A DNA stretch of 64,000 nucleotides from an uncultured Clostridia bacterium (GTDB taxonomy: Bacteria; Bacillota; Clostridia; Oscillospirales; Ruminococcaceae), in NCBI GenBank assembly GCA_947625125.1, contig CANQNF010000016.1, forward strand, positions 1 to 64,000. The letters are read 5' to 3'. The notes under the pieces are model-generated. The model was not told the origin of the DNA. It did no database searches and saw only the letters and a program-made list of their open reading frames with translations. The position numbers and the translations under genes were made by a program. Positions 1 to 64,000 of the stretch are shown piece by piece. Each line of letters starts with the position of its first letter. Position 1 is the stretch's first letter.

Positions 1-96
1 TGCAGGAATTGCGATAGCGATCAGAATAGCGATAATAGCTATTACGATCAGGAGTTCAGCAAGAGTGAACCCCCCCCGTTTGTTAATTTTTGACAT
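1..96 (-). CDS. pilA: Type IV major pilin (prepilin), 5' end only
   Basis: Only the first 32 codons are visible; the gene continues beyond the left edge. They encode a short basic leader (MSKINKRGG) followed by FTLAELLIVIAIIA, the classic type III (class A prepilin) signal: cleavage is expected between G9 and F10, and the glutamate at mature position 5 is present. The start at 96 is preferred over the in-frame ATG at 102 because AGGAGG lies 8 nt before 96 but only 2 nt before 102. It is the last visible gene of the pilus operon, about 115 nt after the minor pilin stop. The leader is encoded partly by a run of eight G residues (70-77 on the given strand as C). Confidence 0.85.
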   Translation of the reverse strand, partial: MSKINKRGGFTLAELLIVIAIIAILIAIAIPA

Positions 97-171
97 AGTC
101 ATGTCCTCCTTTAGGGGAAAGTAAAATGTATTTATATCATGCTCCGGGTTGCAGGAGCTTTGATACCCACA

Positions 172-206
172 TTAGAAGATAGATGATTAGAAGATAGAAG
201 ATAGAG
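172..206. repeat. Short tandem repeat, GAAGATAGA/TTAGAAGATAG type
   Basis: The gap between the minor pilin and the major pilin holds four imperfect copies of a heptamer-like unit (TTAGAAGATAG, GATTAGAAGATAG, AAGATAG). It resembles in layout, though not exactly in sequence, the TCAGA tandem repeats elsewhere in the window (5.2, 5.35, 58.75 and 63.55 kb). Confidence 0.5.
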
Positions 207-212
207 CTGTTT

Positions 213-668
213 TTAATAACGCGCGGCTAACTTTTCCTTCCAGCTGTCATACAGCACCTCGCCGTTCGAGCCGAGGACGATAATAAGCTCCTCGCCCTCA
301 AGCTTTTTGGAGCGCGAATCTATAGCGAGTCCCGAACCCTTGGCCGCGCCGTCCGAGTATTTATCGGCCCTCGGGAATTCTATAGCGGAATAGTCGCCGC
401 CGGGATAGGGGGCGTGCCGCAAAATGCTTAAAACCTCGGTGTCGCCGGTGAACATATACATCACTTCGCCGTCCTTGAACATATGCGCAAGGGCGTATTC
501 GGCATAGGCAACCTCTTCGGCACGGTCGGCGCGCTGCCTATCCATCGAGCGGCGCTGGGTCTCGACGAAGTGAAGCGCCACGGGGATGGAAATCGCCACG
601 ACGATGAGTATCATGATTATGACGGAAACAAGCTCGAACCGGGTGAAGCCTTTTTTTGAGTTTTTCAT
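213..668 (-). CDS. Type IV minor pilin / pseudopilin-like protein
   Basis: 151 aa. The N-terminus MKNSKKG|FTRFELVSVIIM is a prepilin peptidase substrate: basic leader, glycine at the cleavage point, glutamate at mature position 5 and a hydrophobic stretch of about 20 residues (8-30) that serves as membrane anchor and assembly helix. The rest is a small soluble head without a recognised fold. The start codon overlaps the pilC stop by 4 nt (ATGA), and GGAGG lies 6 nt upstream, so translation is probably coupled. By position it is likely a minor pilin that primes or decorates the pilus; a pseudopilin of a secretion system cannot be excluded. Confidence 0.8.
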   Translation of the reverse strand: MKNSKKGFTRFELVSVIIMILIVVAISIPVALHFVETQRRSMDRQRADRAEEVAYAEYALAHMFKDGEVMYMFTGDTEVLSILRHAPYPGGDYSAIEFPRADKYSDGAAKGSGLAIDSRSKKLEGEELIIVLGSNGEVLYDSWKEKLAARY

Positions 669-1876
669 CCGATACCTCCGTACATCTGGAACATCGGCAT
701 GTAGATAGCGATGACGATAAAGCCGATGAAAAGGCCGAGGCCGACCGTCATTATCGGCTCCAACATCGCAAGAGCCTTGGACGAGGCCTGCATGGCTTCC
801 TCGTCGTAATATGTGCCTATGGTGCCCATGGTCTCCTCAAGCGAGCCGGATTCTTCGCCGACCGCGGTCATTTCCTTGCACATGTCGGGCAGGTATTCGT
901 TTTGCTTGATGACGTCGCCGAGGCCCTTTCCGGATTCGATCTCGACGACGAGTTTTTCGACGCTCTCGCCGATGGCCTTGTTATCCATGACCTTTGAAGT
1001 GATGGACAGTACCCTCGCCATGGGTAAACCCGCGGTAAGGAGCGTCGAGAGGGTGTTTGAGAACTGGGAAGCGCCGTTCATTATGCCGATTTTGCCGATG
1101 ATGGGGATCTTGAGTTTTAATTTGGCAAGGTTCATCTCCCCGCCCGGGGTCTTGGCGTAGAGCTTGTAGGCGATGATGATTATCATCAGACCGACCAAGA
1201 GGAACGGCCAGTAGTTTACGAAGAAATCGGACACGGCCATGAGTATTCTTGTCGGCAGGGGCAGGTCCTGACCCATGTTGCCGAACAGCTCGAGCATAGT
1301 GGGCACTAACTTTACCATGACTATGCCTATAACTACGACGGCAAGAAGTATGAGGAATATCGGGTATGTAAGAGCGGAGCGGACCTTTTGCTTGACCTTA
1401 TGGGCCTTTTCGTAGTAGACGGTGAGCCTGTCGAAGCATGTCTCAAGGGTACCGGACTCCTCGCCCGCCCTGACGGTCTCGATGAACGCCACGGGGATTT
1501 TTTTGCCGTTTTTCTGGAGGCTGTGAGCCAAGCTGTAGCCGGCGTTGACGTCCTCGGAGCACTGGGTCAGAATCCTTTTCATCAGCTTGTCGGAGGACTG
1601 TGCGGCTATAAGCTCCACGACCCTGCCGATAGGGATTCCGGCACGGAGCATGATGGAAAACTGGGAAGCCGTGACCGAGAGGGTTTTATCCGCGACCCAG
1701 AGCGGCTCGTTGATGTCGATATGCTGCTTTTCCGAAGTCTTGACCTCGGATATCTTCTCTACGATAGGGCAGGTGCGTTTAATCTGCTCGACCGCGTCGA
1801 ATTCGCTGTATGCCTCGACGACTCCCGAAACAGCCACGCCGTCGGCGGTTCTCGCTTTATATTTGAATGTTGTCAT
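665..1876 (-). CDS. pilC: Type IV pilus inner-membrane platform protein PilC (GspF family)
   Basis: 403 aa, the normal length of the PilC/GspF family. Two repeated T2SSF domains are visible (about residues 65-190 and 270-395), each with the conserved cytoplasmic helical bundle (RAGIPIGRVVELIA and TAGLPMARVLSITS, each followed by ESGT/ESGS-like turns GEESGTLE and GEESGSLE). Hydrophobic membrane segments occur near 165-190, 215-235 and 370-395. PilC couples the PilB/PilT motors to pilin polymerisation. It sits 30 nt after pilT and overlaps the minor pilin by 4 nt, so it belongs to the same transcript. Confidence 0.95.
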   Translation of the reverse strand: MTTFKYKARTADGVAVSGVVEAYSEFDAVEQIKRTCPIVEKISEVKTSEKQHIDINEPLWVADKTLSVTASQFSIMLRAGIPIGRVVELIAAQSSDKLMKRILTQCSEDVNAGYSLAHSLQKNGKKIPVAFIETVRAGEESGTLETCFDRLTVYYEKAHKVKQKVRSALTYPIFLILLAVVVIGIVMVKLVPTMLELFGNMGQDLPLPTRILMAVSDFFVNYWPFLLVGLMIIIIAYKLYAKTPGGEMNLAKLKLKIPIIGKIGIMNGASQFSNTLSTLLTAGLPMARVLSITSKVMDNKAIGESVEKLVVEIESGKGLGDVIKQNEYLPDMCKEMTAVGEESGSLEETMGTIGTYYDEEAMQASSKALAMLEPIMTVGLGLFIGFIVIAIYMPMFQMYGGIG

Positions 1877-1906
1877 CTTCTCACTCCCTCGCCGGGAAAT
1901 CGGTCA

Positions 1907-2959
1907 TCAGTACATTGTATTCTTTCTGACGTATTCGTAGTCTCTTGAGGCGGCTTTTGCGACGTCCGCCGAGATTATTTTTTGTTTGTAAAGCTGTATC
2001 AGGGCGTTGTCCATCGTGATGGAGCCCTCGGCCGCGGAGGTGGATATTGCCGAGACTATCTGAGGAGTCTTGCCCTCGCGTATCAGGTTTCTTATAGCCG
2101 GCGTCACCATCATCAGTTCCGCCGCGCAGACTCTCCCGCCTGTTCTTCTCGGCAGGAGCTGCTGGGAAAGAACAGCCATCAAAGTGGTGGAAAGCTGAAG
2201 TCTTATCTGCCTCTGCCGGCCCTCGGGGAATACGTCCACGACTCTGTCCACCGATTCGGCGGCGGAGTTTGTATGTAGCGTCGCAAAGACAAGGTGTCCC
2301 GTTTCGGCGGCGGTAAGGGCCGTCTCGATGGTGTTTAGGTCTCTCATCTCGCCGATGAGTATGACGTCCGGATCCTCGCGGAGAATTGCCCGCAGGCCCG
2401 TCTCGTAGCTTTCGGTGTCGGCGCCTATTTCGCGCTGATTTATCGTGCATTTGTCGGGCGTGTAGATGTATTCTATCGGGTCCTCGAGCGTGACTATATG
2501 GTTAGGATATGTGTGATTTATTCTGTCCAAAAGGGCGGCAAGCGTGGTGGATTTGCCCGAGCCGGTCTCGCCGGTGACAAGGACGATGCCTCGGTTGAGT
2601 CCCGGGAATTTCTGCACCGCCGGAGGAAGTCCCAGATCGTCAAGATTAGGTATCCTCTCGGAGAGTATTCTTATTGCTGCGGAAATCGAGCCGCGCTGCC
2701 TGAATAAATTTATACGGCATCTTATCCCGCCGGCAAAGGTGATGGCGAGGTCCAATTCTCCGGTCTTTTCGATTTTTTTGTATTCGGCGCCGGCCATTTC
2801 ACGAGCGTAGGCTTCGCACTCGTTGTCGGTCATGACCAAATCGTCAAAATCCTGCAAATCGCCGTCTACTCTTATTCTTATCGGCAGTCCGTTTACTATA
2901 TGTATATCGGAGCCTCTTCTTGCCTTGGCCTGCTGTATAACGGTTGTTAAGTCGACCAT
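1907..2959 (-). CDS. pilT: Type IV pilus retraction ATPase PilT
   Basis: 350 aa hexameric secretion ATPase. Walker A GETGSGKS is near residue 130, Walker B/Asp box around GEMRD near 204, and the His box HTNSAAESVDR follows. The C-terminal AIRNLIREGK segment is the PilT signature that is needed for retraction and separates it from PilB. The family drives pilus depolymerisation and twitching motility. The gene lies 20 nt downstream of pilB, implying that extension and retraction motors are co-transcribed. Confidence 0.96.
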   Translation of the reverse strand: MVDLTTVIQQAKARRGSDIHIVNGLPIRIRVDGDLQDFDDLVMTDNECEAYAREMAGAEYKKIEKTGELDLAITFAGGIRCRINLFRQRGSISAAIRILSERIPNLDDLGLPPAVQKFPGLNRGIVLVTGETGSGKSTTLAALLDRINHTYPNHIVTLEDPIEYIYTPDKCTINQREIGADTESYETGLRAILREDPDVILIGEMRDLNTIETALTAAETGHLVFATLHTNSAAESVDRVVDVFPEGRQRQIRLQLSTTLMAVLSQQLLPRRTGGRVCAAELMMVTPAIRNLIREGKTPQIVSAISTSAAEGSITMDNALIQLYKQKIISADVAKAASRDYEYVRKNTMY

Positions 2960-2979
2960 GTGCCTCTCCTTAAAGTATA

Positions 2980-4677
2980 TTATTGATCAGTCGCGTTTAA
3001 TATCCTTGTCATCTCGGATACGGTCGTGATGCCCGCCTCGACGAGCTCTCTGGCGTTTTCCTGAAGCGAGCGGTAGTTGCCCTCTTTTTTGATGCACTCC
3101 ATAAGCTCGGCTCTCGGCATGTTGTCGGCTATCATGCGCTTAGACTGCTTCGAGAACAAAATTATCTCAAAGACCGCGATACGGCCGCGATAGCCGGTGT
3201 GGTAGCAGTTCGGACAGCCCTTGCCCTTGTAGACCCTGACGTTTTCGGCGCCTCTCGGCAGACCCATGCGCTCGACCTCGTCCTCGTCGGCTATATATTC
3301 CGTCTTGCAGTCGGGGCAGATACGCCTTACCAACCTCTGGGAGATGACTCCCTTGACGGCTTCGGCTATAAGATAGGGCTCGCAGCCGATGTCTAAAAGT
3401 CTGTCGAGCATCGATATAGCGGAGTTTGTATGTATCGTAGAAAGGACGTAGTGTCCGGTGATAGCGGCTCTTAAGGCGATCTCTGCGGTCTCGCCGTCGC
3501 GTATCTCGCCCACGGCTATGATGTCCGGGTCCTGACGTAAAATCGAACGCAGACCGTTTGCAAAGGTCATGCCGACCTTGTCGTTTATCTGCACCTGGTT
3601 CACGCCGTCGATGTTGTACTCGACCGGGTCCTCGAGCGTGACGAGGTTGACTTCCTCGACGTTCAAGGTGTTTATCATCGTATACATCGTAGAAGACTTA
3701 CCGGAACCGGTAGGACCGACTATCAGCACCATGCCGTCGGAGTTCTCCATGAGAAGATTGAATTTTTTCAGGTTCTCGCCGAACAGTCCAAGGCTGTCGG
3801 CCTTTAAAAGCTGCGCGCTCTTATTCAAAAGACGTATCGTTATCTTCTCGCCGTAAATCGTCGGCAGGGTCGATACACGAAGGTCTATCTCGACGCCCTT
3901 GACCCGAACGTTCGCACGGCCGTCCTGTGGGGCGCGCCTTTCGGTAAGGTCGAGGTTTGACATGACTTTGATTCTTGAAATGACCGAGCCCATGAGGTCC
4001 TTCGGGACCGTTAATATCTGCCTCAAAACGCCGTCGATACGCATTCTGACGACCATTTCTTTCTCACGGGGCTCCATATGTATATCCGAGGCGCGCTCGG
4101 TGACGGCGCGCTCGATTATCGAGTTTACAAGCCTTACGGTAGGAGCGGTTATCGACTCGTCGACTATCTCCTGGGCCTCCGAGACCTGGACGTTGGCGGC
4201 AGCTCCGCCGCCCTCGTTTCTCATCTCCTCGATGGCTCTTGCGGCGCCCTCGTTTCCGTAGAGGGTGGCTATCGCCTTATCGACCGCCGCAGACTGGGCT
4301 ATTCTCGGGGAGACTCTCTTTCTCGTGGCCGTTCTTACTTCGTCGATGGCAACGAAGTTCATCGGATCGACCATCGCAAGGACAAGCTCGTCCTTGTTGA
4401 GGCGAAGCGGCACTACGCTGTGCTTCTTGGCGATGTTTTTCGGCAGAATTCTCGCCATCTCGGTCGGAATGTGCTCTTTAGTGAGGTCGACGTATTTAAT
4501 GCCGAGCTGCTGGCTCATCGCGTCGATGAAATCCTGTTCGGTGATGATACCGCTGTCTATGAGCACGGTGCCGAGGCGCTGCTTAGACTGCTTCTGTATT
4601 TCGAGCGCTTTTTGCAGCTGCGCATCATCTATTAAACCGGCGGCCTTGAGAAGATCGCCGAGACGCATATATGCCAT
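2980..4677 (-). CDS. pilB: Type IV pilus assembly ATPase PilB
   Basis: 565 aa. An N-terminal MshEN/GspE-N domain (about 1-150) precedes the GspE ATPase core: Walker A GPTGSGKSS (321-329), Walker B with AVGEIRD (about 389-394), His box STIHTNSA, and a C-terminal zinc-binding tetracysteine (C454, C457, C488, C491). MshEN domains bind cyclic di-GMP in some relatives; whether this one does cannot be read reliably here. It powers pilin polymerisation. First gene of the pilus operon, with a good promoter 110 bp upstream. Confidence 0.96.
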   Translation of the reverse strand: MAYMRLGDLLKAAGLIDDAQLQKALEIQKQSKQRLGTVLIDSGIITEQDFIDAMSQQLGIKYVDLTKEHIPTEMARILPKNIAKKHSVVPLRLNKDELVLAMVDPMNFVAIDEVRTATRKRVSPRIAQSAAVDKAIATLYGNEGAARAIEEMRNEGGGAAANVQVSEAQEIVDESITAPTVRLVNSIIERAVTERASDIHMEPREKEMVVRMRIDGVLRQILTVPKDLMGSVISRIKVMSNLDLTERRAPQDGRANVRVKGVEIDLRVSTLPTIYGEKITIRLLNKSAQLLKADSLGLFGENLKKFNLLMENSDGMVLIVGPTGSGKSSTMYTMINTLNVEEVNLVTLEDPVEYNIDGVNQVQINDKVGMTFANGLRSILRQDPDIIAVGEIRDGETAEIALRAAITGHYVLSTIHTNSAISMLDRLLDIGCEPYLIAEAVKGVISQRLVRRICPDCKTEYIADEDEVERMGLPRGAENVRVYKGKGCPNCYHTGYRGRIAVFEIILFSKQSKRMIADNMPRAELMECIKKEGNYRSLQENARELVEAGITTVSEMTRILNATDQ

Positions 4678-4788
4678 TTGCGTGACCTCCGAAAAAGATT
4701 TTCAATGCGTGATGAAAGGGCCGCTAAAGACCTGTTTTACGTTAAAGCCGAAAACGGGCATATCCCGACACACTATCTATTCTATAAT

Positions 4789-4817
4789 ATTGTATCACAA
4801 AGCCTACAATTTGTCAA
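4789..4817 (-). promoter_or_regulatory. Sigma-A-type promoter of the pil operon
   Basis: On the minus strand TTGACA (4812-4817) and TACAAT (4789-4794) are separated by exactly 17 bp, upstream of pilB. The consensus match predicts constitutive, strong transcription of pilB-pilT-pilC and the pilin genes. Confidence 0.8.
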
Positions 4818-5163
4818 CTGATATTTCATGAGATTTTAGTCATATGGCGCAAAAAGCGAAACAGCGCAATATTTAGGAAAAAAGCGCTCATTTCGCCGTG
4901 TATAGTGTTAAAGGGGTCAAAAATCCCGGGCGGGGATATTGACAGATTCTGTGTTTTAAAAAATTTCGCCGGCATGGCATGGTTTTGCAAAACGGCTTCG
5001 CAAGCCCAAAAAGACAAAAATTTGAGAATTTTAAAGATTTTCAGAGAAATTCAAAGAAAATCCGGCAAAATTTTTAAAAATCTACGCCTCTCCGCAGGCC
5101 GAATTCATCGGACTCCCGCCGTGGCCGTCGATATATTTTAGCACTTTTTCGGGAAAATGTCAA

Positions 5164-5210
5164 GGCGCTTCGCGCCAAGAAATCAGAGGTCAGAAGTCAG
5201 AAGACAGAAT
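5164..5210 (+). repeat. Palindrome-capped TCAGA tandem repeat, copy 1
   Basis: A short hairpin (GGCGCTTCGCGCC, 5164-5176) is followed by AAGAA and four imperfect TCAGAnn units (ATCAGAGG, TCAGAAG, TCAGAAG, ACAGAAT). The same order (palindrome, AAGAA-like link, TCAGA units) recurs at 5306-5386, 58737-58799 (inverted) and 63520-63583. Confidence 0.65.
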
Positions 5211-5305
5211 CGTCCTGCAACAAGCGTGGGAGCTCGTCATGCCTTGCAGCTCCAAAACAAGACCGGCGGCATATAAAACCCAACCTCCTGCGTATGCGGA
5301 GCCCG

Positions 5306-5386
5306 GGTCGGCCTGACGGCCGACCTGCCGCCGGCTTCGCCGCCGTCAAATCAGATGTCAGAAAACAGAGGTCAGAAATCAGAATT
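5306..5386 (+). repeat. Palindrome-capped TCAGA tandem repeat, copy 2
   Basis: An 8-bp perfect stem (GGTCGGCC 5306-5313 / GGCCGACC 5318-5325) and a GGCTTCGCC hairpin precede TCAGATG, TCAGAAA, ACAGAGG, TCAGAAA and TCAGAATTT (5350-5386). The terminal AATTT matches copies 3 and 4. It lies just downstream of the terminator of the GH5 gene. Confidence 0.65.
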
Positions 5387-5392
5387 TATGCA

Positions 5393-5418
5393 TAAAAATG
5401 CCGTCTTTTCAGGCGGCA
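5393..5418 (-). terminator. Rho-independent terminator of the GH5 gene
   Basis: Read on the minus strand, an 8-bp stem with one mismatch (TGCCGCCT / AGACGGCA, loop GAAA; 5399-5418) is followed by five T residues, 20 nt after the stop of the leaderless GH5 gene. Confidence 0.8.
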
Positions 5419-5437
5419 CTTTATTTTTACGATTATT

Positions 5438-6451
5438 TTACCCTTTCAAACCCTCTAAGAGGCCGGTGAGGACGGGTTCGGCGTCCTTGTAAACGCTCAG
5501 GTTTCTTCGGTCAAGGAGCTTGAAATCCCTGCCGCCGTTGTCCCACCACACCGACAAAATTTCCTTTTCAAGGGCATTTCTGACAAAATATTTACACCAA
5601 CGGTAGCGGTCGTCGGGGTTCTGCTTGTCAACTATTCCCATCTCGCCGATAATGACCGGGACGTCTTTCGAGACGAATTTCTCGTACGCGCCGCCGAAAA
5701 TAAAATCAAGGACCTTTTTGCCGTGCTCGTTGAATTCGGTATTATCGGGGTCGGGCAAAAGCGCCAGCCCCTGCGGGTCGTAGACGTGGATGGAGACGAT
5801 AAGGCGGTCGGCGGGGTCTCCCGGGAGACGGAACTCGGGCATAAAAGCGTGAGCCGGGCCTGCGGCATAAGACGGGACCATCAGAAGCCTCGAAGCGTTA
5901 TTTCCGCCGGAAGCGCGAACAATGTCCACAAAAACCTGATTAAAAGTATTTATGTGCTCGGCGGCCTTTCGGCATGTCTCATCTTTCATGTCAAGATGCC
6001 ACTCATGGGGATCTCTTATCAATCTCGGCTCGTTCATTCCCTCGAAAATAAGCCTTTCGGGCGCGCTTTCAAACCTCTCGGAGACCTGTTTCCAGACTGT
6101 AGAGAGGTAATTTTTTCCTTTTTCAACGCCCTCGTCGGTCGGCCGGAATTCGTGGTTGTCGTGGTGGATGTTTAAAATCGCGTACATTCCCTCGTCGAGG
6201 ACCCAGCCGACTACCTCGGCGACGCGGTCCATGAATTCGGGGAAGATTATATGCCCGGGATCCATGTGCCTGTGCCACGAAACCGGCACTCTTACGGTAT
6301 TGAAGCCGAGCTCCTTGATTTTTTTGATCATGTCCCGGGTGGTGACGGGGTTGCCCCAGCCTGTCTCGCCCGGCGGGCAATCGAGGGTGTTTCCGAGATT
6401 CCAACCGAGCTTCATTTCTTTGATCAACTTTCTTGACATCGTTCTGTCCAT
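5438..6451 (-). CDS. Glycoside hydrolase family 5 (endoglucanase-type), no signal peptide
   Basis: 337 aa from the ATG at 6451, chosen because AGGAGG stands 9 nt before it; an upstream in-frame ATG at 6499 lacks such a site and adds a basic, non-conserved stretch. The TIM-barrel motifs of GH5 are intact: GWNLGNTLD near the N-terminus, NIHHDNHE after strand 3-4, acid/base glutamate in FEGMNEPR, HVYDP, nucleophile glutamate in IIGEMG, and WWDNG. No secretion signal is seen, so the enzyme is probably cytoplasmic and would act on imported oligosaccharides, unless exported in some other way. It is about half identical by eye to the neighbouring lipoprotein GH5, suggesting tandem duplication. Confidence 0.9.
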   Translation of the reverse strand: MDRTMSRKLIKEMKLGWNLGNTLDCPPGETGWGNPVTTRDMIKKIKELGFNTVRVPVSWHRHMDPGHIIFPEFMDRVAEVVGWVLDEGMYAILNIHHDNHEFRPTDEGVEKGKNYLSTVWKQVSERFESAPERLIFEGMNEPRLIRDPHEWHLDMKDETCRKAAEHINTFNQVFVDIVRASGGNNASRLLMVPSYAAGPAHAFMPEFRLPGDPADRLIVSIHVYDPQGLALLPDPDNTEFNEHGKKVLDFIFGGAYEKFVSKDVPVIIGEMGIVDKQNPDDRYRWCKYFVRNALEKEILSVWWDNGGRDFKLLDRRNLSVYKDAEPVLTGLLEGLKG

Positions 6452-6528
6452 GGCTTTCTGCCTCCTTGGCGGTAACGTGATACGGCGGCTTGTGAACATG
6501 CGGGCGCGGCCCTCGGGGCGACTGCGGG

Positions 6529-6623
6529 GGCGAAGCCCCCTGCCGCGCCTTCGGCGCGGCAGTCCGGCCCCCCCCGGAGGGGGCCGGACCGATCCTCCCG
6601 ACAGGGAGGATCGGGGCTTCGCC
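6529..6623. repeat. Cloverleaf-like inverted-repeat element, copy 1
   Basis: An 11-bp perfect closing stem (GGCGAAGCCCC 6529-6539 / GGGGCTTCGCC 6613-6623) encloses three consecutive perfect hairpins: 6540-6549/6553-6562 (10 bp, loop TTC), 6563-6572/6579-6588 (10 bp) and 6589-6599/6604-6614 (11 bp, loop GACA, two bases shared with the closing stem). The closing stem is the same as in the element at 26250-26328 but the arm sequences differ. It separates the two GH5 genes. Alternative local hairpins in each half of the closing stem are possible. Confidence 0.8.
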
Positions 6624-6701
6624 GGCAGAAGCTTGCGGCGGCCGGAAAGGCTGCTGGGAGCCCGGCAAGCCCGGTGGCCGCGCCGGCAGCAGGTTCGGTT
6701 T

Positions 6702-7880
6702 TTATTCTTCGGGTTTTGAGGATTTGAGCTTGTCGACCGGAGTCTTGTAGCCGTCCATCAGGCCCTGATAGGGCGGGAGGCTGTCCTCGAATACCTCGAG
6801 GTTGGTGCGGTCGAACAGCCCGTAGGACTCGTTTCCGGGCTCAACGTTTCCGTTGTCCCACCAGCAGCACACCATCCCGAGGCTCTTGGCCTTGGCGACG
6901 AAGTATGCGGCCCAGTCCTGGCGATCGTAGGGGTTTATCTTGTTGATTATGCCCATCTCGTCGACGATGACCCCGACGCCGTTTTTGCGGTATTTGTCAT
7001 AGTGCTTCTGCAGGACGTCGTCTATCTCGCGCTTTTCGGCTTCTCCGAAAGTGCGGTACGCCGGGTCGGAGTTCATGGCGAGATTATAGGGGGTATAGGC
7101 ATGGATGGAAATAAGCATCCTGCCATCAACGGCGTCGTCGGGAAGCTTATAGGGTTCGTCGAGGCAGTAGCTCGGAGAGCCCGCATATACTGCCGCAAGA
7201 ATAAATCTGTCGGCGTTTCTTCCGCCGGAGGCCCTTATAACGTCTACGCACTTCTGGTTGCAGGCGTTGATGACGTCGAGGGCTTCGAGACACTCCCTCT
7301 TGCTGTAGTCAACCCACCACTCGTAGTTGGTGCCGGCGAGCCTCGGCTCGTTCATCGGCTGGAAGATAAGGTGCTGGTCATAGTCCTTGAAGCGCTCGGC
7401 GATTTGGGTCCAGATCTTCTCGATGTAGTTTAAACTCTCCTCCTCATGCTCCTTTGACGGATAGTAGAAGTCGTTGTCATGGTGGGAATTGAGTATCACG
7501 AACATATCGTTGTCGAGGGCGTAGTTGACGACCTCCTCGACCCTGTCCATCCAGTCCTCGTCGATGACATAGTCCGGCGCTCCCGAGGTATGAAGCCCCC
7601 AAGAGGTCGGCACTCTTACGGTATTGAAGCCGAGCTCGTGAATCTTGTCTATCATCTCTTTTGTCGTGACCGGCTGATGCCAGGACGTCTCGCCCTCGGG
7701 TGCGTCAAGCGCGTTGCCTAAATTCCAGCCTATCCCCATCGCCTCGGTCAGAGTATCGACGGTGTAGGTCTCGGTCTCGACGTTCGGGTCATTGTGCACG
7801 GCTCCGCTATCGTCAGAACCGCAGCTCACAAGGCTGAACGCCATGGCGACGACAAGAATTACTGCCAAAAATTTTTTCAT
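6702..7880 (-). CDS. Glycoside hydrolase family 5 lipoprotein (endoglucanase-type)
   Basis: 392 aa from ATG 7880, which has GGGAGGA 6 nt upstream. A lipoprotein signal (MKKFLAVILVVAMAFSLVSC, lipobox LVSC at residues 17-20) anchors the enzyme outside the membrane. The GH5 barrel carries GWNLGNALDA, NSHHDND, the acid/base glutamate in QPMNEPR, IHAYTP, the nucleophile in IVDEMG and CCWWDNG. The GWNLGN and NEPR motifs point to the GH5_2/GH5_4-like endoglucanase or xyloglucanase groups; exact substrate cannot be told. It follows the DUF3267 gene by 19 nt and could feed cello- or xylo-oligomers to the leaderless paralogue downstream. Confidence 0.92.
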   Translation of the reverse strand: MKKFLAVILVVAMAFSLVSCGSDDSGAVHNDPNVETETYTVDTLTEAMGIGWNLGNALDAPEGETSWHQPVTTKEMIDKIHELGFNTVRVPTSWGLHTSGAPDYVIDEDWMDRVEEVVNYALDNDMFVILNSHHDNDFYYPSKEHEEESLNYIEKIWTQIAERFKDYDQHLIFQPMNEPRLAGTNYEWWVDYSKRECLEALDVINACNQKCVDVIRASGGRNADRFILAAVYAGSPSYCLDEPYKLPDDAVDGRMLISIHAYTPYNLAMNSDPAYRTFGEAEKREIDDVLQKHYDKYRKNGVGVIVDEMGIINKINPYDRQDWAAYFVAKAKSLGMVCCWWDNGNVEPGNESYGLFDRTNLEVFEDSLPPYQGLMDGYKTPVDKLKSSKPEE

Positions 7881-7899
7881 GAAAATTCCTCCCGACATG

Positions 7900-8544
7900 T
7901 CAGTTATCGATTTTTTCAAAGGCCACCACGCCGCATTCGTAGGGGTGGTCGTAAAACAGAACGTCTCCGCCCTGTGATTTATACATGAGCGATTTTATGA
8001 TGATTATTAAGTCTCCGCCGCCGCCTAATATCAGCACCACGGCAAGAAGCTCTGCCAATGCGCTTTTAAGGACTATCGCCAGGGCCGTGAGCGCTATTCC
8101 CAAGACGACGGTCGGCATTGCCGAGCCTAAAATATACTGCCATCTTTTAAGAGCCTCGGTACATGCGCAATACGGGGTCAGCATTTTCCAGATGACGCCG
8201 AATTCAATCGATTTATAGTGATTTTTTGCAAACGCTCCCCATGTCAGACCGTGTATCCCCTCGTGGATAACCGCCAAAACTATTATCCCGACCAAGAGGA
8301 CGACGTAAGTAAGCAGCGTTATATCCGTGTTCATCTCCCCGGACGGGACGAATATCCCGAAAACGACGACGGAAATAATGACAAACGGCAGCATGACGAC
8401 TATCGCCAGAATATTTGCAAGCACAACGCCTACCGTCAGGTCCGTCCTCTTATAGCCGTCCTCCCGCATTTTTTGGTCGACAGCATCAAATACGGCCTTT
8501 CTCTTTTCCTCGGCCTTTGTCAGCTTTCTCTCTTTCTTAGGCAT
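7900..8544 (-). CDS. DUF3267 family integral-membrane metalloprotease-like protein
   Basis: 214 aa. Four or five hydrophobic segments (about 42-70, 78-98, 140-180) surround an HEGIH zinc-binding motif near residue 115, the hallmark of the DUF3267 family of putative membrane zinc peptidases. A start at 8544 is supported by AAAGGAG 7 nt upstream. It lies 10 nt after pgsA and 19 nt before the GH5 lipoprotein gene, so all may share a transcript. Substrate and role are unknown. Confidence 0.75.
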   Translation of the reverse strand: MPKKERKLTKAEEKRKAVFDAVDQKMREDGYKRTDLTVGVVLANILAIVVMLPFVIISVVVFGIFVPSGEMNTDITLLTYVVLLVGIIVLAVIHEGIHGLTWGAFAKNHYKSIEFGVIWKMLTPYCACTEALKRWQYILGSAMPTVVLGIALTALAIVLKSALAELLAVVLILGGGGDLIIIIKSLMYKSQGGDVLFYDHPYECGVVAFEKIDN

Positions 8545-8554
8545 AAACTCTCCT

Positions 8555-9118
8555 TTACTTGCTCGGGTCGATTACTTTCCAGTATGCTTTGAGATACTGC
8601 GCCCCCGAAACGGCCGTCAGAACGGCCGATATCCATATGAGCGCCGCCGAAATCCGATAAATATACGGCACCGCAACGCCCACGGCTTCTATGCCCCGAA
8701 GGAGCATGACCAGAATAAGCGAGACCATCGTGAACGACGTCTTTATCTTTCCAAGCCATCCGGCCGGAACCACGACCCCGCTTCCCGATTTGACGACAAG
8801 CCGCAAAGCCGAGACCATGAATTCCCTGAAAAGTATTATCATAACAGGGACGGAGCCGCACCATCCGAGCTCAATAAATCCGACGAGCGCCGCCATGACA
8901 AGAGCCTTGTCGGCAAGCGGGTCCAAAAACTTCCCGAAGTCGGTGACTAAGTTGTATTTCCTCGCTATCTTTCCGTCAAACAAATCGGTGAGAGACGCCG
9001 CCGCAAAGATGGCGAGGGCGATAAAGATGTTGAATTTTGTGAACTGCCACAAAAGAAACAGCGCGAAAAACGGTATAAGTATTACCCTTAAAAGGGTCAG
9101 CTTGTTCGGAAGATTCAT
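8555..9118 (-). CDS. pgsA: CDP-diacylglycerol-glycerol-3-phosphate 3-phosphatidyltransferase
   Basis: 187 aa. The complete CDP-alcohol phosphotransferase signature D-G-x2-A-R-x8-G-x3-D-x3-D is present (DGKIAR ... GKFLDPLAD). Six hydrophobic helices are consistent with the family. It makes phosphatidylglycerol phosphate in the membrane, the first committed step to phosphatidylglycerol. The start at 9118 overlaps the rimO stop by 4 nt (ATGA); a longer upstream frame is just read-through of rimO coding DNA. The rimO-pgsA pairing is common in Clostridia. Confidence 0.95.
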   Translation of the reverse strand: MNLPNKLTLLRVILIPFFALFLLWQFTKFNIFIALAIFAAASLTDLFDGKIARKYNLVTDFGKFLDPLADKALVMAALVGFIELGWCGSVPVMIILFREFMVSALRLVVKSGSGVVVPAGWLGKIKTSFTMVSLILVMLLRGIEAVGVAVPYIYRISAALIWISAVLTAVSGAQYLKAYWKVIDPSK

Positions 9119-10440
9119 TTTTCGACCTCCCCGAATAGATCGTAGTCCATCGTCTCGGTTATGCGCACCTTGACGTACTCCCCTATTTTCAATGCCTCCG
9201 AGGACGTGAAGAAGATCTTTCCGTCTATCTCGGGGGCTTCGGCATAGCTTCTGCCGTAATAGCACTCGGCATACCTGTCCCAGCCCTCGACGACGACCTC
9301 TTCAAGTCCCCCGACGCGCTTTTCGTTCAGCCGATCGCTGATGACGGCCTGGGTCTCCATGACGACGTCGGCGCGCCTTAGCTTCTCGTCCTCGGGTATC
9401 TGGTCGGGAAGTCTTGCGGCGGCGGTGCCCTCCTCCTGAGAATAGGCAAAGCATCCGAGCCGGTCGAATTTCATCTCGTTGACAAACTCGCAGAGCGCCC
9501 CGAATTCCTCCTCGGTCTCGCCCGGAAAGCCCGCAATAAGGGTCGTGCGCAGGACTATCCCCGGGACTTTCTGCCGAAGTTTACCCACTAAATCAACTAT
9601 CTCATCATGGGATGAGCGGCGGTTCATTCTCTTTAACACACGGTCGACGGAATGCTGTATCGGGATGTCGAGATACTTTACAAGCTTTTCTTCATTTGCC
9701 AAAAGGTCGATAAACTCGTCCGTTATCCTCTCGGGATAGCTGTAAAGAGTTCTTATCCACTTTATCCCGTCGATTTTGCACAGCTCTTTAAGCAGCTCGC
9801 ATATCTTCGGCTCGCCGTATATGTCCTCGCCGTAGACGGTGGTGTCCTGTGCGACCAAGATTATCTCCTTAAAGCCGACCTTGGAAAGCCACTTGGCCTC
9901 GGCGACTATGCTCTCTATCTTTCGGCTCCGAAGTTTACCGCGGATAGAGGGTATCGCGCAGTAGGTGCAGCAGTTCGAGCAGCCCTCTGCTATCTTTAAA
10001 TACGCGAAAGTTTCGGTGGAGACTATCCTGCGGGAATCGATTATAAGGGAATACTTGTCGCCCTTTAAATCGGCGGGCTCTCCCGAAAGCGTTTTATTTA
10101 TTATTTCGCCGAGCATTTCGTTTGCGCCGAGTCCCACGACCGCGTCCACCTCGGGAATGTCCTGTCTTATATCCTTAAAATATCTCTCGGCAAGACAGCC
10201 GGTGACGATGACCGCCTTTATCCTGCCCTCGTTTTTTAAGGTGCAGAATTCCAAGATGGTATCGATCGCCTCCTGCTTGGCGCTCTCGATAAATCCGCAG
10301 GTGTTTATAACGACGACGTCCGAAAGAGCGGCGTCCGCGACTATCTCGAAGCCCTGCTCCCGGATATTATATATCATGTGCTCGCAGTCGACCTGGTTTT
10401 TGGGGCATCCCAACGACACAAAGCCTACCCTTGCCGGCAT
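9115..10440 (-). CDS. rimO: Ribosomal protein uS12 methylthiotransferase RimO
   Basis: 441 aa from ATG 10440 (GGAGA 7 nt upstream; a TTG 18 nt earlier is less likely). Order of domains: N-terminal UPF0004 domain with VGFVSLGCPKNQVD, radical-SAM core with the CxxxCxxC cluster (CSNCCTYC, near residues 144-151) and C-terminal TRAM domain. RimO adds a methylthio group to an aspartate of ribosomal protein S12. The SLGCPKN motif assigns RimO rather than MiaB. Between recX (20 nt upstream) and pgsA (4 nt overlap). Confidence 0.95.
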   Translation of the reverse strand: MPARVGFVSLGCPKNQVDCEHMIYNIREQGFEIVADAALSDVVVINTCGFIESAKQEAIDTILEFCTLKNEGRIKAVIVTGCLAERYFKDIRQDIPEVDAVVGLGANEMLGEIINKTLSGEPADLKGDKYSLIIDSRRIVSTETFAYLKIAEGCSNCCTYCAIPSIRGKLRSRKIESIVAEAKWLSKVGFKEIILVAQDTTVYGEDIYGEPKICELLKELCKIDGIKWIRTLYSYPERITDEFIDLLANEEKLVKYLDIPIQHSVDRVLKRMNRRSSHDEIVDLVGKLRQKVPGIVLRTTLIAGFPGETEEEFGALCEFVNEMKFDRLGCFAYSQEEGTAAARLPDQIPEDEKLRRADVVMETQAVISDRLNEKRVGGLEEVVVEGWDRYAECYYGRSYAEAPEIDGKIFFTSSEALKIGEYVKVRITETMDYDLFGEVEK

Positions 10441-10460
10441 TTTTATCTCTCCATTCAATT

Positions 10461-11072
10461 TTAATATTCTTCGTCTGACGACAGAGCGGCGTTTATCTCG
10501 TCATAGGAAAACCCCTGTCTTGCAAGGGCGGCCTTTACCTTTTTAACCCCGCCCTCCTCCGAAAGCTTCCTTGCATATTTTTTCGCGATGAGGTCCTTTA
10601 AGCGCTCCTGAGCGCCGTCCTCATATTCCGATAGCGCTTCGTCGATAAGTTCATTCGGTATCCCTCTGCGCCTCATTTCCTCGCGTGCACGGTACTTTCC
10701 GCGGAGCTTTGTCACGATAAAATATTCGGCGCACTTTTCGGCATATCTCCTGTCGTCTATAAGCCCGAGTTCGGAAAGGTCGTTTACCACTCTGTAGCAA
10801 ATCTCCTCGGGATAATTAGGCTCAAGCTTTCTGAACATCTCGGCATAGCCGTAGTCCCTGTTGTCCAAAAGATACAGAGCGCGCTCCCTTGCTCTTCGGT
10901 AGCAGTTTTTATCGACGGCCTCGGATATGTCCTCCTCGGTCATCACTCTGCCGGGCTGTATCCTTAAGTCATACACGACCGAGGAATTCAGAAAGACCGG
11001 CTCTCTGCAATCAAAGTCTATTCTCAAGGTCTCGCCCTTATACTCCGAGACTCTCTCGACCCTGTATTCCAT
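10461..11072 (-). CDS. recX: Regulatory protein RecX
   Basis: 203 aa with the three-helix tandem repeats of RecX: segments around ALYLLDNRDYGYAEM, LIDDRRYAEKCAEYF and LRGKYRAREEMRRRG are typical. RecX modulates RecA filament assembly in the cytoplasm. It starts 4 nt after the recA stop, so it is translationally linked with its target protein, the usual arrangement. Confidence 0.93.
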   Translation of the reverse strand: MEYRVERVSEYKGETLRIDFDCREPVFLNSSVVYDLRIQPGRVMTEEDISEAVDKNCYRRARERALYLLDNRDYGYAEMFRKLEPNYPEEICYRVVNDLSELGLIDDRRYAEKCAEYFIVTKLRGKYRAREEMRRRGIPNELIDEALSEYEDGAQERLKDLIAKKYARKLSEEGGVKKVKAALARQGFSYDEINAALSSDEEY

Positions 11073-11076
11073 ATGC

Positions 11077-12261
11077 TCAGTTCTCCGAGACCGGCGTGAA
11101 CTCCTCGAAGTCCTCGTCGGCGTCCACTACCACGTCGGAACTCTTGGAGCCTGCCGAGGAAGCCGCCGCAGACGCAGCCGCAGAAAGCTCTGCGTCCTTT
11201 TTGGCGTTCTTGGAGACGGACGTCACCTCGTCCTTATGCTTAAAGATCTTCTCTTCTATTTCGGCGAGCATTTCGGGATGTGAAAGCAGGAATTCCTTGG
11301 TGTTTTCACGCCCCTGCCCTATCTTTATATCGTTGTAGCTGAACCATGCGCCCGACTTGTGGATTATATCGAGCTCCGTCGCAAGGTCGACGACCTCGCC
11401 TATGCGGGATATGCCTTTGCCGTATATCATGTCGAATTCCGCTTCCTTAAACGGCGGAGCGACCTTGTTCTTTACGACCTTGCAGCGGGTTCTGTTGCCT
11501 ATCGGCTCGGAACCGTTCTTTAAAAGCTCGCCCTTTCGGACTTCGATACGAACCGAAGCGTAGAACTTGAGCGCACGGCCGCCGGGGGTCGTCTCGGGGT
11601 TGCCGTAGATGACGCCGATTTTTTCGCGGACCTGGTTTATAAAGACGGCTACGCAGTTGGATTTTGAGATAACGCTGGTGAGCTTTCTCATCGCCTGAGA
11701 CATGAGGCGGGCGAGCTGTCCGACGTGGGTGTCTCCCATTTCGCCGTCTATCTCGGCCTTTGTGACCATAGCGGCCACCGAGTCCACGACGATAACGTCG
11801 ATAGCTCCGGAACGCACGAGCGCCTCGGCTATTTCAAGAGCCTGCTCGCCGGAGTCGGGCTGTGAAACGAGCATAGAATCGATATCCACGCCGAGCTGGG
11901 ACGCATAGACCGGGTCGAGGGCATGCTCGACGTCGATAAACGCCACCTCGCCGCCCAATTTCTGGGCCTCGGCGATTATGTGCAGGGCCACGGTAGTCTT
12001 GCCGGAGCTTTCGGGGCCGTAGATCTCGACTATCCTGCCCCTCGGGACCCCGCCTATTCCGAGCGCCATGTCAAGGGTCATCGAGCCTGTCGAAATGGCC
12101 TCGACGTTTAAGGTGGTGGTCTGGCCGAGCCTCATGACCGCGCCCGCTCCGTAGGTCTTTTCAAGCTGGGCAATAGCGGTCTCAAGGGCCTTTTTCTTTT
12201 CCTCCCTTGACTGCTGCGAAAGCGGGACCGATTTTTTCTCGGCGGATTTTTTAACTGCCAT
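11077..12261 (-). CDS. recA: Recombinase RecA
   Basis: 394 aa. Walker A GPESSGKT (about 80), the conserved AEAQKLGG / [10 protein letters not shown] block, Walker [21 protein letters not shown] (loop L1/L2 region) and [12 protein letters not shown] are all present. At 394 aa it is longer than the about 350 aa of many RecA proteins because of an Ala/Ser-rich then acidic C-terminal tail (last about 50 residues). Drives homologous recombination and would trigger any SOS response. AGGAGGA precedes the ATG. I saw no clear clostridial LexA box (CGAAC-N4-GTTCG) in the 240 bp upstream. Confidence 0.97.
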
Positions 12262-12500
12262 ATTCTTTCCTCCTGTATATTTCTCAGATATATTTTAGGC
12301 ACCACCGCACAATTAGCAGCTAACGCCTTTTTGGCGCATCTACTTGCATATTTTTCGTCATATTTCACAAAAATCCTCGCGAATACACAAAGTATTAGCT
12401 CCGGTTTTTGTTTCATCTGACAAAAAATCTGACTGCGTATCTGCACCAAAATAATTGTGCAGTGGCGCCTTTACTGCTTTAACTGTCCGAAAATCCTCCC

Positions 12501-13337
12501 TCATTTTTCGGCGTGCACTACCCGCGCCCGGCCGGTGAGGTCGTTTTCGGCATGAATGTTTTTGTATCCCGAATCCGACAAAATTTTCATCACGTCTTTT
12601 TCCTGCCCAAGGCCTGTTTCAAAGGCTATGAGTCCGCCGGGGGCAAGGCTTTTTCGCCATATTTTCGGAATGATTCTATAAAATCTCAGCCCGTCTGCGC
12701 CTCCGAAAAGCGCCTCTTTCGGCTCATATGCCACCTCGGGCTGGAGAGCGTTCATGTCGCTTTCGGTTAAATACGGCGGATTCGCGGTTATAAGGTCGAG
12801 CCCCGAGAATTTTTCGGCGGTCTTTTCATCGAGCGCGTCCCCCGAAAACGGCTTCACGCCGGGATCTGCGGCGATATTTTCAAGGAGGATCTTATATGCC
12901 TCGGGATACTTTTCGAGGGCCGTCACGTCGCTGTCCGGCCGCTTTTTCTTTATCGCAAGCGCTACGCAGCCCGTCCCCGTACAGAGGTCCAAAACCTTGG
13001 GAGACGCCGTCCCCTCCAAGAGCTTCAGCGCCGCGTCGACAAGGGTCTCGGTGTCCTGCCTCGGGATGAGCGCGCCCGCTCCGACCCGAATCTCAAGCCC
13101 GTAGAACTCCCACCTGCCGACGATGTACTGAAGCGGCTCGCCGGAAGCTCTCCGCAAGACCATGGCTTCAATTTTTGATATATCCTCATCAGTTGCGGGA
13201 AGATCTCCGTCCTTTAAAAGCTTAAGCTTATAGTCGCGGCCGAAGATCTCCTCAAAAATCACCTCGGCTTCAAATTCCGGGCAGTCGCTCAGAGTGCCGA
13301 GCCGAAAAACAGTCTTTTTAAAGAGCTCCCTTACCAC
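12501..13337 (-). CDS. prmC: Peptide chain release factor N5-glutamine methyltransferase
   Basis: 278 residues from the GTG at 13337, which overlaps the yqhQ stop (GTGGTAA) and has GGGAG 7 nt upstream. An N-terminal helical release-factor-binding domain precedes the SAM methyltransferase core: DLCTGTGCVALA (SAM binding) and the NPPY catalytic motif that holds the substrate glutamine. PrmC methylates the GGQ glutamine of release factors RF1 and RF2. The usual partner prfA is not next to it; yqhQ is. Confidence 0.93.
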   Translation of the reverse strand: MVRELFKKTVFRLGTLSDCPEFEAEVIFEEIFGRDYKLKLLKDGDLPATDEDISKIEAMVLRRASGEPLQYIVGRWEFYGLEIRVGAGALIPRQDTETLVDAALKLLEGTASPKVLDLCTGTGCVALAIKKKRPDSDVTALEKYPEAYKILLENIAADPGVKPFSGDALDEKTAEKFSGLDLITANPPYLTESDMNALQPEVAYEPKEALFGGADGLRFYRIIPKIWRKSLAPGGLIAFETGLGQEKDVMKILSDSGYKNIHAENDLTGRARVVHAEK

Positions 13338-14275
13338 CTGTCGGCTCCCTTTTCTTTGGGGATGCAGGGCATAAACGCCGCTATTGCGCACTCTATCTCG
13401 CCGGAATCGGGCTCTCTTGTGGTCAGGCGCTGTATCCAAAGGCCGGGTGCGGAGATTATTTTTGTCAGAATATTGTCATAGCGCCCCGCAAGCTTTATCA
13501 GCTCGTATGCCACAGAAACTATTACAGGGAGTATTAAAAGCTTGCATATTACTCTCAGCCATAAATTTCCCCACTGGATTCGGAACAGGGATGTGACGAT
13601 TATCGAGATGAAAAGAACCAAAAACATGAACGACGTGCCGCATCTCGGGTGGAAACGGCGGTGCTTTTTAACGTTTTCTACCGTGAGCTCCTCGCCCGCT
13701 TCATAGCATGCTATCGTCTTGTGCTCGGCTCCGTGGTACTCATAGGTGCGCCTGATGTCCTTTAAAAGCGCGGTCAGGGCGATGTATACAATAAACACCG
13801 CCATCTTTATCACGCCCTCGATGATGTTCTTGACGATGTCCGGCATCTCGATAAATTTCGAGATTGCTTTAGTGACCGTCGCCGGGATGAGTATAAACAG
13901 CCCGAGCGCCAAAGCAACGCCGAGGACCGAGGCTATCACCATGACCGCCGCCATCAGCTTGTCGCCCAGTTTGTCGGTCAGCCACTTTTCAAACTTCGAC
14001 GGCTCCTCTTCTATGCCCTGCATCGACTTGTCGGCAGACTTCGAGAGGCACTTGTAGCCGTCGACCATCGACGTGACGAAGTTGAACGGCCCGCGGATGA
14101 ACGGGCATTTTCTGTACCATTTTGCGGGCTTTAAGTCCCACTGTTCGACGTCTATTTCGCCGCTCGGCAGCCTCACCGCCATGGCCTCGACCTCGGGTCC
14201 GCGCATCATGACCCCCTCTATGAGGGCCTGACCGCCTATCTGGGTCTTGAAGCCGGTCTTTTTATCCTTGTTCAT
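13331..14275 (-). CDS. yqhQ: DUF1385 family membrane protein (YqhQ-like)
   Basis: 314 aa. The N-terminus IGGQALIEGVMMRGPE is the DUF1385 signature; a central EYHGAEHKTIACYEAGE motif with two histidines and a later RFHPRCGTSF motif are also family hallmarks. Hydrophobic segments near 110-135, 150-170 and 205-260. Function is unproven, although the gene accompanies prfA/prmC or rpmE in many Firmicutes. It lies 15 nt after the histidine kinase gene and overlaps prmC. Confidence 0.9.
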   Translation of the reverse strand: MNKDKKTGFKTQIGGQALIEGVMMRGPEVEAMAVRLPSGEIDVEQWDLKPAKWYRKCPFIRGPFNFVTSMVDGYKCLSKSADKSMQGIEEEPSKFEKWLTDKLGDKLMAAVMVIASVLGVALALGLFILIPATVTKAISKFIEMPDIVKNIIEGVIKMAVFIVYIALTALLKDIRRTYEYHGAEHKTIACYEAGEELTVENVKKHRRFHPRCGTSFMFLVLFISIIVTSLFRIQWGNLWLRVICKLLILPVIVSVAYELIKLAGRYDNILTKIISAPGLWIQRLTTREPDSGEIECAIAAFMPCIPKEKGADRW

Positions 14276-14290
14276 AAAAATTTACCTCCG

Positions 14291-15706
14291 TTATTCCTTG
14301 CTCTCTATTCCCGGGAGGGTGATAAGCACCGTCGTGCCCTTGCCCTCTTCGCTGTTTATAAGCAGGCTTCCGCCATGCATGGATACTATCTCGTCGGCAA
14401 CTGCAAGCCCTATTCCCGAGCCGCGCTTTGTCTGGTTCGCCTTGTAGAATTTCTGCTTTATTTTCGGCAGGTCTGCCGCGGGAATGCCTACCCCGGTATC
14501 GGAAATCGACACCGCGACGTTTCCCTTTTCCGAAAACGCCTCTATTTTCACCGAACCCCCCGGCTCGGTATATTTTATTGCATTGTCGATGATGTTTATA
14601 AACACCTGTCTTAAGCGGGCCGCGTCGCCGTTCACAAACGGAAGCATCTGCGGCTCGGTGTAGACTATCTCTATCCCGAGTTCCTTTGCACGCTCGCCGT
14701 ATATGAGCACCGCTTCTCCAAGCTCCGCCAAAATATCGGTGGGGGCCTTGTTCAGGCTGAACCTGCCGTCCTGGATTCGGGAGAAGTCCAAAAGTTCCTC
14801 GACCATGTCCGAGAGCCTCTGAGTCTCGCCCGAGATTACTCTCATGCCCTTTTTAAAGGTCTCCGGGTCGTTTTCCATGACGCTTAAGGTCTCGCTCCAG
14901 CCCTTTATGGCCGTAAGAGGGGTCCTGAGTTCGTGGGAGACGGATGAAATAAATTCGTTTTTCATCTTCTCGGAGTTTTCGAGGGTTCCCGCCATGTAGT
15001 TTATCGAGTCGCATAAATCGCCCAGCTCGTCGTCCGAGCGCTTTTCGATTCGCTCGGAAAAATCGCCCTCGGCATATCCCCGCGCTATCTCGCTTATCTG
15101 CCGGACCGGGATAACTATGGATTTTACGAAATACAGTCCCGAGGTCAGCATCAGAAGCACTATCACCGCCGCTATCACCGTTAAAACCACGGCTATGGCG
15201 GTCATCTGGCTGTCGACCGCGTCGAGGGAGGTCATTATCATTATTGCGGAATATTCCCGCGCAAGCCCCGGCAAGAGAGATGTGTATCTTAAAATATGCT
15301 CGCCGCTTTCAAGGACCATGTTTGAAAAAACCGTGCCGTCGGGAGAGTCTGCCGCAGCCCAGAAATCACCTGTGGGAAGCCAGTCGGACGGCTGGAAGCC
15401 CGAGCTTGTAAGGGTAACTCTGCCGGTATCGGAGAGGCAGATGAGCTCGAATTTGTCCTTTTCGGAGAACTGCTCAAAGATGTTTCTTACCTCGGTGCGG
15501 TAGGCGGACTGGGATGTAAAGCGGGAAAGAGCAGAGTCTATCGTCTCCATCCTCGAGACAAGATACTGCTCGGTCGTGCTCTCGTAGTAGTTGCGGGCGA
15601 TGTTCAAAAGGAGTATCTCCGCAAGGATAAGTATGACGACGACAAGGCCGAGGGTGTTTACCGCCCACCTGACCGTTATCGATCTTTTGATTCCCTTTTT
15701 CCGCAT
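14291..15706 (-). CDS. Two-component sensor histidine kinase
   Basis: 471 aa. TM1 (about 14-35), an extracytoplasmic sensor segment of about 130 aa, TM2 (about 168-192), HAMP (about 193-245), HisKA with phospho-accepting histidine in SSVSHELRTPLTA, then HATPase_c with N box (NIIDNAIKYTE), G1 (DTGVGIP) and G2 (GSGIGLA). A membrane-bound OmpR-class kinase; the signal is unknown. It follows its response regulator by 34 nt and a lipoprotein gene upstream of that, which may supply or modulate the signal. Confidence 0.93.
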   Translation of the reverse strand: MRKKGIKRSITVRWAVNTLGLVVVILILAEILLLNIARNYYESTTEQYLVSRMETIDSALSRFTSQSAYRTEVRNIFEQFSEKDKFELICLSDTGRVTLTSSGFQPSDWLPTGDFWAAADSPDGTVFSNMVLESGEHILRYTSLLPGLAREYSAIMIMTSLDAVDSQMTAIAVVLTVIAAVIVLLMLTSGLYFVKSIVIPVRQISEIARGYAEGDFSERIEKRSDDELGDLCDSINYMAGTLENSEKMKNEFISSVSHELRTPLTAIKGWSETLSVMENDPETFKKGMRVISGETQRLSDMVEELLDFSRIQDGRFSLNKAPTDILAELGEAVLIYGERAKELGIEIVYTEPQMLPFVNGDAARLRQVFINIIDNAIKYTEPGGSVKIEAFSEKGNVAVSISDTGVGIPAADLPKIKQKFYKANQTKRGSGIGLAVADEIVSMHGGSLLINSEEGKGTTVLITLPGIESKE

Positions 15707-15740
15707 ATCCTAAGCCTCTCAGCCCCGATTTCCTATCGTC

Positions 15741-16436
15741 TTAATCGCACCATTTGTAGCCGTAGCCCCATATCGTGGTTATATACTTGGGGTTGGACGG
15801 CTCGTCCTCTATCTTCATTCTTATTCTTCTGATGTTCACGTCTACTATTTTCTCGCCGTAGTAGCTGTCGCCCCAGATGAGCTTTAATATCGTGGAGCGG
15901 TCAAGAGCCGTGTTTCGGTTCTTGAGAAAATATTCTATTATCTGGTATTCTATTTGAGTGAGGTCCACCGGTACGCCGTTTTTCTTTAGTGTGCGGGATT
16001 TTGTGTCGCACTCAAACGGCCCGGAAATTATCATCCTGCTCGAATCGGCCGCCTTGTCGACGGTCATCGACACTCTTCGGCAGACGGCGTCGACCCTCGC
16101 GACGAGCTCCGTCACCGAAAACGGCTTGGTTATATAGTCGTCCGCGCCCATCATCAGAGAACTGACCTTGTCGATTTCCTGAGATTTTGCGGAGAGCATG
16201 ATTATCCCTATTTTATCGGATTTTTCCCGTATTCTCTTGCAGACCTCGAAGCCGTCCATCCCGGGCATCATGATGTCCAAAAGCGCCGCGTCGAAGTCGT
16301 AATTGCCGTCCTCAAAGGCCTTTACGGCGTCCTCTCCGCAGCTTACGTCGGTGACGTCGTAGCCCGAGCGCTTCAAATTCAGCACTATAAATTCGCGTAT
16401 GGACGCTTCGTCCTCGCAAACGATTATTCTTCTCAT
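15741..16436 (-). CDS. OmpR/PhoB-family response regulator
   Basis: 231 aa. Receiver domain with acidic pocket (CEDE), phospho-acceptor aspartate in LLDIMMPGMDG and the conserved lysine in DDYITKPFS; then a winged-helix DNA-binding domain (about 130-230) ending in TIWGYGYKW. It partners the downstream kinase and lies 10 nt after the lipoprotein gene. Targets are unknown; the operon itself is a natural candidate. Confidence 0.95.
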   Translation of the reverse strand: MRRIIVCEDEASIREFIVLNLKRSGYDVTDVSCGEDAVKAFEDGNYDFDAALLDIMMPGMDGFEVCKRIREKSDKIGIIMLSAKSQEIDKVSSLMMGADDYITKPFSVTELVARVDAVCRRVSMTVDKAADSSRMIISGPFECDTKSRTLKKNGVPVDLTQIEYQIIEYFLKNRNTALDRSTILKLIWGDSYYGEKIVDVNIRRIRMKIEDEPSNPKYITTIWGYGYKWCD

Positions 16437-16446
16437 AAGCCGTCTC

Positions 16447-17745
16447 CTATGAAATAATGTAAAAATTGTCCTTTATTTCGTCCATCGTAAGTATCAAAGG
16501 CATGTCCGGGTCGGCAAGCGTCTTGACATAAAAACTCCGAAGCTCGGTCTTGGCAAAGGCCGTGTAGCCCGCCTCCTCATATGAAGCGGCAGCCGACGGC
16601 TCTGAGGCCGCAAAGCTCATTATAGCCTCCGAGACCGTTTGGCCGGCTTCCGGGTCGGCGCTCGAATCGAATGAATAAAACATTACTTCTCCGGTGCTCT
16701 GGTCCCTTGAGACCGTGACCATATTCTGCCAACGGTTCGGCAGGGTCAGGATATAGCCGTCCCGAAGATTTGTATATGACATTGATTTAAGCTCTAAGCT
16801 TGAGCCGTCGTCGGAAAGCCTGAACCAGTTCGTGCAGTACTCGCCCTCTCCCCAAGGGGCCTGCTCATAGCCCGTAAACGGGGTGAGCACCGGTATTTCC
16901 ACCGTTCCGTCGCCGTCATAGTCAAGGGAGAGGTAGCCCGCAGGCCTCTGGGTCTGCATGGAAAGACCTCCCGCGGTCGGGCAGACTATTTCTCCTCCGC
17001 TCAGATAAAGCGCCTCGGTCACAAGCCCGCCGGACTCCGTCGAAACGTCCAAATAGAGGGCCTTTCGGTCGGAATAATCCCCGAAAACGCTTCCCGAGAT
17101 GGCGGCGGCGCTCTCCTCAAGCTGCAAGCCGTAGGCCGTATAGCTTCCGTCCTGCTCGGTCTTGAGCATTTCTATTTCCAGCCCGAGGCCGGACCGCCGT
17201 ACGACGGTTATCTCTTCGGAACCGCATCCGTCGACGTCCGCCATGTCGAGGACGCTGTATGTGCCCTCGTATATCGGCTCCAAAATTCCTCCGCCGTATC
17301 TGTACATTCTCACGGCGTTTTCCTCGTATTCCTGCGCAGAGTAGCCTATTACCGTGTCCTTGCCGGAAAACATGACCCGCTCGACCGAGCTGCCCGCTCC
17401 CGCAAGCTCATACTGTGACCGCCACTTGCCGTCGCTGCCCCTGTCAAGAACCGCTATCTTGACGTTTGAGTCGGTCAGGGAGCTGACGGTGTAAAAGGCA
17501 AGGGCTTCTTCCTCGCCGTCGCCGTCGATGTCGTACTGAACAAATGCCGAGCGGTAATCCCCGCCTCTGGGATAGACAAGGGCAATCCCTCGGCCGGCGC
17601 TCTCGATAAGGGCCTGGTATATGGCGGTCTGCTCGTCGGCCACCTTGGGCGCCGAAAGCAGGTCGTCTATCGAAAAGGTTATGGCCCGGCATCCCGACAG
17701 GCTAAGGGCCGCAAATGCCAGCAAAATCGCCAAAAGCTTTCTCAA
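16447..17745 (-). CDS. Lipoprotein with VCBS/FG-GAP-like repeats
   Basis: 432 aa from a TTG start at 17745 (AAGGAGTGGAGG upstream). The signal MRKLLAILLAFAALSLSGC ends in the lipobox LSGC. Acidic repeats of the type YDIDGDGEEEALAFY, ADVDGCGSEEITVV and LDYDGDGTVEIPV resemble calcium-binding FG-GAP/VCBS beta-propeller blades. No catalytic motif. First gene of an operon with a two-component system, so an extracytoplasmic role in sensing is plausible but unproven. Confidence 0.7.
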   Translation of the reverse strand: MRKLLAILLAFAALSLSGCRAITFSIDDLLSAPKVADEQTAIYQALIESAGRGIALVYPRGGDYRSAFVQYDIDGDGEEEALAFYTVSSLTDSNVKIAVLDRGSDGKWRSQYELAGAGSSVERVMFSGKDTVIGYSAQEYEENAVRMYRYGGGILEPIYEGTYSVLDMADVDGCGSEEITVVRRSGLGLEIEMLKTEQDGSYTAYGLQLEESAAAISGSVFGDYSDRKALYLDVSTESGGLVTEALYLSGGEIVCPTAGGLSMQTQRPAGYLSLDYDGDGTVEIPVLTPFTGYEQAPWGEGEYCTNWFRLSDDGSSLELKSMSYTNLRDGYILTLPNRWQNMVTVSRDQSTGEVMFYSFDSSADPEAGQTVSEAIMSFAASEPSAAASYEEAGYTAFAKTELRSFYVKTLADPDMPLILTMDEIKDNFYIIS

Positions 17746-17792
17746 CGGTCCTCCACTCCTTAATCAGTCCTGAGCATAATACGCCTTATTTT

Positions 17793-17821
17793 ATTGTAGC
17801 ACAAACCTTGAAATAATGCAA
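17793..17821 (-). promoter_or_regulatory. Promoter of lipoprotein-response regulator-kinase operon
   Basis: On the minus strand TTGCAT (17816-17821) and TACAAT (17793-17798) are 17 bp apart, 48 bp before the TTG start of the lipoprotein gene. Expected to drive the whole run down to prmC, as the genes between have gaps of no more than 34 nt. Confidence 0.7.
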
Positions 17822-17868
17822 GAGATTTGATTAAAAAATTGGGGGAGAACCTTTATCTCCGCCCACGC

Positions 17869-17910
17869 AAAAATCCCCGCACGCAACGCCTTTCGGCATT
17901 CCATGCGGGG
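17869..17910 (-). terminator. Terminator of citrate synthase gene
   Basis: Minus-strand stem CCCCGCA / TGCGGGG (17904-17910 with 17875-17881), extended inside by further pairs with a GAAA loop, and followed by ATTTTT. It lies 24 nt after the citrate synthase stop. Confidence 0.85.
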
Positions 17911-17933
17911 GTGATTTTTATAATGTCTTACGC

Positions 17934-19292
17934 TCAGCCGCGGTCCTCAAGCTTCTGGTAGGGCTTGCACTTGGTGACGGCCTTGTATGCCGGGCGGATG
18001 ATTCGGCCGCCGGTCAGGCGCTCCTCGATTCTGTGCGCAGCCCAGCCAGCTATCCTTGCCGTCGCAAACATAGGCGTGCAGAGTTCGTCCGGGAGGCCGA
18101 GCATCCTGTAGCAGATGCCCGAATACATATCGACGTTCGCGCACAGGCACTTCTCCTTGCCGGTGACGTCCAAGAACACCTGCGGAGTGTTTCTCTCGAC
18201 AGACTCCAAAAGCCTGAATTCGGCGGCATATTCCGTGCCCTCGGCAAGCTTTTCGGCCTCTCTTTTGAGGATGATGGCCCTCGGGTCGGAGAGCGTGTAG
18301 ACCGCGTGGCCCATGCCGTAGATCTTGCCCGAACGGTCGCCCGCTTCCTTTTTGAGTATCTTTGCGAGCATGCTCTTTACTTCCTCGTCGTCGTCCCAGT
18401 CGCGAATGTTCGCTTTGAGATAGTCGAGCTGCTCCAAAATTTTCTGGTTGGCGCCTCCGTGGAGAGGGCCTTTCAATGCCCCGACGGCAGCGGCATATGC
18501 GGAATACGGGTCGGTGCCGGACGAAGTGAGCACGCGGCAGGCAAACGCCGAGTTGTTTCCTCCGCCGTGCTCGGCATGGAGCATGAGCATCGTGTCCAAA
18601 AGCTTGGCTTCTTCATATGTAAATTTTCTGTCAAATCTTAACAGCGACAGCACCGTTTCGGCGGTAGATTCCTCCGGCCTCACCTGATGCATGAACATCG
18701 TCTGAGAATCGTAAAAACGGCGCTTTGCCTGATATGCGGATGCGACTATAACGGGGAGCTTCGCGATTATCGAAACGGCCGTCATAAGCTCGTCTTCGGG
18801 AGTCTTTGTCTCGGGCGACTCGTCATATGAATAAAGCGCCAAAATCGAACGCGAAATTTTGTTCATTATGTCCCGAGACGGGGCTTTAAGGATCATGTCC
18901 TCAAAGAAGCCGTCGGGCAGCTCTCTGTTCATGGAGATCGCCGTCTCAAAGGCTTTCAGCGCGTTCTTTGTCGGCAGAGAGCCCATCAGCAGCAGGTACA
19001 CCACTTCCTCGAAGCCGAAGCGGTTTTCATTCTCGATCTGCGAAACGAGGTCGACAACATTGTATCCGCGATAATATAGCTCGCCGTCGATGTTCTGTTT
19101 TTCGCCCTCGTTCATGACGTAACCGTGAACGTTGCAGATGTTGGTTATTCCAGCTACGACGCCGGTGCCGTCGGCGTTTCTCAGGCCGCGCTTGACGTCA
19201 TATTTTGAATAGTATGCAGGGTCGATGACGTTATGCTGTTCGATCCTGTCCACCAGAATTTTCCTTGTTTCTTCGCTGACCTTTAACTTCAT
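17934..19292 (-). CDS. gltA: Citrate (Si)-synthase family protein
   Basis: 452 aa, the length typical of clostridial citrate synthases that have an extra N-terminal region. Conserved blocks: LHAEHGGGNNSAF (catalytic His region), GPLHGGANQ (second His) and GMGHAVYTLSDPRA; the catalytic aspartate is expected in the later VFLDVTGK region. Condenses oxaloacetate and acetyl-CoA; a 2-methylcitrate synthase activity cannot be ruled out from sequence. No other TCA genes adjoin. Monocistronic, with its own promoter and terminator. Confidence 0.92.
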   Translation of the reverse strand: MKLKVSEETRKILVDRIEQHNVIDPAYYSKYDVKRGLRNADGTGVVAGITNICNVHGYVMNEGEKQNIDGELYYRGYNVVDLVSQIENENRFGFEEVVYLLLMGSLPTKNALKAFETAISMNRELPDGFFEDMILKAPSRDIMNKISRSILALYSYDESPETKTPEDELMTAVSIIAKLPVIVASAYQAKRRFYDSQTMFMHQVRPEESTAETVLSLLRFDRKFTYEEAKLLDTMLMLHAEHGGGNNSAFACRVLTSSGTDPYSAYAAAVGALKGPLHGGANQKILEQLDYLKANIRDWDDDEEVKSMLAKILKKEAGDRSGKIYGMGHAVYTLSDPRAIILKREAEKLAEGTEYAAEFRLLESVERNTPQVFLDVTGKEKCLCANVDMYSGICYRMLGLPDELCTPMFATARIAGWAAHRIEERLTGGRIIRPAYKAVTKCKPYQKLEDRG

Positions 19293-19340
19293 ACGGCACT
19301 TCCTTTCGCGATTTAAATGTTATAAAGAGTGAGTATTTTT

Positions 19341-19369
19341 ATTTTACCATGCCGGCGAATTATTGTCAA
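19341..19369 (-). promoter_or_regulatory. Promoter of citrate synthase gene
   Basis: TTGACA (19364-19369) and TAAAAT (19341-19346) on the minus strand, 17-bp spacer, about 50 bp before the start codon. Confidence 0.8.
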
Positions 19370-19495
19370 GGATTTTTGCATATTTAATAATTTGATAATT
19401 CATTTTTTGTCGCAAATGTGCATAATGAAGGATATGTGCGATGAGTTTTTGCAGGATTGGTTAGGTAAAATGCAAAGCGTATAAATTATTTTCCA

Positions 19496-19526
19496 AAAAT
19501 TCTCCCCCATCCTATCGGACAGGGGA
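19496..19526 (-). terminator. Terminator after the flavodoxin-fold gene pair
   Basis: Minus-strand 10-bp stem with wobble pairs (19517-19526 with 19503-19512, loop GATA) followed by GAATTTTT, just past the stop at 19533. Confidence 0.75.
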
Positions 19527-19532
19527 TTTATT

Positions 19533-20153
19533 TTATCTCTTCACAAAATTCGTCCAGGCCTTTGGCTCGCTTTCGGGCAGGCCGTACCTCTCTTTTCCGA
19601 GCGCGATGGACTTCATCAAAAACGTCATGTTCTCGGCAAGCGTCCTGAGCGTCTGGAGGCCCTCTGCGTCGTCTGCCGCCTCGCCCGGCTTCTGTCCGTG
19701 GAGAATGTTCCAATATGTGGAAGACGCGATCGGCATGCCGCTTATCGAGAAATATTTGTTCAAAACGTCGTACGTCGCCGTAGTGCCGCCTCTTCTTGCG
19801 ACAGCGACGGCTGCGCCGACTTTCATTCTCTTGTCAAAATTTGCGCAGTAAAACAGCCTGTCGAGGAACGAAAGAATCGTGCCGTTCGGGGAGGCGTAAT
19901 AGACCGGGCTCGCGACTACCATGCCGTCGCATTCCTGGAATTTCGGCAGCGTTTCGTTGACGATATCGTCAAATACGCACTTTCCGGTCTCAAAGCACTT
20001 GGCGCAGCCTATGCAGCCCCTGACGTCGAGCATGCCGATGTCGACGACCTCGGTCTCAACTCCGTTTTTCTCAAAGACATTTACCATCTCGCTAAGCCCG
20101 AGGGCCGTATTTCCGCGCTTTCTCGGGCTTCCGTTGATTATAAGCACTTTCAT
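19533..20153 (-). CDS. NADPH-dependent FMN reductase / iron-sulfur flavoprotein-like
   Basis: 206 aa flavodoxin-fold protein. GSPRKRGNT near residue 9 is the FMN-phosphate loop; a cysteine cluster CIGCAKCFETGKC (about 48-60) is typical of the iron-sulfur flavoprotein subgroup and of some NAD(P)H:flavin oxidoreductases; SPVYYASPNG is the conserved FMN-contact loop. Likely a cytoplasmic redox enzyme of an anaerobe. It begins 1 nt after the preceding flavodoxin gene. Confidence 0.85.
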   Translation of the reverse strand: MKVLIINGSPRKRGNTALGLSEMVNVFEKNGVETEVVDIGMLDVRGCIGCAKCFETGKCVFDDIVNETLPKFQECDGMVVASPVYYASPNGTILSFLDRLFYCANFDKRMKVGAAVAVARRGGTTATYDVLNKYFSISGMPIASSTYWNILHGQKPGEAADDAEGLQTLRTLAENMTFLMKSIALGKERYGLPESEPKAWTNFVKR

Positions 20154-20154
20154 T

Positions 20155-20649
20155 TTACTTCAGCAGCTCCTTTTTTACGGCGTCTATCCAAAGATTTCTC
20201 TCGTTTTCCGACCTTTTCGTCAGATTGTTGTTTTTGTCATATTCCAGCCTCAGCCCCGAGAAAACCATCGCGCCCTTGAGCTGTCTTCTTATATCGGACA
20301 TCACGTTCCCGGCCTGGCCTGCGTCAGTCTGGAAGGGAAGCACCGTCTTGCCGGCAAAGCTGTAGCTCTTTAAGAAGGTGAGGACTGCGGGCGCCATCGT
20401 GTACCACCAGGTCGGAGTGCCGATGACGATAGTGTCATATTCGCTTAAATCATGCTTAAGAGGCTTTATAGCGGGAGTCGCGCCCGTCTCGGCCTCTTTC
20501 TGACCGAGGGCTATCATCTGCTCCCTGTCGGCGGGATATGGCGTCAGCGTGTCTATCCTCTCTATATCCGCGGAAAATTCCTCGGCCATAAGCCTCGCCT
20601 CTTTCTCGGTGTTTCCTCCCTCGGAATAATAAACAACCAGCATTTTCAT
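20155..20649 (-). CDS. Flavodoxin
   Basis: 164 aa. YYSEGGNTEKEARLMAE near the N-terminus is the FMN-phosphate site, and IGTPTWWYTMAPAV the aromatic isoalloxazine-stacking loop. Serves as electron carrier or flavodoxin-type oxidoreductase. Co-directional and adjacent to a second flavodoxin-fold gene and 22 nt after the LTA-synthase-like gene. Confidence 0.88.
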   Translation of the reverse strand: MKMLVVYYSEGGNTEKEARLMAEEFSADIERIDTLTPYPADREQMIALGQKEAETGATPAIKPLKHDLSEYDTIVIGTPTWWYTMAPAVLTFLKSYSFAGKTVLPFQTDAGQAGNVMSDIRRQLKGAMVFSGLRLEYDKNNNLTKRSENERNLWIDAVKKELLK

Positions 20650-20671
20650 CTTTTGGGTCTTCCTTTCATAA

Positions 20672-22666
20672 TTACTTTTTGCCGTTTAATTTCCAGTATG
20701 TGTAGAAATTATAATAATTCAGCACCTCGTCCTTGTAGCCGTCCTCGGTCCTGCTGTTCCAGACGTTGTAGGGGTCGTAGAATCCCCAGGTGTTCATGGC
20801 GGGCGCTACTTTTTGGGCTTCCTTTATCATCCTGTACTCGGCGTTAAGAGGTATTCCCGCCGCCTCAAGAGTCGTGAGCCCGAGGTAGTTTGCGCTCGTA
20901 GTGCCAAGGTCCTTTTTATCGAAGCCGAGGTCGTAGTTTGACCATATGAGATAGGGCGTTTCAAATCTTGTCAGATATACGTTCACGAACTGCTCGCGGT
21001 TCGGCGAAAGCTCGTCGATAAGCTCTGCCTCGACGTTCGGCTGATGATCCCCGAAAAATACGATTATCGTCTTTTCGTCGACCTTTTCAAAATACTCTAT
21101 CAGCTCTTTGAGGGCTTCGTCCGAATCTTTTATCAGCGACAGATACTGCTCCGCCCTCGGATATTCCCCCTCGGGCTTTACGATGTGCACATCGGTCTCG
21201 AAGTCGTCGCCGTCGTATTCATATGTCGAATGATTCTGCACCGTAACGCCGAAGATAAAGAGCGGACCGTCCTTTTTCTGCTCAAAGCGCTTTTCGATCT
21301 GGCGGTAGAAGAAGCTGTCCGAGATGAGCGTGCGGACGTATTCAACGTCGTCGCCGAAACCCTTTTCCCACCTGTCCGCCGAAACGTATTTCCCGGCGTT
21401 CGAGGTCATATCCTCGCCCGAGATAAAGTCGTTAAAGCCCATCTGCTTATAGACCACGTTTCTCTTCCAGCATACCTCGTAAAAAGGATGCATTGCGACG
21501 GTGTCGTAGCCGTAATTTTCAAGATATGTCGCCAGAGAATCGACGTTTTGGGTTATATGCTGCATATACGCATAGCACCCCGCCGGCATGTACATCATCG
21601 ACGCGCCTGTCAGAAACTCAAACTCGGTGTTGCAGGTGCCTCCTCCCAAAACCGAAACAAGGAGCCTGCCGTTCGGGTACTCGCTTATAAGCTCGTTGAA
21701 ATAGGGCATGTATTCAACATTGGTGCGGAGCCTGCCGAGGTAGCTGAGGTCGGAAAAGCTCTCGTTCATTATGACGATAATGTTCGGATAGTCGGGCTGA
21801 GGCTCTATCGTCTCGCCCTTGTCGGCGCCGTCGTCCTCAAAAGTCTTTAAGTATTCTTTCAGCTCGCCTGCGGAATAATCCGTCGGCGGGAGGAATTCCA
21901 TCTTGCGGAAATTTATGTAGAAGCTGAGGGCGGTGCCGTTTACGTTGTTTGTCGACTCGGTGTCGAATGTGGACGTCGAAAAGCTCTCGTAGTCTATGGC
22001 GTAGACGCCTGCGCAGCCGACTGCAAAGACCGCGGCCGCGGTGACGGCGGCGCAGGGTCTCAGCCAGCGCTTCGGATAGCCTATTTTAAACTGCGAAGCG
22101 ACGGCAATGAACGCTATACCGAGGCAGAGGCCGTTTAACATGTCCGGATTAAAGTGCCAGTCCGACGACGTGGTCACTTTCATCGCCGTGGAGATGGCGT
22201 ATAAGTCGGTGGGCGTTAAGGGCGTGCCGCGAATCAGGAGCACCAGCTCGTTGATGAAGTTCGCAAGGCATCCCAAAAACATCGTAAGACACGCCGACAC
22301 GCGCACTGACTGCGTTACCGCGAACAGAAATACCTCTAAAACCGCGTAGAACAAAAGGTTCAGAAGATATATCTTTGACGCGTAGCCCCTTATGCCGATA
22401 ATCACCATGACCGTCTCAAAGGTCAGCCAAGGCGCCGCTATGAATATTATTCCGGCGGCAAATTTTTTCCAGCTGCCGGGCAGGTCGATTTTCGTCAGCA
22501 GCGCCGCCGTCATCAGAAGATAGCTCGCCGCAAATCTTATAAGCTGCTCCCACATTATCACGCCGTCCGAGCGAAACTGTCCTGCGTTATACAGGCCCAA
22601 CAGCAGGACGGCGAGACACAGCGCGCCGTTGAGCCGGAACAATCTGCCCTTTCTGAATTCTACCAT
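20672..22666 (-). CDS. LTA synthase family membrane sulfatase-fold enzyme
   Basis: 664 aa. Five or more N-terminal membrane helices (about 12-240) are followed by a large extracellular sulfatase domain (about 295-600). NIIVIMNESFSDLSYLG supplies the metal-binding Glu, GGGTCNTEFEFLTG the catalytic Thr region, HPFYEVCWKRN the domain core and FFGDHQPN the metal-binding Asp-His. The family transfers glycerol phosphate or other phospho-groups to envelope polymers. The N-terminus and topology match LtaS, but the exact polymer is unknown. 15 nt after the CotH-kinase gene, so probably one envelope-related operon. Confidence 0.88.
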   Translation of the reverse strand: MVEFRKGRLFRLNGALCLAVLLLGLYNAGQFRSDGVIMWEQLIRFAASYLLMTAALLTKIDLPGSWKKFAAGIIFIAAPWLTFETVMVIIGIRGYASKIYLLNLLFYAVLEVFLFAVTQSVRVSACLTMFLGCLANFINELVLLIRGTPLTPTDLYAISTAMKVTTSSDWHFNPDMLNGLCLGIAFIAVASQFKIGYPKRWLRPCAAVTAAAVFAVGCAGVYAIDYESFSTSTFDTESTNNVNGTALSFYINFRKMEFLPPTDYSAGELKEYLKTFEDDGADKGETIEPQPDYPNIIVIMNESFSDLSYLGRLRTNVEYMPYFNELISEYPNGRLLVSVLGGGTCNTEFEFLTGASMMYMPAGCYAYMQHITQNVDSLATYLENYGYDTVAMHPFYEVCWKRNVVYKQMGFNDFISGEDMTSNAGKYVSADRWEKGFGDDVEYVRTLISDSFFYRQIEKRFEQKKDGPLFIFGVTVQNHSTYEYDGDDFETDVHIVKPEGEYPRAEQYLSLIKDSDEALKELIEYFEKVDEKTIIVFFGDHQPNVEAELIDELSPNREQFVNVYLTRFETPYLIWSNYDLGFDKKDLGTTSANYLGLTTLEAAGIPLNAEYRMIKEAQKVAPAMNTWGFYDPYNVWNSRTEDGYKDEVLNYYNFYTYWKLNGKK

Positions 22667-22681
22667 TTTAAACCTTCTTCT

Positions 22682-25201
22682 TTATTTTTTTACAAATTTT
22701 GCCGTGAGGCTTAAGCTGTCCGAGGGGTCGACCGAAATTTTAGATGCCGTTCCGGTGTAGCTGCCGCTCCAGCCGGAAAATGTATACCCCGAGGCGGGCT
22801 TTGCTTCAATCGAAATTTTATACCCTCCGAAATATTTTCCGCTCCATTTACCCGCTGTAAATTGTACGGGTATCTTATTTATATAAACTTCGCCCTTGCC
22901 CTCGACTGCAATGCTAAGTGTCTGGGTCTTATCGGTGCCGAGCTTTAATACCTCGTTCATCTGGGTCGGGAAGTAGTTCCGGCGGTTTGTCAGCCATTTT
23001 TTCCAGGAGTCGCGGTTATTTTCTATCCCCCAGACGCTCTGCCAGAAGATATAGCGCTTGAAATGCTGAGAAAGATAGGGAGAATAGACCTTGTGGTACT
23101 TGTCAAGAGCCGCCGAAGCGCTCGCCGGGTTAAAGGCGATGTTCATTACGTCCTCGCATGCCGTCACGAATTTTTTCTTGAAATCACTGCTCTTCAAGAG
23201 CGATTTGAACATCGGGCCCAGGTGTCCGTCGCCGCCCGCAAGCTGTGAGAAGATGTCGAAGCGGTAGTTGTTGCCGTTGCCGTAGAGGTCCATCGAATAC
23301 TCGGTGTCATAGAGCATGAACCTCCACTTTCCGTCGGCGTAGGGGTTGGAGTCGGAAGTCTCTCTCGCCCTGAAGCACGCCCAGTTGTTCCAGAGCCAGT
23401 CCTCGTTTCCGATGTAAAGCTCAAACGCCAGATACTCGGTCAGGCTGTCCATGTCGAAATACTCGCAGGCTTTTTTGTAGTTTGCAGCCTTTGACATGTC
23501 GTTTTGCTCGACAAAGCCCCTTGCGGTCTCCCAGAGGTCCCAGTCCTCCTCGATTCCCTCTTCAAGAGCGCCCGCCTTTATCATGACCGCGTTGTCGGAA
23601 TCAATGCCGTAGTTCGACTCGATGTAATGGTTATCGTACACCTCGTTCAGGGTGTAAACGCCCCAGTATTCGCCGTCTATGAAGCACACGGCAATGTTGT
23701 CCGCCTGGGTCGAGAACGGGAAATCGGCGACTAAGGACTGCGTCCAGGAGTCCTTATAGATGAGCGAGAAGCTGTCGTTGCCGCCGTTTCTTATCATGAA
23801 ACGCTTGTATTCCTTGACCTTTTTGTTGTTGAGATAGTCGTAATTCTGCTCAAAAAGCTCGTATTTGAGCTCTTTTTCGCCGTACTCCTCCCTGAAGTAG
23901 AATTTCAGGGATTTCTGCTGAGAATTTCTCGACCAGCCGCCGTGAGTCCTTATGCCGACGTTTTCGGAGAACCCGAGCTTGCCGTCCTCAAAGAAATCGA
24001 CGTGGGCCTCGCGCTCCCATTCCTTGCCGCGCTGGTTGTAGTTGCCCTGGGCGTTGCCGTCCAAAGGTTCGTTCGGGTTGGCTTTTCGCCACTGTGTAAA
24101 AGCGTTGCCCGCCACGAAAATGCCCTTGGCCGGGTCATAGAGGTTGACCGGGTCGGTGATCACCGAGACGACCGGGACGTTTTTATACTTCTCGGCGATG
24201 TCCTTGCCGACAAAGTATGTCGCCGAGGCAACCGGGCTCGATTTTCCCGATTTGTCGACGGCTATCGCACGCACTACCGTCGCCTTTTCAAATTCCTCGC
24301 TCGGGAACTGCTCTGTCGCCCTGTCGGCGATGGTGCCCTTTTTGTAGATCAAAACAGCCTTTTCGGACGAGCGGTCCTTTACCGTAAAGGGCGCGGTGTA
24401 TTTTTTCGAGGACTTTGTAGGAACGCTTCCGTCGGTGGTATAATATACTGTAGTCCCGGCGGGAGCGGTAAGCGTGAGCTTGAAGCTCTGCTCATAGAAT
24501 CCGCTGGTTTTTGAGAATTCGGGGGCCAAAACTCCCGGGTCCTTGGTCTTTGCGGTATCGTTGGAGGCGCCCGGAGTTGCCGATAAGATCATGAATTTTC
24601 CGGATTTTGAAACGCCGTATGTCTCGTCGTCCGAGGTGTTCACGGCCGTCACCGAATCAACGGTCTTGCCGGATGAATCGCTTAAAATTATCTTGTCGCC
24701 GTCGGCTATCTTGAAGTTGGTGTGAAGCTCCTTTGTCACGGTGTTTTTGTCGGAGCAGAATACCACGAGATACCCTTTAGGCCGGATGTTCACGCTCGGG
24801 AATTTCCACTTAAGGGGCTTCGAGGCGTCGTCCGAAAGTCCGCAGCCTTTTAAATTCACTGCCTTGGATGAGGGGTTGTAAAGCTCGACCCAGTCGGGAT
24901 ATTTTCCGTAAGAATCCTTAAGAGAACTCTTGTTTTTTGCGCAGATTTCATTTATAATAATATCGGAGACGTTGCCGCCGGCACTTTTTTCAGACGTCGA
25001 GGCGGCGTCCGAAAGGTCGTAACCCAAAACGCCGTAGCCCGTTGACTTCGTGGCGGAAAGAGGCGTTATCGCAGCCTCGCGGGACGGGATATTTTCAGCG
25101 GCAAGAGATTTTGCCGTCAGGGTATTTTTCTCAAAGCTTCCGGCTGCGCAGCCTGTAAGAAGGACTGCTGCCAAAATCATAGCGGTAATTCTCTTTTTCA
25201 T
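22682..25201 (-). CDS. CotH kinase family lipoprotein with lamin-tail domain
   Basis: 839 aa. Signal MKKRITAMILAAVLLTGC with lipobox LTGC. Then a lamin-tail (LTD) domain (about 80-195; NEICAKN, WVELYNPS), a chitobiase/FN3-like segment (about 225-330; YYTTDGSVPT), a CotH kinase domain (about 340-730; VISVITDPVNLYD-like start, RTHGGWSRN, RNGGND, NEVYDNHY, FMLYDTEYSMD) and a C-terminal InlB-type B-repeat (TFSGWSGSYTG). CotH kinases phosphorylate secreted or spore-coat proteins. Similar LTD-CotH proteins in ruminal clostridia often accompany cellulosome or cell-surface systems. Here it heads a two-gene unit with the LTA-synthase-like gene. Confidence 0.88.
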   Translation of the reverse strand: MKKRITAMILAAVLLTGCAAGSFEKNTLTAKSLAAENIPSREAAITPLSATKSTGYGVLGYDLSDAASTSEKSAGGNVSDIIINEICAKNKSSLKDSYGKYPDWVELYNPSSKAVNLKGCGLSDDASKPLKWKFPSVNIRPKGYLVVFCSDKNTVTKELHTNFKIADGDKIILSDSSGKTVDSVTAVNTSDDETYGVSKSGKFMILSATPGASNDTAKTKDPGVLAPEFSKTSGFYEQSFKLTLTAPAGTTVYYTTDGSVPTKSSKKYTAPFTVKDRSSEKAVLIYKKGTIADRATEQFPSEEFEKATVVRAIAVDKSGKSSPVASATYFVGKDIAEKYKNVPVVSVITDPVNLYDPAKGIFVAGNAFTQWRKANPNEPLDGNAQGNYNQRGKEWEREAHVDFFEDGKLGFSENVGIRTHGGWSRNSQQKSLKFYFREEYGEKELKYELFEQNYDYLNNKKVKEYKRFMIRNGGNDSFSLIYKDSWTQSLVADFPFSTQADNIAVCFIDGEYWGVYTLNEVYDNHYIESNYGIDSDNAVMIKAGALEEGIEEDWDLWETARGFVEQNDMSKAANYKKACEYFDMDSLTEYLAFELYIGNEDWLWNNWACFRARETSDSNPYADGKWRFMLYDTEYSMDLYGNGNNYRFDIFSQLAGGDGHLGPMFKSLLKSSDFKKKFVTACEDVMNIAFNPASASAALDKYHKVYSPYLSQHFKRYIFWQSVWGIENNRDSWKKWLTNRRNYFPTQMNEVLKLGTDKTQTLSIAVEGKGEVYINKIPVQFTAGKWSGKYFGGYKISIEAKPASGYTFSGWSGSYTGTASKISVDPSDSLSLTAKFVKK

Positions 25202-25249
25202 CTTGGGCTCCTTTCGGGTCGCTCGGTCGGCTGTAAAGTATACGTCATA

Positions 25250-25278
25250 ATTATACTACATCGCTTGAGATTTTGCAA
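25250..25278 (-). promoter_or_regulatory. Promoter of the CotH-kinase gene
   Basis: TTGCAA (25273-25278) and TATAAT (25250-25255) on the minus strand with a 17-bp spacer, about 48 bp before the ATG. It faces away from the yitT-like gene. Confidence 0.75.
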
Positions 25279-25340
25279 GTGCTGTCATCAAATTTTTGCG
25301 CCATAAGCCAAGTCTATTATTTACATTTTCGGAGGATATT

Positions 25341-26201
25341 ATGAAAAAATTTGCCGAGACCGTTAAAGAGCTGTTTCTTATCACCGTCGGATGCGGTATC
25401 TATGCCGCTGCGGTAAGCCTGTTTTTGGACCCGAACGGCATTGTCCCCGGCGGGTTTACCGGCATAGCGATGATACTCGGGCGGTTCATCCCCCTCTCGA
25501 CGGGAACGCTGACCCTGATTTTAAACATCCCTCTTCTTGCCGCCGGAATATTCATTTTCGGGGCAAAATTCCTCGGGACAACCGTCTATGCCGTCCTTGC
25601 GTCGTCGATTTTCATGAACATGCTGCTGCCGTTCGGGCCTCTTACCGACGATATACTCCTGTCGTCGCTTGCGGGAGGCGCTTTGATGGCAGTGGGGCTT
25701 GAAATAGTCCTTTTACAGGGCGCCACGACCGGCGGCACCGATGTAGTGGTAAAAATTCTCAGAAAATATTTCAGAAGCATATCCGCCGGAAAGCTCTTTA
25801 TAATCGCAGACGGGCTGGTGGTTTTATGCTCGATGCTCGTATTTAAAAACATCGACGCCGGACTTTACGCAGCTATCTGCATCATCGTCAGCTCGTCTTT
25901 GATGGACGCCATGCTCTACGGCCGCGACCAGGCCAAGCTCATTATCATCATCAGCGACAAAAACCGCGAGATTTCCGAGAGGCTTTTGAGTGAGCTCGAC
26001 GTCGGGGCGACGTTTTTGGAGGGCCAGGGCGCCTACTCCGGCAACGACAAAAAGGTTTTGCTCTGCGTTGTCAGGAAGTGGCTGCTCGGGCGCGCGCTCA
26101 AGATAATCAAGACCGTCGACCGCGAGTCCTTTTCCATCGTCAGCACCGCGAACGAGGTGTTCGGCGAGGGCTACAAGGCTCACGACGGCGAGCAGATTTA
26201 A
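25341..26201 (+). CDS. YitT family membrane protein (DUF161/DUF2179)
   Basis: 286 aa from ATG 25341, which directly follows GGAGGATATT. Five hydrophobic helices (about residues 8-200) form the DUF161 part (LDPNGIVPGGFTGIA, LLQGATTGGTDVV are typical) and the last 90 aa form the soluble DUF2179 domain (AKLIIIISD ... GQGAYSGNDKKVLLCVV). A widespread integral-membrane family of unsettled role. Lies alone, divergent from the CotH operon. Confidence 0.9.
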   Translation: MKKFAETVKELFLITVGCGIYAAAVSLFLDPNGIVPGGFTGIAMILGRFIPLSTGTLTLILNIPLLAAGIFIFGAKFLGTTVYAVLASSIFMNMLLPFGPLTDDILLSSLAGGALMAVGLEIVLLQGATTGGTDVVVKILRKYFRSISAGKLFIIADGLVVLCSMLVFKNIDAGLYAAICIIVSSSLMDAMLYGRDQAKLIIIISDKNREISERLLSELDVGATFLEGQGAYSGNDKKVLLCVVRKWLLGRALKIIKTVDRESFSIVSTANEVFGEGYKAHDGEQI

Positions 26202-26249
26202 GCGGCTCGGACCTAAATTATGCGGGGGCTTCTGCGCTGCCGATGGCGA

Positions 26250-26328
26250 GGGCGAAGCCCCGGGTCAGCGTAGCTGACCCGCCCCCGGCGGAGCCGGGGC
26301 CCCGACCGCAGGTCGGGGGGCTTCGCCC
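26250..26328. repeat. Cloverleaf-like inverted-repeat element, copy 2
   Basis: Closing stem GGGCGAAGCCCC / GGGGCTTCGCCC (26250-26261 with 26317-26328, 12 bp) holds three consecutive hairpins: 26262-26269/26273-26280 (8 bp, loop GTA), 26283-26289/26293-26299 (7 bp, loop GGA) and 26301-26307/26311-26317 (7 bp, loop GCA). Same closing stem and topology as 6529-6623, different arm sequences. Sits between convergent yitT-like and FN3 genes. Confidence 0.8.
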
Positions 26329-26363
26329 CGCCCCCTGCCGGCACGCAGTCCCCATGTAAAGCA

Positions 26364-26397
26364 TAAAAAATCCCTCCCCGGATGTCCGGAGAGGGAT
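26364..26397 (-). terminator. Terminator of FN3-repeat protein gene
   Basis: Minus-strand stem of about 13 bp (26385-26397 with 26370-26382, one mismatch) followed by six or seven T residues; 16 nt past the stop codon. Confidence 0.9.
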
Positions 26398-26412
26398 AAG
26401 TTTTATCAAGTA

Positions 26413-28863
26413 TTACTTGACGTCAACGGTTCTGTAGTCACTCTTGATGCAGTTGGAATCGTTGAAGTTGTACCAGGTGGAGCCGTCCTTGGAGGCCTTG
26501 ATCCTTACCTTGTAGGATCCGGCGTCGAGGCCGGTGATGGTGGCGGAGGTGCCGTCAACAGTGGCTTTCTTGGTGTAGGTGGTGGTGCCGGACTTGTTGA
26601 CCCAGACCTGATACTTGGTGCAGCCGCTTGCTGCGCTCCAGCTTACGGTAATCGAGCCGGAACCGCCGGTGATGGAGTTGATTACGGGTACCGACGAAGT
26701 GGTGGTGCCTGCTCCCTCGGGATCGGCAGCGGTCTTGGTGGAGCTGGTGGTGCCGATGGTCATGGTCAGGATGCCGGAGTCTCTGCCGTTGGCGACGATC
26801 TTGAAGTCGTAGCTGGTGCCGTTGGTGAGTTTGTTGATCTTGAGAGCACGGCCCGCGGTGGTGTAGATCTTCTTCCAGGTGGAAGCGGTGGATTTCTTGT
26901 ACCAGACCTCATAATTGGGCTCGCCGCTTGCAGCGTTCCAAGCGAGGGTGATGGAGCCGCTCTTGCCTACGGTTCCCTTGAAGCCGGTGACATAGGCGGA
27001 AAGCTTGGGCTCATCCTTGGGCTTGGTGGTGGAGCTGTTGTTATTGTCAGAGGACTGAGTGGTGGTGAACTCGTCGCCTGCCTTGTGGACGGCGCTGCCG
27101 ACGGTGGTGACTCTCGAGCCGACGTATGCGTATACGTTGACCTCGAAGCCTACGCTCTTGCCCATCGGAATGTCGCAGGAGGTCTGAGTGGTGTAGATAG
27201 GTTCAGTGGTGTTAGCGCCGCTGCGGATATAGTCGACCTCGTACATAGTGGCGTTGGCGACCTTTTCCCAAGAAACGGTGGTAGTGCTGGAGTTCTTGGC
27301 GGTAAGGGTGATATTCCTGGTGTAGGAAGTCGTCGCATTGCTCGAAGAGGAGTTTGTAACGGAAGCGGTGTAATTGACGGACGCTACCATCGGGCTTCCG
27401 CCGTAAGCGGCAGCCATAGGAGCTATGACCATAACGGAGAAGCTCTTGTTATAGCCGACCGGAATGGTGACGGTGGTGCTGGTGGTCTGCATGGACTGAG
27501 TGTTGCCGTCGACGGTGTAGGCGATGTTGTAAACGCCGTAGGCTCCGTTAGTGGGATAGAACGTGAGGGAGGAGGATGTGGTGCCGACGGTAAGAGTGCA
27601 GTTATTGCCGTTGATGACGGAGCCGCTGGTGTTGGAGTAGGTGCTGGTGGAGTTGGAAACCTGTCCGTTAGCATTTATAACAGCGGTGCCGACATAGGCG
27701 ATGATCTGGTTAGAGGAGTTGAGAGCAGCTACTCTGATGGTGGTCTCGATACCGGCGCGATAGGTGATGTTCGCGTAGGTGGTGGAGCTCGGAACGGTGT
27801 CGGTGTAACCTAAAGAAGTTACTTCGACATAGTAGCTCGCAGCGTTCGTGTAGGGATACCAGGAAACATAAGCGGTGTTGCTGTACTGGTTCGGAACAAC
27901 GGTAAGAGAACCGTAATAGTAGTTGTTGCCGTAGTAGTAGCTGTTGGTGTAGTTGGATGCGCCAAGTAATTTGTTGCTGGCGTAATCATAAACAGTAAAG
28001 GTGATATAGGAATAAGAGTAGCCTAAGCTGCTGATGATGGAAGCAACGCTGATGCTCGAGCCGGTCACATAGGCGCTTGCGCTGTTGGTGACGATCTGGC
28101 CGAGCTGGTTGAGATAGCCTCTGAGGCTGCCGTTTACGCTGACGGCGATCCTTACGGCGGTAGAGCCGCCCCAAGTGAGGTAGCCGCCGGTAAGGGAAAC
28201 GCTGCCGGTGCCGCCGGTGGTGCCGGAAGAGCCGGTGCCGTTCTGGACGTTGACGGTGCCGATGGCTCTCTTAGTAAGAGAGGAATCCAAATAGCTTACA
28301 GTGACGGTGCGAAGATTCGCAAAGGTCACGTCGGAGATGGTGTAGGAAGTAGAGCTTGCCGCAACGGAGACCGCAGGATGGGTCTTGGTGGTGTTAGAGG
28401 AAGAATCGAAGTAGGTGTACTCTACAACATAGCTGGAAATGTTGGCGACGGCGGTCCAGGAAACGGTGGCGCCGGTGCCGCTGCTGGTGACGGTAACGTT
28501 GCCGACGGTAAGAGTGGTCGGAACATTGACGATGTTGGAGTTAATGGTCTCGGGAGCAGAGCCGGTCGATAAGGTCGCGGTAACTGCCGCCTGATAGTTG
28601 CCTCCGGCAGTGATGTTGTTAAAGGTGAACTTCTGGACGGATTTTGCTACGGTTCCGCTGTTCTGTACCTGAGAGCCGTCCCTGTAGAGGATAACGCTGT
28701 AAGCGGACGCGTCCGGGTGAGCGTTCCAGGTCACGGTCATAGTTTTTGCAGCCGAATCATACGTCAGAGTAGGCTGATTCCAGTCGGCGGCAAATGCCGA
28801 AAGAGAAAGAACCGACAAGCTCATGACGATAGCCATGATGACTGCTAAAATTCTTTTTGTCAT
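26413..28863 (-). CDS. Secreted fibronectin type III repeat protein
   Basis: 816 aa from ATG 28863 (GGAG 8 nt upstream). Sec signal peptide (MTKRILAVIMAIVMSLSVLS, cleavage near AFA-A at about 25). Several FN3-like modules: two near the N-terminus (about 25-210, e.g. KTMTVTWNAHPDASAYSVIL), less regular Tyr/Asn/Ser-rich modules in the middle (YWYP-, YVSWYPYTNAASYYVE) and two clear ones at the end (about 625-715 and 730-815; ITVSWSAASGCTKYQVWV, YKVRIKASKDG). No sortase motif, catalytic motif or S-layer domain. Probably an extracellular adhesion or matrix protein. Confidence 0.85.
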   Translation of the reverse strand: MTKRILAVIMAIVMSLSVLSLSAFAADWNQPTLTYDSAAKTMTVTWNAHPDASAYSVILYRDGSQVQNSGTVAKSVQKFTFNNITAGGNYQAAVTATLSTGSAPETINSNIVNVPTTLTVGNVTVTSSGTGATVSWTAVANISSYVVEYTYFDSSSNTTKTHPAVSVAASSTSYTISDVTFANLRTVTVSYLDSSLTKRAIGTVNVQNGTGSSGTTGGTGSVSLTGGYLTWGGSTAVRIAVSVNGSLRGYLNQLGQIVTNSASAYVTGSSISVASIISSLGYSYSYITFTVYDYASNKLLGASNYTNSYYYGNNYYYGSLTVVPNQYSNTAYVSWYPYTNAASYYVEVTSLGYTDTVPSSTTYANITYRAGIETTIRVAALNSSNQIIAYVGTAVINANGQVSNSTSTYSNTSGSVINGNNCTLTVGTTSSSLTFYPTNGAYGVYNIAYTVDGNTQSMQTTSTTVTIPVGYNKSFSVMVIAPMAAAYGGSPMVASVNYTASVTNSSSSNATTSYTRNITLTAKNSSTTTVSWEKVANATMYEVDYIRSGANTTEPIYTTQTSCDIPMGKSVGFEVNVYAYVGSRVTTVGSAVHKAGDEFTTTQSSDNNNSSTTKPKDEPKLSAYVTGFKGTVGKSGSITLAWNAASGEPNYEVWYKKSTASTWKKIYTTAGRALKINKLTNGTSYDFKIVANGRDSGILTMTIGTTSSTKTAADPEGAGTTTSSVPVINSITGGSGSITVSWSAASGCTKYQVWVNKSGTTTYTKKATVDGTSATITGLDAGSYKVRIKASKDGSTWYNFNDSNCIKSDYRTVDVK

Positions 28864-28898
28864 TTGTAACACTCCTTTTGTAAAAATTGGATAGTCTA

Positions 28899-28951
28899 TT
28901 GTGCAAGCTTTTTGGCGTTACCTCCCGGCAAAGCCAAAGAAGTCCGCACAA
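28899..28951 (-). promoter_or_regulatory. Structured 5' leader of the FN3 gene
   Basis: In the about 100-nt leader between promoter and start, TTGTGC (28946-28951) can pair with GCACAA (28899-28904), and inside it TTTGGC (28933-28938) with GCCAAA (28911-28916), enclosing GGGAGG. This nested pairing suggests a folded leader or attenuator. It does not match a riboswitch class known to me. Confidence 0.4.
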
Positions 28952-28968
28952 AAGTTATTGCCTTGTTT

Positions 28969-28997
28969 ATTATAACACCTTTGAATAGATTTGTAAA
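28969..28997 (-). promoter_or_regulatory. Promoter of the FN3 gene
   Basis: TTTACA (28992-28997) and TATAAT (28969-28974) on the minus strand, 17-bp spacer, giving a leader of about 100 nt. Confidence 0.75.
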
Positions 28998-29113
28998 TAG
29001 TTTTTTTGCAAAAAATGAAAAATTTAAATATTTTTTAAGAAATCTCTGGAAATTATTTATCGGCGGGCTTTGACCCCGTGAAGAAAAAATTTTCCCGATT
29101 TTTCGGATATCTA

Positions 29114-29142
29114 TTGAAATCCTTTTTAAAAGGTGCTACACT
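29114..29142 (+). promoter_or_regulatory. Promoter of the aldose epimerase gene
   Basis: TTGAAA (29114-29119), 17-bp spacer, TACACT (29137-29142), about 90 bp before the ATG at 29231. The AT-rich stretch 28975-29230 otherwise holds no gene. Confidence 0.6.
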
Positions 29143-29230
29143 TGTAATACCGATATTTCAGTGAAAAAATTGCACGGATTTTTAAAAAATTTTAAAGTTT
29201 GTGAAAAACGACGGAAAGGACGGCATTTTT

Positions 29231-30277
29231 ATGACAAAAATCACAAAAAAACCATTCGGCAAGCTCTCGACCGGCGAAAAGGTCACACTGTATGAGCTTA
29301 AAAATTCCTCGGGCGCGTCTGTCGAAATAATCGACTTCGGCGGGGCTATCCGCTCGATAAACGTCCCCGACCGCGACGGGAATTTAAACGACGTGGCGCT
29401 CGGCTACGACGACGTATCCGGCTATGAGACTCAGGACAAGTACATCGGCGCTCTTATCGGCAGACACGGCAACCGCATTGAGGACGCAGCCTTTAAAATC
29501 GGCAGGAGAAAATATCAGCTTGCCAAAAACGACGGCCGAAACTCTCTGCACGGCGGTATAAAGGGCTTCGACAAGGTTATGTGGCAGTCCTCCGTCGACG
29601 GCGAGAGCCTGGTTTTAAAATACCGCTCCGTCGACGGCGAGGAGGGCTTCCCGGGGAATCTTGACGTAACGGTCAGGTACTCCTTTAACGACGACAACGC
29701 CCTTGTCATCGACTACTCTGCCGAGGCCGACGAGGACACCGTCTGCAACCTTACGAATCACTGCTACTTTAACCTTGACGGCCAGGGTTCGGGCTCCATC
29801 GTCGGGCATTCCCTGAAAATAAACGCCACGCATTTCACGGTCGGAAACTCCGAATGCCTGCCGACCGGCTACGTCGCCAAGGTCGAGGGCACGCCCCTTG
29901 ATTTCACCGATTTTCATGTCATCGGCGAGAGGATCGACGAGAAGCACGAACAGCTTCTATGGGGCCACGGCTACGACCACAACTACTGCCCCGACGGCGA
30001 GGGCATGAGGCTGATGGCCGAGGTCAGGGCGGAAAAATCAGGGCGCGCGATGGAGGTATATTCCGACCTCCCCGGCATACAATTCTACAGCGGCAACGCT
30101 CTCAACTCGCTTCCTCCTGCCGGAAAGGGCGGGAAGCTCATCGACCGCCGCGACGGGCTCTGCCTCGAAACGCAGTTCTATCCGAATTCCTTAAGGCACA
30201 AAAACTTCGCTCAGCCGATACTCAGAAAGGGCGAAAAGTACCATCACGTCACGGTTTACAGGTTCTGTGTAAAATAA
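29231..30277 (+). CDS. galM: Aldose 1-epimerase (galactose mutarotase)
   Basis: 348 aa from ATG 29231; GGAAAGGA lies about 10 nt upstream, and the earlier GTG at 29201 has no site. Family motifs: GGAIRSINVPDRDG, GRHGNRI, NGRNSLHGG-type loop (NDGRNSLHGGIKGF, catalytic His), LTNHCYFNLDGQGS (second His), HGYDHNYC, and the catalytic Glu in LCLETQFYPNS. Interconverts sugar anomers in the cytoplasm. Monocistronic. Confidence 0.95.
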   Translation: MTKITKKPFGKLSTGEKVTLYELKNSSGASVEIIDFGGAIRSINVPDRDGNLNDVALGYDDVSGYETQDKYIGALIGRHGNRIEDAAFKIGRRKYQLAKNDGRNSLHGGIKGFDKVMWQSSVDGESLVLKYRSVDGEEGFPGNLDVTVRYSFNDDNALVIDYSAEADEDTVCNLTNHCYFNLDGQGSGSIVGHSLKINATHFTVGNSECLPTGYVAKVEGTPLDFTDFHVIGERIDEKHEQLLWGHGYDHNYCPDGEGMRLMAEVRAEKSGRAMEVYSDLPGIQFYSGNALNSLPPAGKGGKLIDRRDGLCLETQFYPNSLRHKNFAQPILRKGEKYHHVTVYRFCVK

Positions 30278-30303
30278 TTTTTACCGAAATAGTTTTTGAA
30301 AGA

Positions 30304-30327
30304 GGCCGCCTGAAAATTCAGACGGCC
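30304..30327. terminator. Shared hairpin between convergent galM and retropepsin-like genes
   Basis: GGCCGCCTGA (30304-30313) pairs with TCAGACGGCC (30318-30327) with one mismatch. The U-tracts on either side are weak, so it may act as an inefficient bidirectional terminator. Confidence 0.5.
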
Positions 30328-30351
30328 CAAGTTTAATTTATGGCGGTTTTG

Positions 30352-31149
30352 TCAAATTTTTTCGATCGTCATGTAACCCTCGGGGAACCTTATCAGCGCG
30401 CGCCTGTCCCCCAAAAACTGATACCCGATAAGCCCCTCGCAGCTCCCGCCCGAGTAGCGTATCTGCCCGTTTATGTCCCTTAGATCGGCAGTTACGCAGA
30501 CTATGTCCGAAAATTCGCTGCCGCCGATTTTTAAAGATTTCAGCATGAACGTGCCCTCGGTATCGCTCTGCCCGAAAGCCTCGGCCGGGATGTCCGCCAT
30601 AAGCGACGGAGAAAGCACCGCCACGTTGGAGCCGGTATCCAAAATGAACGGGTAGGTCTTATCCCCCACCGTCACGGGTATCACCGGGAGCGCGCAAGAA
30701 GTATCTACCCGGATATGCTCGTCGTTCAAATCGTCTGAGCAGTTAAACTTAAGTTCGGAATTTTCATAATCTACAAGCACCGAAAGGGTCTTTATCACGT
30801 CAAAGCCCAATGAGCCTAAAAGCTTAAGCCCCGGCACTTCCGGCGCAAGAGCCTGCTCTATGGCGGAAAAATCCTTGGCTGCGACCGAAATGTCATTTAT
30901 TTTTAAGCATCCGGCGGCGATTTCCGAAACTTCGCCGGAGCCGCCCGCGTACTGCTTTATGCCGCCGTCGAAGCCGTACATCTCGGTATGCTTGCCCGAA
31001 AAATCGAAGTAACGGCTGTCGAGGACGGTCTGAGTAGCGCCGGAGTCAAAAACCAAAAAGCCCTTTTGGCCGGAAATTTCGGCGTCTATGAGCGGCACTC
31101 CGCCGGCGTCTGTGAATTTTGCGGCCGGGGCGGTAAGGGTTATATTCAT
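30352..31149 (-). CDS. Two-lobed retropepsin-like aspartyl protease
   Basis: 265 aa, no signal peptide. It has two aspartyl protease loops, FDSGATQTVLDS (about 33-44) and ILDTGSNVAVLS (about 168-179), each followed by a hydrophobic-G flap region (LKLLGSLGFDVIK and CEGLIGYQFLGDR, the latter a conserved hydrophobic-hydrophobic-G motif). So one chain appears to contain both halves of an active site, whereas typical bacterial retropepsin-like proteins have one and act as dimers. It follows rpoC by 70 nt and probably rides on the rpoBC transcript. Confidence 0.75.
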   Translation of the reverse strand: MNITLTAPAAKFTDAGGVPLIDAEISGQKGFLVFDSGATQTVLDSRYFDFSGKHTEMYGFDGGIKQYAGGSGEVSEIAAGCLKINDISVAAKDFSAIEQALAPEVPGLKLLGSLGFDVIKTLSVLVDYENSELKFNCSDDLNDEHIRVDTSCALPVIPVTVGDKTYPFILDTGSNVAVLSPSLMADIPAEAFGQSDTEGTFMLKSLKIGGSEFSDIVCVTADLRDINGQIRYSGGSCEGLIGYQFLGDRRALIRFPEGYMTIEKI

Positions 31150-31219
31150 AATGCACCTCTTAATTTCAAGGCCAGAAGACGGAGATTTTTTCCGCCCTCT
31201 GACCTTTTTGTATTTTTTA

Positions 31220-34200
31220 TCAGACGTTCTCTGCCGGAGGCTCGTGGGAGGCTGCGGCTACCGCTGCGTAGGGCTCGTTGCGCACGACTTCGACGTTATT
31301 GTATACGTCCATGCCTGTGCCCGCGGGCAGAAGTTTGCCGATGATGACGTTCTCCTTGAGGCCGACGAGGTGGTCTATCTTGCCCTTGATGGCGGCGTCG
31401 GTGAGGGCCCTTGTGGTCTCCTGGAACGAGGCTGCCGAGAGGAAGCTCTCGGAGCTCGAGGAGGCCTTGGTGATACCCTGGATGACGGCGCTGTAGGTGA
31501 TGAGCTTCGCGGAAAGATCTCCCGCGTCGATCTCCTCCTGGATTTGGGCGTTCATCTCGGCTATCTCGTTCTTGTCGACGAGAGTTCCGGGGAGCAGGTA
31601 GCTCGAGCCCGGGTCTTCGACCTTGACTCGCCTCAGCATCTGGCGAGTGATGACCTCGATGTGCTTGTCGTTAGGTTCAACGCCCTGCTGACGGTAAACT
31701 TTCTGTACCTCGGTGATGATATAGTTCCTGACGGCCTCGATGCCCTGTATTGCGAGCACGTCGGAGGGGTTCTTGGCGCCCGCTGTGAGCTCGTCGCCCG
31801 CAGCTACGGTATCGCCGTCCTTGACCCTTATCCTGTAATCCCACGGCACGGGATACTGCTCAATTTCGCCTGTTTCCTCGTTCGTGACGATTATAACGCG
31901 TGATTTTTTGATCTCCTCAATGGATACCTTGCCGGCGATCCTTGCAAGTATCGCGGCTCCCTTGGGCTTGCGGCTCTCAAATAGCTCCTCGACTCTCGGA
32001 AGACCCTGCGTAATATCTTCGGCAGAAGCAACGCCGCCGGTGTGGAAGTTACGCATCGTGAGCTGGGTACCCGGCTCGCCTATAGACTGTGCGGCGATGA
32101 TGCCGACTGCCTCGCCTGTGGAGACGACGGTGGAGTGCGCAAGGTCCATGCCGTAGCACTTCGCGCAAACGCCTCTGTGGGCCTTGCAGCCTAAGACCGA
32201 GCGAATTTCTATTCTGTCCTTGCCCTGGGATTCGAGCTCCTCGATGACCTTTTTGGCCTCGACGGCGGTCATCATCTTGCTGCTCGGAACGACGACCTCG
32301 CCCGCGGAGTTCTTAAGGTCTCTGACGAGGAATCTGCCGATAAGCCTTTCCTCGAAGCTTTCGATGAGTTCGTTGCCGTTGCGGATCTCAAATACCTCGA
32401 TGCCTACGTCGGTTCCGCAGTCGTCCTCGGTGATTATGACATCCTGAGCGACGTCGACAAGACGGCGGGTAAGATATCCCGAGTCGGCGGTCTTGAGGGC
32501 GGTATCGGTAAGTCCCTTACGGGCGCCGCGGGAGGAGATGAAGTATTCGAGAACGTTCAGTCCCTCGCGGTAGTTGGAGCGTATCGGCATTTCGATGGTA
32601 GTACCCGAAGTGTTGGCGATAAGTCCGCGCATGCCCGCAAGCTGTCTGATCTGGGAAATAGAGCCTCTCGCTCCGGAATCCATCATCATATAGACCGGGT
32701 TGTTCGGGTCGAAGTTTGCCTTAAGTGCGTCGGTGACTTCGTCGGTGGCTTTCGACCAGGTGTCGATGACCTTTTTGGACTTTTCGGCACGGGAGATCAT
32801 GCCCCGTTTATACTGAGCGTCGATTTTGGCGATGACCTTGTCGGCCGAGGCAAGAATATCTTTCTTGACCGGCGGGATGACCGCGTCGCAGACCGCTACC
32901 GTGATGGCGGCCTTGGTGGAATATTTGAATCCCAAAGCCTTGATGGAGTCAAGGACTTCGGAGGTGCGGGTGGTGCCGTGCTTACGGATGCAGCGGTCTA
33001 TTATCTCGCCCAACTGCTTATGCTTTACAAGGAAGCCTATCTCGAGGTCGAACTGCTTTGCGGAGTCGGTGCGGTCCACATACCCGAGGTCCTGGGGGAT
33101 ATTTTCGTTGAAGATGAGCCGTCCGACGGTAGCGTCGATGATCTTCGAGACCTGTCTGTCTCCGACCATCTTCGAGACCCTGACCTTTATCTTGGCCTGT
33201 AAGGTCACGTCGCCGTTCTGGTAGGCCATCATCGCCTCGTTGACGTCGCGGAATATCTTGCCCTCGCCGGGCTCTCCGTCTCTTACAAGAGTAAGATAGT
33301 AGGAGCCTAAGACCATATCCTGGGTAGGAACGGTGACGGGCTTGCCGTCGGCGGGTTTTAACAGGTTGTTCGCGGCAAGCATTAAGAACCTTGCCTCGGC
33401 CTGAGCCTCGACCGAAAGAGGAACGTGAACGGACATCTGGTCGCCGTCGAAGTCGGCATTGTAGGCGGTACATGCAAGCGGGTGGAGCTTCAATGCTCTG
33501 CCCTCGACGAGGACCGGCTCAAACGCCTGGATACCGAGTCTGTGGAGCGTAGGAGCACGGTTTAAAAGCACCGGGTGCCCCTGGATAACGTCCTCCAAGG
33601 CGTCCCAGACCGGGTTTTCGCCCTTGTCGACCATCTTTCTTGCGGACTTAATGTTAAGGGTCTGGTTTTTGTCGACGAGACGCTTCATGACAAACGGCTT
33701 GAACAGCTCGAGAGCCATTTCTTTCGGCAGACCGCACTGATACATCTTAAGCTCGGGGCCGACGACGATGACCGAACGGCCGGAATAGTCGACGCGCTTG
33801 CCCAGAAGGTTCTGGCGGAAACGTCCCTGCTTGCCCTTTAACATATCGGAAAGGGACTTGAACGCACGGTTGTTCGGGCCGGTGACGGGTCTGCCGTGGC
33901 GGCCGTTGTCGATAAGAGCGTCGACGGCCTCCTGGAGCATTCTCTTTTCGTTTCTCACGATTATATCGGGGGCGTCCAGCTCAAGCATTCTCTTTAAGCG
34001 GTTGTTTCGGTTGATGACCCTGCGGTATAAATCGTTAAGGTCGGACGTCGCGTATCTGCCGCCGTCAAGAGGGACCATAGGTCTTAAGTCCGGCGGGATG
34101 ACCGGGACGACGTCCAAAATCATCCACTCGGGACGGTTTTTGGAAGTGCGGAACGCCTCGACTATTTCAAGTCTTTTAAGAAGCTTTATTCTCTTCTGGC

Positions 34201-34798
34201 CGGTCGGGAGGTCCTTAAGCTCGGCCTTTAAGCTGTCCGCCAACGCCTCGACGTCGATTTCCTCAAGAAGCTTCTTTATCGACTCTGCGCCCATTCCGGC
34301 GACGAATGCGTCCTCGTATCTTTCGCGGGCGTCCTGATACTCGCGCTCGGTGAGTATCTGCTTCTTGACAAGGCCGGTGTCGCCCGGGTCTATGACGATA
34401 TATTTGGTGAAGTAAAGTACCTCCTCAAGGCGCTTCTGGGAGATGTCGAGCATCTGCCCTATCCTCGACGGAGTGCCCTTGAAGTACCAGATGTGAGACA
34501 CCGGCGCCGCAAGCTCGATATGGCCCATCCTCTCGCGCCTTACCTTGGCCCTTGTGACCTCTACGCCGCAGCGTTCGCATATCTTGCCCTTAAAGCGGAT
34601 CTTCTTGTACTTTCCGCAGTGACATTCCCAGTCCTTCGTAGGACCGAAGATGCGCTCGCAGTAAAGACCGTCTCTCTCCGGCTTTTGGGTGCGGTAGTTG
34701 ATGGTTTCGGGCTTTTCGACGGCGCCGTGAGACCAGCTTCTTATCTGCTCAGGCGAGGCGAGCCCTATTTTTATTGAATCGCATACGTTAAAATCCAA
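31220..34798 (-). CDS. rpoC: DNA-directed RNA polymerase beta' subunit
   Basis: 1192 aa. N-terminal zinc site (CHCGKYKK ... CERCGVEVT), rudder/lid region, catalytic [10 protein letters not shown] near residue 455, bridge helix and trigger-loop region ([28 protein letters not shown]), second zinc site ([10 protein letters not shown] region) and C-terminal domain. The start is TTG at 34798 with GAGGG upstream; no in-frame ATG is nearer. 42 nt after rpoB. Confidence 0.97.
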
Positions 34799-34840
34799 AA
34801 TACATAACCCTCTTTACTATTTATTCACAAAGCCGGTTTC

Positions 34841-38623
<3,783 letters not shown>

Positions 38624-38809
38624 TGGCTTTCACTCCTTACTATCTGTACGGAAATCGTCTGGCGCAAGACGGAAACGCATTTCGGCGGTCTGCACAAAAA
38701 TTCGGGATAATCGAATGAAAATTTCTCCGTTTCCATCAGAAAAAATCCGCATTTTTGGGCTTTTCCGCTTCAAAGCGCTCATTCTCCATCTTACTGTGAT
38801 ACATAATGT

Positions 38810-38838
38810 AGCATATCACAACCGCAGGCAAAAGTCAA
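38810..38838 (-). promoter_or_regulatory. Promoter of rpoBC
   Basis: TTGACT (38833-38838) and TATGCT (38810-38815), 17-bp spacer on the minus strand, leaving a leader of about 180 nt before rpoB. Shows that rpoBC has its own transcription start here. Confidence 0.6.
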
Positions 38839-39148
38839 GGAAAATTTTTCGCAAAAACGATTTTCGGCATAATGACAAGCAAAAGTGCTTTACACGCAAA
38901 AGTTTGGGCGAAATGTACAAAAAAGGGGGGGACAGCCTATGCTCTATTAAGCCTATATTCCCCTCCCCCGGACCCCCTCCCCTTGGGGGAGGGGGCTGCG
39001 CTCGCCGTGAGGTTTCTGCAAAGCCCTGTCGGGGGGTGGGGGAACTTAAAATAGCATGAGCGAAGCGAATACCTTGTCACCCCCCGGTCGGGCCGGAGGG
39101 CATATTAAAATCCGTATCAATTTCCGTGAGGAAGTGATACGGATTTTT
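38839..39148. repeat. Intergenic repeat cluster with ACTTAAAATAGC core, copy a
   Basis: The rpoB-DUF4349 gap holds a C-rich/G-rich palindrome (CCCCTCCCC TTG GGGGAGGGG region, 38972-38995), the core ACTTAAAATAGCATGAGC ... GAATACCTT (39044-39075), GGCATATTAAAA, and a hairpin with a 13-bp perfect outer stem (39107-39119 with 39135-39147). The same core recurs at 43059-43094, 53224-53264 (partial) and 55182-55220 (inverted). No coding frame is supported. Confidence 0.7.
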
Positions 39149-39243
39149 CCGGCAAAGTTCGTGCTACAGTCCCCCCCAAAAAAAATTTTTTCCTCCCATG
39201 CAATATTTCCGCCTCCAAAAGCGTATTATCAGTAAAAGGCAGT

Positions 39244-39270
39244 GTTACCGAAAAGTAACCGAATTGTTAC
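39244..39270. promoter_or_regulatory. Three GTTAC/GTAAC boxes upstream of the DUF4349 gene
   Basis: GTTAC (39244-39248), GTAAC (39255-39259) and GTTAC (39266-39270) are spaced exactly 11 bp apart, that is, one helical turn, and end 10 bp before the -35 box. The first two form an inverted repeat. Looks like an operator or activator site. Confidence 0.5.
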
Positions 39271-39280
39271 CGCTTTGTTC

Positions 39281-39309
39281 TTGCTTTTGAAAAAACCGCG
39301 GTATATAAT
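39281..39309 (+). promoter_or_regulatory. Promoter of DUF4349 gene
   Basis: TTGCTT (39281-39286), 17-bp spacer, TATAAT (39304-39309); about 50 bp before the ATG. Confidence 0.75.
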
Positions 39310-39358
39310 GGCACTATCGGGAAAACCGAAGCCTTAAACCGAAAGGAAGGTCTAAAAA

Positions 39359-40381
39359 ATGAAACAGATACGAAAAATTTCCTGCCTGATGATTGCTTTT
39401 GCAATATTATCGCTCATGCTTTGCTCCTGCGGTGGAGCCGATAAGTCCTTTGCGGAAGTCGCTCCCTCTAATAACACCGAGGACGCGGCCGGATGGGGCT
39501 GGGACGCCGTCGAAGATGCGGATTACGTAGAGGATGCGTCTTACGAAGTGGAAGCGCCTGTCGCGCCCGAAGAAATGCCAGAAGAAGAATATGCCCCTAA
39601 CCCGTCGACGTCAGGCACCCCCGACGCGCCCGAGGAGACCGGCGACAAGATAATCAAAAACGGCAACTTAAGCGTCGAAACGCTTGAATTTGACAAATTC
39701 GTCAGCGACCTCGCCGCAGCCGTCGCACAGTATAACGGTTACATAGAGGAGTCCTCGACATACGGCTCGCGAAAATACCGTTCCGCCGATTACACCATCC
39801 GCATACCTTATAAACAGTACGACAGCTTCATCGGCGTTGTCGGAAATCTTGCCACGATAACCTCCTCGAGCGAATCGATTGAAAACGTAACGCTTCAATA
39901 TGTTGACATCGAAGCGAGGCTCAACGCCCTTAAAGCGGAACGCGACAGCTTCATGGAGCTGATGGACAAGGCCGAGACCATCGACGAAATTTTGCAGATA
40001 CAGAGCTATCTCACCGACGTAAACTACCAAATCGAAAGCTACACGTCTCAGCTCAGGGCTCTCGAAAATAAGGTCTCCTACTCGACGATACGCATAAACG
40101 TCAGCGAGGTCGTAAGGATAACCCCCGAGGAGCCCAAGACCGTCTGGGAGAGAATATCCACAGGCTTCAGCGAAAGCCTCTATAACGTCAAAGAGGGCTT
40201 AAAGAGCTTCTTCGTCGGATTTGTCGTCGCAACTCCGTATCTTGTGGTTTATGCGGTATTCGTGGCGATAATAGTCGTCGTCATCGTCGTCATAATCAAG
40301 GCGAGCAAGAAAAAGCAGCAGAAGCGAATCGAAGAATACAACCGCAGACAGCAGGAGCAGAATCAATCCGAAAATAAATAA
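39359..40381 (+). CDS. DUF4349 domain lipoprotein
   Basis: 340 aa. Lipoprotein signal MKQIRKISCLMIAFAILSLM with lipobox LCSC (about 21-24), an acidic low-complexity linker (about 28-95), then the DUF4349 domain (about 98-250) with its usual IIKNGNLSVE start and coiled-coil segment (IEARLNALKAERDSFMELMD), one C-terminal membrane helix (about 285-315) and a Lys/Gln-rich tail. So it is anchored at both ends. Function is unknown; family members are envelope proteins. AAAGGAAGG precedes the ATG. Confidence 0.88.
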   Translation: MKQIRKISCLMIAFAILSLMLCSCGGADKSFAEVAPSNNTEDAAGWGWDAVEDADYVEDASYEVEAPVAPEEMPEEEYAPNPSTSGTPDAPEETGDKIIKNGNLSVETLEFDKFVSDLAAAVAQYNGYIEESSTYGSRKYRSADYTIRIPYKQYDSFIGVVGNLATITSSSESIENVTLQYVDIEARLNALKAERDSFMELMDKAETIDEILQIQSYLTDVNYQIESYTSQLRALENKVSYSTIRINVSEVVRITPEEPKTVWERISTGFSESLYNVKEGLKSFFVGFVVATPYLVVYAVFVAIIVVVIVVIIKASKKKQQKRIEEYNRRQQEQNQSENK

Positions 40382-40397
40382 ATAAACAAAAGAAAAG

Positions 40398-40430
40398 TCC
40401 GCCGAGTTTTAAACCCGGCGGATATTTTTT
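40398..40430. terminator. Bidirectional terminator between DUF4349 and aminopeptidase genes
   Basis: TCCGCCG-A-GTTT (40398-40409) pairs with AAAC-C-CGGCGGA (40411-40422), followed by TATTTTTT on the plus strand; a shorter T-run is present on the minus side. Confidence 0.85.
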
Positions 40431-40442
40431 ATCATCCGTATT

Positions 40443-41672
40443 TTAAATCGCAAAGTTGCCGTTTTTGAATATCTGCACCTCTTTGCCGTCCTTGGTTCGG
40501 CCGACGATGCTTAAGTCGGGAGCGCCTACCATGAAGTCGACGTGTATCATCGACTCGTTGACTCCGAGCTCGCGGAGCTCCTCAAGAGTCATTTCGCCGT
40601 AGCCCTCCACGCAATCCGCGTACCCTCTGCCGAGAGCGACGTGGCAGCTGGCGTTCTCGTCAAACAGCGTCTCATAGTATAAAATCCCCTGGTTCGAGAT
40701 GGGGCTGTCCTGGGGGACGAGCGCGACCTCGCCTATCATGCAGGCGCCCTCGTCGGTGGAGACCATCTCTTCCAAAAGCTTCTGACCCTTTTCGGCCTCG
40801 ACCTTTACGACCTTGCCGTCCTTAAAGGTGAACGCAAAGTTCTCGATGAGCTGGCCCTGATAGGAAAGGGGCTTGGTGGAGACGAGCCTGCCCTCGGCTC
40901 TGCCTTTCATGGGGGTCGTAAAGACCTCGATGGTGGGCATGTTCGGGTTGAAATAGTGGCCGTTCAGATCGAATTCTCCGCCGCCGCACCAGTTGGACCG
41001 GGGCATGAGCCAGACGGTGAAATCGGTGCCGTTTGAGGATGTGTAGTGCAGGGAATCGAAGCGGTAAGAAGTGAGTTTTTTGCAGCGCTCCTTGAAGTCG
41101 GCGTTGACCTTGTTCCATACCTCGATGGGGTCGTTGTCGTCGGTGACATATACAGTCTCCAAAATGGCCTGCCAAAGCTTCTCGACGGCCTTGCCCTTTC
41201 TCATTCCCGGAAAGACCTTTTTGGCCCATGCTTCGCCGGGGACGGCGGCTATAGTCCACTGGTATTTTGACTCCATGGCGTCGCTGTAGGGCTTCGAGAC
41301 CTTGTAGCGCGCAATTCTCGCTTTCTTGACCTTGGTCGGGTCAATGCCTTTCATGCCGTCGGGGTCGTCGGAAAGAATGACGATGCGGCAGGGAAGCTCC
41401 TCGGACATCCACTTCATCTTCTCCTCCTGCCAGGGAAGAACCGTAGAAAGGGTCTTAAGGGTCTCGTGGCGGTAGGTGAGCTTTGTTACGCGGTCGTCGT
41501 GCCACTCGACGGCGACGTATCTTGCGCCCGCTTTATAGCACTCGTCGACGACCATGGCGCAGAATTCCGCTTGGTCGGCGGCGCAGGAAATCGTCACCGA
41601 CTGGCCCTTTTGGACGTTCGCGCCTATTCTGACGATGAGCTTGGCATATTTTTTTATCGTTGTTTTTTTCAT
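40443..41672 (-). CDS. M29 family aminopeptidase (AmpS/PepS type)
   Basis: 409 aa from ATG 41672 (CGGAGGACAGATC upstream; a longer frame to 41771 runs through the promoter). M29 metal ligands are recognisable in the C-terminal half: Glu in MIGEVALVPQ, Glu/His in YYETLFDENASCHVALGRGY and His/Asp in MIHVDFMVG, followed by the conserved DLSIVGRTKDG. Cytoplasmic metallo-aminopeptidase with broad specificity. Monocistronic. Confidence 0.93.
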   Translation of the reverse strand: MKKTTIKKYAKLIVRIGANVQKGQSVTISCAADQAEFCAMVVDECYKAGARYVAVEWHDDRVTKLTYRHETLKTLSTVLPWQEEKMKWMSEELPCRIVILSDDPDGMKGIDPTKVKKARIARYKVSKPYSDAMESKYQWTIAAVPGEAWAKKVFPGMRKGKAVEKLWQAILETVYVTDDNDPIEVWNKVNADFKERCKKLTSYRFDSLHYTSSNGTDFTVWLMPRSNWCGGGEFDLNGHYFNPNMPTIEVFTTPMKGRAEGRLVSTKPLSYQGQLIENFAFTFKDGKVVKVEAEKGQKLLEEMVSTDEGACMIGEVALVPQDSPISNQGILYYETLFDENASCHVALGRGYADCVEGYGEMTLEELRELGVNESMIHVDFMVGAPDLSIVGRTKDGKEVQIFKNGNFAI

Positions 41673-41727
41673 GATCTGTCCTCCGAATCTGTTTGCGAAA
41701 ATACCGGCCGAGGCCGTATTAAGGATG

Positions 41728-41756
41728 ATTATACCACAGCTTTTGCATAAATGCAA
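41728..41756 (-). promoter_or_regulatory. Promoter of M29 aminopeptidase gene
   Basis: TTGCAT (41751-41756), 17-bp spacer and TATAAT (41728-41733) on the minus strand. It lies immediately beside the divergent crp-like promoter. Confidence 0.75.
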
Positions 41757-41764
41757 GAGGCCTA

Positions 41765-41793
41765 TTGACAAACTCCCCGAAAAATAGTATCAT
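41765..41793 (+). promoter_or_regulatory. Promoter of Crp/Fnr regulator gene
   Basis: TTGACA (41765-41770), 17-bp spacer, TATCAT (41788-41793). Only 8 bp from the -35 of the divergent aminopeptidase promoter, so the two may interfere. Confidence 0.7.
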
Positions 41794-41859
41794 ATAGGAC
41801 GGTTATTTACAAATTGTTTTCAGACTTTAAATAATTAGAACACAAAAAGGGGATATAAT

Positions 41860-42474
41860 ATGAAAGACCAGAGCGGAGCGCGTGCGGCAGCCGCATACTC
41901 GGAACTTTTCAAAGGAACATCGCCGGAAGCGCTCGAGGGAGCGTTCGTAAAGAGCTTCAGACGCGGCGAGAGGGTCGAGGAAATGCAGAACGGAACGGAC
42001 TGCGTCGGGGTCGTTATCGAGGGGAGCCTCGAGGTGAAGCCCGGGGATAAAAGCTCGGTCTCGGTCCTGAGAAAGGGCGGAGAGTTTGGTATCTGCAATA
42101 TTTTTGTCAGGGAAAAAATGCCGACGACGCTTACGGCAAAGGTTTCGAGCAGGGTCATGTTCCTGCCGAAAGAGAGGTTTGCGCGGCTGCTGTCGGAGGA
42201 CAGCGGGCTGATGTACCGATATATAAGGCTTTGCAACCAAAAGATGATATATCTTGCGGAGAGGCTGAGGCTTATTTCGATAGCGGACTGTACGGAGAGG
42301 CTTTATTATTATCTTGAGACGGCGGCCGAGGGCGGCAGGGTAAAACTCAAGGTAACAAAGGAGGAGCTTGCGAAGCAGCTCGGGATCTCGCGTTCAAGCC
42401 TGTTTCGGGCATTCACGGCGCTCGAGGAATCGGGGCGGATAGCCGATAAAGGCGGGTACATAGAGGTCGGGTAA
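41860..42474 (+). CDS. Crp/Fnr family transcriptional regulator
   Basis: 204 aa. N-terminal cyclic-nucleotide-binding-type beta barrel (about 25-120; GVVIEGSLEVKPG, GGEFGICNIF) lacking the Fnr cysteine cluster and the cAMP-binding Arg-Ser pair, then a dimer helix and a winged HTH (about 140-204; TKEELAKQLGISRSSLFRAF). An AAAAAGGGG site precedes the ATG. Effector unknown. It stands before, and in the direction of, the ABC transporter operon, but 700 bp of repeats lie between them. Confidence 0.9.
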   Translation: MKDQSGARAAAAYSELFKGTSPEALEGAFVKSFRRGERVEEMQNGTDCVGVVIEGSLEVKPGDKSSVSVLRKGGEFGICNIFVREKMPTTLTAKVSSRVMFLPKERFARLLSEDSGLMYRYIRLCNQKMIYLAERLRLISIADCTERLYYYLETAAEGGRVKLKVTKEELAKQLGISRSSLFRAFTALEESGRIADKGGYIEVG

Positions 42475-42497
42475 AGAAAGGTCACGGCGAGAAAAAA

Positions 42498-42735
42498 CTA
42501 AAAAGTTCGCCAGCCTTTCAAGGCTGCGGGGGTCTCGGGGGCAGTAGAACAGTTGCGTAAAAACTTGCTGCTCCAAAGCTTCGCCGGAGCTTTGGAGCAG
42601 AGTTTTAAGCGCAAGTTCTCCCTGGTCGCAGCCCGCAGGCTGCGAAATCCCCCGGCTCCGAAAAGGATGCCGTCAGGCATCGTTTTCGGAGTTCTAAAAA
42701 AGCGCAGGAAAGGGAGCAAAAACAGTCCGGTGGAC
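42498..42735. repeat. Hairpin-mosaic repeat, copy 1
   Basis: A chain of hairpins whose conserved blocks recur at 47802-47970: CTAAAAAGTTCGCCAGCC with AGCCTTTCAAGGCT, CGCAGCCCGCAGGCTGCG, and CTCCGAAAA ... TTTTCGGAG around ATGCC-GTCA-GGCAT, then GCGCAGGA and GTCCGGTGGAC. Between the first and second blocks this copy has its own long hairpin (CTGCTCCAAAGCT / AGCTTTGGAGCAG, 42569-42601), absent from copy 2, which has a different hairpin there. Confidence 0.8.
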
Positions 42736-43182
42736 GGGTTATTATATTTAGGTTCGGCGAAGACGAAGTCTTCGCTAAGCGACACTATCAAAATGAAAAA
42801 ATTTGAAGAATGTAAAGAGTGTCGCTTGAAACCACTCGCCGGGGGCTTCCCCGACCCGACGGCAGCCACTGCCGTCGGGCTTCGCGAAAGGGGTTCGGGG
42901 AAAACACCTTGCAAAGGGGTTTTCCCCGAAAGCTGCCGGTCTGCAGAAAGCCCGAGCGAGCGAACGCGGCAGCGTTCGCGAGCGAGGGGGAGAGGCACTG
43001 AAGTAAAAGTCAGCGCAGGCTCCCCTCCCCCCTTGGGGGAGGGGTTGAGGGAGGGGGTACTTAAAATAGCATGAGCGCGAAGCGCGAATACCTTTTCCCC
43101 GCTCAGCCCCCCGCCCATCTCACGTTTTCAGGCGGCAAGCGCCGCTTAATATATTACACTATTTTTAAGGAGAGCATTAAAA
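42736..43182. other. Repeat-rich gap before the ABC operon
   Basis: No gene is supported. Hairpins of CCCGACGGCA/TGCCGTCGGG type and a long imperfect stem TTCGGGGAAAAC ... GTTTTCCCCGAA are visible at about 42860-42940; related TCGGGGAAAACCC units occur twice at 48047-48178. The C-rich palindrome and ACTTAAAATAGC core follow at 43023-43094. Confidence 0.6.
43023..43094 (+). repeat. ACTTAAAATAGC core element, copy b
   Basis: C-rich/G-rich palindrome (CCTCCCCCCTTGGGGGAGG) and then ACTTAAAATAGCATGAGCG, CGAAGCGCGAATACCTT (43059-43094), nearly the same as copy a at 39044-39079. Confidence 0.8.
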
Positions 43183-44280
43183 ATGAAAAGACTTATCGCA
43201 ATCATTCTCGCACTCACACTCACGATGACGGTATTTTCGGGCTGCGGCAGCAGCGATACCCCCGAGGTAAGCGCCCCCGCCGACGATACCGCCACGGAAG
43301 CTCCCGAGGAGCTCGGCCCTGTCACCGACGCGCCCGAAACGGATAACCCCGAGCCTGCCGAGCCGGTAGAAATAAAGATAGCTTCTCTCAAGGGCCCGAC
43401 CACTATGGGCATGGTAAAGCTAATGGACGACTCGGACAACGGCCTCACCGAAAACACCTATAGCGTCTCTGTCTACGGCACCGCGGACGAAATCGTCGGC
43501 CAGATAGTCGGCGGCGAAATAGACGTCGCGAACATCCCCTGCAACTTGGCTTCCGTCCTTTATAATAAGACAAACGGCGGGATATCCGCGCTCGGCATCA
43601 ATACTTTGGGCGTTTTGTATGTTTTGGCAGCCTCCAACCCCGAATCCGCTCTGAATAACGAGGAGCCGTATGCCGAAATTGCGGACTTAAAGGGCAAGAC
43701 CATCTATTCCACCGGCAAGGGCACTACCCCCGAATACGTCCTCAATTATATTTTAAGATCAAACGGCATTGACCCCGAAAAGGACGTGACCGTCGAATAT
43801 CTGTCGGAAGCTACCGAAGTCGCGGCTAAAATGGCGGAATCCACCGACGCTATCGCCGTTCTTCCTCAGCCCTATGTCACCGTTGCAATGACCCAGAACG
43901 AAAACCTCAGAATTGTATTCGACCTCACCGAGGAGTGGCAGAAGATAGACGGCACTCAGCTCGTAACCGGCGTTACCGTCGCACGAAAAGAGTTCATCGA
44001 GGCGAATCCCGAGGCTGTTGAAAAGCTCATGAGCGACTATGCGGCTTCGGTGGAATATGTGAATTCAAATAACGACGAGGCGGCGGCTCTTGTCGGAAAA
44101 TACGACATCGTCGCGGAGGGCGTCGCCAAAAAAGCCCTCCCCTACTGCAACATCGTCTTCCAGACCGGAAGCGACCTGAAAGCCAACGCTTCGGCATATT
44201 TAAACGTTCTCTTTGAGAGCGACCCGACCTCCGTCGGCGGAAATCTCCCCGGCGACGACTTCTATTACAATGCAGAGTAA
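43183..44280 (+). CDS. ABC transporter substrate-binding lipoprotein (NitT/TauT-like)
   Basis: 365 aa. Signal MKRLIAIILALTLTMTVFSGC with lipobox FSGC (18-21) and an acidic linker. The two-lobed periplasmic-binding fold starts with IKIASLKGPTTMGM; VDVANIPCNLA-type (GEIDVANIPCNLASVLYN) and LKGKTIYSTGKGTTPEY segments are characteristic of the NMT1/SsuA-like class that binds nitrate, sulfonates, riboflavin or thiamine precursors. Ligand not determinable. AAGGAG 10 nt upstream. The permease start overlaps its stop. Confidence 0.9.
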   Translation: MKRLIAIILALTLTMTVFSGCGSSDTPEVSAPADDTATEAPEELGPVTDAPETDNPEPAEPVEIKIASLKGPTTMGMVKLMDDSDNGLTENTYSVSVYGTADEIVGQIVGGEIDVANIPCNLASVLYNKTNGGISALGINTLGVLYVLAASNPESALNNEEPYAEIADLKGKTIYSTGKGTTPEYVLNYILRSNGIDPEKDVTVEYLSEATEVAAKMAESTDAIAVLPQPYVTVAMTQNENLRIVFDLTEEWQKIDGTQLVTGVTVARKEFIEANPEAVEKLMSDYAASVEYVNSNNDEAAALVGKYDIVAEGVAKKALPYCNIVFQTGSDLKANASAYLNVLFESDPTSVGGNLPGDDFYYNAE

Positions 44281-45028
44281 ATTAAAATCCATCCTCACTA
44301 AAATATCTGCGGCAGCCTTCTGGATAATCGTCTGGGAGGCTATCGCCGTTTCCATAGGAAGCGAACTTATCATCTGCACGCCGGTGAGGGCCGTAACAAG
44401 GCTCCTTGAACTTTTGCGAGAGCCGGGATTTTACCGTGCCGTCGGCTTTTCATCGCTAAGAATCCTCACCGGATTTTTCTCGGCGCTTATTTTGGGCGAC
44501 GCCCTTGCCGCAGTATCCTCAAAAATAAAAGCCGTGGAAATACTTTTAAGGCCGATAACGTCTGTCATAAAAGCCACGCCCGTAGCCTCGTTCGTGATAC
44601 TTGCGATAATCTGGTTCGGCAGTCGTAATTTAAGCATGTTTATTTCATTTCTCATGGTATTTCCCGTCATTTATTTAAATCTTTTGGAGGGAGCGGCAAG
44701 CGTAGACCGCAGTCTTTCCGAGATGGCGAAAACCTATAAGCTCGGAAAAATAAAGACTTTCATTTACGTCTCTTTCCCGCAGATATACCCGTATCTGGCC
44801 TCGGCATGCTCGGTATCTTTGGGGCTGTGCTGGAAAAGCGGCGTGGCCGCAGAGGTCATCGGCATTCCCTCCGGCTCTGTCGGCGAGAAGCTTTACCGGG
44901 CAAAGCTTTATTTCGAGACCGGAGATCTTCTGGCATGGACGTGCGTAATTATAGCTGTGAGCGTTTTGTTTGAAAAGCTCTTCATGCTGCTCCTGAAAAT
45001 GATAAAAAGAAAAATCGAGGAGGGGTAA
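44270..45028 (+). CDS. ABC transporter permease (NitT/TauT-like)
   Basis: 252 aa from ATG 44270, overlapping the binding-protein stop by 11 nt; no separate ribosome binding site is clear, which suits translational coupling. Six hydrophobic helices and the cytoplasmic EAA loop (LLEGAASVDRSLSEMAKTYKLGKIKTFIYV) of BPD_transp_1 permeases are present. Works with the flanking binding protein and ATPase. Confidence 0.9.
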   Translation: MQSKLKSILTKISAAAFWIIVWEAIAVSIGSELIICTPVRAVTRLLELLREPGFYRAVGFSSLRILTGFFSALILGDALAAVSSKIKAVEILLRPITSVIKATPVASFVILAIIWFGSRNLSMFISFLMVFPVIYLNLLEGAASVDRSLSEMAKTYKLGKIKTFIYVSFPQIYPYLASACSVSLGLCWKSGVAAEVIGIPSGSVGEKLYRAKLYFETGDLLAWTCVIIAVSVLFEKLFMLLLKMIKRKIEEG

Positions 45029-45029
45029 A

Positions 45030-45602
45030 ATGATTTCTCTCAAGGACGTGAGCAAGGCCTTTGACGGACAGCAGGTCCTGAAAAGCTTCAGCATAGACTT
45101 CCCCGACGGCAGCAGAACGGCCCTGATGGGGCGCTCGGGTTCGGGAAAAACGACGGTCTTAAACCTTATTTTGGGCCTTATTTTGCCCGATTCGGGGGAG
45201 GTCGTCCGCCCGTCCGGCAAAGTCGGTACCGTCTTTCAGGAGGACCGGCTCATCGAGAGCATGAGCGCCGTCGGAAACCTGAGGATCATCCTGAAAAAGG
45301 GAAGCGACGGTGAAATTTATAACATCCTCGACCGCCTCGGAATTGACTCTTCGCTTGCCGAAAAGCCGGTAAGGGAGCTCTCGGGCGGCGAAAAACGGCG
45401 GGTCGCGATAGCGCGGGCGCTGATATACGACCCCGAGGTCATGATCATGGACGAGCCGTTCAAGGGCATAGACGAAAAGACCCTGCCGGCCGTCATCCGC
45501 GAAACGGACAGCCGCGCTAAGGGCAAAACGCTTATTTTGGTGACGCACTCCCTGAGCGAGGCCGAGGCCCTCAACTGCCGAGTGGAGAGGGTGGATGTAT
45601 AA
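45030..45602 (+). CDS. ABC transporter ATP-binding protein
   Basis: 190 aa, shorter than the usual 230-260 aa of this subfamily because the C-terminal extension is missing. Walker A GRSGSGKTT, Q-loop in VFQEDRL, signature LSGGEKRRVAIARAL, Walker B VMIMDEPFKGID and H-loop LVTHSLSEA are all present, so it should be active. Follows the permease by 1 nt (its start overlaps the AGGAGGG ribosome-site region). Confidence 0.92.
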   Translation: MISLKDVSKAFDGQQVLKSFSIDFPDGSRTALMGRSGSGKTTVLNLILGLILPDSGEVVRPSGKVGTVFQEDRLIESMSAVGNLRIILKKGSDGEIYNILDRLGIDSSLAEKPVRELSGGEKRRVAIARALIYDPEVMIMDEPFKGIDEKTLPAVIRETDSRAKGKTLILVTHSLSEAEALNCRVERVDV

Positions 45603-45621
45603 AAACCGCAAAACCATTTTA

Positions 45622-45648
45622 AAAGGGACGCCCTATAAAGACGTCCCT
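45622..45648 (+). terminator. Terminator of ABC transporter operon
   Basis: AAGGGACG (45622-45629) pairs with CGTCCCTT (45641-45648), followed by AAATTATT. The U-tract is modest. It also separates the operon from the convergent phage-type genes. Confidence 0.65.
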
Positions 45649-45675
45649 TAAATTATTGCAGTTGCTTTCGTGCTT

Positions 45676-46608
45676 TTAAACGCTGTACTTATCGTGGTCG
45701 CAGCGTATCTCGGTCGTTACTTTGCCGGCGCTGCCCTCGACCTTAAAGCCGCAGACCGTCCCCGAAAATCCCTCGGACGGGACTGTAACGCCGTCCAAAA
45801 GCTCGACCTTTTTGTACCCGTAAAAGCCGAATATGTCGCAGTTTAGGCTCCTCATCGAGAAATCGCCCCTCGCCTCAAGGCCCTCGTTCGGGTCCATTAT
45901 CCACTCGCGGTCAAAGGGTATCTCCCTGACCCGCGTTATGCCCTTTCTTGTGGCGACGGAGTTTGTATAGCTGTACCCCTCGCCCTCGCCGTCAATGGGT
46001 TTCATGTTTATCGACGATATTATCCTCGAATAGTCGGTGGCGTTTGAGCGGTATATAAGGTCGCCTCCGTCAAGCTCTGTCGGGGCCGCTCCCTCGGGCG
46101 GGGTTATCCTTATCTGCGCAGGCCCGTAAAGATAGGGGTATGTTTTCGCTGCGCGCCTTGAATAGCTGACTATTCCGTCCCAAAGGCTCGTGCCGTTGTA
46201 ATAATTGACATAGTTTACTACGGGCGTCCCGGTCTGGTAGGTTATGCCGGGCAGAGTCACGCCGGAGGCTGCGACAAGACCTGCAAGGTCGACGTCCGGC
46301 ACAAGTCCGTCCGCGCACTGGTTCTGCTCCAAAAGCGCCGAAATACCTTTGCTGCTTACCTTTAAAACGGTCCTGCCGTCTTTTTTCATGACAGTCGCCC
46401 CGGTCGGGTAGCCGGAATGGACGAGAACGTTGTCGATGTAAAGCATTATGGACATTATCTCGCTGAGGGCAGCGGTACGCGGGCAGTACCATTCCCCCGA
46501 AACGGCGGTGTACGGCAAAAACCGGTCCTTTTCAAATCTGAAGCTTATGCAGTCGGTGAGATTGAGCGCTCCCCTTGCAAGCCTCGCCATGAGTCTTACT
46601 GCGGTCAT
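45676..46608 (-). CDS. Phage baseplate-hub / late-control-D-like protein (putative)
   Basis: 310 aa. No sure family match, but the layout resembles tail hub proteins: an N-terminal beta-domain ending near ATVMKKDGRTVLKVSSKG, then TSLWDGIVSYSRRAAKTYPYLYG, a segment common in hub proteins where a peptide-binding or beta-barrel domain follows. C-terminal part is beta-rich. It overlaps the upstream gene by 4 nt and is the last gene of the phage-type block. An alternative is a diverged tail fibre or structural protein. Confidence 0.5.
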   Translation of the reverse strand: MTAVRLMARLARGALNLTDCISFRFEKDRFLPYTAVSGEWYCPRTAALSEIMSIMLYIDNVLVHSGYPTGATVMKKDGRTVLKVSSKGISALLEQNQCADGLVPDVDLAGLVAASGVTLPGITYQTGTPVVNYVNYYNGTSLWDGIVSYSRRAAKTYPYLYGPAQIRITPPEGAAPTELDGGDLIYRSNATDYSRIISSINMKPIDGEGEGYSYTNSVATRKGITRVREIPFDREWIMDPNEGLEARGDFSMRSLNCDIFGFYGYKKVELLDGVTVPSEGFSGTVCGFKVEGSAGKVTTEIRCDHDKYSV

Positions 46609-47354
46609 ATCTCGTCGACCCCCGAAAATTCAGCGGTTATTTCGGACATTCCGTCAGCACTGCCCGAAATTTTCAGGCTTTTGAGCATCATCCCCGAAAA
46701 GTCCGTGCCCGCGACGTTAAGGGGACTGACGGCAGTCCCCAAGAGGGGTTTAAGCGCCGAATAGACCGCCATGCCCCCGCGGTTTACGCTTCCTTTTACG
46801 GTAAGGGCCTCCGGCAGATTTCCTATCTTTCGGGTCCTTATCGTTCCGTTCATAAGAGGCGTGTCGGCGGTTTTTACGCTTCCCGATACCTCGAAGCCGG
46901 TCATGCAGCTGTAGCTGACGCCGGCTGCCGAAAATTCAACGGAGTGAAGTATTCCCGTGCCCGAAAGGCCGGCGCAGAATGTGAGTTCGGCAGAGACGAT
47001 GTATCCGCCATGCTCGCGGGAAAACTCGCAGGGAAGCCTTTTTACGGTCTTTATCTCGCCTCTGCAGAGCCCGAGGGCCGGAAGCGCTCTCTCGTCAAAA
47101 ATGCCGCAAAGTTCCTTGGCGCCCATGCCTCTTTTGCCGTAGAGACTGACGGAATAAACGACTTCGCATTTCGTCAGAATGCCGCCTGAGCCGTCCGAGA
47201 CCGTTTCCTTGCAGGTGACGCTGCCTATGCCGCCGAAAAGCAAAAGCTCGTTTCGGTGTTCGTATACTGGCAGGTCCGCAAAGAGGTCGTGAACGCTGCC
47301 GAAGCCGGAAACAAGGGCGTTTACGACGGGCGTAAGCTCGGCTTCAAACATCAT
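46605..47354 (-). CDS. Phage tail-type structural protein (putative)
   Basis: 249 aa, not confidently recognised. The first about 130 residues (KCEVVYSVSLYGKRGMGAKE, CGIFDERALPAL) have the pattern of tail terminator or head-tail joining proteins, and the rest (GVSYSCMTGFEVSGSVKTAD, later TDFSGMMLKSLKISGSADG) is beta-rich like a tail tube protein, so it may be a fusion. Overlaps both neighbours by 4 nt, indicating one translational unit. Confidence 0.5.
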   Translation of the reverse strand: MMFEAELTPVVNALVSGFGSVHDLFADLPVYEHRNELLLFGGIGSVTCKETVSDGSGGILTKCEVVYSVSLYGKRGMGAKELCGIFDERALPALGLCRGEIKTVKRLPCEFSREHGGYIVSAELTFCAGLSGTGILHSVEFSAAGVSYSCMTGFEVSGSVKTADTPLMNGTIRTRKIGNLPEALTVKGSVNRGGMAVYSALKPLLGTAVSPLNVAGTDFSGMMLKSLKISGSADGMSEITAEFSGVDEI

Positions 47355-47719
47355 CCCGCGACCCCCTCAAAGACAAAGCCGCCGTCGGTGATAAGGCCGG
47401 CGGGGAGGGCGGCTAAGGACTGCTGCCAAAGATTTTCGGCAAATTTCACGGTGCCGCTGTCGGAGGTCTTGGCAAAGAGCCCGCCGGTTTTCGAGGAATA
47501 GGTTTTTTCGCTTGCGGCGATGAGGACCGCATAGTCGTAAAACGCCTTGCAGGCGGCCGCGTATTCGCAAAGGGGAATTTCGTCCCCCTCGGGGTCGCGG
47601 TTCAAAAGCCGGGTAAAGCAGGCCTCTGCGCTTGATATCAGAGCGGAGTAGGAGGCCGCCTCATCGGGAGCGAGGTGTGAAAGCTCGCAGAATCTTGCGG
47701 TAATATTTTCTTTTACCAT
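47351..47719 (-). CDS. Head-tail connector-like small protein (putative)
   Basis: 122 aa, helical. Short size, the position directly after the capsid gene and the pattern of alternating helices (CEYAAACKAFYDYAVLIAAS, AENLWQQSLAALP) fit HK97 gp6-type head-tail connectors. Start ATG at 47719 has GGAGAA upstream. Separated from the capsid gene by 496 bp of repeats, unusual in a phage operon. Confidence 0.55.
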   Translation of the reverse strand: MVKENITARFCELSHLAPDEAASYSALISSAEACFTRLLNRDPEGDEIPLCEYAAACKAFYDYAVLIAASEKTYSSKTGGLFAKTSDSGTVKFAENLWQQSLAALPAGLITDGGFVFEGVAG

Positions 47720-48215
47720 GGTTGTTCTCCTTTTTTCAGTAGTGGGCGGGAATATTGAGCGATATTTAAAAGTTTTCGTTCAAGCCCGAATTAAGCGAAA
47801 TCTAAAAAGTTCGCCAGCCTTTCAAGGCTGCAGGGTCCAGGGACAGAGTCCCTGGTCGCAGCCCGCAGGCTGCGAAATCCCCCGCCTCCGAAAAGGATGC
47901 CGTCAGGCATCGTTTTCGGAGGCTTTTTTTAAAAAGCGCAGGAGGGTAGGCAAAATCTGTCCGGTGGACAGTTTTGCCGTAGGGGACCCTCGCCGGGGGT
48001 CCCCTATGCGGCGAGCGCGAATGCGCGAGCCGCACTCGGAAAAGGGCTCGGGGAAAACCCCGCAGGGTTGTCCCCGAACCGACGGCAGGTACTGCCGTCG
48101 GGCGCTCGAAAAAGGCCTCGGGGAAAACCCTGCAAGGGTTGTCCCCGACCGGACGGCAGGCGCCTGCCGCCCGGCAATCGTAAACTCCCGCCCTTAATAT
48201 TTATCGCCTATAGGC
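47720..48215. other. Repeat-filled gap inside the phage-type gene block
   Basis: Holds hairpin-mosaic copy 2 (47802-47970), further palindromes and two imperfect tandem copies of a 70-bp unit (48047-48116 and 48117-48178) beginning CTCGGGGAAAACCC and ending in a GACGGCAGG ... CTGCCG hairpin. No coding frame is supported. Confidence 0.75.
47802..47970. repeat. Hairpin-mosaic repeat, copy 2
   Basis: Same conserved hairpin blocks and order as 42498-42735 (AGCCTTTCAAGGCT; CGCAGCCCGCAGGCTGCG; CTCCGAAAA ... TTTTCGGAG; GCGCAGGA; GTCCGGTGGAC), but with a CCAGGGAC/GTCCCTGG hairpin where copy 1 has another. Blocks are nearly identical in sequence, so the two copies are recent or under exchange. Confidence 0.8.
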
Positions 48216-49196
48216 TCAGTTTCCCTTGAGCTTCATGACGGCTACTGCGCCGCCGTAGATCTTTGCAAAGCCCACGGATATGCTGAACGCGATGCTGTCG
48301 ATCTGGTTCGAGATGAGCTTCTCACTGTCGATGACAACGTCGGAGCCGAATACGGCTTCGAGCGCGCTCGTCTGGTCCACGCCGATGACGGTGTCCGCCT
48401 CAAGGCCGGGACACTTGACAAGCTTGACCCCGAACGGAGTAGTGACGACGCCGTCGCCGCTGCCCTCGCAGTCGCTCATCTCGGTGAGTGAGAGAATGTT
48501 CGCCATCATGGCGGGAGAGACGAGCATGGCGGTCATGTTGCGGTCCTTAAGGCTTGCCCAGAACGAGGCGAGATCCGCATAGGTTATGGCGGTGCCGGCA
48601 GTCTCGGTCGGCTCGACGCCGTTTGAGAGGACAGCCGCTGCCGCGCCGTTGATATAACCGGAAATTCTCGCGCCGACGGATTTTAATACCACGCCGAACA
48701 GATCGAGGCGCTGCTTTCTTAAGACCTCGTAGACGGTGTTTATCTGCCTGCCGTACTTGGAAACGGTAACGGCCGCGGAGTTGTTGGTGACGGTGGTCGT
48801 CGGCAGAGCGGCTCCCTCGGCGACGGTCTTGACCTCGGCGGAGGAATCCGAATCGGTCAGGGTAACGCCGTGGTAGTCTATGCCGTCGGTGTAGGTCCTT
48901 GCCGCTACGACGTAGGGCAGGACGGAGGCCTGGTCCATGCCCGCCTTTATGCAGCGGCGGACAAACTCGGGGAACAGAACGGCCGACTGGGTGGTGGAGA
49001 AGAATTTCTCGACCCTGTCGGAATCGGGGCCGGAGACCTTGATGTCGAATCTCTTGAGCTGGCGCTCGAAAGCGTCGAGGCCCTCGAGGTCGGTGCCGAC
49101 GTAGTTTTCGTCGCGGTCGAGTTCTGTAAGAGCCTCGGTGAAGCTCTTGCCGGTGATGTTGTAAAGTCCTTTTTCAAGTGTGATTTCGTTATACAT
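48216..49196 (-). CDS. Phage-type major capsid protein (HK97 fold, putative)
   Basis: 326 aa from ATG 49196 (AAAGGAAA upstream; a longer frame is not supported). Features of HK97-like capsid proteins: helical N-arm region, spine-helix region (VLFPEFVRRCIKAGMD), then VSKYGRQINTVYEVLRKQ and P-domain-like DLASFWASLKDRN, and a C-terminal beta segment with SISVGFAKIYGGAVAVM. The N-terminus lacks an obvious long delta domain; a separate protease/scaffold gene lies upstream. Confidence 0.8.
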   Translation of the reverse strand: MYNEITLEKGLYNITGKSFTEALTELDRDENYVGTDLEGLDAFERQLKRFDIKVSGPDSDRVEKFFSTTQSAVLFPEFVRRCIKAGMDQASVLPYVVAARTYTDGIDYHGVTLTDSDSSAEVKTVAEGAALPTTTVTNNSAAVTVSKYGRQINTVYEVLRKQRLDLFGVVLKSVGARISGYINGAAAAVLSNGVEPTETAGTAITYADLASFWASLKDRNMTAMLVSPAMMANILSLTEMSDCEGSGDGVVTTPFGVKLVKCPGLEADTVIGVDQTSALEAVFGSDVVIDSEKLISNQIDSIAFSISVGFAKIYGGAVAVMKLKGN

Positions 49197-49218
49197 AGTT
49201 AAATTTCCTTTCTTTTTT

Positions 49219-50064
49219 TCATATTCTGAACGCCGATGATTTCTTTGGATCCGTGCGTTCGGCACTGTTTTTTTCTATGGCTTTTTCAAGCTCGGAGGCT
49301 CCCGGGATGAGCTTTTTTGACAGCTCTTTTTTTATTTTCAGGAGTTCCTCCGGCTCCATTTTTTCTAACGCGGCCTTTACCGCTTGGGACGATATGCTGC
49401 CGTCCTCGACAAAGGAAAGCCTCATGACGTCCTTTCTCAGTTCCTCCGCCATGGCCTCAAAAAGACCCTGTTCGGGAGATGATTTTTCATTCTCGGGGCC
49501 GTGGCAGCGCTTGGTTACGCCTGCGGCCTTTTGGGCGGGGACCGCCACGAAGCTCCACTCGTATGCGTCGATGGGGTCCTTTAAAAGACGGAAGCAGAGC
49601 CTGCCGTTGTAGGTTTTTCCCTTTTTGTGGAAGCATCCGCCGTTTTTGCGGTCGCTGCCGCATATCGAGCAGACCTCTTTTCCTACCGAGCATCCCACCG
49701 AGACCTCTTTTTTTATTCCCGCGTCTATCTCTTTAATAAGATCGGCGTTTGAAGAAGTCCTCACCATATATGCGTTGGCCTTTAAATAGGTGTACTGCTC
49801 GCCGTCGGCAGTCTTTCGGTCGGGGTCTGTGACGACCTCGGTCTCATATATCCGCGCGGTCTGGTTCTCGCCCTTGGGGTCATGGTTGAATATCCCCGTC
49901 TTGCCGACGAACATCGCCGCCAACTTCTTAAGGGATTCCACCGTGAATTTTTCCAAGTCTCTGTCTATCTCGTTGTCGCAGAGGATGACCGGGAAAGAGT
50001 ATATCTCCTCCTCTTTTAATTCTCTGCGGCTGAATCGGTTGATTTTGTCAAGCTTTGACTCCAA
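49219..50064 (-). CDS. Phage-type prohead protease / scaffold protein (putative)
   Basis: 281 aa from TTG 50064 (AGGAGG 9 nt upstream), overlapping the portal gene by 17 nt. The first 190 aa resemble phage prohead serine proteases, including FNHDPKGENQTARIY (candidate catalytic His) and EWSFVAVPAQKAAGVTKR. It also has a CSICGSD ... GCFHKK cysteine/histidine cluster, possibly zinc-binding. The last 90 aa are charged and helical, like a scaffold domain. Placement between portal and capsid supports this. Confidence 0.7.
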   Translation of the reverse strand: MESKLDKINRFSRRELKEEEIYSFPVILCDNEIDRDLEKFTVESLKKLAAMFVGKTGIFNHDPKGENQTARIYETEVVTDPDRKTADGEQYTYLKANAYMVRTSSNADLIKEIDAGIKKEVSVGCSVGKEVCSICGSDRKNGGCFHKKGKTYNGRLCFRLLKDPIDAYEWSFVAVPAQKAAGVTKRCHGPENEKSSPEQGLFEAMAEELRKDVMRLSFVEDGSISSQAVKAALEKMEPEELLKIKKELSKKLIPGASELEKAIEKNSAERTDPKKSSAFRI

Positions 50065-51229
50065 TGCTTTGTTCCTCCTTTATGTTTGAAAGTTCTATCG
50101 CCCTTGCCTGAGCGTTTCTTAGGCGTGCAAGAGCAAGCTCGGTCTCGTCCTGGAGATTTATGTTGTCCCAGTCTATCCTTACCTCGCCGGTGCCGCCCAA
50201 GAGTCTTAAGTGAGCGCCGCATATTTTTTCAAGCGCAGGGCTCATCAGCCTGCGGTAATACTCAAGCTCGCTCGTGAGAATATCGGCCTGCTGGCTCGAC
50301 ATCCTCTCCGAAGTCGACCAGCTCAGCCCCAAAAGATAGGGCGGTATGCCGAGCTTCGAGATAAGCTGCTCCAAAAGCTGGCGGACGGGTATCTCGGTGT
50401 CAAGTATCTGGTTGTCGGCGCCTATCGCCCTGACCGATACGTCCCCGACGGCGACGAAATCCCTGACGTCTCCAGCCTTTGAAGCGCTCATTCCCGCAGA
50501 CCATTCCTTGGCTATCTGCTGGGCGCGCTCCTTGGCAAAAGCCCGATCGCCCGCGTCTCCCGAGGGTTTATAGGTGACGGCGTAGCGCACGTTCCCCACT
50601 CGGTCGAAGTTCTGACCCACGCAGTCGTATATCCTTAAAAGTATCGCAGAGAGCGAGGGCAGGCCGCGAAGAATGGATACCCCGAAAGGCTGCTCTGGGG
50701 TAGGGGCATGCGCCAAAAATATCAGATTTTCCGGCCTTGATACGGCTATCGGGGTATTTCTTTCATGAAGATAATACTCCCTGCCGTCGACTCCCTTTTT
50801 TCTCACGTCAAGCTTTCTCATCGGTGCGACGTAGACCCCCGAGACCCCTCTGAAATTTTCGTCGGGAATTATCTCGGCAAGGGCCGAACCGGACGTCAAA
50901 AGAGAGTCCATGCAGCAGTCCAAGAACGTGTTAAGGCCGTTTCCCGAAGCGCCGATTTTTACGTCGCGGGAAAAGCGGTCGAGCTCGTCCTGCAAACTCT
51001 CGTCCGATGACACCGCCCGAAATCCCCCGATAAGGCGGATTATTTTTTCTATGCATGCGTCAATTATCGGGACGTTTTCCCGAAGCCTGTAGTAGAGCTC
51101 CTTTTCGCCGAGGGCCCCCTCCGTCCTGAAAAAGCCGGAGGACGTATCTCTTTGCGCCGTCCCGACAGCGTCCTGCTCAAAACGAGGAGAAGCCGTCTTA
51201 GGAGGCTCGGCTTTTTTAAATAATGCCAA
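50048..51229 (-). CDS. Phage-type portal protein
   Basis: 393 aa from a TTG at 51229 with AAAGGAG 11 nt upstream. Portal features: NVPIIDACIEKIIRLIGGF (N-terminal clip/stem start), YVAPMRKLDVRKKG, PFGVSILRGLPS, and RQLLEQLISKLGIPPYLLGLS followed by the stem/tunnel helix region (SSQQADILTSELEYYRRLMSPALEK). It forms the ring through which the terminase packages DNA. Length is at the short end for portals. Confidence 0.88.
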   Translation of the reverse strand: MALFKKAEPPKTASPRFEQDAVGTAQRDTSSGFFRTEGALGEKELYYRLRENVPIIDACIEKIIRLIGGFRAVSSDESLQDELDRFSRDVKIGASGNGLNTFLDCCMDSLLTSGSALAEIIPDENFRGVSGVYVAPMRKLDVRKKGVDGREYYLHERNTPIAVSRPENLIFLAHAPTPEQPFGVSILRGLPSLSAILLRIYDCVGQNFDRVGNVRYAVTYKPSGDAGDRAFAKERAQQIAKEWSAGMSASKAGDVRDFVAVGDVSVRAIGADNQILDTEIPVRQLLEQLISKLGIPPYLLGLSWSTSERMSSQQADILTSELEYYRRLMSPALEKICGAHLRLLGGTGEVRIDWDNINLQDETELALARLRNAQARAIELSNIKEEQSIGVKA

Positions 51230-51266
51230 ATAATTTTCAGCTCCTTTTTTATTTTTTCATCTATGT

Positions 51267-52526
51267 TCAGGGAGCGCTTCGGCTGACGCTGAAGCAGTAA
51301 AGCCCGTCGCCGGGGCGTTCCCGTAAGAATCCCGAGACAAAATAACGCAGGTCGTCCATAGCGTGATCGTTTTCCTTTACGACCGCGTCCCTGCCGCTTC
51401 TCGGGTCCCAGCGGTAGGTCTCGAATTCCCTTATGCAGTCCCGGCAGCTCTCGTGAATGAGTATGCCGCCTGACCTTAAGGCGTCGCCGACTCTTCTTAT
51501 GCCGCTTAAAACGTCGTTGTCGGCGGGAATGACGTTAAAGCGTCCGTGCCGTCTTATGCACTCGATAAAGCTTGCCGCAGACGGGTCGACGATGACGGCC
51601 TCGACGGCGCGGTCCCCTATCAGCTCCTCGAGAGCGCTGTAGTGCTCTTCATCGGTCCTTTGGAAGCCCTCGCGCTTTGAGCTGTAGTAGTATTCCGATA
51701 TGCGGTACCACACGCCGCCGGATTCTCCCCAAAGTCCGAAAGAGGCGGGATTTACGGTGCCGTAGTCGCAGCTTACCGCAAACCTTTCGCACTCGGGAAT
51801 TTCGGATACGACGTGCTTTTCCCGCGAAAACATCGGGTAGACCGTGCCGGAAAGGGCCGTCCATCTGCCCTGAACGAAGCGCCGGTAGAACGCTCCGCTG
51901 TAGAGCTTCTCATAACGCTTTCTCACTTCGTCCGACAGGGACGGGTTGTCCTCCATCGTGAAGTGAAGATAGAGGGCGTTTTTCTCGTCGGCCTTTTTTA
52001 TCCACTCGGTATAAAACCAGTGGGACGGGTTGTCGGGGTTGCAGTTGAACCAGAGCTTAGAGTCCCGAAGCGAGCATCGGGCTATGGCCTGCTCGACAAA
52101 CGACCTCGGCATTAAAGCTACCTCGTCAAGAAGCACCCCGCCGAGGGTCATGCCCTGAATTAAAGAAGCAGAGCCCTCGTCCTTGCCGCCGAAAAGATAG
52201 AAGCGGTTTTTCCTGTCGCGATGAGATATCGTAAAGAGATTCCGTGAGGGTTTATAGTCGACTCTGAAACCTCCGCCGGAAAAATACTTCGTGATATCAA
52301 GGGCGATATTTCTTTTTACCGACGTGACGGTTTTTCCGCATATCGCGAAGTCCCGGTCGTTAAACACGGTCATCGCCCATAATATAAAGGAAATGCCCAT
52401 CGAAACGGTCTTGCCGCTTCTTACGGCCCCGTCGCAGATTATTGCGCAGCGGTCTTTCATGCCCGGTCTTAACCACCACGTCAGAACGAGCTGCTGCTTT
52501 TTGGAAAAGGTGTCAAACCGCCACAT
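51267..52526 (-). CDS. Phage-type terminase large subunit (PBSX family)
   Basis: 419 aa. ATPase part: DGAVRSGKTVSM (Walker A), LGGVLLDEVALMPRSFVEQA (Walker B with catalytic Glu), FNCNPDNPSHWFYTEW (coupling motif). Nuclease part: SCDYGTVNPASFGLW and VIVDPSAASFI supply the metal-binding aspartates, with NDHAMDDLRY near the end. All motor and nuclease motifs look intact. 1 nt after the small subunit gene. Confidence 0.95.
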   Translation of the reverse strand: MWRFDTFSKKQQLVLTWWLRPGMKDRCAIICDGAVRSGKTVSMGISFILWAMTVFNDRDFAICGKTVTSVKRNIALDITKYFSGGGFRVDYKPSRNLFTISHRDRKNRFYLFGGKDEGSASLIQGMTLGGVLLDEVALMPRSFVEQAIARCSLRDSKLWFNCNPDNPSHWFYTEWIKKADEKNALYLHFTMEDNPSLSDEVRKRYEKLYSGAFYRRFVQGRWTALSGTVYPMFSREKHVVSEIPECERFAVSCDYGTVNPASFGLWGESGGVWYRISEYYYSSKREGFQRTDEEHYSALEELIGDRAVEAVIVDPSAASFIECIRRHGRFNVIPADNDVLSGIRRVGDALRSGGILIHESCRDCIREFETYRWDPRSGRDAVVKENDHAMDDLRYFVSGFLRERPGDGLYCFSVSRSAP

Positions 52527-52527
52527 T

Positions 52528-53061
52528 TCAATCGCCGTCCCCGGTTGCGGAATCCTTAAGAGCCGCGAAGAAGCTGTCCGCAGAGTCGGAACCGCTCGTT
52601 CTCTCCCCTATCTCGGCAAGCCTTTTGAGGGCCTCGAGGCGGTCGAAGAATTTTATCTCGACGCCTCCGCCCTTGGCGCGTTTTATTTCCGAGACGTTGT
52701 AGAGGTCGAGGCGGGATGTGCAAAGCCCGTCGAAATCGTCGCCCAAAAGCGTGAGCGCGTCGTTGATTCTTCCGAACGCAAGTCTGCGAAGGCCTGCCAA
52801 AACTTCTGCCCGACAGGTATCCGCGCCGCCGTTTTTTTCGACATAGCTTTTTACTTTTCTCCTGGCCGCGAGCCGCAGACCCTCCCCCAATGCCTCATCG
52901 GGAGAAATTCCGAGCCGAAGCGCCGCCTCTTCGGGGCTTCCGAGCACCAAAAGAAGTTTGGCGAAGCGCTCTTCGGTCTCCGCCTCGGGATTTGATACAG
53001 GTTTTTGCGTAGCGCACCGTCCTTTCCGAAAGGGCAGATTTTTGAAAGCCCTTTCACCCAT
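52528..53061 (-). CDS. Phage-type terminase small subunit
   Basis: 177 aa. A helical DNA-binding part (FAKLLLVLGSPEEAALRLG) and an oligomerisation part with RINDALTLLGDDFDG and LDLYNVSEIKRAKGGGVEIKFFDRLEALKRLAE, typical of PBSX/XtmA-like small terminases. The start at 53061 lacks a clear ribosome binding site; the first about 20 residues are doubtful. First gene of the block, just downstream of an 8-bp inverted repeat. Confidence 0.8.
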   Translation of the reverse strand: MGERAFKNLPFRKGRCATQKPVSNPEAETEERFAKLLLVLGSPEEAALRLGISPDEALGEGLRLAARRKVKSYVEKNGGADTCRAEVLAGLRRLAFGRINDALTLLGDDFDGLCTSRLDLYNVSEIKRAKGGGVEIKFFDRLEALKRLAEIGERTSGSDSADSFFAALKDSATGDGD

Positions 53062-53078
53062 AGCGCAAAAACGGGCAA

Positions 53079-53102
53079 ATGTTGCACGTTTTGATGCAAC
53101 AT
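53079..53102. promoter_or_regulatory. Operator-like inverted repeat upstream of terminase genes
   Basis: ATGTTGCA (53079-53086) and TGCAACAT (53095-53102) form a perfect 8-bp dyad with an 8-bp spacer, 18 bp upstream of the small terminase start. Size and position suit a repressor or activator site for the phage-type operon. Confidence 0.5.
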
Positions 53103-53122
53103 TTCAAAAAATAATTTTTTTA

Positions 53123-53163
53123 CCCGCCCCGGAGTCCGTTTGTACGGACTTTTGAGGGGCGGG
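53123..53163. repeat. Two-part GC-rich hairpin
   Basis: CCCGCCCC (53123-53130) pairs with GGGGCGGG (53156-53163), and inside AGTCCG (53133-53138) with CGGACT (53145-53150). It lies in the leader or upstream region of the terminase genes. Confidence 0.65.
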
Positions 53164-53223
53164 GGTGACAAATTTTCAAGGAGATTTTTGTGCAAGGTGA
53201 CGGGGGGTAAAAGGGGCAGTGGG

Positions 53224-53304
53224 CAAATACCTTTTCCGAGTGGTTTGGACGCAGAGGGTATATTAAAGCCCCATTAGTTCCCATATGGAAACTAATGGGG
53301 CTTT
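53224..53304 (+). repeat. Core element, copy d, with a locus-specific long palindrome
   Basis: AAATACCTT ... GGGTATATTAAAG (53224-53268) matches the second half of copy a. It is followed by a 15-bp perfect stem (53265-53279 with 53290-53304) whose centre CCATATGG is itself a palindrome; the whole 40 bp has a single mismatch. Confidence 0.75.
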
Positions 53305-53377
53305 CAAAACTAAGTGCAAAGCGAATCCCTTTTATCTTGCCTTATTCACGCTTCCCGTCGTCTTCCTTCTTTCCCCC

Positions 53378-53407
53378 AAAAAAGCACCCGCTCGATGGCG
53401 GATGCTT
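53378..53407 (-). terminator. Terminator after the ECF S component gene
   Basis: Minus-strand 10-bp stem (53398-53407 with 53382-53391, one wobble) followed by six T residues, 21 nt past the stop. Confidence 0.85.
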
Positions 53408-53428
53408 TCTCATACAATCCTACAAATT

Positions 53429-54019
53429 TCAACTTGCCCTTACTCTGCGGCCTTTGACCGCGTTGAGGATGCGCTCGATGGCCGTGCTCAGGCAGAGGTT
53501 TATGCCGAGCTCGACGAGGGAGTTTAAGCCCGTCATGCCGAATAACAGGTACAAAACGGTGTTCTCAAAGCCTGCGCTTGCCGCCCATTCGCTGATCGTC
53601 GGGTAGAAGAATACCGCGCAGCCGAGAAGAAAGATTGCCTTGTTTACTATCTGGCAGACGAGCGCCGCCAAAACAATGGCAAGCCAGCCGTTTTTCTTTT
53701 CTAAAGCGGTGTAGACGAGCGCTGCACAGAAGCCGGCGAGAGTGCCCTTGAGCATTACCGTGACGATGGTGCCGACCGGGCTTATCGCCATGAACAGTGC
53801 AGTGTCCGTGAACATTACCACCACGCTGAACACGAAACCGAGCCATGTGCCGGCTTTCCAGCCGTAGAGTGCCGCCCCGACCACTATCGGAACAAAGACC
53901 AAAGCAATGCTGAACGCGCCGAGTTTTATAACCGAAGCCATCGACTGCAATACCACCACTATCGCAGTGAGAATTCCCATGGCCGTCAGCATCCTTGTCT
54001 TTTCGCTTGTTTTGTTCAT
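53429..54019 (-). CDS. panT: ECF transporter S component, probably for pantothenate
   Basis: 196 aa with five or six membrane helices. The N-terminal TRMLTAMGILTAIVVVLQ contains the AxxxA-type helix that docks on the shared EcfT subunit. The gene lies 71 nt downstream of coaX on the same strand, so pantothenate is the likely vitamin: uptake followed by phosphorylation. Substrate is inferred only from context. The EcfA/EcfT module must be encoded elsewhere (group II ECF). Confidence 0.8.
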   Translation of the reverse strand: MNKTSEKTRMLTAMGILTAIVVVLQSMASVIKLGAFSIALVFVPIVVGAALYGWKAGTWLGFVFSVVVMFTDTALFMAISPVGTIVTVMLKGTLAGFCAALVYTALEKKNGWLAIVLAALVCQIVNKAIFLLGCAVFFYPTISEWAASAGFENTVLYLLFGMTGLNSLVELGINLCLSTAIERILNAVKGRRVRAS

Positions 54020-54090
54020 AATATCCTCCTTTGCCGCTTTTTTGCGGCATTTTGCTGTTTATATATTTTCCGGCATGACCGGGAAATAGT

Positions 54091-54870
54091 CTATTTTGTG
54101 TTTCTGAGATAGATTTCCAGCAGGCCGTGCAGAAGCAGTTCCCTGTCCGAAATTATTCCCGGGGTCAGGCAGTGCGGAACGACCGCTCCGGAAAGGCCGC
54201 CGGTAGCGATTACCGCCGCGTCCTCTCCTATGATTTTTCGGCATCTTTGTATCATCCCGTCCATCATCGAAGCGGAACCGAGAAGAATGCCGGCTTTCAT
54301 GCATTCGGCCGTGTCAAGGCTTATCGGGGTCAGGCTGTCGCCGCCGTCGAGGTCGATATCCCGAAGAAGCGCAGCCGTTGAGCTTAAGGCGTTAAGGGAT
54401 ATTTTAGCGCCCGGGATTATCGAACCGCCGAGAAAAACGCCGTCGCGGTCGATAGCGGTGACTGTCGTTGCCGTGCCGAAATCAAAAATTATCATCGGCG
54501 CAGGATATTTTTTAAGCGCGCCTACGGCAGCGCATACAAGGTCCGCGCCCAAAACGTCGCTCGGAACGCCTTTGACCTTTAGTCCCGAGTCGACGCCCCG
54601 GCCTACAATAAGCGGAGCTTTCCCGAAAAGAAGCAGGATCGCCGCCGACAGGGACTGCTCAAGAGCCGGGACGACGGTAGAGATGATGGAGCCGGAAATA
54701 TCGTCGGGACAAATTTTGTATAATTTTAGTATATTGTTTATAAGCGCCGCGTACTGATCCCCCGTCATAGAACGGTCGGTCGCTATCCGCGCCGTAAATG
54801 CGATCTCGGAGTTCTCGTAAAGCGCGCCAAGAACGATGTTTGTGTTGCCTGCGTCGACTGTAAAAACCAT
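54091..54870 (-). CDS. coaX: Type III pantothenate kinase
   Basis: 259 aa from ATG 54870 (GAGGG upstream; a longer frame runs into the promoter). ASKHA-fold motifs: DAGNTNIVLGAL (phosphate loop), GVDSGLKV, IIFDFGTATTVTAID (second phosphate loop and catalytic Asp region) and ATGGLSGAVVP (adenosine). First step of CoA synthesis in the cytoplasm, insensitive to CoA feedback in this family. Confidence 0.95.
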   Translation of the reverse strand: MVFTVDAGNTNIVLGALYENSEIAFTARIATDRSMTGDQYAALINNILKLYKICPDDISGSIISTVVPALEQSLSAAILLLFGKAPLIVGRGVDSGLKVKGVPSDVLGADLVCAAVGALKKYPAPMIIFDFGTATTVTAIDRDGVFLGGSIIPGAKISLNALSSTAALLRDIDLDGGDSLTPISLDTAECMKAGILLGSASMMDGMIQRCRKIIGEDAAVIATGGLSGAVVPHCLTPGIISDRELLLHGLLEIYLRNTK

Positions 54871-54901
54871 ATCATTACCCTCTTTTTCAGCGTCGGGATA
54901 T

Positions 54902-54930
54902 ATTATAATACGAAGCCGCGGCGGTTTCAA
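54902..54930 (-). promoter_or_regulatory. Promoter of coaX-panT
   Basis: TTGAAA (54925-54930), 17-bp spacer, TATAAT (54902-54907) on the minus strand, about 30 bp before the coaX start. Confidence 0.75.
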
Positions 54931-55113
54931 GACCCTTTTTGCAATTTCGTATGCCTACACAATTTTTCAACAATCATGGTGTTATGTTGTGTGATTTTTA
55001 TGGGGATTATACATTGTATGCATAATTATACAGGTGATATGCAAAGGCGGGGCCGGAAGGGGACAGAGGGCAGATTGGCAGAAATCAGAAAAGTGCGGCA
55101 AAGGATTGTACGG

Positions 55114-55152
55114 AAAATCCATCTCAAAACCACGGCTTTTGAGATGGATTTT
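55114..55152. repeat. Perfect 16-bp hairpin next to core element copy c
   Basis: AAAATCCATCTCAAAA (55114-55129) pairs without mismatch with 55137-55152, loop of 7 nt, followed by further T residues. Could stop transcription in either direction. 30 bp further is the inverted core element. Confidence 0.75.
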
Positions 55153-55181
55153 TTACAAACCTCCTGCCACTGACCGGGTAA

Positions 55182-55220
55182 AAGGTATTCACCACTGGCG
55201 TGGCTCAAGCTATTTTAAGT
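55182..55220 (-). repeat. ACTTAAAATAGC core element, copy c (inverted)
   Basis: Read on the minus strand: ACTTAAAATAGCTTGAGCC ... GAATACCTTT, matching copies a and b at both ends with a diverged middle. The C-rich flank is degenerate (CACCTCCCC). As in copies a and d, a long perfect hairpin lies beyond the AATACCTT side. Confidence 0.7.
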
Positions 55221-55370
55221 CACCTCCCCAGGCTTTCTTCCCTCACACCGTCGCCCCCATCTTGAAAATCGCAAGATCCCGCGAGCCGCTGCGTTCGTTG
55301 GCGGTCGGGGTTCCCACTGATACGCTTTAACAACACCACGAAAGCCGATAATACGTTATTCTGAAAAAGA

Positions 55371-55407
55371 AAAAACGTTACATCTTAAAGCGAGATGTAA
55401 CGTTTTT
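55371..55407. terminator. Perfect 15-bp terminator-like hairpin
   Basis: AAAAACGTTACATCT (55371-55385) pairs with 55393-55407, loop TAAAGCG, ending in a T-run. No gene with clear support precedes it on the plus strand; it may terminate the decayed genes on the minus strand. Confidence 0.7.
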
Positions 55408-55544
55408 CTACAGTCGAAGATAAGCCGAGATTATATAAAGATGTGTTCTTTAATCTTTCAATAGTTTTGCAGTTGTTCTACAAATTGAAATTAATTGTTC
55501 TGCTTCCGCAGAGGATATGTGCAACAAATGCAGTCAATAATGCG

Positions 55545-55734
55545 ATTTTCGTTATCATAGTCATGTGCGTGCGTCAGGAATATATATCGGATTTCTTTCG
55601 GCTGAATATGCCTTTTTCAGCATCTTCATAAAATGTAAAAATCCTCCTGCATATCCTGTATCGATCAGAATATAGCCTGCTTTGGACGAGCTCAGATAGT
55701 TGTTGACGATCCGGCTGCCCAAATTGCAGATCAT
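55545..55734 (-). pseudogene. MBL-fold metallohydrolase remnant (frameshifted)
   Basis: From ATG 55734 (AAAGGAG at good distance) one frame reads MICNLGSRIVNNYLSSSKAG, then YILIDTGYAGGFLHFMKM, the start of a metallo-beta-lactamase-fold hydrolase. After a one-base shift at about 55622 another frame continues PKEIRYIFLTHAHD, the metal-binding HxH motif, after which similarity to the fold stops. So a 5' fragment of a gene broken by frameshift and by loss of its 3' end. Confidence 0.75.
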
Positions 55735-55794
55735 AAGAATTCTCCTTTCTCAGGTTTTGTATCAGATATTATGGAGACTAAAGCCGCAGCTTTT

Positions 55795-56019
55795 TTACCA
55801 AACATGGTTGATCCAATTTAGCAGTTCACGTTTCAGTTGTTCACACTCTGCTGCACATTCTTTCGGGAAATAGCGTTCCCGATTGAATATGATCTTGTAC
55901 ATCGGTGAAAAGTCAGTCATCATGGCATGACTGAGATGCGGAAAAACGATATGTCAATATGCAAAAGGAAATGACGCTTGATTCAGCAGCTTTTCAATGT
56001 GTGGCGCAGGAATTCCCTG
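55795..56019 (-). pseudogene. Alpha/beta-hydrolase (acyl-CoA thioesterase-like) C-terminal remnant
   Basis: The minus frame reads GIPAPHIEKLLNQASFPFAY, a TGA stop, then HIVFPHLSHAMMTDFSPMYK and ends after LKRELLNWINHVW. The HLSH segment looks like the catalytic histidine region of a BAAT-type acyl-CoA thioesterase or related hydrolase. Only the last 75 or so codons exist, with one internal stop. Assignment to the family is from memory of the pattern and is uncertain. Confidence 0.5.
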
Positions 56020-56099
56020 CAGTATAATTATATCATAAATCACCGACTTGTCAAATTTTGTTTATGACAGATTTCGACAACAGTCATTTTCTCAAAAAT

Positions 56100-56300
56100 T
56101 TACAATTGATTGTAGCAATCAATAACGTCAACACCGCCGCGAGAGGTAAGCCTCTTTTTCACCGCTCGTATCTTCTCACGGAATCCGATAAAGGCGGCAT
56201 TGCACTTTTCAAGCAGTTCGGGCAAATCCGAAAGTGAAATGTTTTCATCTCCACACCTGCTCCTGTAAAAAAACTGCAAACGACATTTTCGGAAAGCTTG
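56100..56300 (-). pseudogene. Unidentified gene fragment downstream of the GH2 gene
   Basis: An open frame that ends at TAA 56100-56102 encodes DENISLSDLPELLEKCNAAF and FREKIRAVKKRLTSRGGVDV, which looks like genuine helical protein, but it has no start codon with a ribosome site and is cut off at the GH2 stop. Possibly the C-terminus of a lost gene. Not recognised. Confidence 0.35.
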
Positions 56301-56303
56301 ATG

Positions 56304-58388
56304 TTAAGCCGGTTCATCATTCTGCGCCACCCACACGGCCTCGTCCTCAATGTATTTTTCGTCAGAAAATTCGGCGACCGCTCTTATTTTATGCATAAAT
56401 CTGCCGGAAATATTAACGTTTTCCCAGATGAAAACCGTGCCGGATTTTTTGCCATATCCCATGAATTTTTCATCAACATAAAGCCCGACTTTTTCGGCAT
56501 TCGAGTAGGCTTTCACGACCGGCACCGGGCTCGACCGAGAGCTGAATCGCTTGTCGGTCAGCCAAACCATCGGCTCGGGATTCCAGACCGATTTATAAAA
56601 ATAGTTTGCGTCCTTTGGCAGGCGCTCACGGGTGCAAAGTCCCTTGTCATTCTGGCCTTTCGTGTCGCCATCCTCACGCCCATCGGAGGCAAAATCGAAC
56701 ATGCACCAGACGAATTTGCCCCATAAATACGGCCTTTGCGAGAATTGCCGCCAAATGTCCTCGTGCAGAGCTGACTGGTAATTTTCGGGATGCCGGAGCC
56801 TCCAGCTGTCGATATCCTCCGCCCAAATAATGTTGTCTTTGTGCTGAGAAATTGCCCCTCCACCACCGTACTCGGTGACGGCAATCGGGCGATTTTCTTT
56901 TTTGTGATACTCGTCGAGCCACCTGCCGAAAGCGTCGTCCGAGCCGTCAATGTACCAGCCAAAATAGCGGTTATAGCCGACGACGTCGCCCGGCAAATTC
57001 ATGAATCTGCCCCAAAATTGCGCGTCGGCAAAAGAAGTTAATCTTGATTTATCCTCAGATTTTGCAAGCATATGTAAATCTGAGTATATGTCAAATATCT
57101 CATCCGACATCTGGAACAGCTCGTTCGACAGTCCCCAGATGATCACCGATGGGTGATTGTAATTTTGACGGATGAGTTCACGGAGCTGTTGCTTGGCATT
57201 ATCTGCGAAGCCCTCAGCAATTGATAAATTATCATCATTCGCCGACATTTTATTGACAATTCCTATTTCCGTCCAGACGCATATTCCGAGCCTGTCGCAG
57301 AGGTCGTACTCGTGATTTGCATGCTGATAGTGCGCCATTCGGACAGCCGTGCAGCCCAAGTCACGCATCATTTTGTAGTCCCGTTCGCGCTGCTCGTCGG
57401 TCATCGCCCAGCCGCTTTCAAAGCTCTCCTGATGGTAATTTACGCCATGGAGGTCGTAATGTTCGCCGTTTAAGAAGAACCCTTTCTCCGAGTCAATGTA
57501 GTATGTTCTCACCCCGAACTTTTCCGTGACCCCGTCCAAAATTTCACCATCATCCGAAATCAACGTGATCTTGGCAGTGTAAAGATAGGGGTTATGAATG
57601 CCATGCCACAGGTGCGGGTTTGAAATCAAAATTGATGTATTATAATCTACTGAATTTTTAGAATTGATTTTTTCTGCACCAATATTTCTTCCTATATAGT
57701 TATTTTCAGAATCAAAAATTTCTGTTACTATTTTGACAAATTTTGTTTTCATGCTGTCGTTCCTGAGCTTCACAAGCACTCGAATATCTGCAGCATTATT
57801 TGATATATTCTCAGGTGTGACATATACCCCCGACGACCCGTAATCCATAAGGTCGATGTGCAAATCTGGCACCACGATCAGCCTGACGTTGCGGTAAAGC
57901 CCGCCCATCTTCGTGAAGTCTCCCTGGTCGGTAATCGGCGGGATGTAGTCGGTCGGCGCGTTATTGACCTTAACGCAGATTAGATTCTCGCCTGAAGCAT
58001 GCACAAAGCCCGTAATATCGAGCCTGAATGCCGAATACCCGCCCTCGTGTCTGCCGACAAAATTGCCGTTCATATAGACCTCTGCGACCGTGTTTGCTGC
58101 CCCAAATTCAACGAAAATTCGCTTTCCGCAGGCGCTTTCCGGCATGGCAAAACGCTTTCTATAGCCGCCAAGCCCGCGGTAGTAATGCTCGCCGCCCTCG
58201 TCGACGCCGCCTCTGCCGTCCGCGCCGTCGACGGCGTTCCAGGTGTGCGGAAGATTAACGTTTTCGCATATCGAGTCGTCAAAATTTTTGCTTTCAATCG
58301 GCAGGTCGCAAAGCCCGCCGGCCTTAGTCATCTTCAAAAACTTCCAATTTTTATTGAAATCAATTACCGTTCTTCCTGTTTTGCTCAT
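56304..58388 (-). CDS. Glycoside hydrolase family 2 (beta-galactosidase-type)
   Basis: 694 aa. Domain order: N-terminal sugar-binding jelly roll (about 1-180; NLPHTWNAVDG, VYMNGNFVGRHEGGYSAF), Ig-like domain (about 185-290), TIM barrel (about 295-600) with LHGVNYHQE, acid/base in WGLSNELF, nucleophile in VTEYGGGGA, and a C-terminal beta domain. No signal peptide, so cytoplasmic. Substrate could be a galactoside, glucuronide or mannoside. A remnant of an AraC-type regulator lies just upstream on the same strand. Base composition is lower in GC around 57.6-57.8 kb than in neighbours. Confidence 0.9.
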   Translation of the reverse strand: MSKTGRTVIDFNKNWKFLKMTKAGGLCDLPIESKNFDDSICENVNLPHTWNAVDGADGRGGVDEGGEHYYRGLGGYRKRFAMPESACGKRIFVEFGAANTVAEVYMNGNFVGRHEGGYSAFRLDITGFVHASGENLICVKVNNAPTDYIPPITDQGDFTKMGGLYRNVRLIVVPDLHIDLMDYGSSGVYVTPENISNNAADIRVLVKLRNDSMKTKFVKIVTEIFDSENNYIGRNIGAEKINSKNSVDYNTSILISNPHLWHGIHNPYLYTAKITLISDDGEILDGVTEKFGVRTYYIDSEKGFFLNGEHYDLHGVNYHQESFESGWAMTDEQRERDYKMMRDLGCTAVRMAHYQHANHEYDLCDRLGICVWTEIGIVNKMSANDDNLSIAEGFADNAKQQLRELIRQNYNHPSVIIWGLSNELFQMSDEIFDIYSDLHMLAKSEDKSRLTSFADAQFWGRFMNLPGDVVGYNRYFGWYIDGSDDAFGRWLDEYHKKENRPIAVTEYGGGGAISQHKDNIIWAEDIDSWRLRHPENYQSALHEDIWRQFSQRPYLWGKFVWCMFDFASDGREDGDTKGQNDKGLCTRERLPKDANYFYKSVWNPEPMVWLTDKRFSSRSSPVPVVKAYSNAEKVGLYVDEKFMGYGKKSGTVFIWENVNISGRFMHKIRAVAEFSDEKYIEDEAVWVAQNDEPA

Positions 58389-58539
58389 GGCTGCCTCCTC
58401 CGTACGAAGTGATTTTACAGTTCTTACAGGTCAATTATAGCGCCAAGCATCTCATTTTACCCGCACAAATGTCATGATGAAATTAACAAATATTCTGTTT
58501 TTATAGGATGCACAAAATAATATCTAAACATATTACATG

Positions 58540-58736
58540 TTAATTTATTCTGTACTTCTTTCTGTATTCGGACGGTGCAACGCCCGTCATTTTCTTAAAC
58601 TGCCTTGAAAAATGTATGACGCTTTCATAGCCGCAACGCCCGCTGATTTCGGTAATGTTCAGCTCGGTTTCGGCCATCAGAACCTTTGCGAATTCGATTC
58701 GCGCGTTTATGACGTCGGCTCCGCACGTGACCCCCC
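58540..58736 (-). pseudogene. AraC-family regulator, C-terminal HTH remnant
   Basis: The minus frame ending at TAA 58540-58542 reads INARIEFAKVLMAETELNIT then EISGRCGYESVIHFSRQFKK and MTGVAPSEYRKKYRIN: the second helix-turn-helix of an AraC/XylS regulator. The 5' part is missing; the frame stops making sense exactly where TCAGA-repeat copy 3 begins (58737). It was presumably the regulator of the GH2 gene. Confidence 0.85.
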
Positions 58737-58799
58737 CTTGAAATTCTGATATCTGATTTCTGACCTCTGTTTTCTTGATGCGGCCGCCTTGGCCACATC
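58737..58799 (-). repeat. Palindrome-capped TCAGA tandem repeat, copy 3
   Basis: On the minus strand: GATGTGGCCAAGGCGGCC, GCATCAAGAAAACAGAGG, TCAGAAATCAGATATCAG, AATTTCAAGG. About 85% identical by eye over its length to copy 4 at 63520-63583, including both ends. Its AATTTCAAGG end abuts the broken AraC gene. Confidence 0.85.
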
Positions 58800-58815
58800 T
58801 AATTTCCCTTCCCTC

Positions 58816-58844
58816 TTGACAAATGCGGTCTATTGTGATAGACT
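58816..58844 (+). promoter_or_regulatory. Promoter of blaI-M56 operon with overlapping dyad
   Basis: TTGACA (58816-58821), 17-bp spacer, TAGACT (58839-58844). A perfect dyad GTCTAT-TGTG-ATAGAC (58828-58843) covers the spacer and -10 box, the expected location for BlaI/MecI-type repression. A second palindrome, CTATAATTATAG, follows at 58857-58868. Confidence 0.75.
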
Positions 58845-58867
58845 GAAATCATGGGCCTATAATTATA

Positions 58868-58907
58868 GACTAAATCACAGGACAAAATCACAGACCAAAA
58901 TTACAGG
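58868..58907 (+). promoter_or_regulatory. Three tandem 13-bp repeats in the blaI leader
   Basis: CTAAATCACAGGA, CAAAATCACAGAC and CAAAATTACAGGC lie head to tail between the promoter and the blaI start. Possibly further regulator-binding sites or an RNA element. Confidence 0.6.
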
Positions 58908-58939
58908 CCCAAGAGAAAAGAATGAAAAGAGGGTTTAAA

Positions 58940-59308
58940 ATGAACATCACTAAAAATATCACGAATTCCGAGATGAGGCTTATGGAGATAATATGGCAGA
59001 GCGCGCCGATAAAGTCGGGCGAGCTTGCGGCGAGGGCTTTTACATGCCTCGGCTGGAAAAAATCGACGGTCTACACCGTCTTAAAAAAGCTCGCGCTCAA
59101 GGGCGCCGTCGAGAATATCGATTCGGTCGTAACGCCGCTCTGCACCAAGGACGAGGTTATGAGCAGCCGTTCTGACGAGCTCATCGCAAACGGCTACAGC
59201 GGGTCGCTGCCGATGTTTTTGGCGGCATTTCTGAAAAAAGAAAAGCTGGCTCAAAAAGAAGCCGAGGAGCTCAAGGGACTTATCGACAGGTTCACCGAGG
59301 AGGAATAG
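58940..59308 (+). CDS. BlaI/MecI/CopY family transcriptional repressor
   Basis: 122 aa from ATG 58940 (GAGGG 7 nt upstream). Winged-helix domain (about 6-75; TNSEMRLMEIIWQSAPIKSG, WKKSTVYTVLKKL) and a C-terminal dimerisation helix. Family members repress their own operon and are inactivated by proteolysis triggered by the BlaR1-type partner, which here is the next gene, 3 nt downstream. Confidence 0.92.
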   Translation: MNITKNITNSEMRLMEIIWQSAPIKSGELAARAFTCLGWKKSTVYTVLKKLALKGAVENIDSVVTPLCTKDEVMSSRSDELIANGYSGSLPMFLAAFLKKEKLAQKEAEELKGLIDRFTEEE

Positions 59309-59311
59309 AAA

Positions 59312-62300
59312 ATGGAGAAAATTTTCGTCTCGGTGCTTAATATGAGCGTCAGCGGGAGCGTTATCATCGCCGCGGTGATAATCATGCGCTTTTTCTTCAA
59401 AAGACTTCCCCGGGCGTACTCCTATGCGCTTTGGTCTATCCCTGCAATACGGCTTCTATGCCCGGTTTCCGTCTCGTCGGTAGTCAGCTTCTTTAATTTT
59501 TTCAAGCCCGATGTTTCGGGAAATCGCATGGAATATATCCCGTCTCCAGGCAGGACATACGTCGCCCCGACGGCTCCCGCCGACCCGGTCGTTCCGACGC
59601 TCCCGCCGACATATCATGACCCTATCGAGGACGTCGCAAAAGATGTTTCGAGGCCGCTTTCTTTCGGAGAACTCGCCGGTATAATTTGGGCGACAGTCGC
59701 GGTCGGAATAATCATCTGGGCGGTGATAAGCTATATTTTGGTGAGGCTCAGGGTCAGGGATTCCCGCGAAAACGGCGGCTATTACGTCTGTGAAAACATT
59801 CCCTCGCCGTTTGTTTTCGGCATTTTCCGCCCGAGGATATATCTTCCCTCCGGGCTTTCCGAGCAGGACGCCGAGTGCATAGTCATGCACGAGCGCACGC
59901 ACATAAGGCGACGGGATTATCTCATAAAGCTTCTTACTGTGCCGATTTTGGCTCTGCACTGGTTCAACCCGCTTGTGTGGCTTGCAATCAACCTCATGAC
60001 CGCCGACATGGAGCTTTCCTGCGACGAGCAGGCGCTGAAAAACTTCCCGCCGGAATATAAAAAAGCCTATGCTTCAGCGCTTCTCAACGTTTCTATGAAG
60101 CAGAACAAAATCACGCTGAACGGCGTTTTAGGATTCGGGGAGTCGAATATAAAGTCACGAATCAAGGGCGTTCTTCACATGAAAAAGCCGAAGCTGTGGG
60201 CGGTTCTGGCGGCAGTCACAGCGGCGATAATCTTAGCGGTGTGCCTATTGACAAACGCCGTAGGAAATACCGAAAAAACGGTCGACGAGGCCCTGCCCGA
60301 AAATAACGAATCCGACGCGGAATTTGAAGATATAATCGACCGCTATATTTTCTTTGAGCAGATTTATACCGTCGATTCTCTGAGCTTCGGCAGCATAAAC
60401 GGTCCGGATGATCGGGCAATAGGCCCCGACGACGGTATCACCGTAAACGGGGACATCTATTACCCCGTCGTTCAGGATGGCTTTACAGAGTGGCGGCAGC
60501 TTGAGGACTTCATGCGCGGGCTTTTCACCGATGATCTTGCCGAAAGCTATCTCTCGGATGGGCGCTATATTGAGCAGGACGGAAAGACGTTCTCGCTGAT
60601 GGCAGGAGGCACGGGCTGGTACGTCTCGCCGGAATATATCTACGGGACCGAGGAGCTTGATGACGGGCGGCTTAGGCTCGATTTCTACCGCGAATGGGAT
60701 AGAAATGAGGTCGGCGAGTATTACACCGTAAAGCTGATACTTGAAAATACCCCCGACGGGTACAGGATTGCCGAGGCCTCGCATGACCATGTCACCGACT
60801 ATGACAGCTACGACTGGCTCGCCCCGGTCAACAGATTCGTGCAGCGGGAGTTTTACTTTGACCCCGACTTCACCGGACGGCATGACGCCGAGGACGCGGG
60901 AGAGAGCGTCGTGAGCGAAATCGCGCACAATGTCACCGTGACATTCAGATACACAAGCGACGGCGAATTTGTCGACGCGTTTACCGACGGCCGCGGGGAG
61001 CAGGTCGATGAAGTCTATGCCCTCGACGAAAACAGGCTTTTGGTCTATGACTGGGACATGATAGCGCGCGAACAAATTTATCTTCTTGACTTTGAAACCG
61101 GTACGACCGAGCCGGTCCTGCCGGATACCGCGTTCGGATTCAGCTACAACGACTACTACGACATTACCGGTAAATGGGAGACGATAGAGTGGGTCACGAC
61201 CCCTCGGGTAAGCCCCGACGGTACAAAGATACTCTATGAATCAAACAAATACGCCGAAAACGGCAGGCCGGTCTATCGCTTGGGGCTGTGGGTCTATGAC
61301 ATTCAGAGCGGCACAGAGGAGAGAATCGCGAGACCCGAAGAGGCCGACCCCGACCACGTTACCGCCGATTATCGCTGGACGGATGACGGCAAAGTGCAGT
61401 TTTCATGCTACAGCGCCGACGCCGAATATTTTCTGGATTACATCTATGACCCCGAGACAAAGGAGACCTCGCCGGTGACGACTGCCGACAGCGTAAAAAA
61501 CGTCACCCGGGATTTTGACGGGCAGTTCATCAGCGCCGACATTCCCGTAAGATGGCACAGCTATACGGTGGAAGATTACGATCTCCAGCATATCGGAATA
61601 CAGATCTATGACGGCGAGATCCCCGAGCAACGCGAAATGTACGGTGGAAAGATGTTTATCGCGTCGGCTGTAAGCGGCAGGGCGCAGAGCTATCTCGAAT
61701 CTCAGGAGGTGCTCGGCGTTACCTATGACGTTTCGGACTATACAACCGCTTCGGGGTATAAAATGAAGCTTTGCTATCGCGACGGAGTTTTGGACTATGC
61801 TACATTTGACGATTTTTCGAGCATGTGCATATTCTTTGACCTTAGCGAGCAGGACGACATGAGCGTTATTTTCGGGATAATCGACAGTATCGTATTTTCA
61901 ACCGGCGAGAGCGAACCCGCACCTTTGATTTCTTATGATGAAGCGGAAGATATTCTAAGCGAAGCGCTTGAGGAATATGCGCAATACAGCGGTTTCGGGG
62001 GTATCGAGCTTTCTTCGGTCGGCGGCAGGGATGTCCAAGAAATAAAAATCGGAAAACACGACGGCACCTATACAGAATACGCCTATTGCTTCACGGCAAG
62101 ATATCAGGACCGCGATAGGCTGCCGAGATTTTACGCAGTGACCGCAGACCTGAGCAGCGTCTGCGTTTACGACCCCGAGGACGAGCAAGACGAGGCGTTT
62201 TATGAGTATCTTAAATCTGCGGAGTCGTACGAAGACGTTCCGGATTATGTTGTATTCACCGACTTTTACGCGCAAGCCGAGGCGTTTGATGGGTTTTTGA

Positions 62301-62332
62301 GGGATATTGACAGCAGGGGTGAGGAAGATTGA
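59312..62332 (+). CDS. M56 family metallopeptidase sensor (BlaR1-like), very long
   Basis: 1006 aa against about 585-600 for classical BlaR1/MecR1. N-terminal M56 part with membrane helices near 8-28, 40-60 and 118-140, the zinc motif in VMHERTHIRRRDYL (about 192-205), a fourth helix region and LSCDEQALKNFPPEYKKAYA; a further helix near 295-315 (WAVLAAVTAAIILAVCLL) leads into about 690 extracytoplasmic residues. These are not a penicillin-binding domain: they include beta-propeller-like repeats (VSPDGTKILYESNKY, YRWTDDGKVQFSC). The sensed ligand is unknown. Confidence 0.88.
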   Translation: MEKIFVSVLNMSVSGSVIIAAVIIMRFFFKRLPRAYSYALWSIPAIRLLCPVSVSSVVSFFNFFKPDVSGNRMEYIPSPGRTYVAPTAPADPVVPTLPPTYHDPIEDVAKDVSRPLSFGELAGIIWATVAVGIIIWAVISYILVRLRVRDSRENGGYYVCENIPSPFVFGIFRPRIYLPSGLSEQDAECIVMHERTHIRRRDYLIKLLTVPILALHWFNPLVWLAINLMTADMELSCDEQALKNFPPEYKKAYASALLNVSMKQNKITLNGVLGFGESNIKSRIKGVLHMKKPKLWAVLAAVTAAIILAVCLLTNAVGNTEKTVDEALPENNESDAEFEDIIDRYIFFEQIYTVDSLSFGSINGPDDRAIGPDDGITVNGDIYYPVVQDGFTEWRQLEDFMRGLFTDDLAESYLSDGRYIEQDGKTFSLMAGGTGWYVSPEYIYGTEELDDGRLRLDFYREWDRNEVGEYYTVKLILENTPDGYRIAEASHDHVTDYDSYDWLAPVNRFVQREFYFDPDFTGRHDAEDAGESVVSEIAHNVTVTFRYTSDGEFVDAFTDGRGEQVDEVYALDENRLLVYDWDMIAREQIYLLDFETGTTEPVLPDTAFGFSYNDYYDITGKWETIEWVTTPRVSPDGTKILYESNKYAENGRPVYRLGLWVYDIQSGTEERIARPEEADPDHVTADYRWTDDGKVQFSCYSADAEYFLDYIYDPETKETSPVTTADSVKNVTRDFDGQFISADIPVRWHSYTVEDYDLQHIGIQIYDGEIPEQREMYGGKMFIASAVSGRAQSYLESQEVLGVTYDVSDYTTASGYKMKLCYRDGVLDYATFDDFSSMCIFFDLSEQDDMSVIFGIIDSIVFSTGESEPAPLISYDEAEDILSEALEEYAQYSGFGGIELSSVGGRDVQEIKIGKHDGTYTEYAYCFTARYQDRDRLPRFYAVTADLSSVCVYDPEDEQDEAFYEYLKSAESYEDVPDYVVFTDFYAQAEAFDGFLRDIDSRGEED

Positions 62333-62565
62333 GGGAGGGGGGGAAAGCTTTTTTGCGCTGTAAAAGGCTGACGTCGGGCATTGCGAAGCGCCGATAATAT
62401 TAAGCTGCCAACGATGAACGAAGCGCGAGTATGAGCCATCCACAACAGAGCCCTCGGAATAGCTCGCAAAGTGTATAATACATCAAAAAACCCGTATAAT
62501 TTGTATTGAACCTCAACCGAAAACCTCCTAAAATAAAGGAAGAATTTATTTTAGGATGTAAAATT

Positions 62566-63531
62566 ATGCTCAAACGTCTGCTTTCCGTCATCTTGGCGGC
62601 TGTGATAATAATTTCCCTCGTGGGGTGCGGCTCAAAAAAGCGCTCGATCATTGAACTCACTCTCTCGACCGAGGACGCGGAGGCCATCTTAAACGCCGCG
62701 GGTATCTATCTTCCCGACGCCGAGACCGCAGTAGGCGCGAACACCGTCATCCGGCTCTACGGCTGCCGAAACGACCTGCAAAACTACTCCGACGAGGAGA
62801 TGGTGCAGACCGGATATTGAACCTTTAAAGAGCGCTACGGCTGCGATATAGACTATGTAGAATGCGTTTTTGCGGACCGCCGGACGACCCTTGCCAACCT
62901 CATGCTCGCCGGGACCACTCCCGATTTTTATGCGGCATGGGCGACCGACTTCCCCTACTACTGCTTACAGGGAATGTTTGCGCCGATAGACGATTACATG
63001 AGCTACGACGACCCGCTCTGGCAGGAAATGAAGTACATGGCCGACAACTACTTCTCTATCGCCGGCAAGCATTACATTTTTATAACAGACGTTATAGCAA
63101 ACTGCGTCGTCGTTTACAACCGCAGAATTATGGACGAATACGGCTTTGACGACCCGGCCGAGCTGTTTTACAACGGCGAATGGACCTGGGACGATATGAT
63201 GGAAATGTCGCTTGATTTTTCCGATCCCGATGAGGGCAGATACGCTTTTAACGCATGGCACACCGAAGAGGCGCTGTTCACCTCCACCGGCACGTTTTTG
63301 GTGGAATACGACCCTGCCGAGGGAATTTTTAAGCATAATCTTGACGACCCGAGAATCGAGAGAGCCGCTAACTGGCTGTATGACGTGATGAAAAACGACC
63401 TGTCATTCCCGATGTGGACGACCGGCTGGACGATGAACTACGGAGCCGAGGGCGGAGGCATGAAAGAGGGAAAAACGCTCTTTGCGATGGACCCGTGGTA
63501 TGTTTTAGACGAGTGCAGAGATGTGGCCAAG
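62566..63531 (+). pseudogene. Extracellular sugar-binding lipoprotein (ABC solute-binding family 1), broken
   Basis: Starts MLKRLLSVILAAVIIISLVGC with lipobox LVGC and AGGA upstream. It reads normally to codon 84, meets TGA at 62818-62820, and then continues in the same frame as a typical family 1 binding protein (TFKERYGCDIDYVE, LANLMLAGTTPDFYAAWATD, NGEWTWDDMMEMS, GKTLFAMDPWYV). Homology ends at 63520-63531 where TCAGA-repeat copy 4 begins; the C-terminal third is missing. TGA is used as a normal stop in other genes here, so a TGG-to-TGA mutation is likely. No permease genes adjoin. Confidence 0.85.
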
Positions 63532-63583
63532 GCGGCCACATCAAGAATACGGAAGTCAGATCTCAGATGTCAGAATTTCAAGG
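63520..63583 (+). repeat. Palindrome-capped TCAGA tandem repeat, copy 4
   Basis: GATGTGGCC (63520-63528) pairs with GGCCACATC (63534-63542), then AAGAATAC, GGAAGTCAGATCTCAGATG, TCAGAATTTCAAGG. Almost the same as copy 3 in the opposite orientation. It lies at the 3' break of the sugar-binding protein gene and is followed by a GTCGCC-TAT-GGCGAC hairpin. Confidence 0.85.
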
Positions 63584-63703
63584 TGTCGCCTATGGCGACG
63601 ATTTTAAAAATAATGAATAATGCGGGCGATTTAGACACTTCCGTTAAAATTAAGCGTAGAATCCGTATTGAACGGCAATTTTATCTGTTTTATAATAAAA
63701 TTT

Positions 63704-64000
63704 TTAATCCCACAGCGCCGAAAAGTGCTCTATATAAAACTGTTTCATTTCCTCCGAAACCGTTTCCTTATATTCTTTGATGCGGTTGGCGTGCGCCTTT
63801 TGCTCGGCAGGGTCTATCTCGGCGTATCTGTGGATTATCAGATTCTCCGCCTGCTCCTCTTTCAGAATTTCCGAATAAACGTCTGCCACGACCTCGCACT
63901 TATGCACCTTAACGTCAGATTCGCTCTCCCAGCTGTTTCCTTTTCCTCGCACAAGCCTGTCCGTGCTGTCCAAAATATACAAATAGCCGCGTTTTCCGCC
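63704..64000 (-). CDS. Hypothetical protein, C-terminal part
   Basis: The frame is open to the right edge, so the N-terminus is outside the window. The visible 98 residues (GKRGYLYILDSTDRLVRGKG, then ENLIIHRYAEIDPAEQKAHA, ending FSALWD) are hydrophilic and mostly helical. Not recognised; no transmembrane segment or known motif. It converges on the broken binding-protein gene. Confidence 0.55.
   Translation of the reverse strand, partial: GGKRGYLYILDSTDRLVRGKGNSWESESDVKVHKCEVVADVYSEILKEEQAENLIIHRYAEIDPAEQKAHANRIKEYKETVSEEMKQFYIEHFSALWD

Follow-up and report, generated by a model that had tools for sequence, protein, structure and literature searches.

What use has a bacterium for an intact set of phage capsid and DNA-packaging genes that has no integration, replication or lysis genes beside it? 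The question is raised by a block of eight genes in the window, by which we mean the whole 64,000-nucleotide stretch of DNA analysed here, from an uncultured bacterium of the Ruminococcaceae. The block is probably a domesticated, largely vertically inherited particle locus resembling a gene transfer agent (GTA), derived from a contractile phage of the PBSX/D6E type whose tail has collapsed. Its eight open reading frames (ORFs) are all intact, lie on the minus strand and occupy positions 45676-53061, the coordinates given in the original prediction:

52528..53061, minus strand: TerS, terminase small subunit, 177 aa (PF03592, E 1.6e-6; phrog_51, E 2e-6)
51267..52526, minus strand: TerL, large terminase subunit, 419 aa, its ATPase and nuclease motifs in place (TIGR01547, PBSX family, E 1.7e-54; solved TerL 5oe8)
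50048..51229, minus strand: portal protein, 393 aa (phrog_30703, E 6e-129)
49219..50064, minus strand: fourth gene, probable head protease/scaffold, 281 aa (phrog_16951, E 2e-99, a family with no named function; role from position)
48216..49196, minus strand: major capsid protein (MCP), HK97 type, 326 aa (PF25209, E 3.5e-13; phrog_3922, E 5e-75)
47720..48215, no strand: repeat-bearing stretch between the MCP gene and g6, outside the kit, with like pieces at 42494-42930 and in related loci
47351..47719, minus strand: g6, connector/adaptor between head and tail, 122 aa (matched by profile to the connector-position gene of locus L116)
46605..47354, minus strand: g7, fusion of a tail terminator (N half) and a ring/adaptor domain (C half), 249 aa (profile matches to R7a and R7b, and fold model)
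45676..46608, minus strand: g8, predicted central baseplate hub, 310 aa (fold model and PDB matches)

The terminase, portal and MCP assignments made in the original prediction are backed by Pfam, PHROGs and NCBIfam matches. Its view that the terminase motor and nuclease are intact agrees with the alignment of TerL residues 3-401 to the solved phage terminase 5oe8 (E 1.8e-135), in which visual inspection finds the P-loop and the acidic nuclease motifs matched. The fourth gene probably encodes the head protease/scaffold, as its position suggests, and the MCP more likely starts at 49196 (an ATG used by homologues) than at 49265, from which the frame is open.

The spread of the block was gauged with the portal profile and not with TerL, which was dropped as a marker because Streptococcus and Lactobacillus phages and phage D6E carry a TerL of 48-50% identity; TerL matches are present in 150/297 genomes of the order (E <= 1e-3) and in 181/250 genomes of family f24 (E <= 1e-60). 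The portal profile finds a single match per genome in 91 of 197 genomes of the host family, representing 43 of 84 genera; of these 91 matches, four are interrupted by a single in-frame stop and a fifth is a fragment. Genus g23 is taken as Ruminococcus because locus L074 of R. flavefaciens ATCC 19208 corresponds to one of its places (G767:C8:107256-108386), and here the portal is found in 92 of 100 genomes, including 54 of the 55 good ones, with one match each and no stops. The laboratory strain R. flavefaciens FD-1 carries the block too, as locus L054. Within the genus of the window, 16 of 31 genomes lack the window-type portal and one of the 15 matches has a stop (G017), while the hub is retained in all 14 own-genus loci, eight of which show ABC-transporter genes downstream of the block (not shown in the other six). 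Six genes are intact in 53 of the 58 eligible named loci. In the phage collection, relatives of the portal are limited to one phage, at 28.6% identity, and five uncultured faecal contigs, with no named phage above 29%; the largest of the five contigs reads, by gene names judged by eye, as chromosome with a ribosomal-protein operon. A further set of loci, group B, was considered as a diverged copy of the block and rejected on its hub, 243-aa and connector genes (match probability below 1).

Selection on the block is purifying, with dN/dS between 0.04 and 0.27 for all eight genes in four own-genus pairs. In the three close pairs, the dS of TerL and the MCP (0.66-1.00) is close to the 0.45-0.83 of GyrB, and that of g7 and g8 rises above GyrB to 1.26-2.14. 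Distances correlate significantly with those of GyrB for six of the eight genes (portal, p 0.13; g6, p 0.086), and the block proteins diverge much faster than GyrB. This rapid protein divergence, together with the g7/g8 dS, makes some recombination or transfer possible. Largely, the pattern is one of mainly vertical inheritance under purifying selection, to which the GyrB correlation (6/8) and the shared neighbours (8/14) lend partial support.

The last three genes define what kind of particle might be built. The original prediction had called their families weak, and g6, g7 and g8 indeed have no PHROGs or NCBIfam match and none above a curated cut-off; profile comparison and fold prediction make its connector-like, tail-like and hub-like labels clearer. 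For g6, the match is to the connector-position gene of the relative L116 (prob 97.6, E 1.5e-11), itself a weak match to phrog_541 (E 0.015). The N half of g7 corresponds to R7a (prob 98.5, E 3e-14) and the C half to R7b (prob 88.6, E 3e-7), which are two separate proteins in Ruminococcus-type loci and one fused protein in the window. Tail terminators are among the best PDB fold matches of the g7 model (pLDDT 91), and the C half would act as a ring. A relationship of this C half to DNA_circ_N/LysM genes was tried and set aside as weak, g7 matching the L116 gene with prob 2.8 and R7b not matching it at all. The modelled g8 (pLDDT 94.5) folds as the central hub of a contractile tail, with 3d37 (E 5e-18) and Mu gp44 (1wru, E 9.6e-17) as PDB matches; by sequence, the hub and portal profiles have no solved relatives. 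Because the window fuses terminator and ring, a tail shaft is probably absent.

Among the relatives, tail content is graded, in a series that recalls contractile phages of the PBSX/D6E type. Loci L203, L226 and L232 carry a sheath (Pfam), some sheath-bearing relatives have no tape measure, and others possess only head plus baseplate; L116 and L229 contain Baseplate_J and no match to the sheath profile. The Ruminococcus and window form keeps just connector, terminator, ring and hub on the tail side, and, of the 54 named loci that have a hub and a sufficient length of DNA, 53 give no match to sheath, gp25 or Baseplate_J profiles. In the window, the sheath profile finds nothing and ORF reading reveals no tube. 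None of 100 loci has an ORF of at least 400 aa between MCP and hub, compared with a 785-aa ORF in phage D6E. Counts from the tube profile were discarded, as its matches drifted to other small genes, including in loci without a sheath, and Pfam gives no tube support.

In the assembly that we propose, TerS and TerL would drive DNA via the portal into a capsid of the HK97 type, whose maturation would involve the product of the fourth gene, and the vertex would be closed by the connector, the g7 terminator/ring fusion and the g8 hub. These parts would meet without an intervening tube, sheath or tape measure, giving the particle a tailless look. Its cargo would most likely be fragments of the host chromosome, as in a gene transfer agent, because the block lacks an integrase and reading of the ORFs shows no replication genes; delivery to other cells and release by some lysis route are further steps that it may take.

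A similar particle could also be a weapon. PBSX-like DNA-filled heads with a tail tip might harm relatives that lack the locus and transfer no useful DNA; the TerL is of the PBSX family (TIGR01547), PBSX itself packages 13-kb pieces of host DNA without transferring them, according to PMC7667829 and PMC12946183, and the faster evolution of g7 and g8 would fit self/non-self recognition. We judge this unlikely, since the window form has no sheath-profile match and no tube or fibre seen in its ORFs, no contraction is possible with no tail shaft, and purifying selection acts strongly on the packaging genes.

Distinctly unlikely is that the capsid was domesticated for another purpose, such as DNA release into a biofilm, phage decoy or DNA storage. 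Nothing in the block hints at a recipient, no fibre or receptor-binding gene being seen there, and Baseplate_J is absent elsewhere in 11 of 14 own-genus genomes, so that a second operon of that type did not come to light. Against this stands the hub, the tail part that faces a recipient cell, which is kept in 14/14 own-genus loci.

The surroundings bear on mobility. As the original prediction had it, the flanks are ordinary chromosome: ten flanking proteins were scanned and include RecA, RNA polymerase beta and beta', an ECF transporter, pantothenate kinase, an ABC ATPase and type II/IV secretion proteins, with one giving no library match. The reported lack of integrase, repressor, replication, tape-measure, fibre and holin/lysin genes also holds: the PF00589 tyrosine integrase profile finds 18 places in the genome, none on this contig, and no serine recombinase, lysis, repressor, replication or tape-measure gene was seen on reading the window ORFs. 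Phage-derived structural and packaging genes are intact in a chromosome, in the same window as core genes, and have no autonomous replication or integration genes with them (PF00589 scan and ORF reading), as in a GTA. A search for attL/attR repeats found no direct repeat whose copies flank the block, and the only LexA-type box match in the window lies at 33.9 kb, against 3.4 expected by chance.

A satellite or other mobile element, making its own capsids and borrowing tails from a resident phage, was among the options first put forward, and capsid-forming satellites likewise carry TerS, TerL, portal, protease, capsid and connectors. The window genome does hold a separate prophage-like region (L039), with one D5-type replication protein, and two of six viral-collection loci examined (L226 and L244) have a serine recombinase (Pfam) about 1.6-6 kb upstream, and mobile elements may therefore contain or adjoin some of the relatives. 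Such satellites, the cf-PICIs, however possess integrase, regulator and replication genes; PF00589 is absent from the window stretch, and no regulator or replication gene was read there. The flanking repeats are missing too, the kit is single copy in 91/91 and 92/92 matching genomes, its downstream neighbours are common to 8/14 own-genus loci, and it encodes its own terminator-ring fusion and hub, which together leave this option very improbable. An ordinary decaying prophage remnant, suggested by a gene set that is a subset of a normal phage and by the few relatives with a stop or fragment, is extremely improbable given dN/dS of 0.04-0.27, 53/58 intact loci and single copies in 54 of 55 good g23 genomes; it would have been favoured by confinement to this strain or relaxed selection, which are contradicted by related kits widespread among relatives and by these dN/dS values, or by sister strains with a complete prophage at this site, and no such prophage was seen in the 14 own-genus loci read.

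The domestication first proposed finds good support in single-copy presence in 43/84 genera and 92/100 g23 genomes, purifying selection, intactness in 53/58 loci and common neighbours in 8/14, and of its sub-options the GTA-like particle fits best. A bolder and tentative extension is that the window carries the most reduced branch of an old GTA family of Ruminococcaceae and neighbouring families, core in Ruminococcus, in which the tail shaft was deleted, the terminator fused to the baseplate ring and the capsid came to end in a hub. This family might be the missing cluster behind the packaging of 4.6-kb fragments in R. callidus, one of the cases of GTA-like packaging in Ruminococcaceae, for which the sections consulted of PMC12946183 give no gene cluster; possibly, it also underlies a DNA transfer system of rumen Ruminococcus. 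Among the titles and abstract openings of open-licence papers, no report on this block was found. The rumen system is said to have been described by Klieve in 2005.

Many Ruminococcus-group relatives keep a related single-copy chromosomal kit, which suggests a tamed virus that probably packages, and perhaps passes on, their own DNA. If the GTA-like reading is true, carrying a DNA-packaging particle is a core trait of an important group of bacteria that degrade fibre in gut and rumen. The GTA-like packaging of bacterial DNA found in human faeces, to which the sections consulted of PMC12946183 link the Faecalibacterium operons alone, would then also become accessible at the level of genes. The terminator-ring fusion and graded tail loss suggest a route by which a contractile phage might shrink to a shaftless particle, and predict a particle structure that can be tested.

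Known systems place the block more closely. PBSX of Bacillus subtilis, a GTA-like defective prophage, shares the PBSX-family TerL (TIGR01547, above cut-off), and in L116 and L203 the head genes are followed by LysM/hub/gp25/Baseplate_J-type genes, an order that presumably matches the xkd operon of PBSX. The full contractile tail, the tape measure and the lysis genes of PBSX are missing from the window block, where g7 is a terminator-ring fusion, no sheath matches, no ORF of at least 400 aa separates MCP and hub, and no tube is read. The deep-sea thermophilic phage D6E, like similar Firmicute phages, has a TerL 49% identical over 95% and a gene order similar to that of the fuller relatives; its annotation lists sheath, tape measure, baseplate, holin and endolysin, and it is not among the six records matching the window portal. 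To RcGTA and CcGTA of Alphaproteobacteria, the likeness is the function proposed here; they have a separate phage origin and a tail with a tape measure. FpGTA I and II of Faecalibacterium, published in January 2026, are described in PMC12946183 as a Ruminococcaceae system in which capsid and packaging genes form a small chromosomal operon, with no replication genes and no visible tail, operon I being present in all twelve Faecalibacterium genomes of the authors' survey. The host family, the small chromosomal packaging/capsid operon and the lack of replication genes are common to both, but FpGTA I comprises ten ORFs, and baseplate, fibre, holin and endolysin come from a second operon (PMC12946183), against eight genes in the block; the FpGTA II baseplate may be of a family other than Baseplate_J. 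In the putative FpGTA I-like locus L126, through which the comparison was made, the portal belongs to phrog_156 and the capsid to phrog_1357, an internal virion protein (phrog_511) is present, and only TerL resembled a collected phage family; the window block is apparently distinct from the Faecalibacterium FpGTA.

The block consists of eight open reading frames on the minus strand, all open and in head-to-tail arrangement, in agreement with the tightly packed, one-direction organization described in the original prediction. Library scans backed the calls of the small and large terminase subunits (TerS and TerL), the portal and an HK97-type major capsid protein (MCP), while the fourth gene, a probable head protease or scaffold, matched head genes whose function the library leaves unnamed. 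The P-loop and acidic nuclease motifs of TerL, proposed to be intact, align by eye with those of the solved terminase 5oe8, the match spanning residues 3-401. The block contains no lysis gene. The features discussed below are as follows.

45676-53061, minus strand: the whole block, from TerS to g8
47720-48215: repeat-bearing stretch between MCP and g6
47351-47719, minus strand: g6
46605-47354, minus strand: g7
45676-46608, minus strand: g8

The repeat-bearing stretch, similar pieces of which occur at 42494-42930 and in the related loci L024, L026 and L042, may affect the transcription of g6-g8.

The setting is chromosomal, as proposed: nine of ten scanned flanking proteins matched a family, including RecA, RNA polymerase beta and beta', an ECF transporter component, pantothenate kinase, an ABC ATPase and type II/IV secretion proteins. 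The integrase profile PF00589 had no match on the window stretch and matched 18 places elsewhere in the genome, and a direct-repeat search for attL/attR found no repeat pair bracketing the block. At 665-4677 the window encodes one T2SSF and two T2SSE proteins, of the kind found in type IV pilus or type II secretion machinery. The same genome also carries a separate prophage-like region (L039, G000:C27) that encodes a terminase of its own as well as a D5-type replication protein.

The family calls for g6, g7 and g8 had been described as weak, and library scans indeed gave no match over the cut-off for any of them. The predicted structure of g8 (pLDDT 94.5, built with 50 relatives) matches the central hubs of contractile systems (3d37, E 5e-18; phage Mu gp44, E 9.6e-17). 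By profile comparison, g7 is a fusion of two proteins encoded by separate genes, R7a and R7b, in Ruminococcus-type loci, its first part matching R7a (probability 98.5, E 3e-14) and its second R7b (probability 88.6, E 3e-7). The g7 model (pLDDT 91), scored whole rather than by halves, matches neck and terminator structures (best E 2.7e-5; lambda gpU, E 2.6e-4) and, at lower rank, baseplate chains of phages E217 and Pa193 (E 2.5e-3). These baseplate matches, together with gene order and a weak profile match of g7 to a DNA_circ_N/LysM gene (probability 2.8, E 0.0056; R7b alone had no match to it), suggest a ring role for the second half. The profile of g6 matched a connector-position gene of the named locus L116 (probability 97.6).

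Within the genus of the source genome, all 25 genomes, the source included, have a TerL match, and all eight genes are present in 12; a thirteenth carrier, G020, has its block broken off by a contig end. A different minimal block, in which only TerL is similar, occurs in 12 of the 25, and the two were found together in none, as judged by TerL and portal. The copy of this other block that was read (L013, 1808-9461) has another portal (phrog_64), another scaffold and another capsid; it also encodes a GH25 endolysin, by both Pfam and PHROG, and, by eye, a small holin-like protein. In a wider set, the portal is present in 15 of 31 genomes, one copy having a stop; two of these carriers, L042 and L047, also proved to have all eight genes. 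Across 14 own-genus loci the hub is always full length, and in one of them, G014, TerS covers 68% of its model. The same ABC-transporter genes follow the block in eight of the 14 and have no match in the other six, some of which have short flanking DNA, while argS lies upstream, in either orientation, in six.

Beyond the genus, the portal profile matched 91 of 197 family genomes and 43 of 84 genera, once per genome, with one in-frame stop in each of four matches and one fragment. In a genus of 100 genomes, taken to be Ruminococcus because the match coordinates in its member G767 equal those of R. flavefaciens ATCC 19208 (L074), single matches free of stops occur in 92 genomes, including 54 of the 55 that are ≥90% complete and ≤5% contaminated. 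At least 576 stretches of named genomes encode TerL relatives, TerL by itself being a non-specific marker. Among the best 80, kept as loci, 58 have enough flanking DNA, and in 53 of them the six genes for head and connector are all intact and in one frame, the remaining five falling short in TerS coverage only. The genes dnaX-ybaB-recR, named with Pfam support for L054 and for recR of L141, adjoin the block in R. flavefaciens FD-1 (L054:5062-7708) and G249 (L141:3771-6279).

Six portal matches were found in a phage collection: a Microcystis phage at 28.6% and five uncultured faecal contigs. MT835508.1, the largest of these contigs, is catalogued as Bacteriophage sp. of human faecal origin; judged by eye, it looks like bacterial chromosome carrying both the block and a ribosomal-protein operon. 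In a viral contig collection the portal profile matched 350 stretches. The best 80 are on contigs of 2.6-30.4 kb, and a detailed reading was made of six of them. L203, L226 and L232 have a sheath by Pfam and tube-like genes by eye only, with no ORF of tape-measure size found, while L229 has Baseplate_J and no sheath profile match. Serine recombinases (Resolvase and Recombinase domains) lie upstream of the block relatives in L226 (447-1886) and L244 (5286-6824), at about 6 and 1.6 kb, respectively, with other genes intervening. Among the 54 named loci that have a hub and extend 7.5 kb or more past TerL, sheath, gp25 and Baseplate_J profiles had no match in 53. The exception, L116, has Baseplate_J (E 5.5e-25), a hub match and a sheath initiator under its cut-off (E 4.6e-5), and just three connector-position genes separate its capsid from a LysM gene. 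The capsid-hub gap is 1142-4377 bp (median 2045) in the 100 loci with both genes, none of which has an ORF of ≥400 aa there, versus 7966 bp in the contractile Firmicute phage D6E, where a 785-aa ORF lies over the annotated tape measure. Judged by gene content, the relatives read as a loss series from a phage of the PBSX/D6E type, in which loss of the tape measure would have come first, followed by that of sheath and tube and finally by that of wedge and fibres.

In four own-genus pairs, the proposed dN/dS comparison (NG86) gave 0.04-0.27 across all eight genes; the range was 0.01-0.35 in the twelve closest named-locus pairs, some with few genes. Three close pairs give dS values for TerL and MCP (0.66-1.00) close to those for GyrB (0.45-0.83), as would be expected under co-descent; the values for g7 and g8 are higher (1.26-2.14). 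Across 12 genomes, the distances of TerS, TerL, the fourth gene, MCP, g7 and g8 track those of GyrB (r 0.44-0.77, p ≤0.004); neither the portal (r 0.32, p 0.13) nor g6 (r 0.35, p 0.086) correlates significantly. Mean protein distance exceeds that of GyrB for all eight genes, most of all for g7 and g8.

By the sequence tests made, the block is intact, under selection and widespread, and the best inference is that it is GTA-like. Selection maintains the packaging motor and the capsid, so filling with DNA is probably the purpose of the particle, which would package chromosomal fragments; because a terminator and ring in one chain leave little space for a tube, the hub is probably located at the neck. 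According to the available text of PMC12946183, Ruminococcaceae and Oscillospiraceae show GTA-like packaging, with a pair of FpGTA operons and 40-nm particles with no identifiable tails and ~9 kb of DNA in Faecalibacterium, and with 4.6-kb fragments in R. callidus, for which that text names no operon; packaging by PBSX, the defective prophage of Bacillus subtilis, is described in PMC7667829, as far as its available text goes. A locus from another part of the family, in a large genus (L126:4454-14237), with ten ORFs in 9.8 kb, is podovirus-like and laid out as FpGTA I is in the available description, which makes it a putative FpGTA. It differs from the block in its portal and capsid and in having an internal virion protein, and both the lineage and the tail-shaft-free architecture of the block are apparently new.
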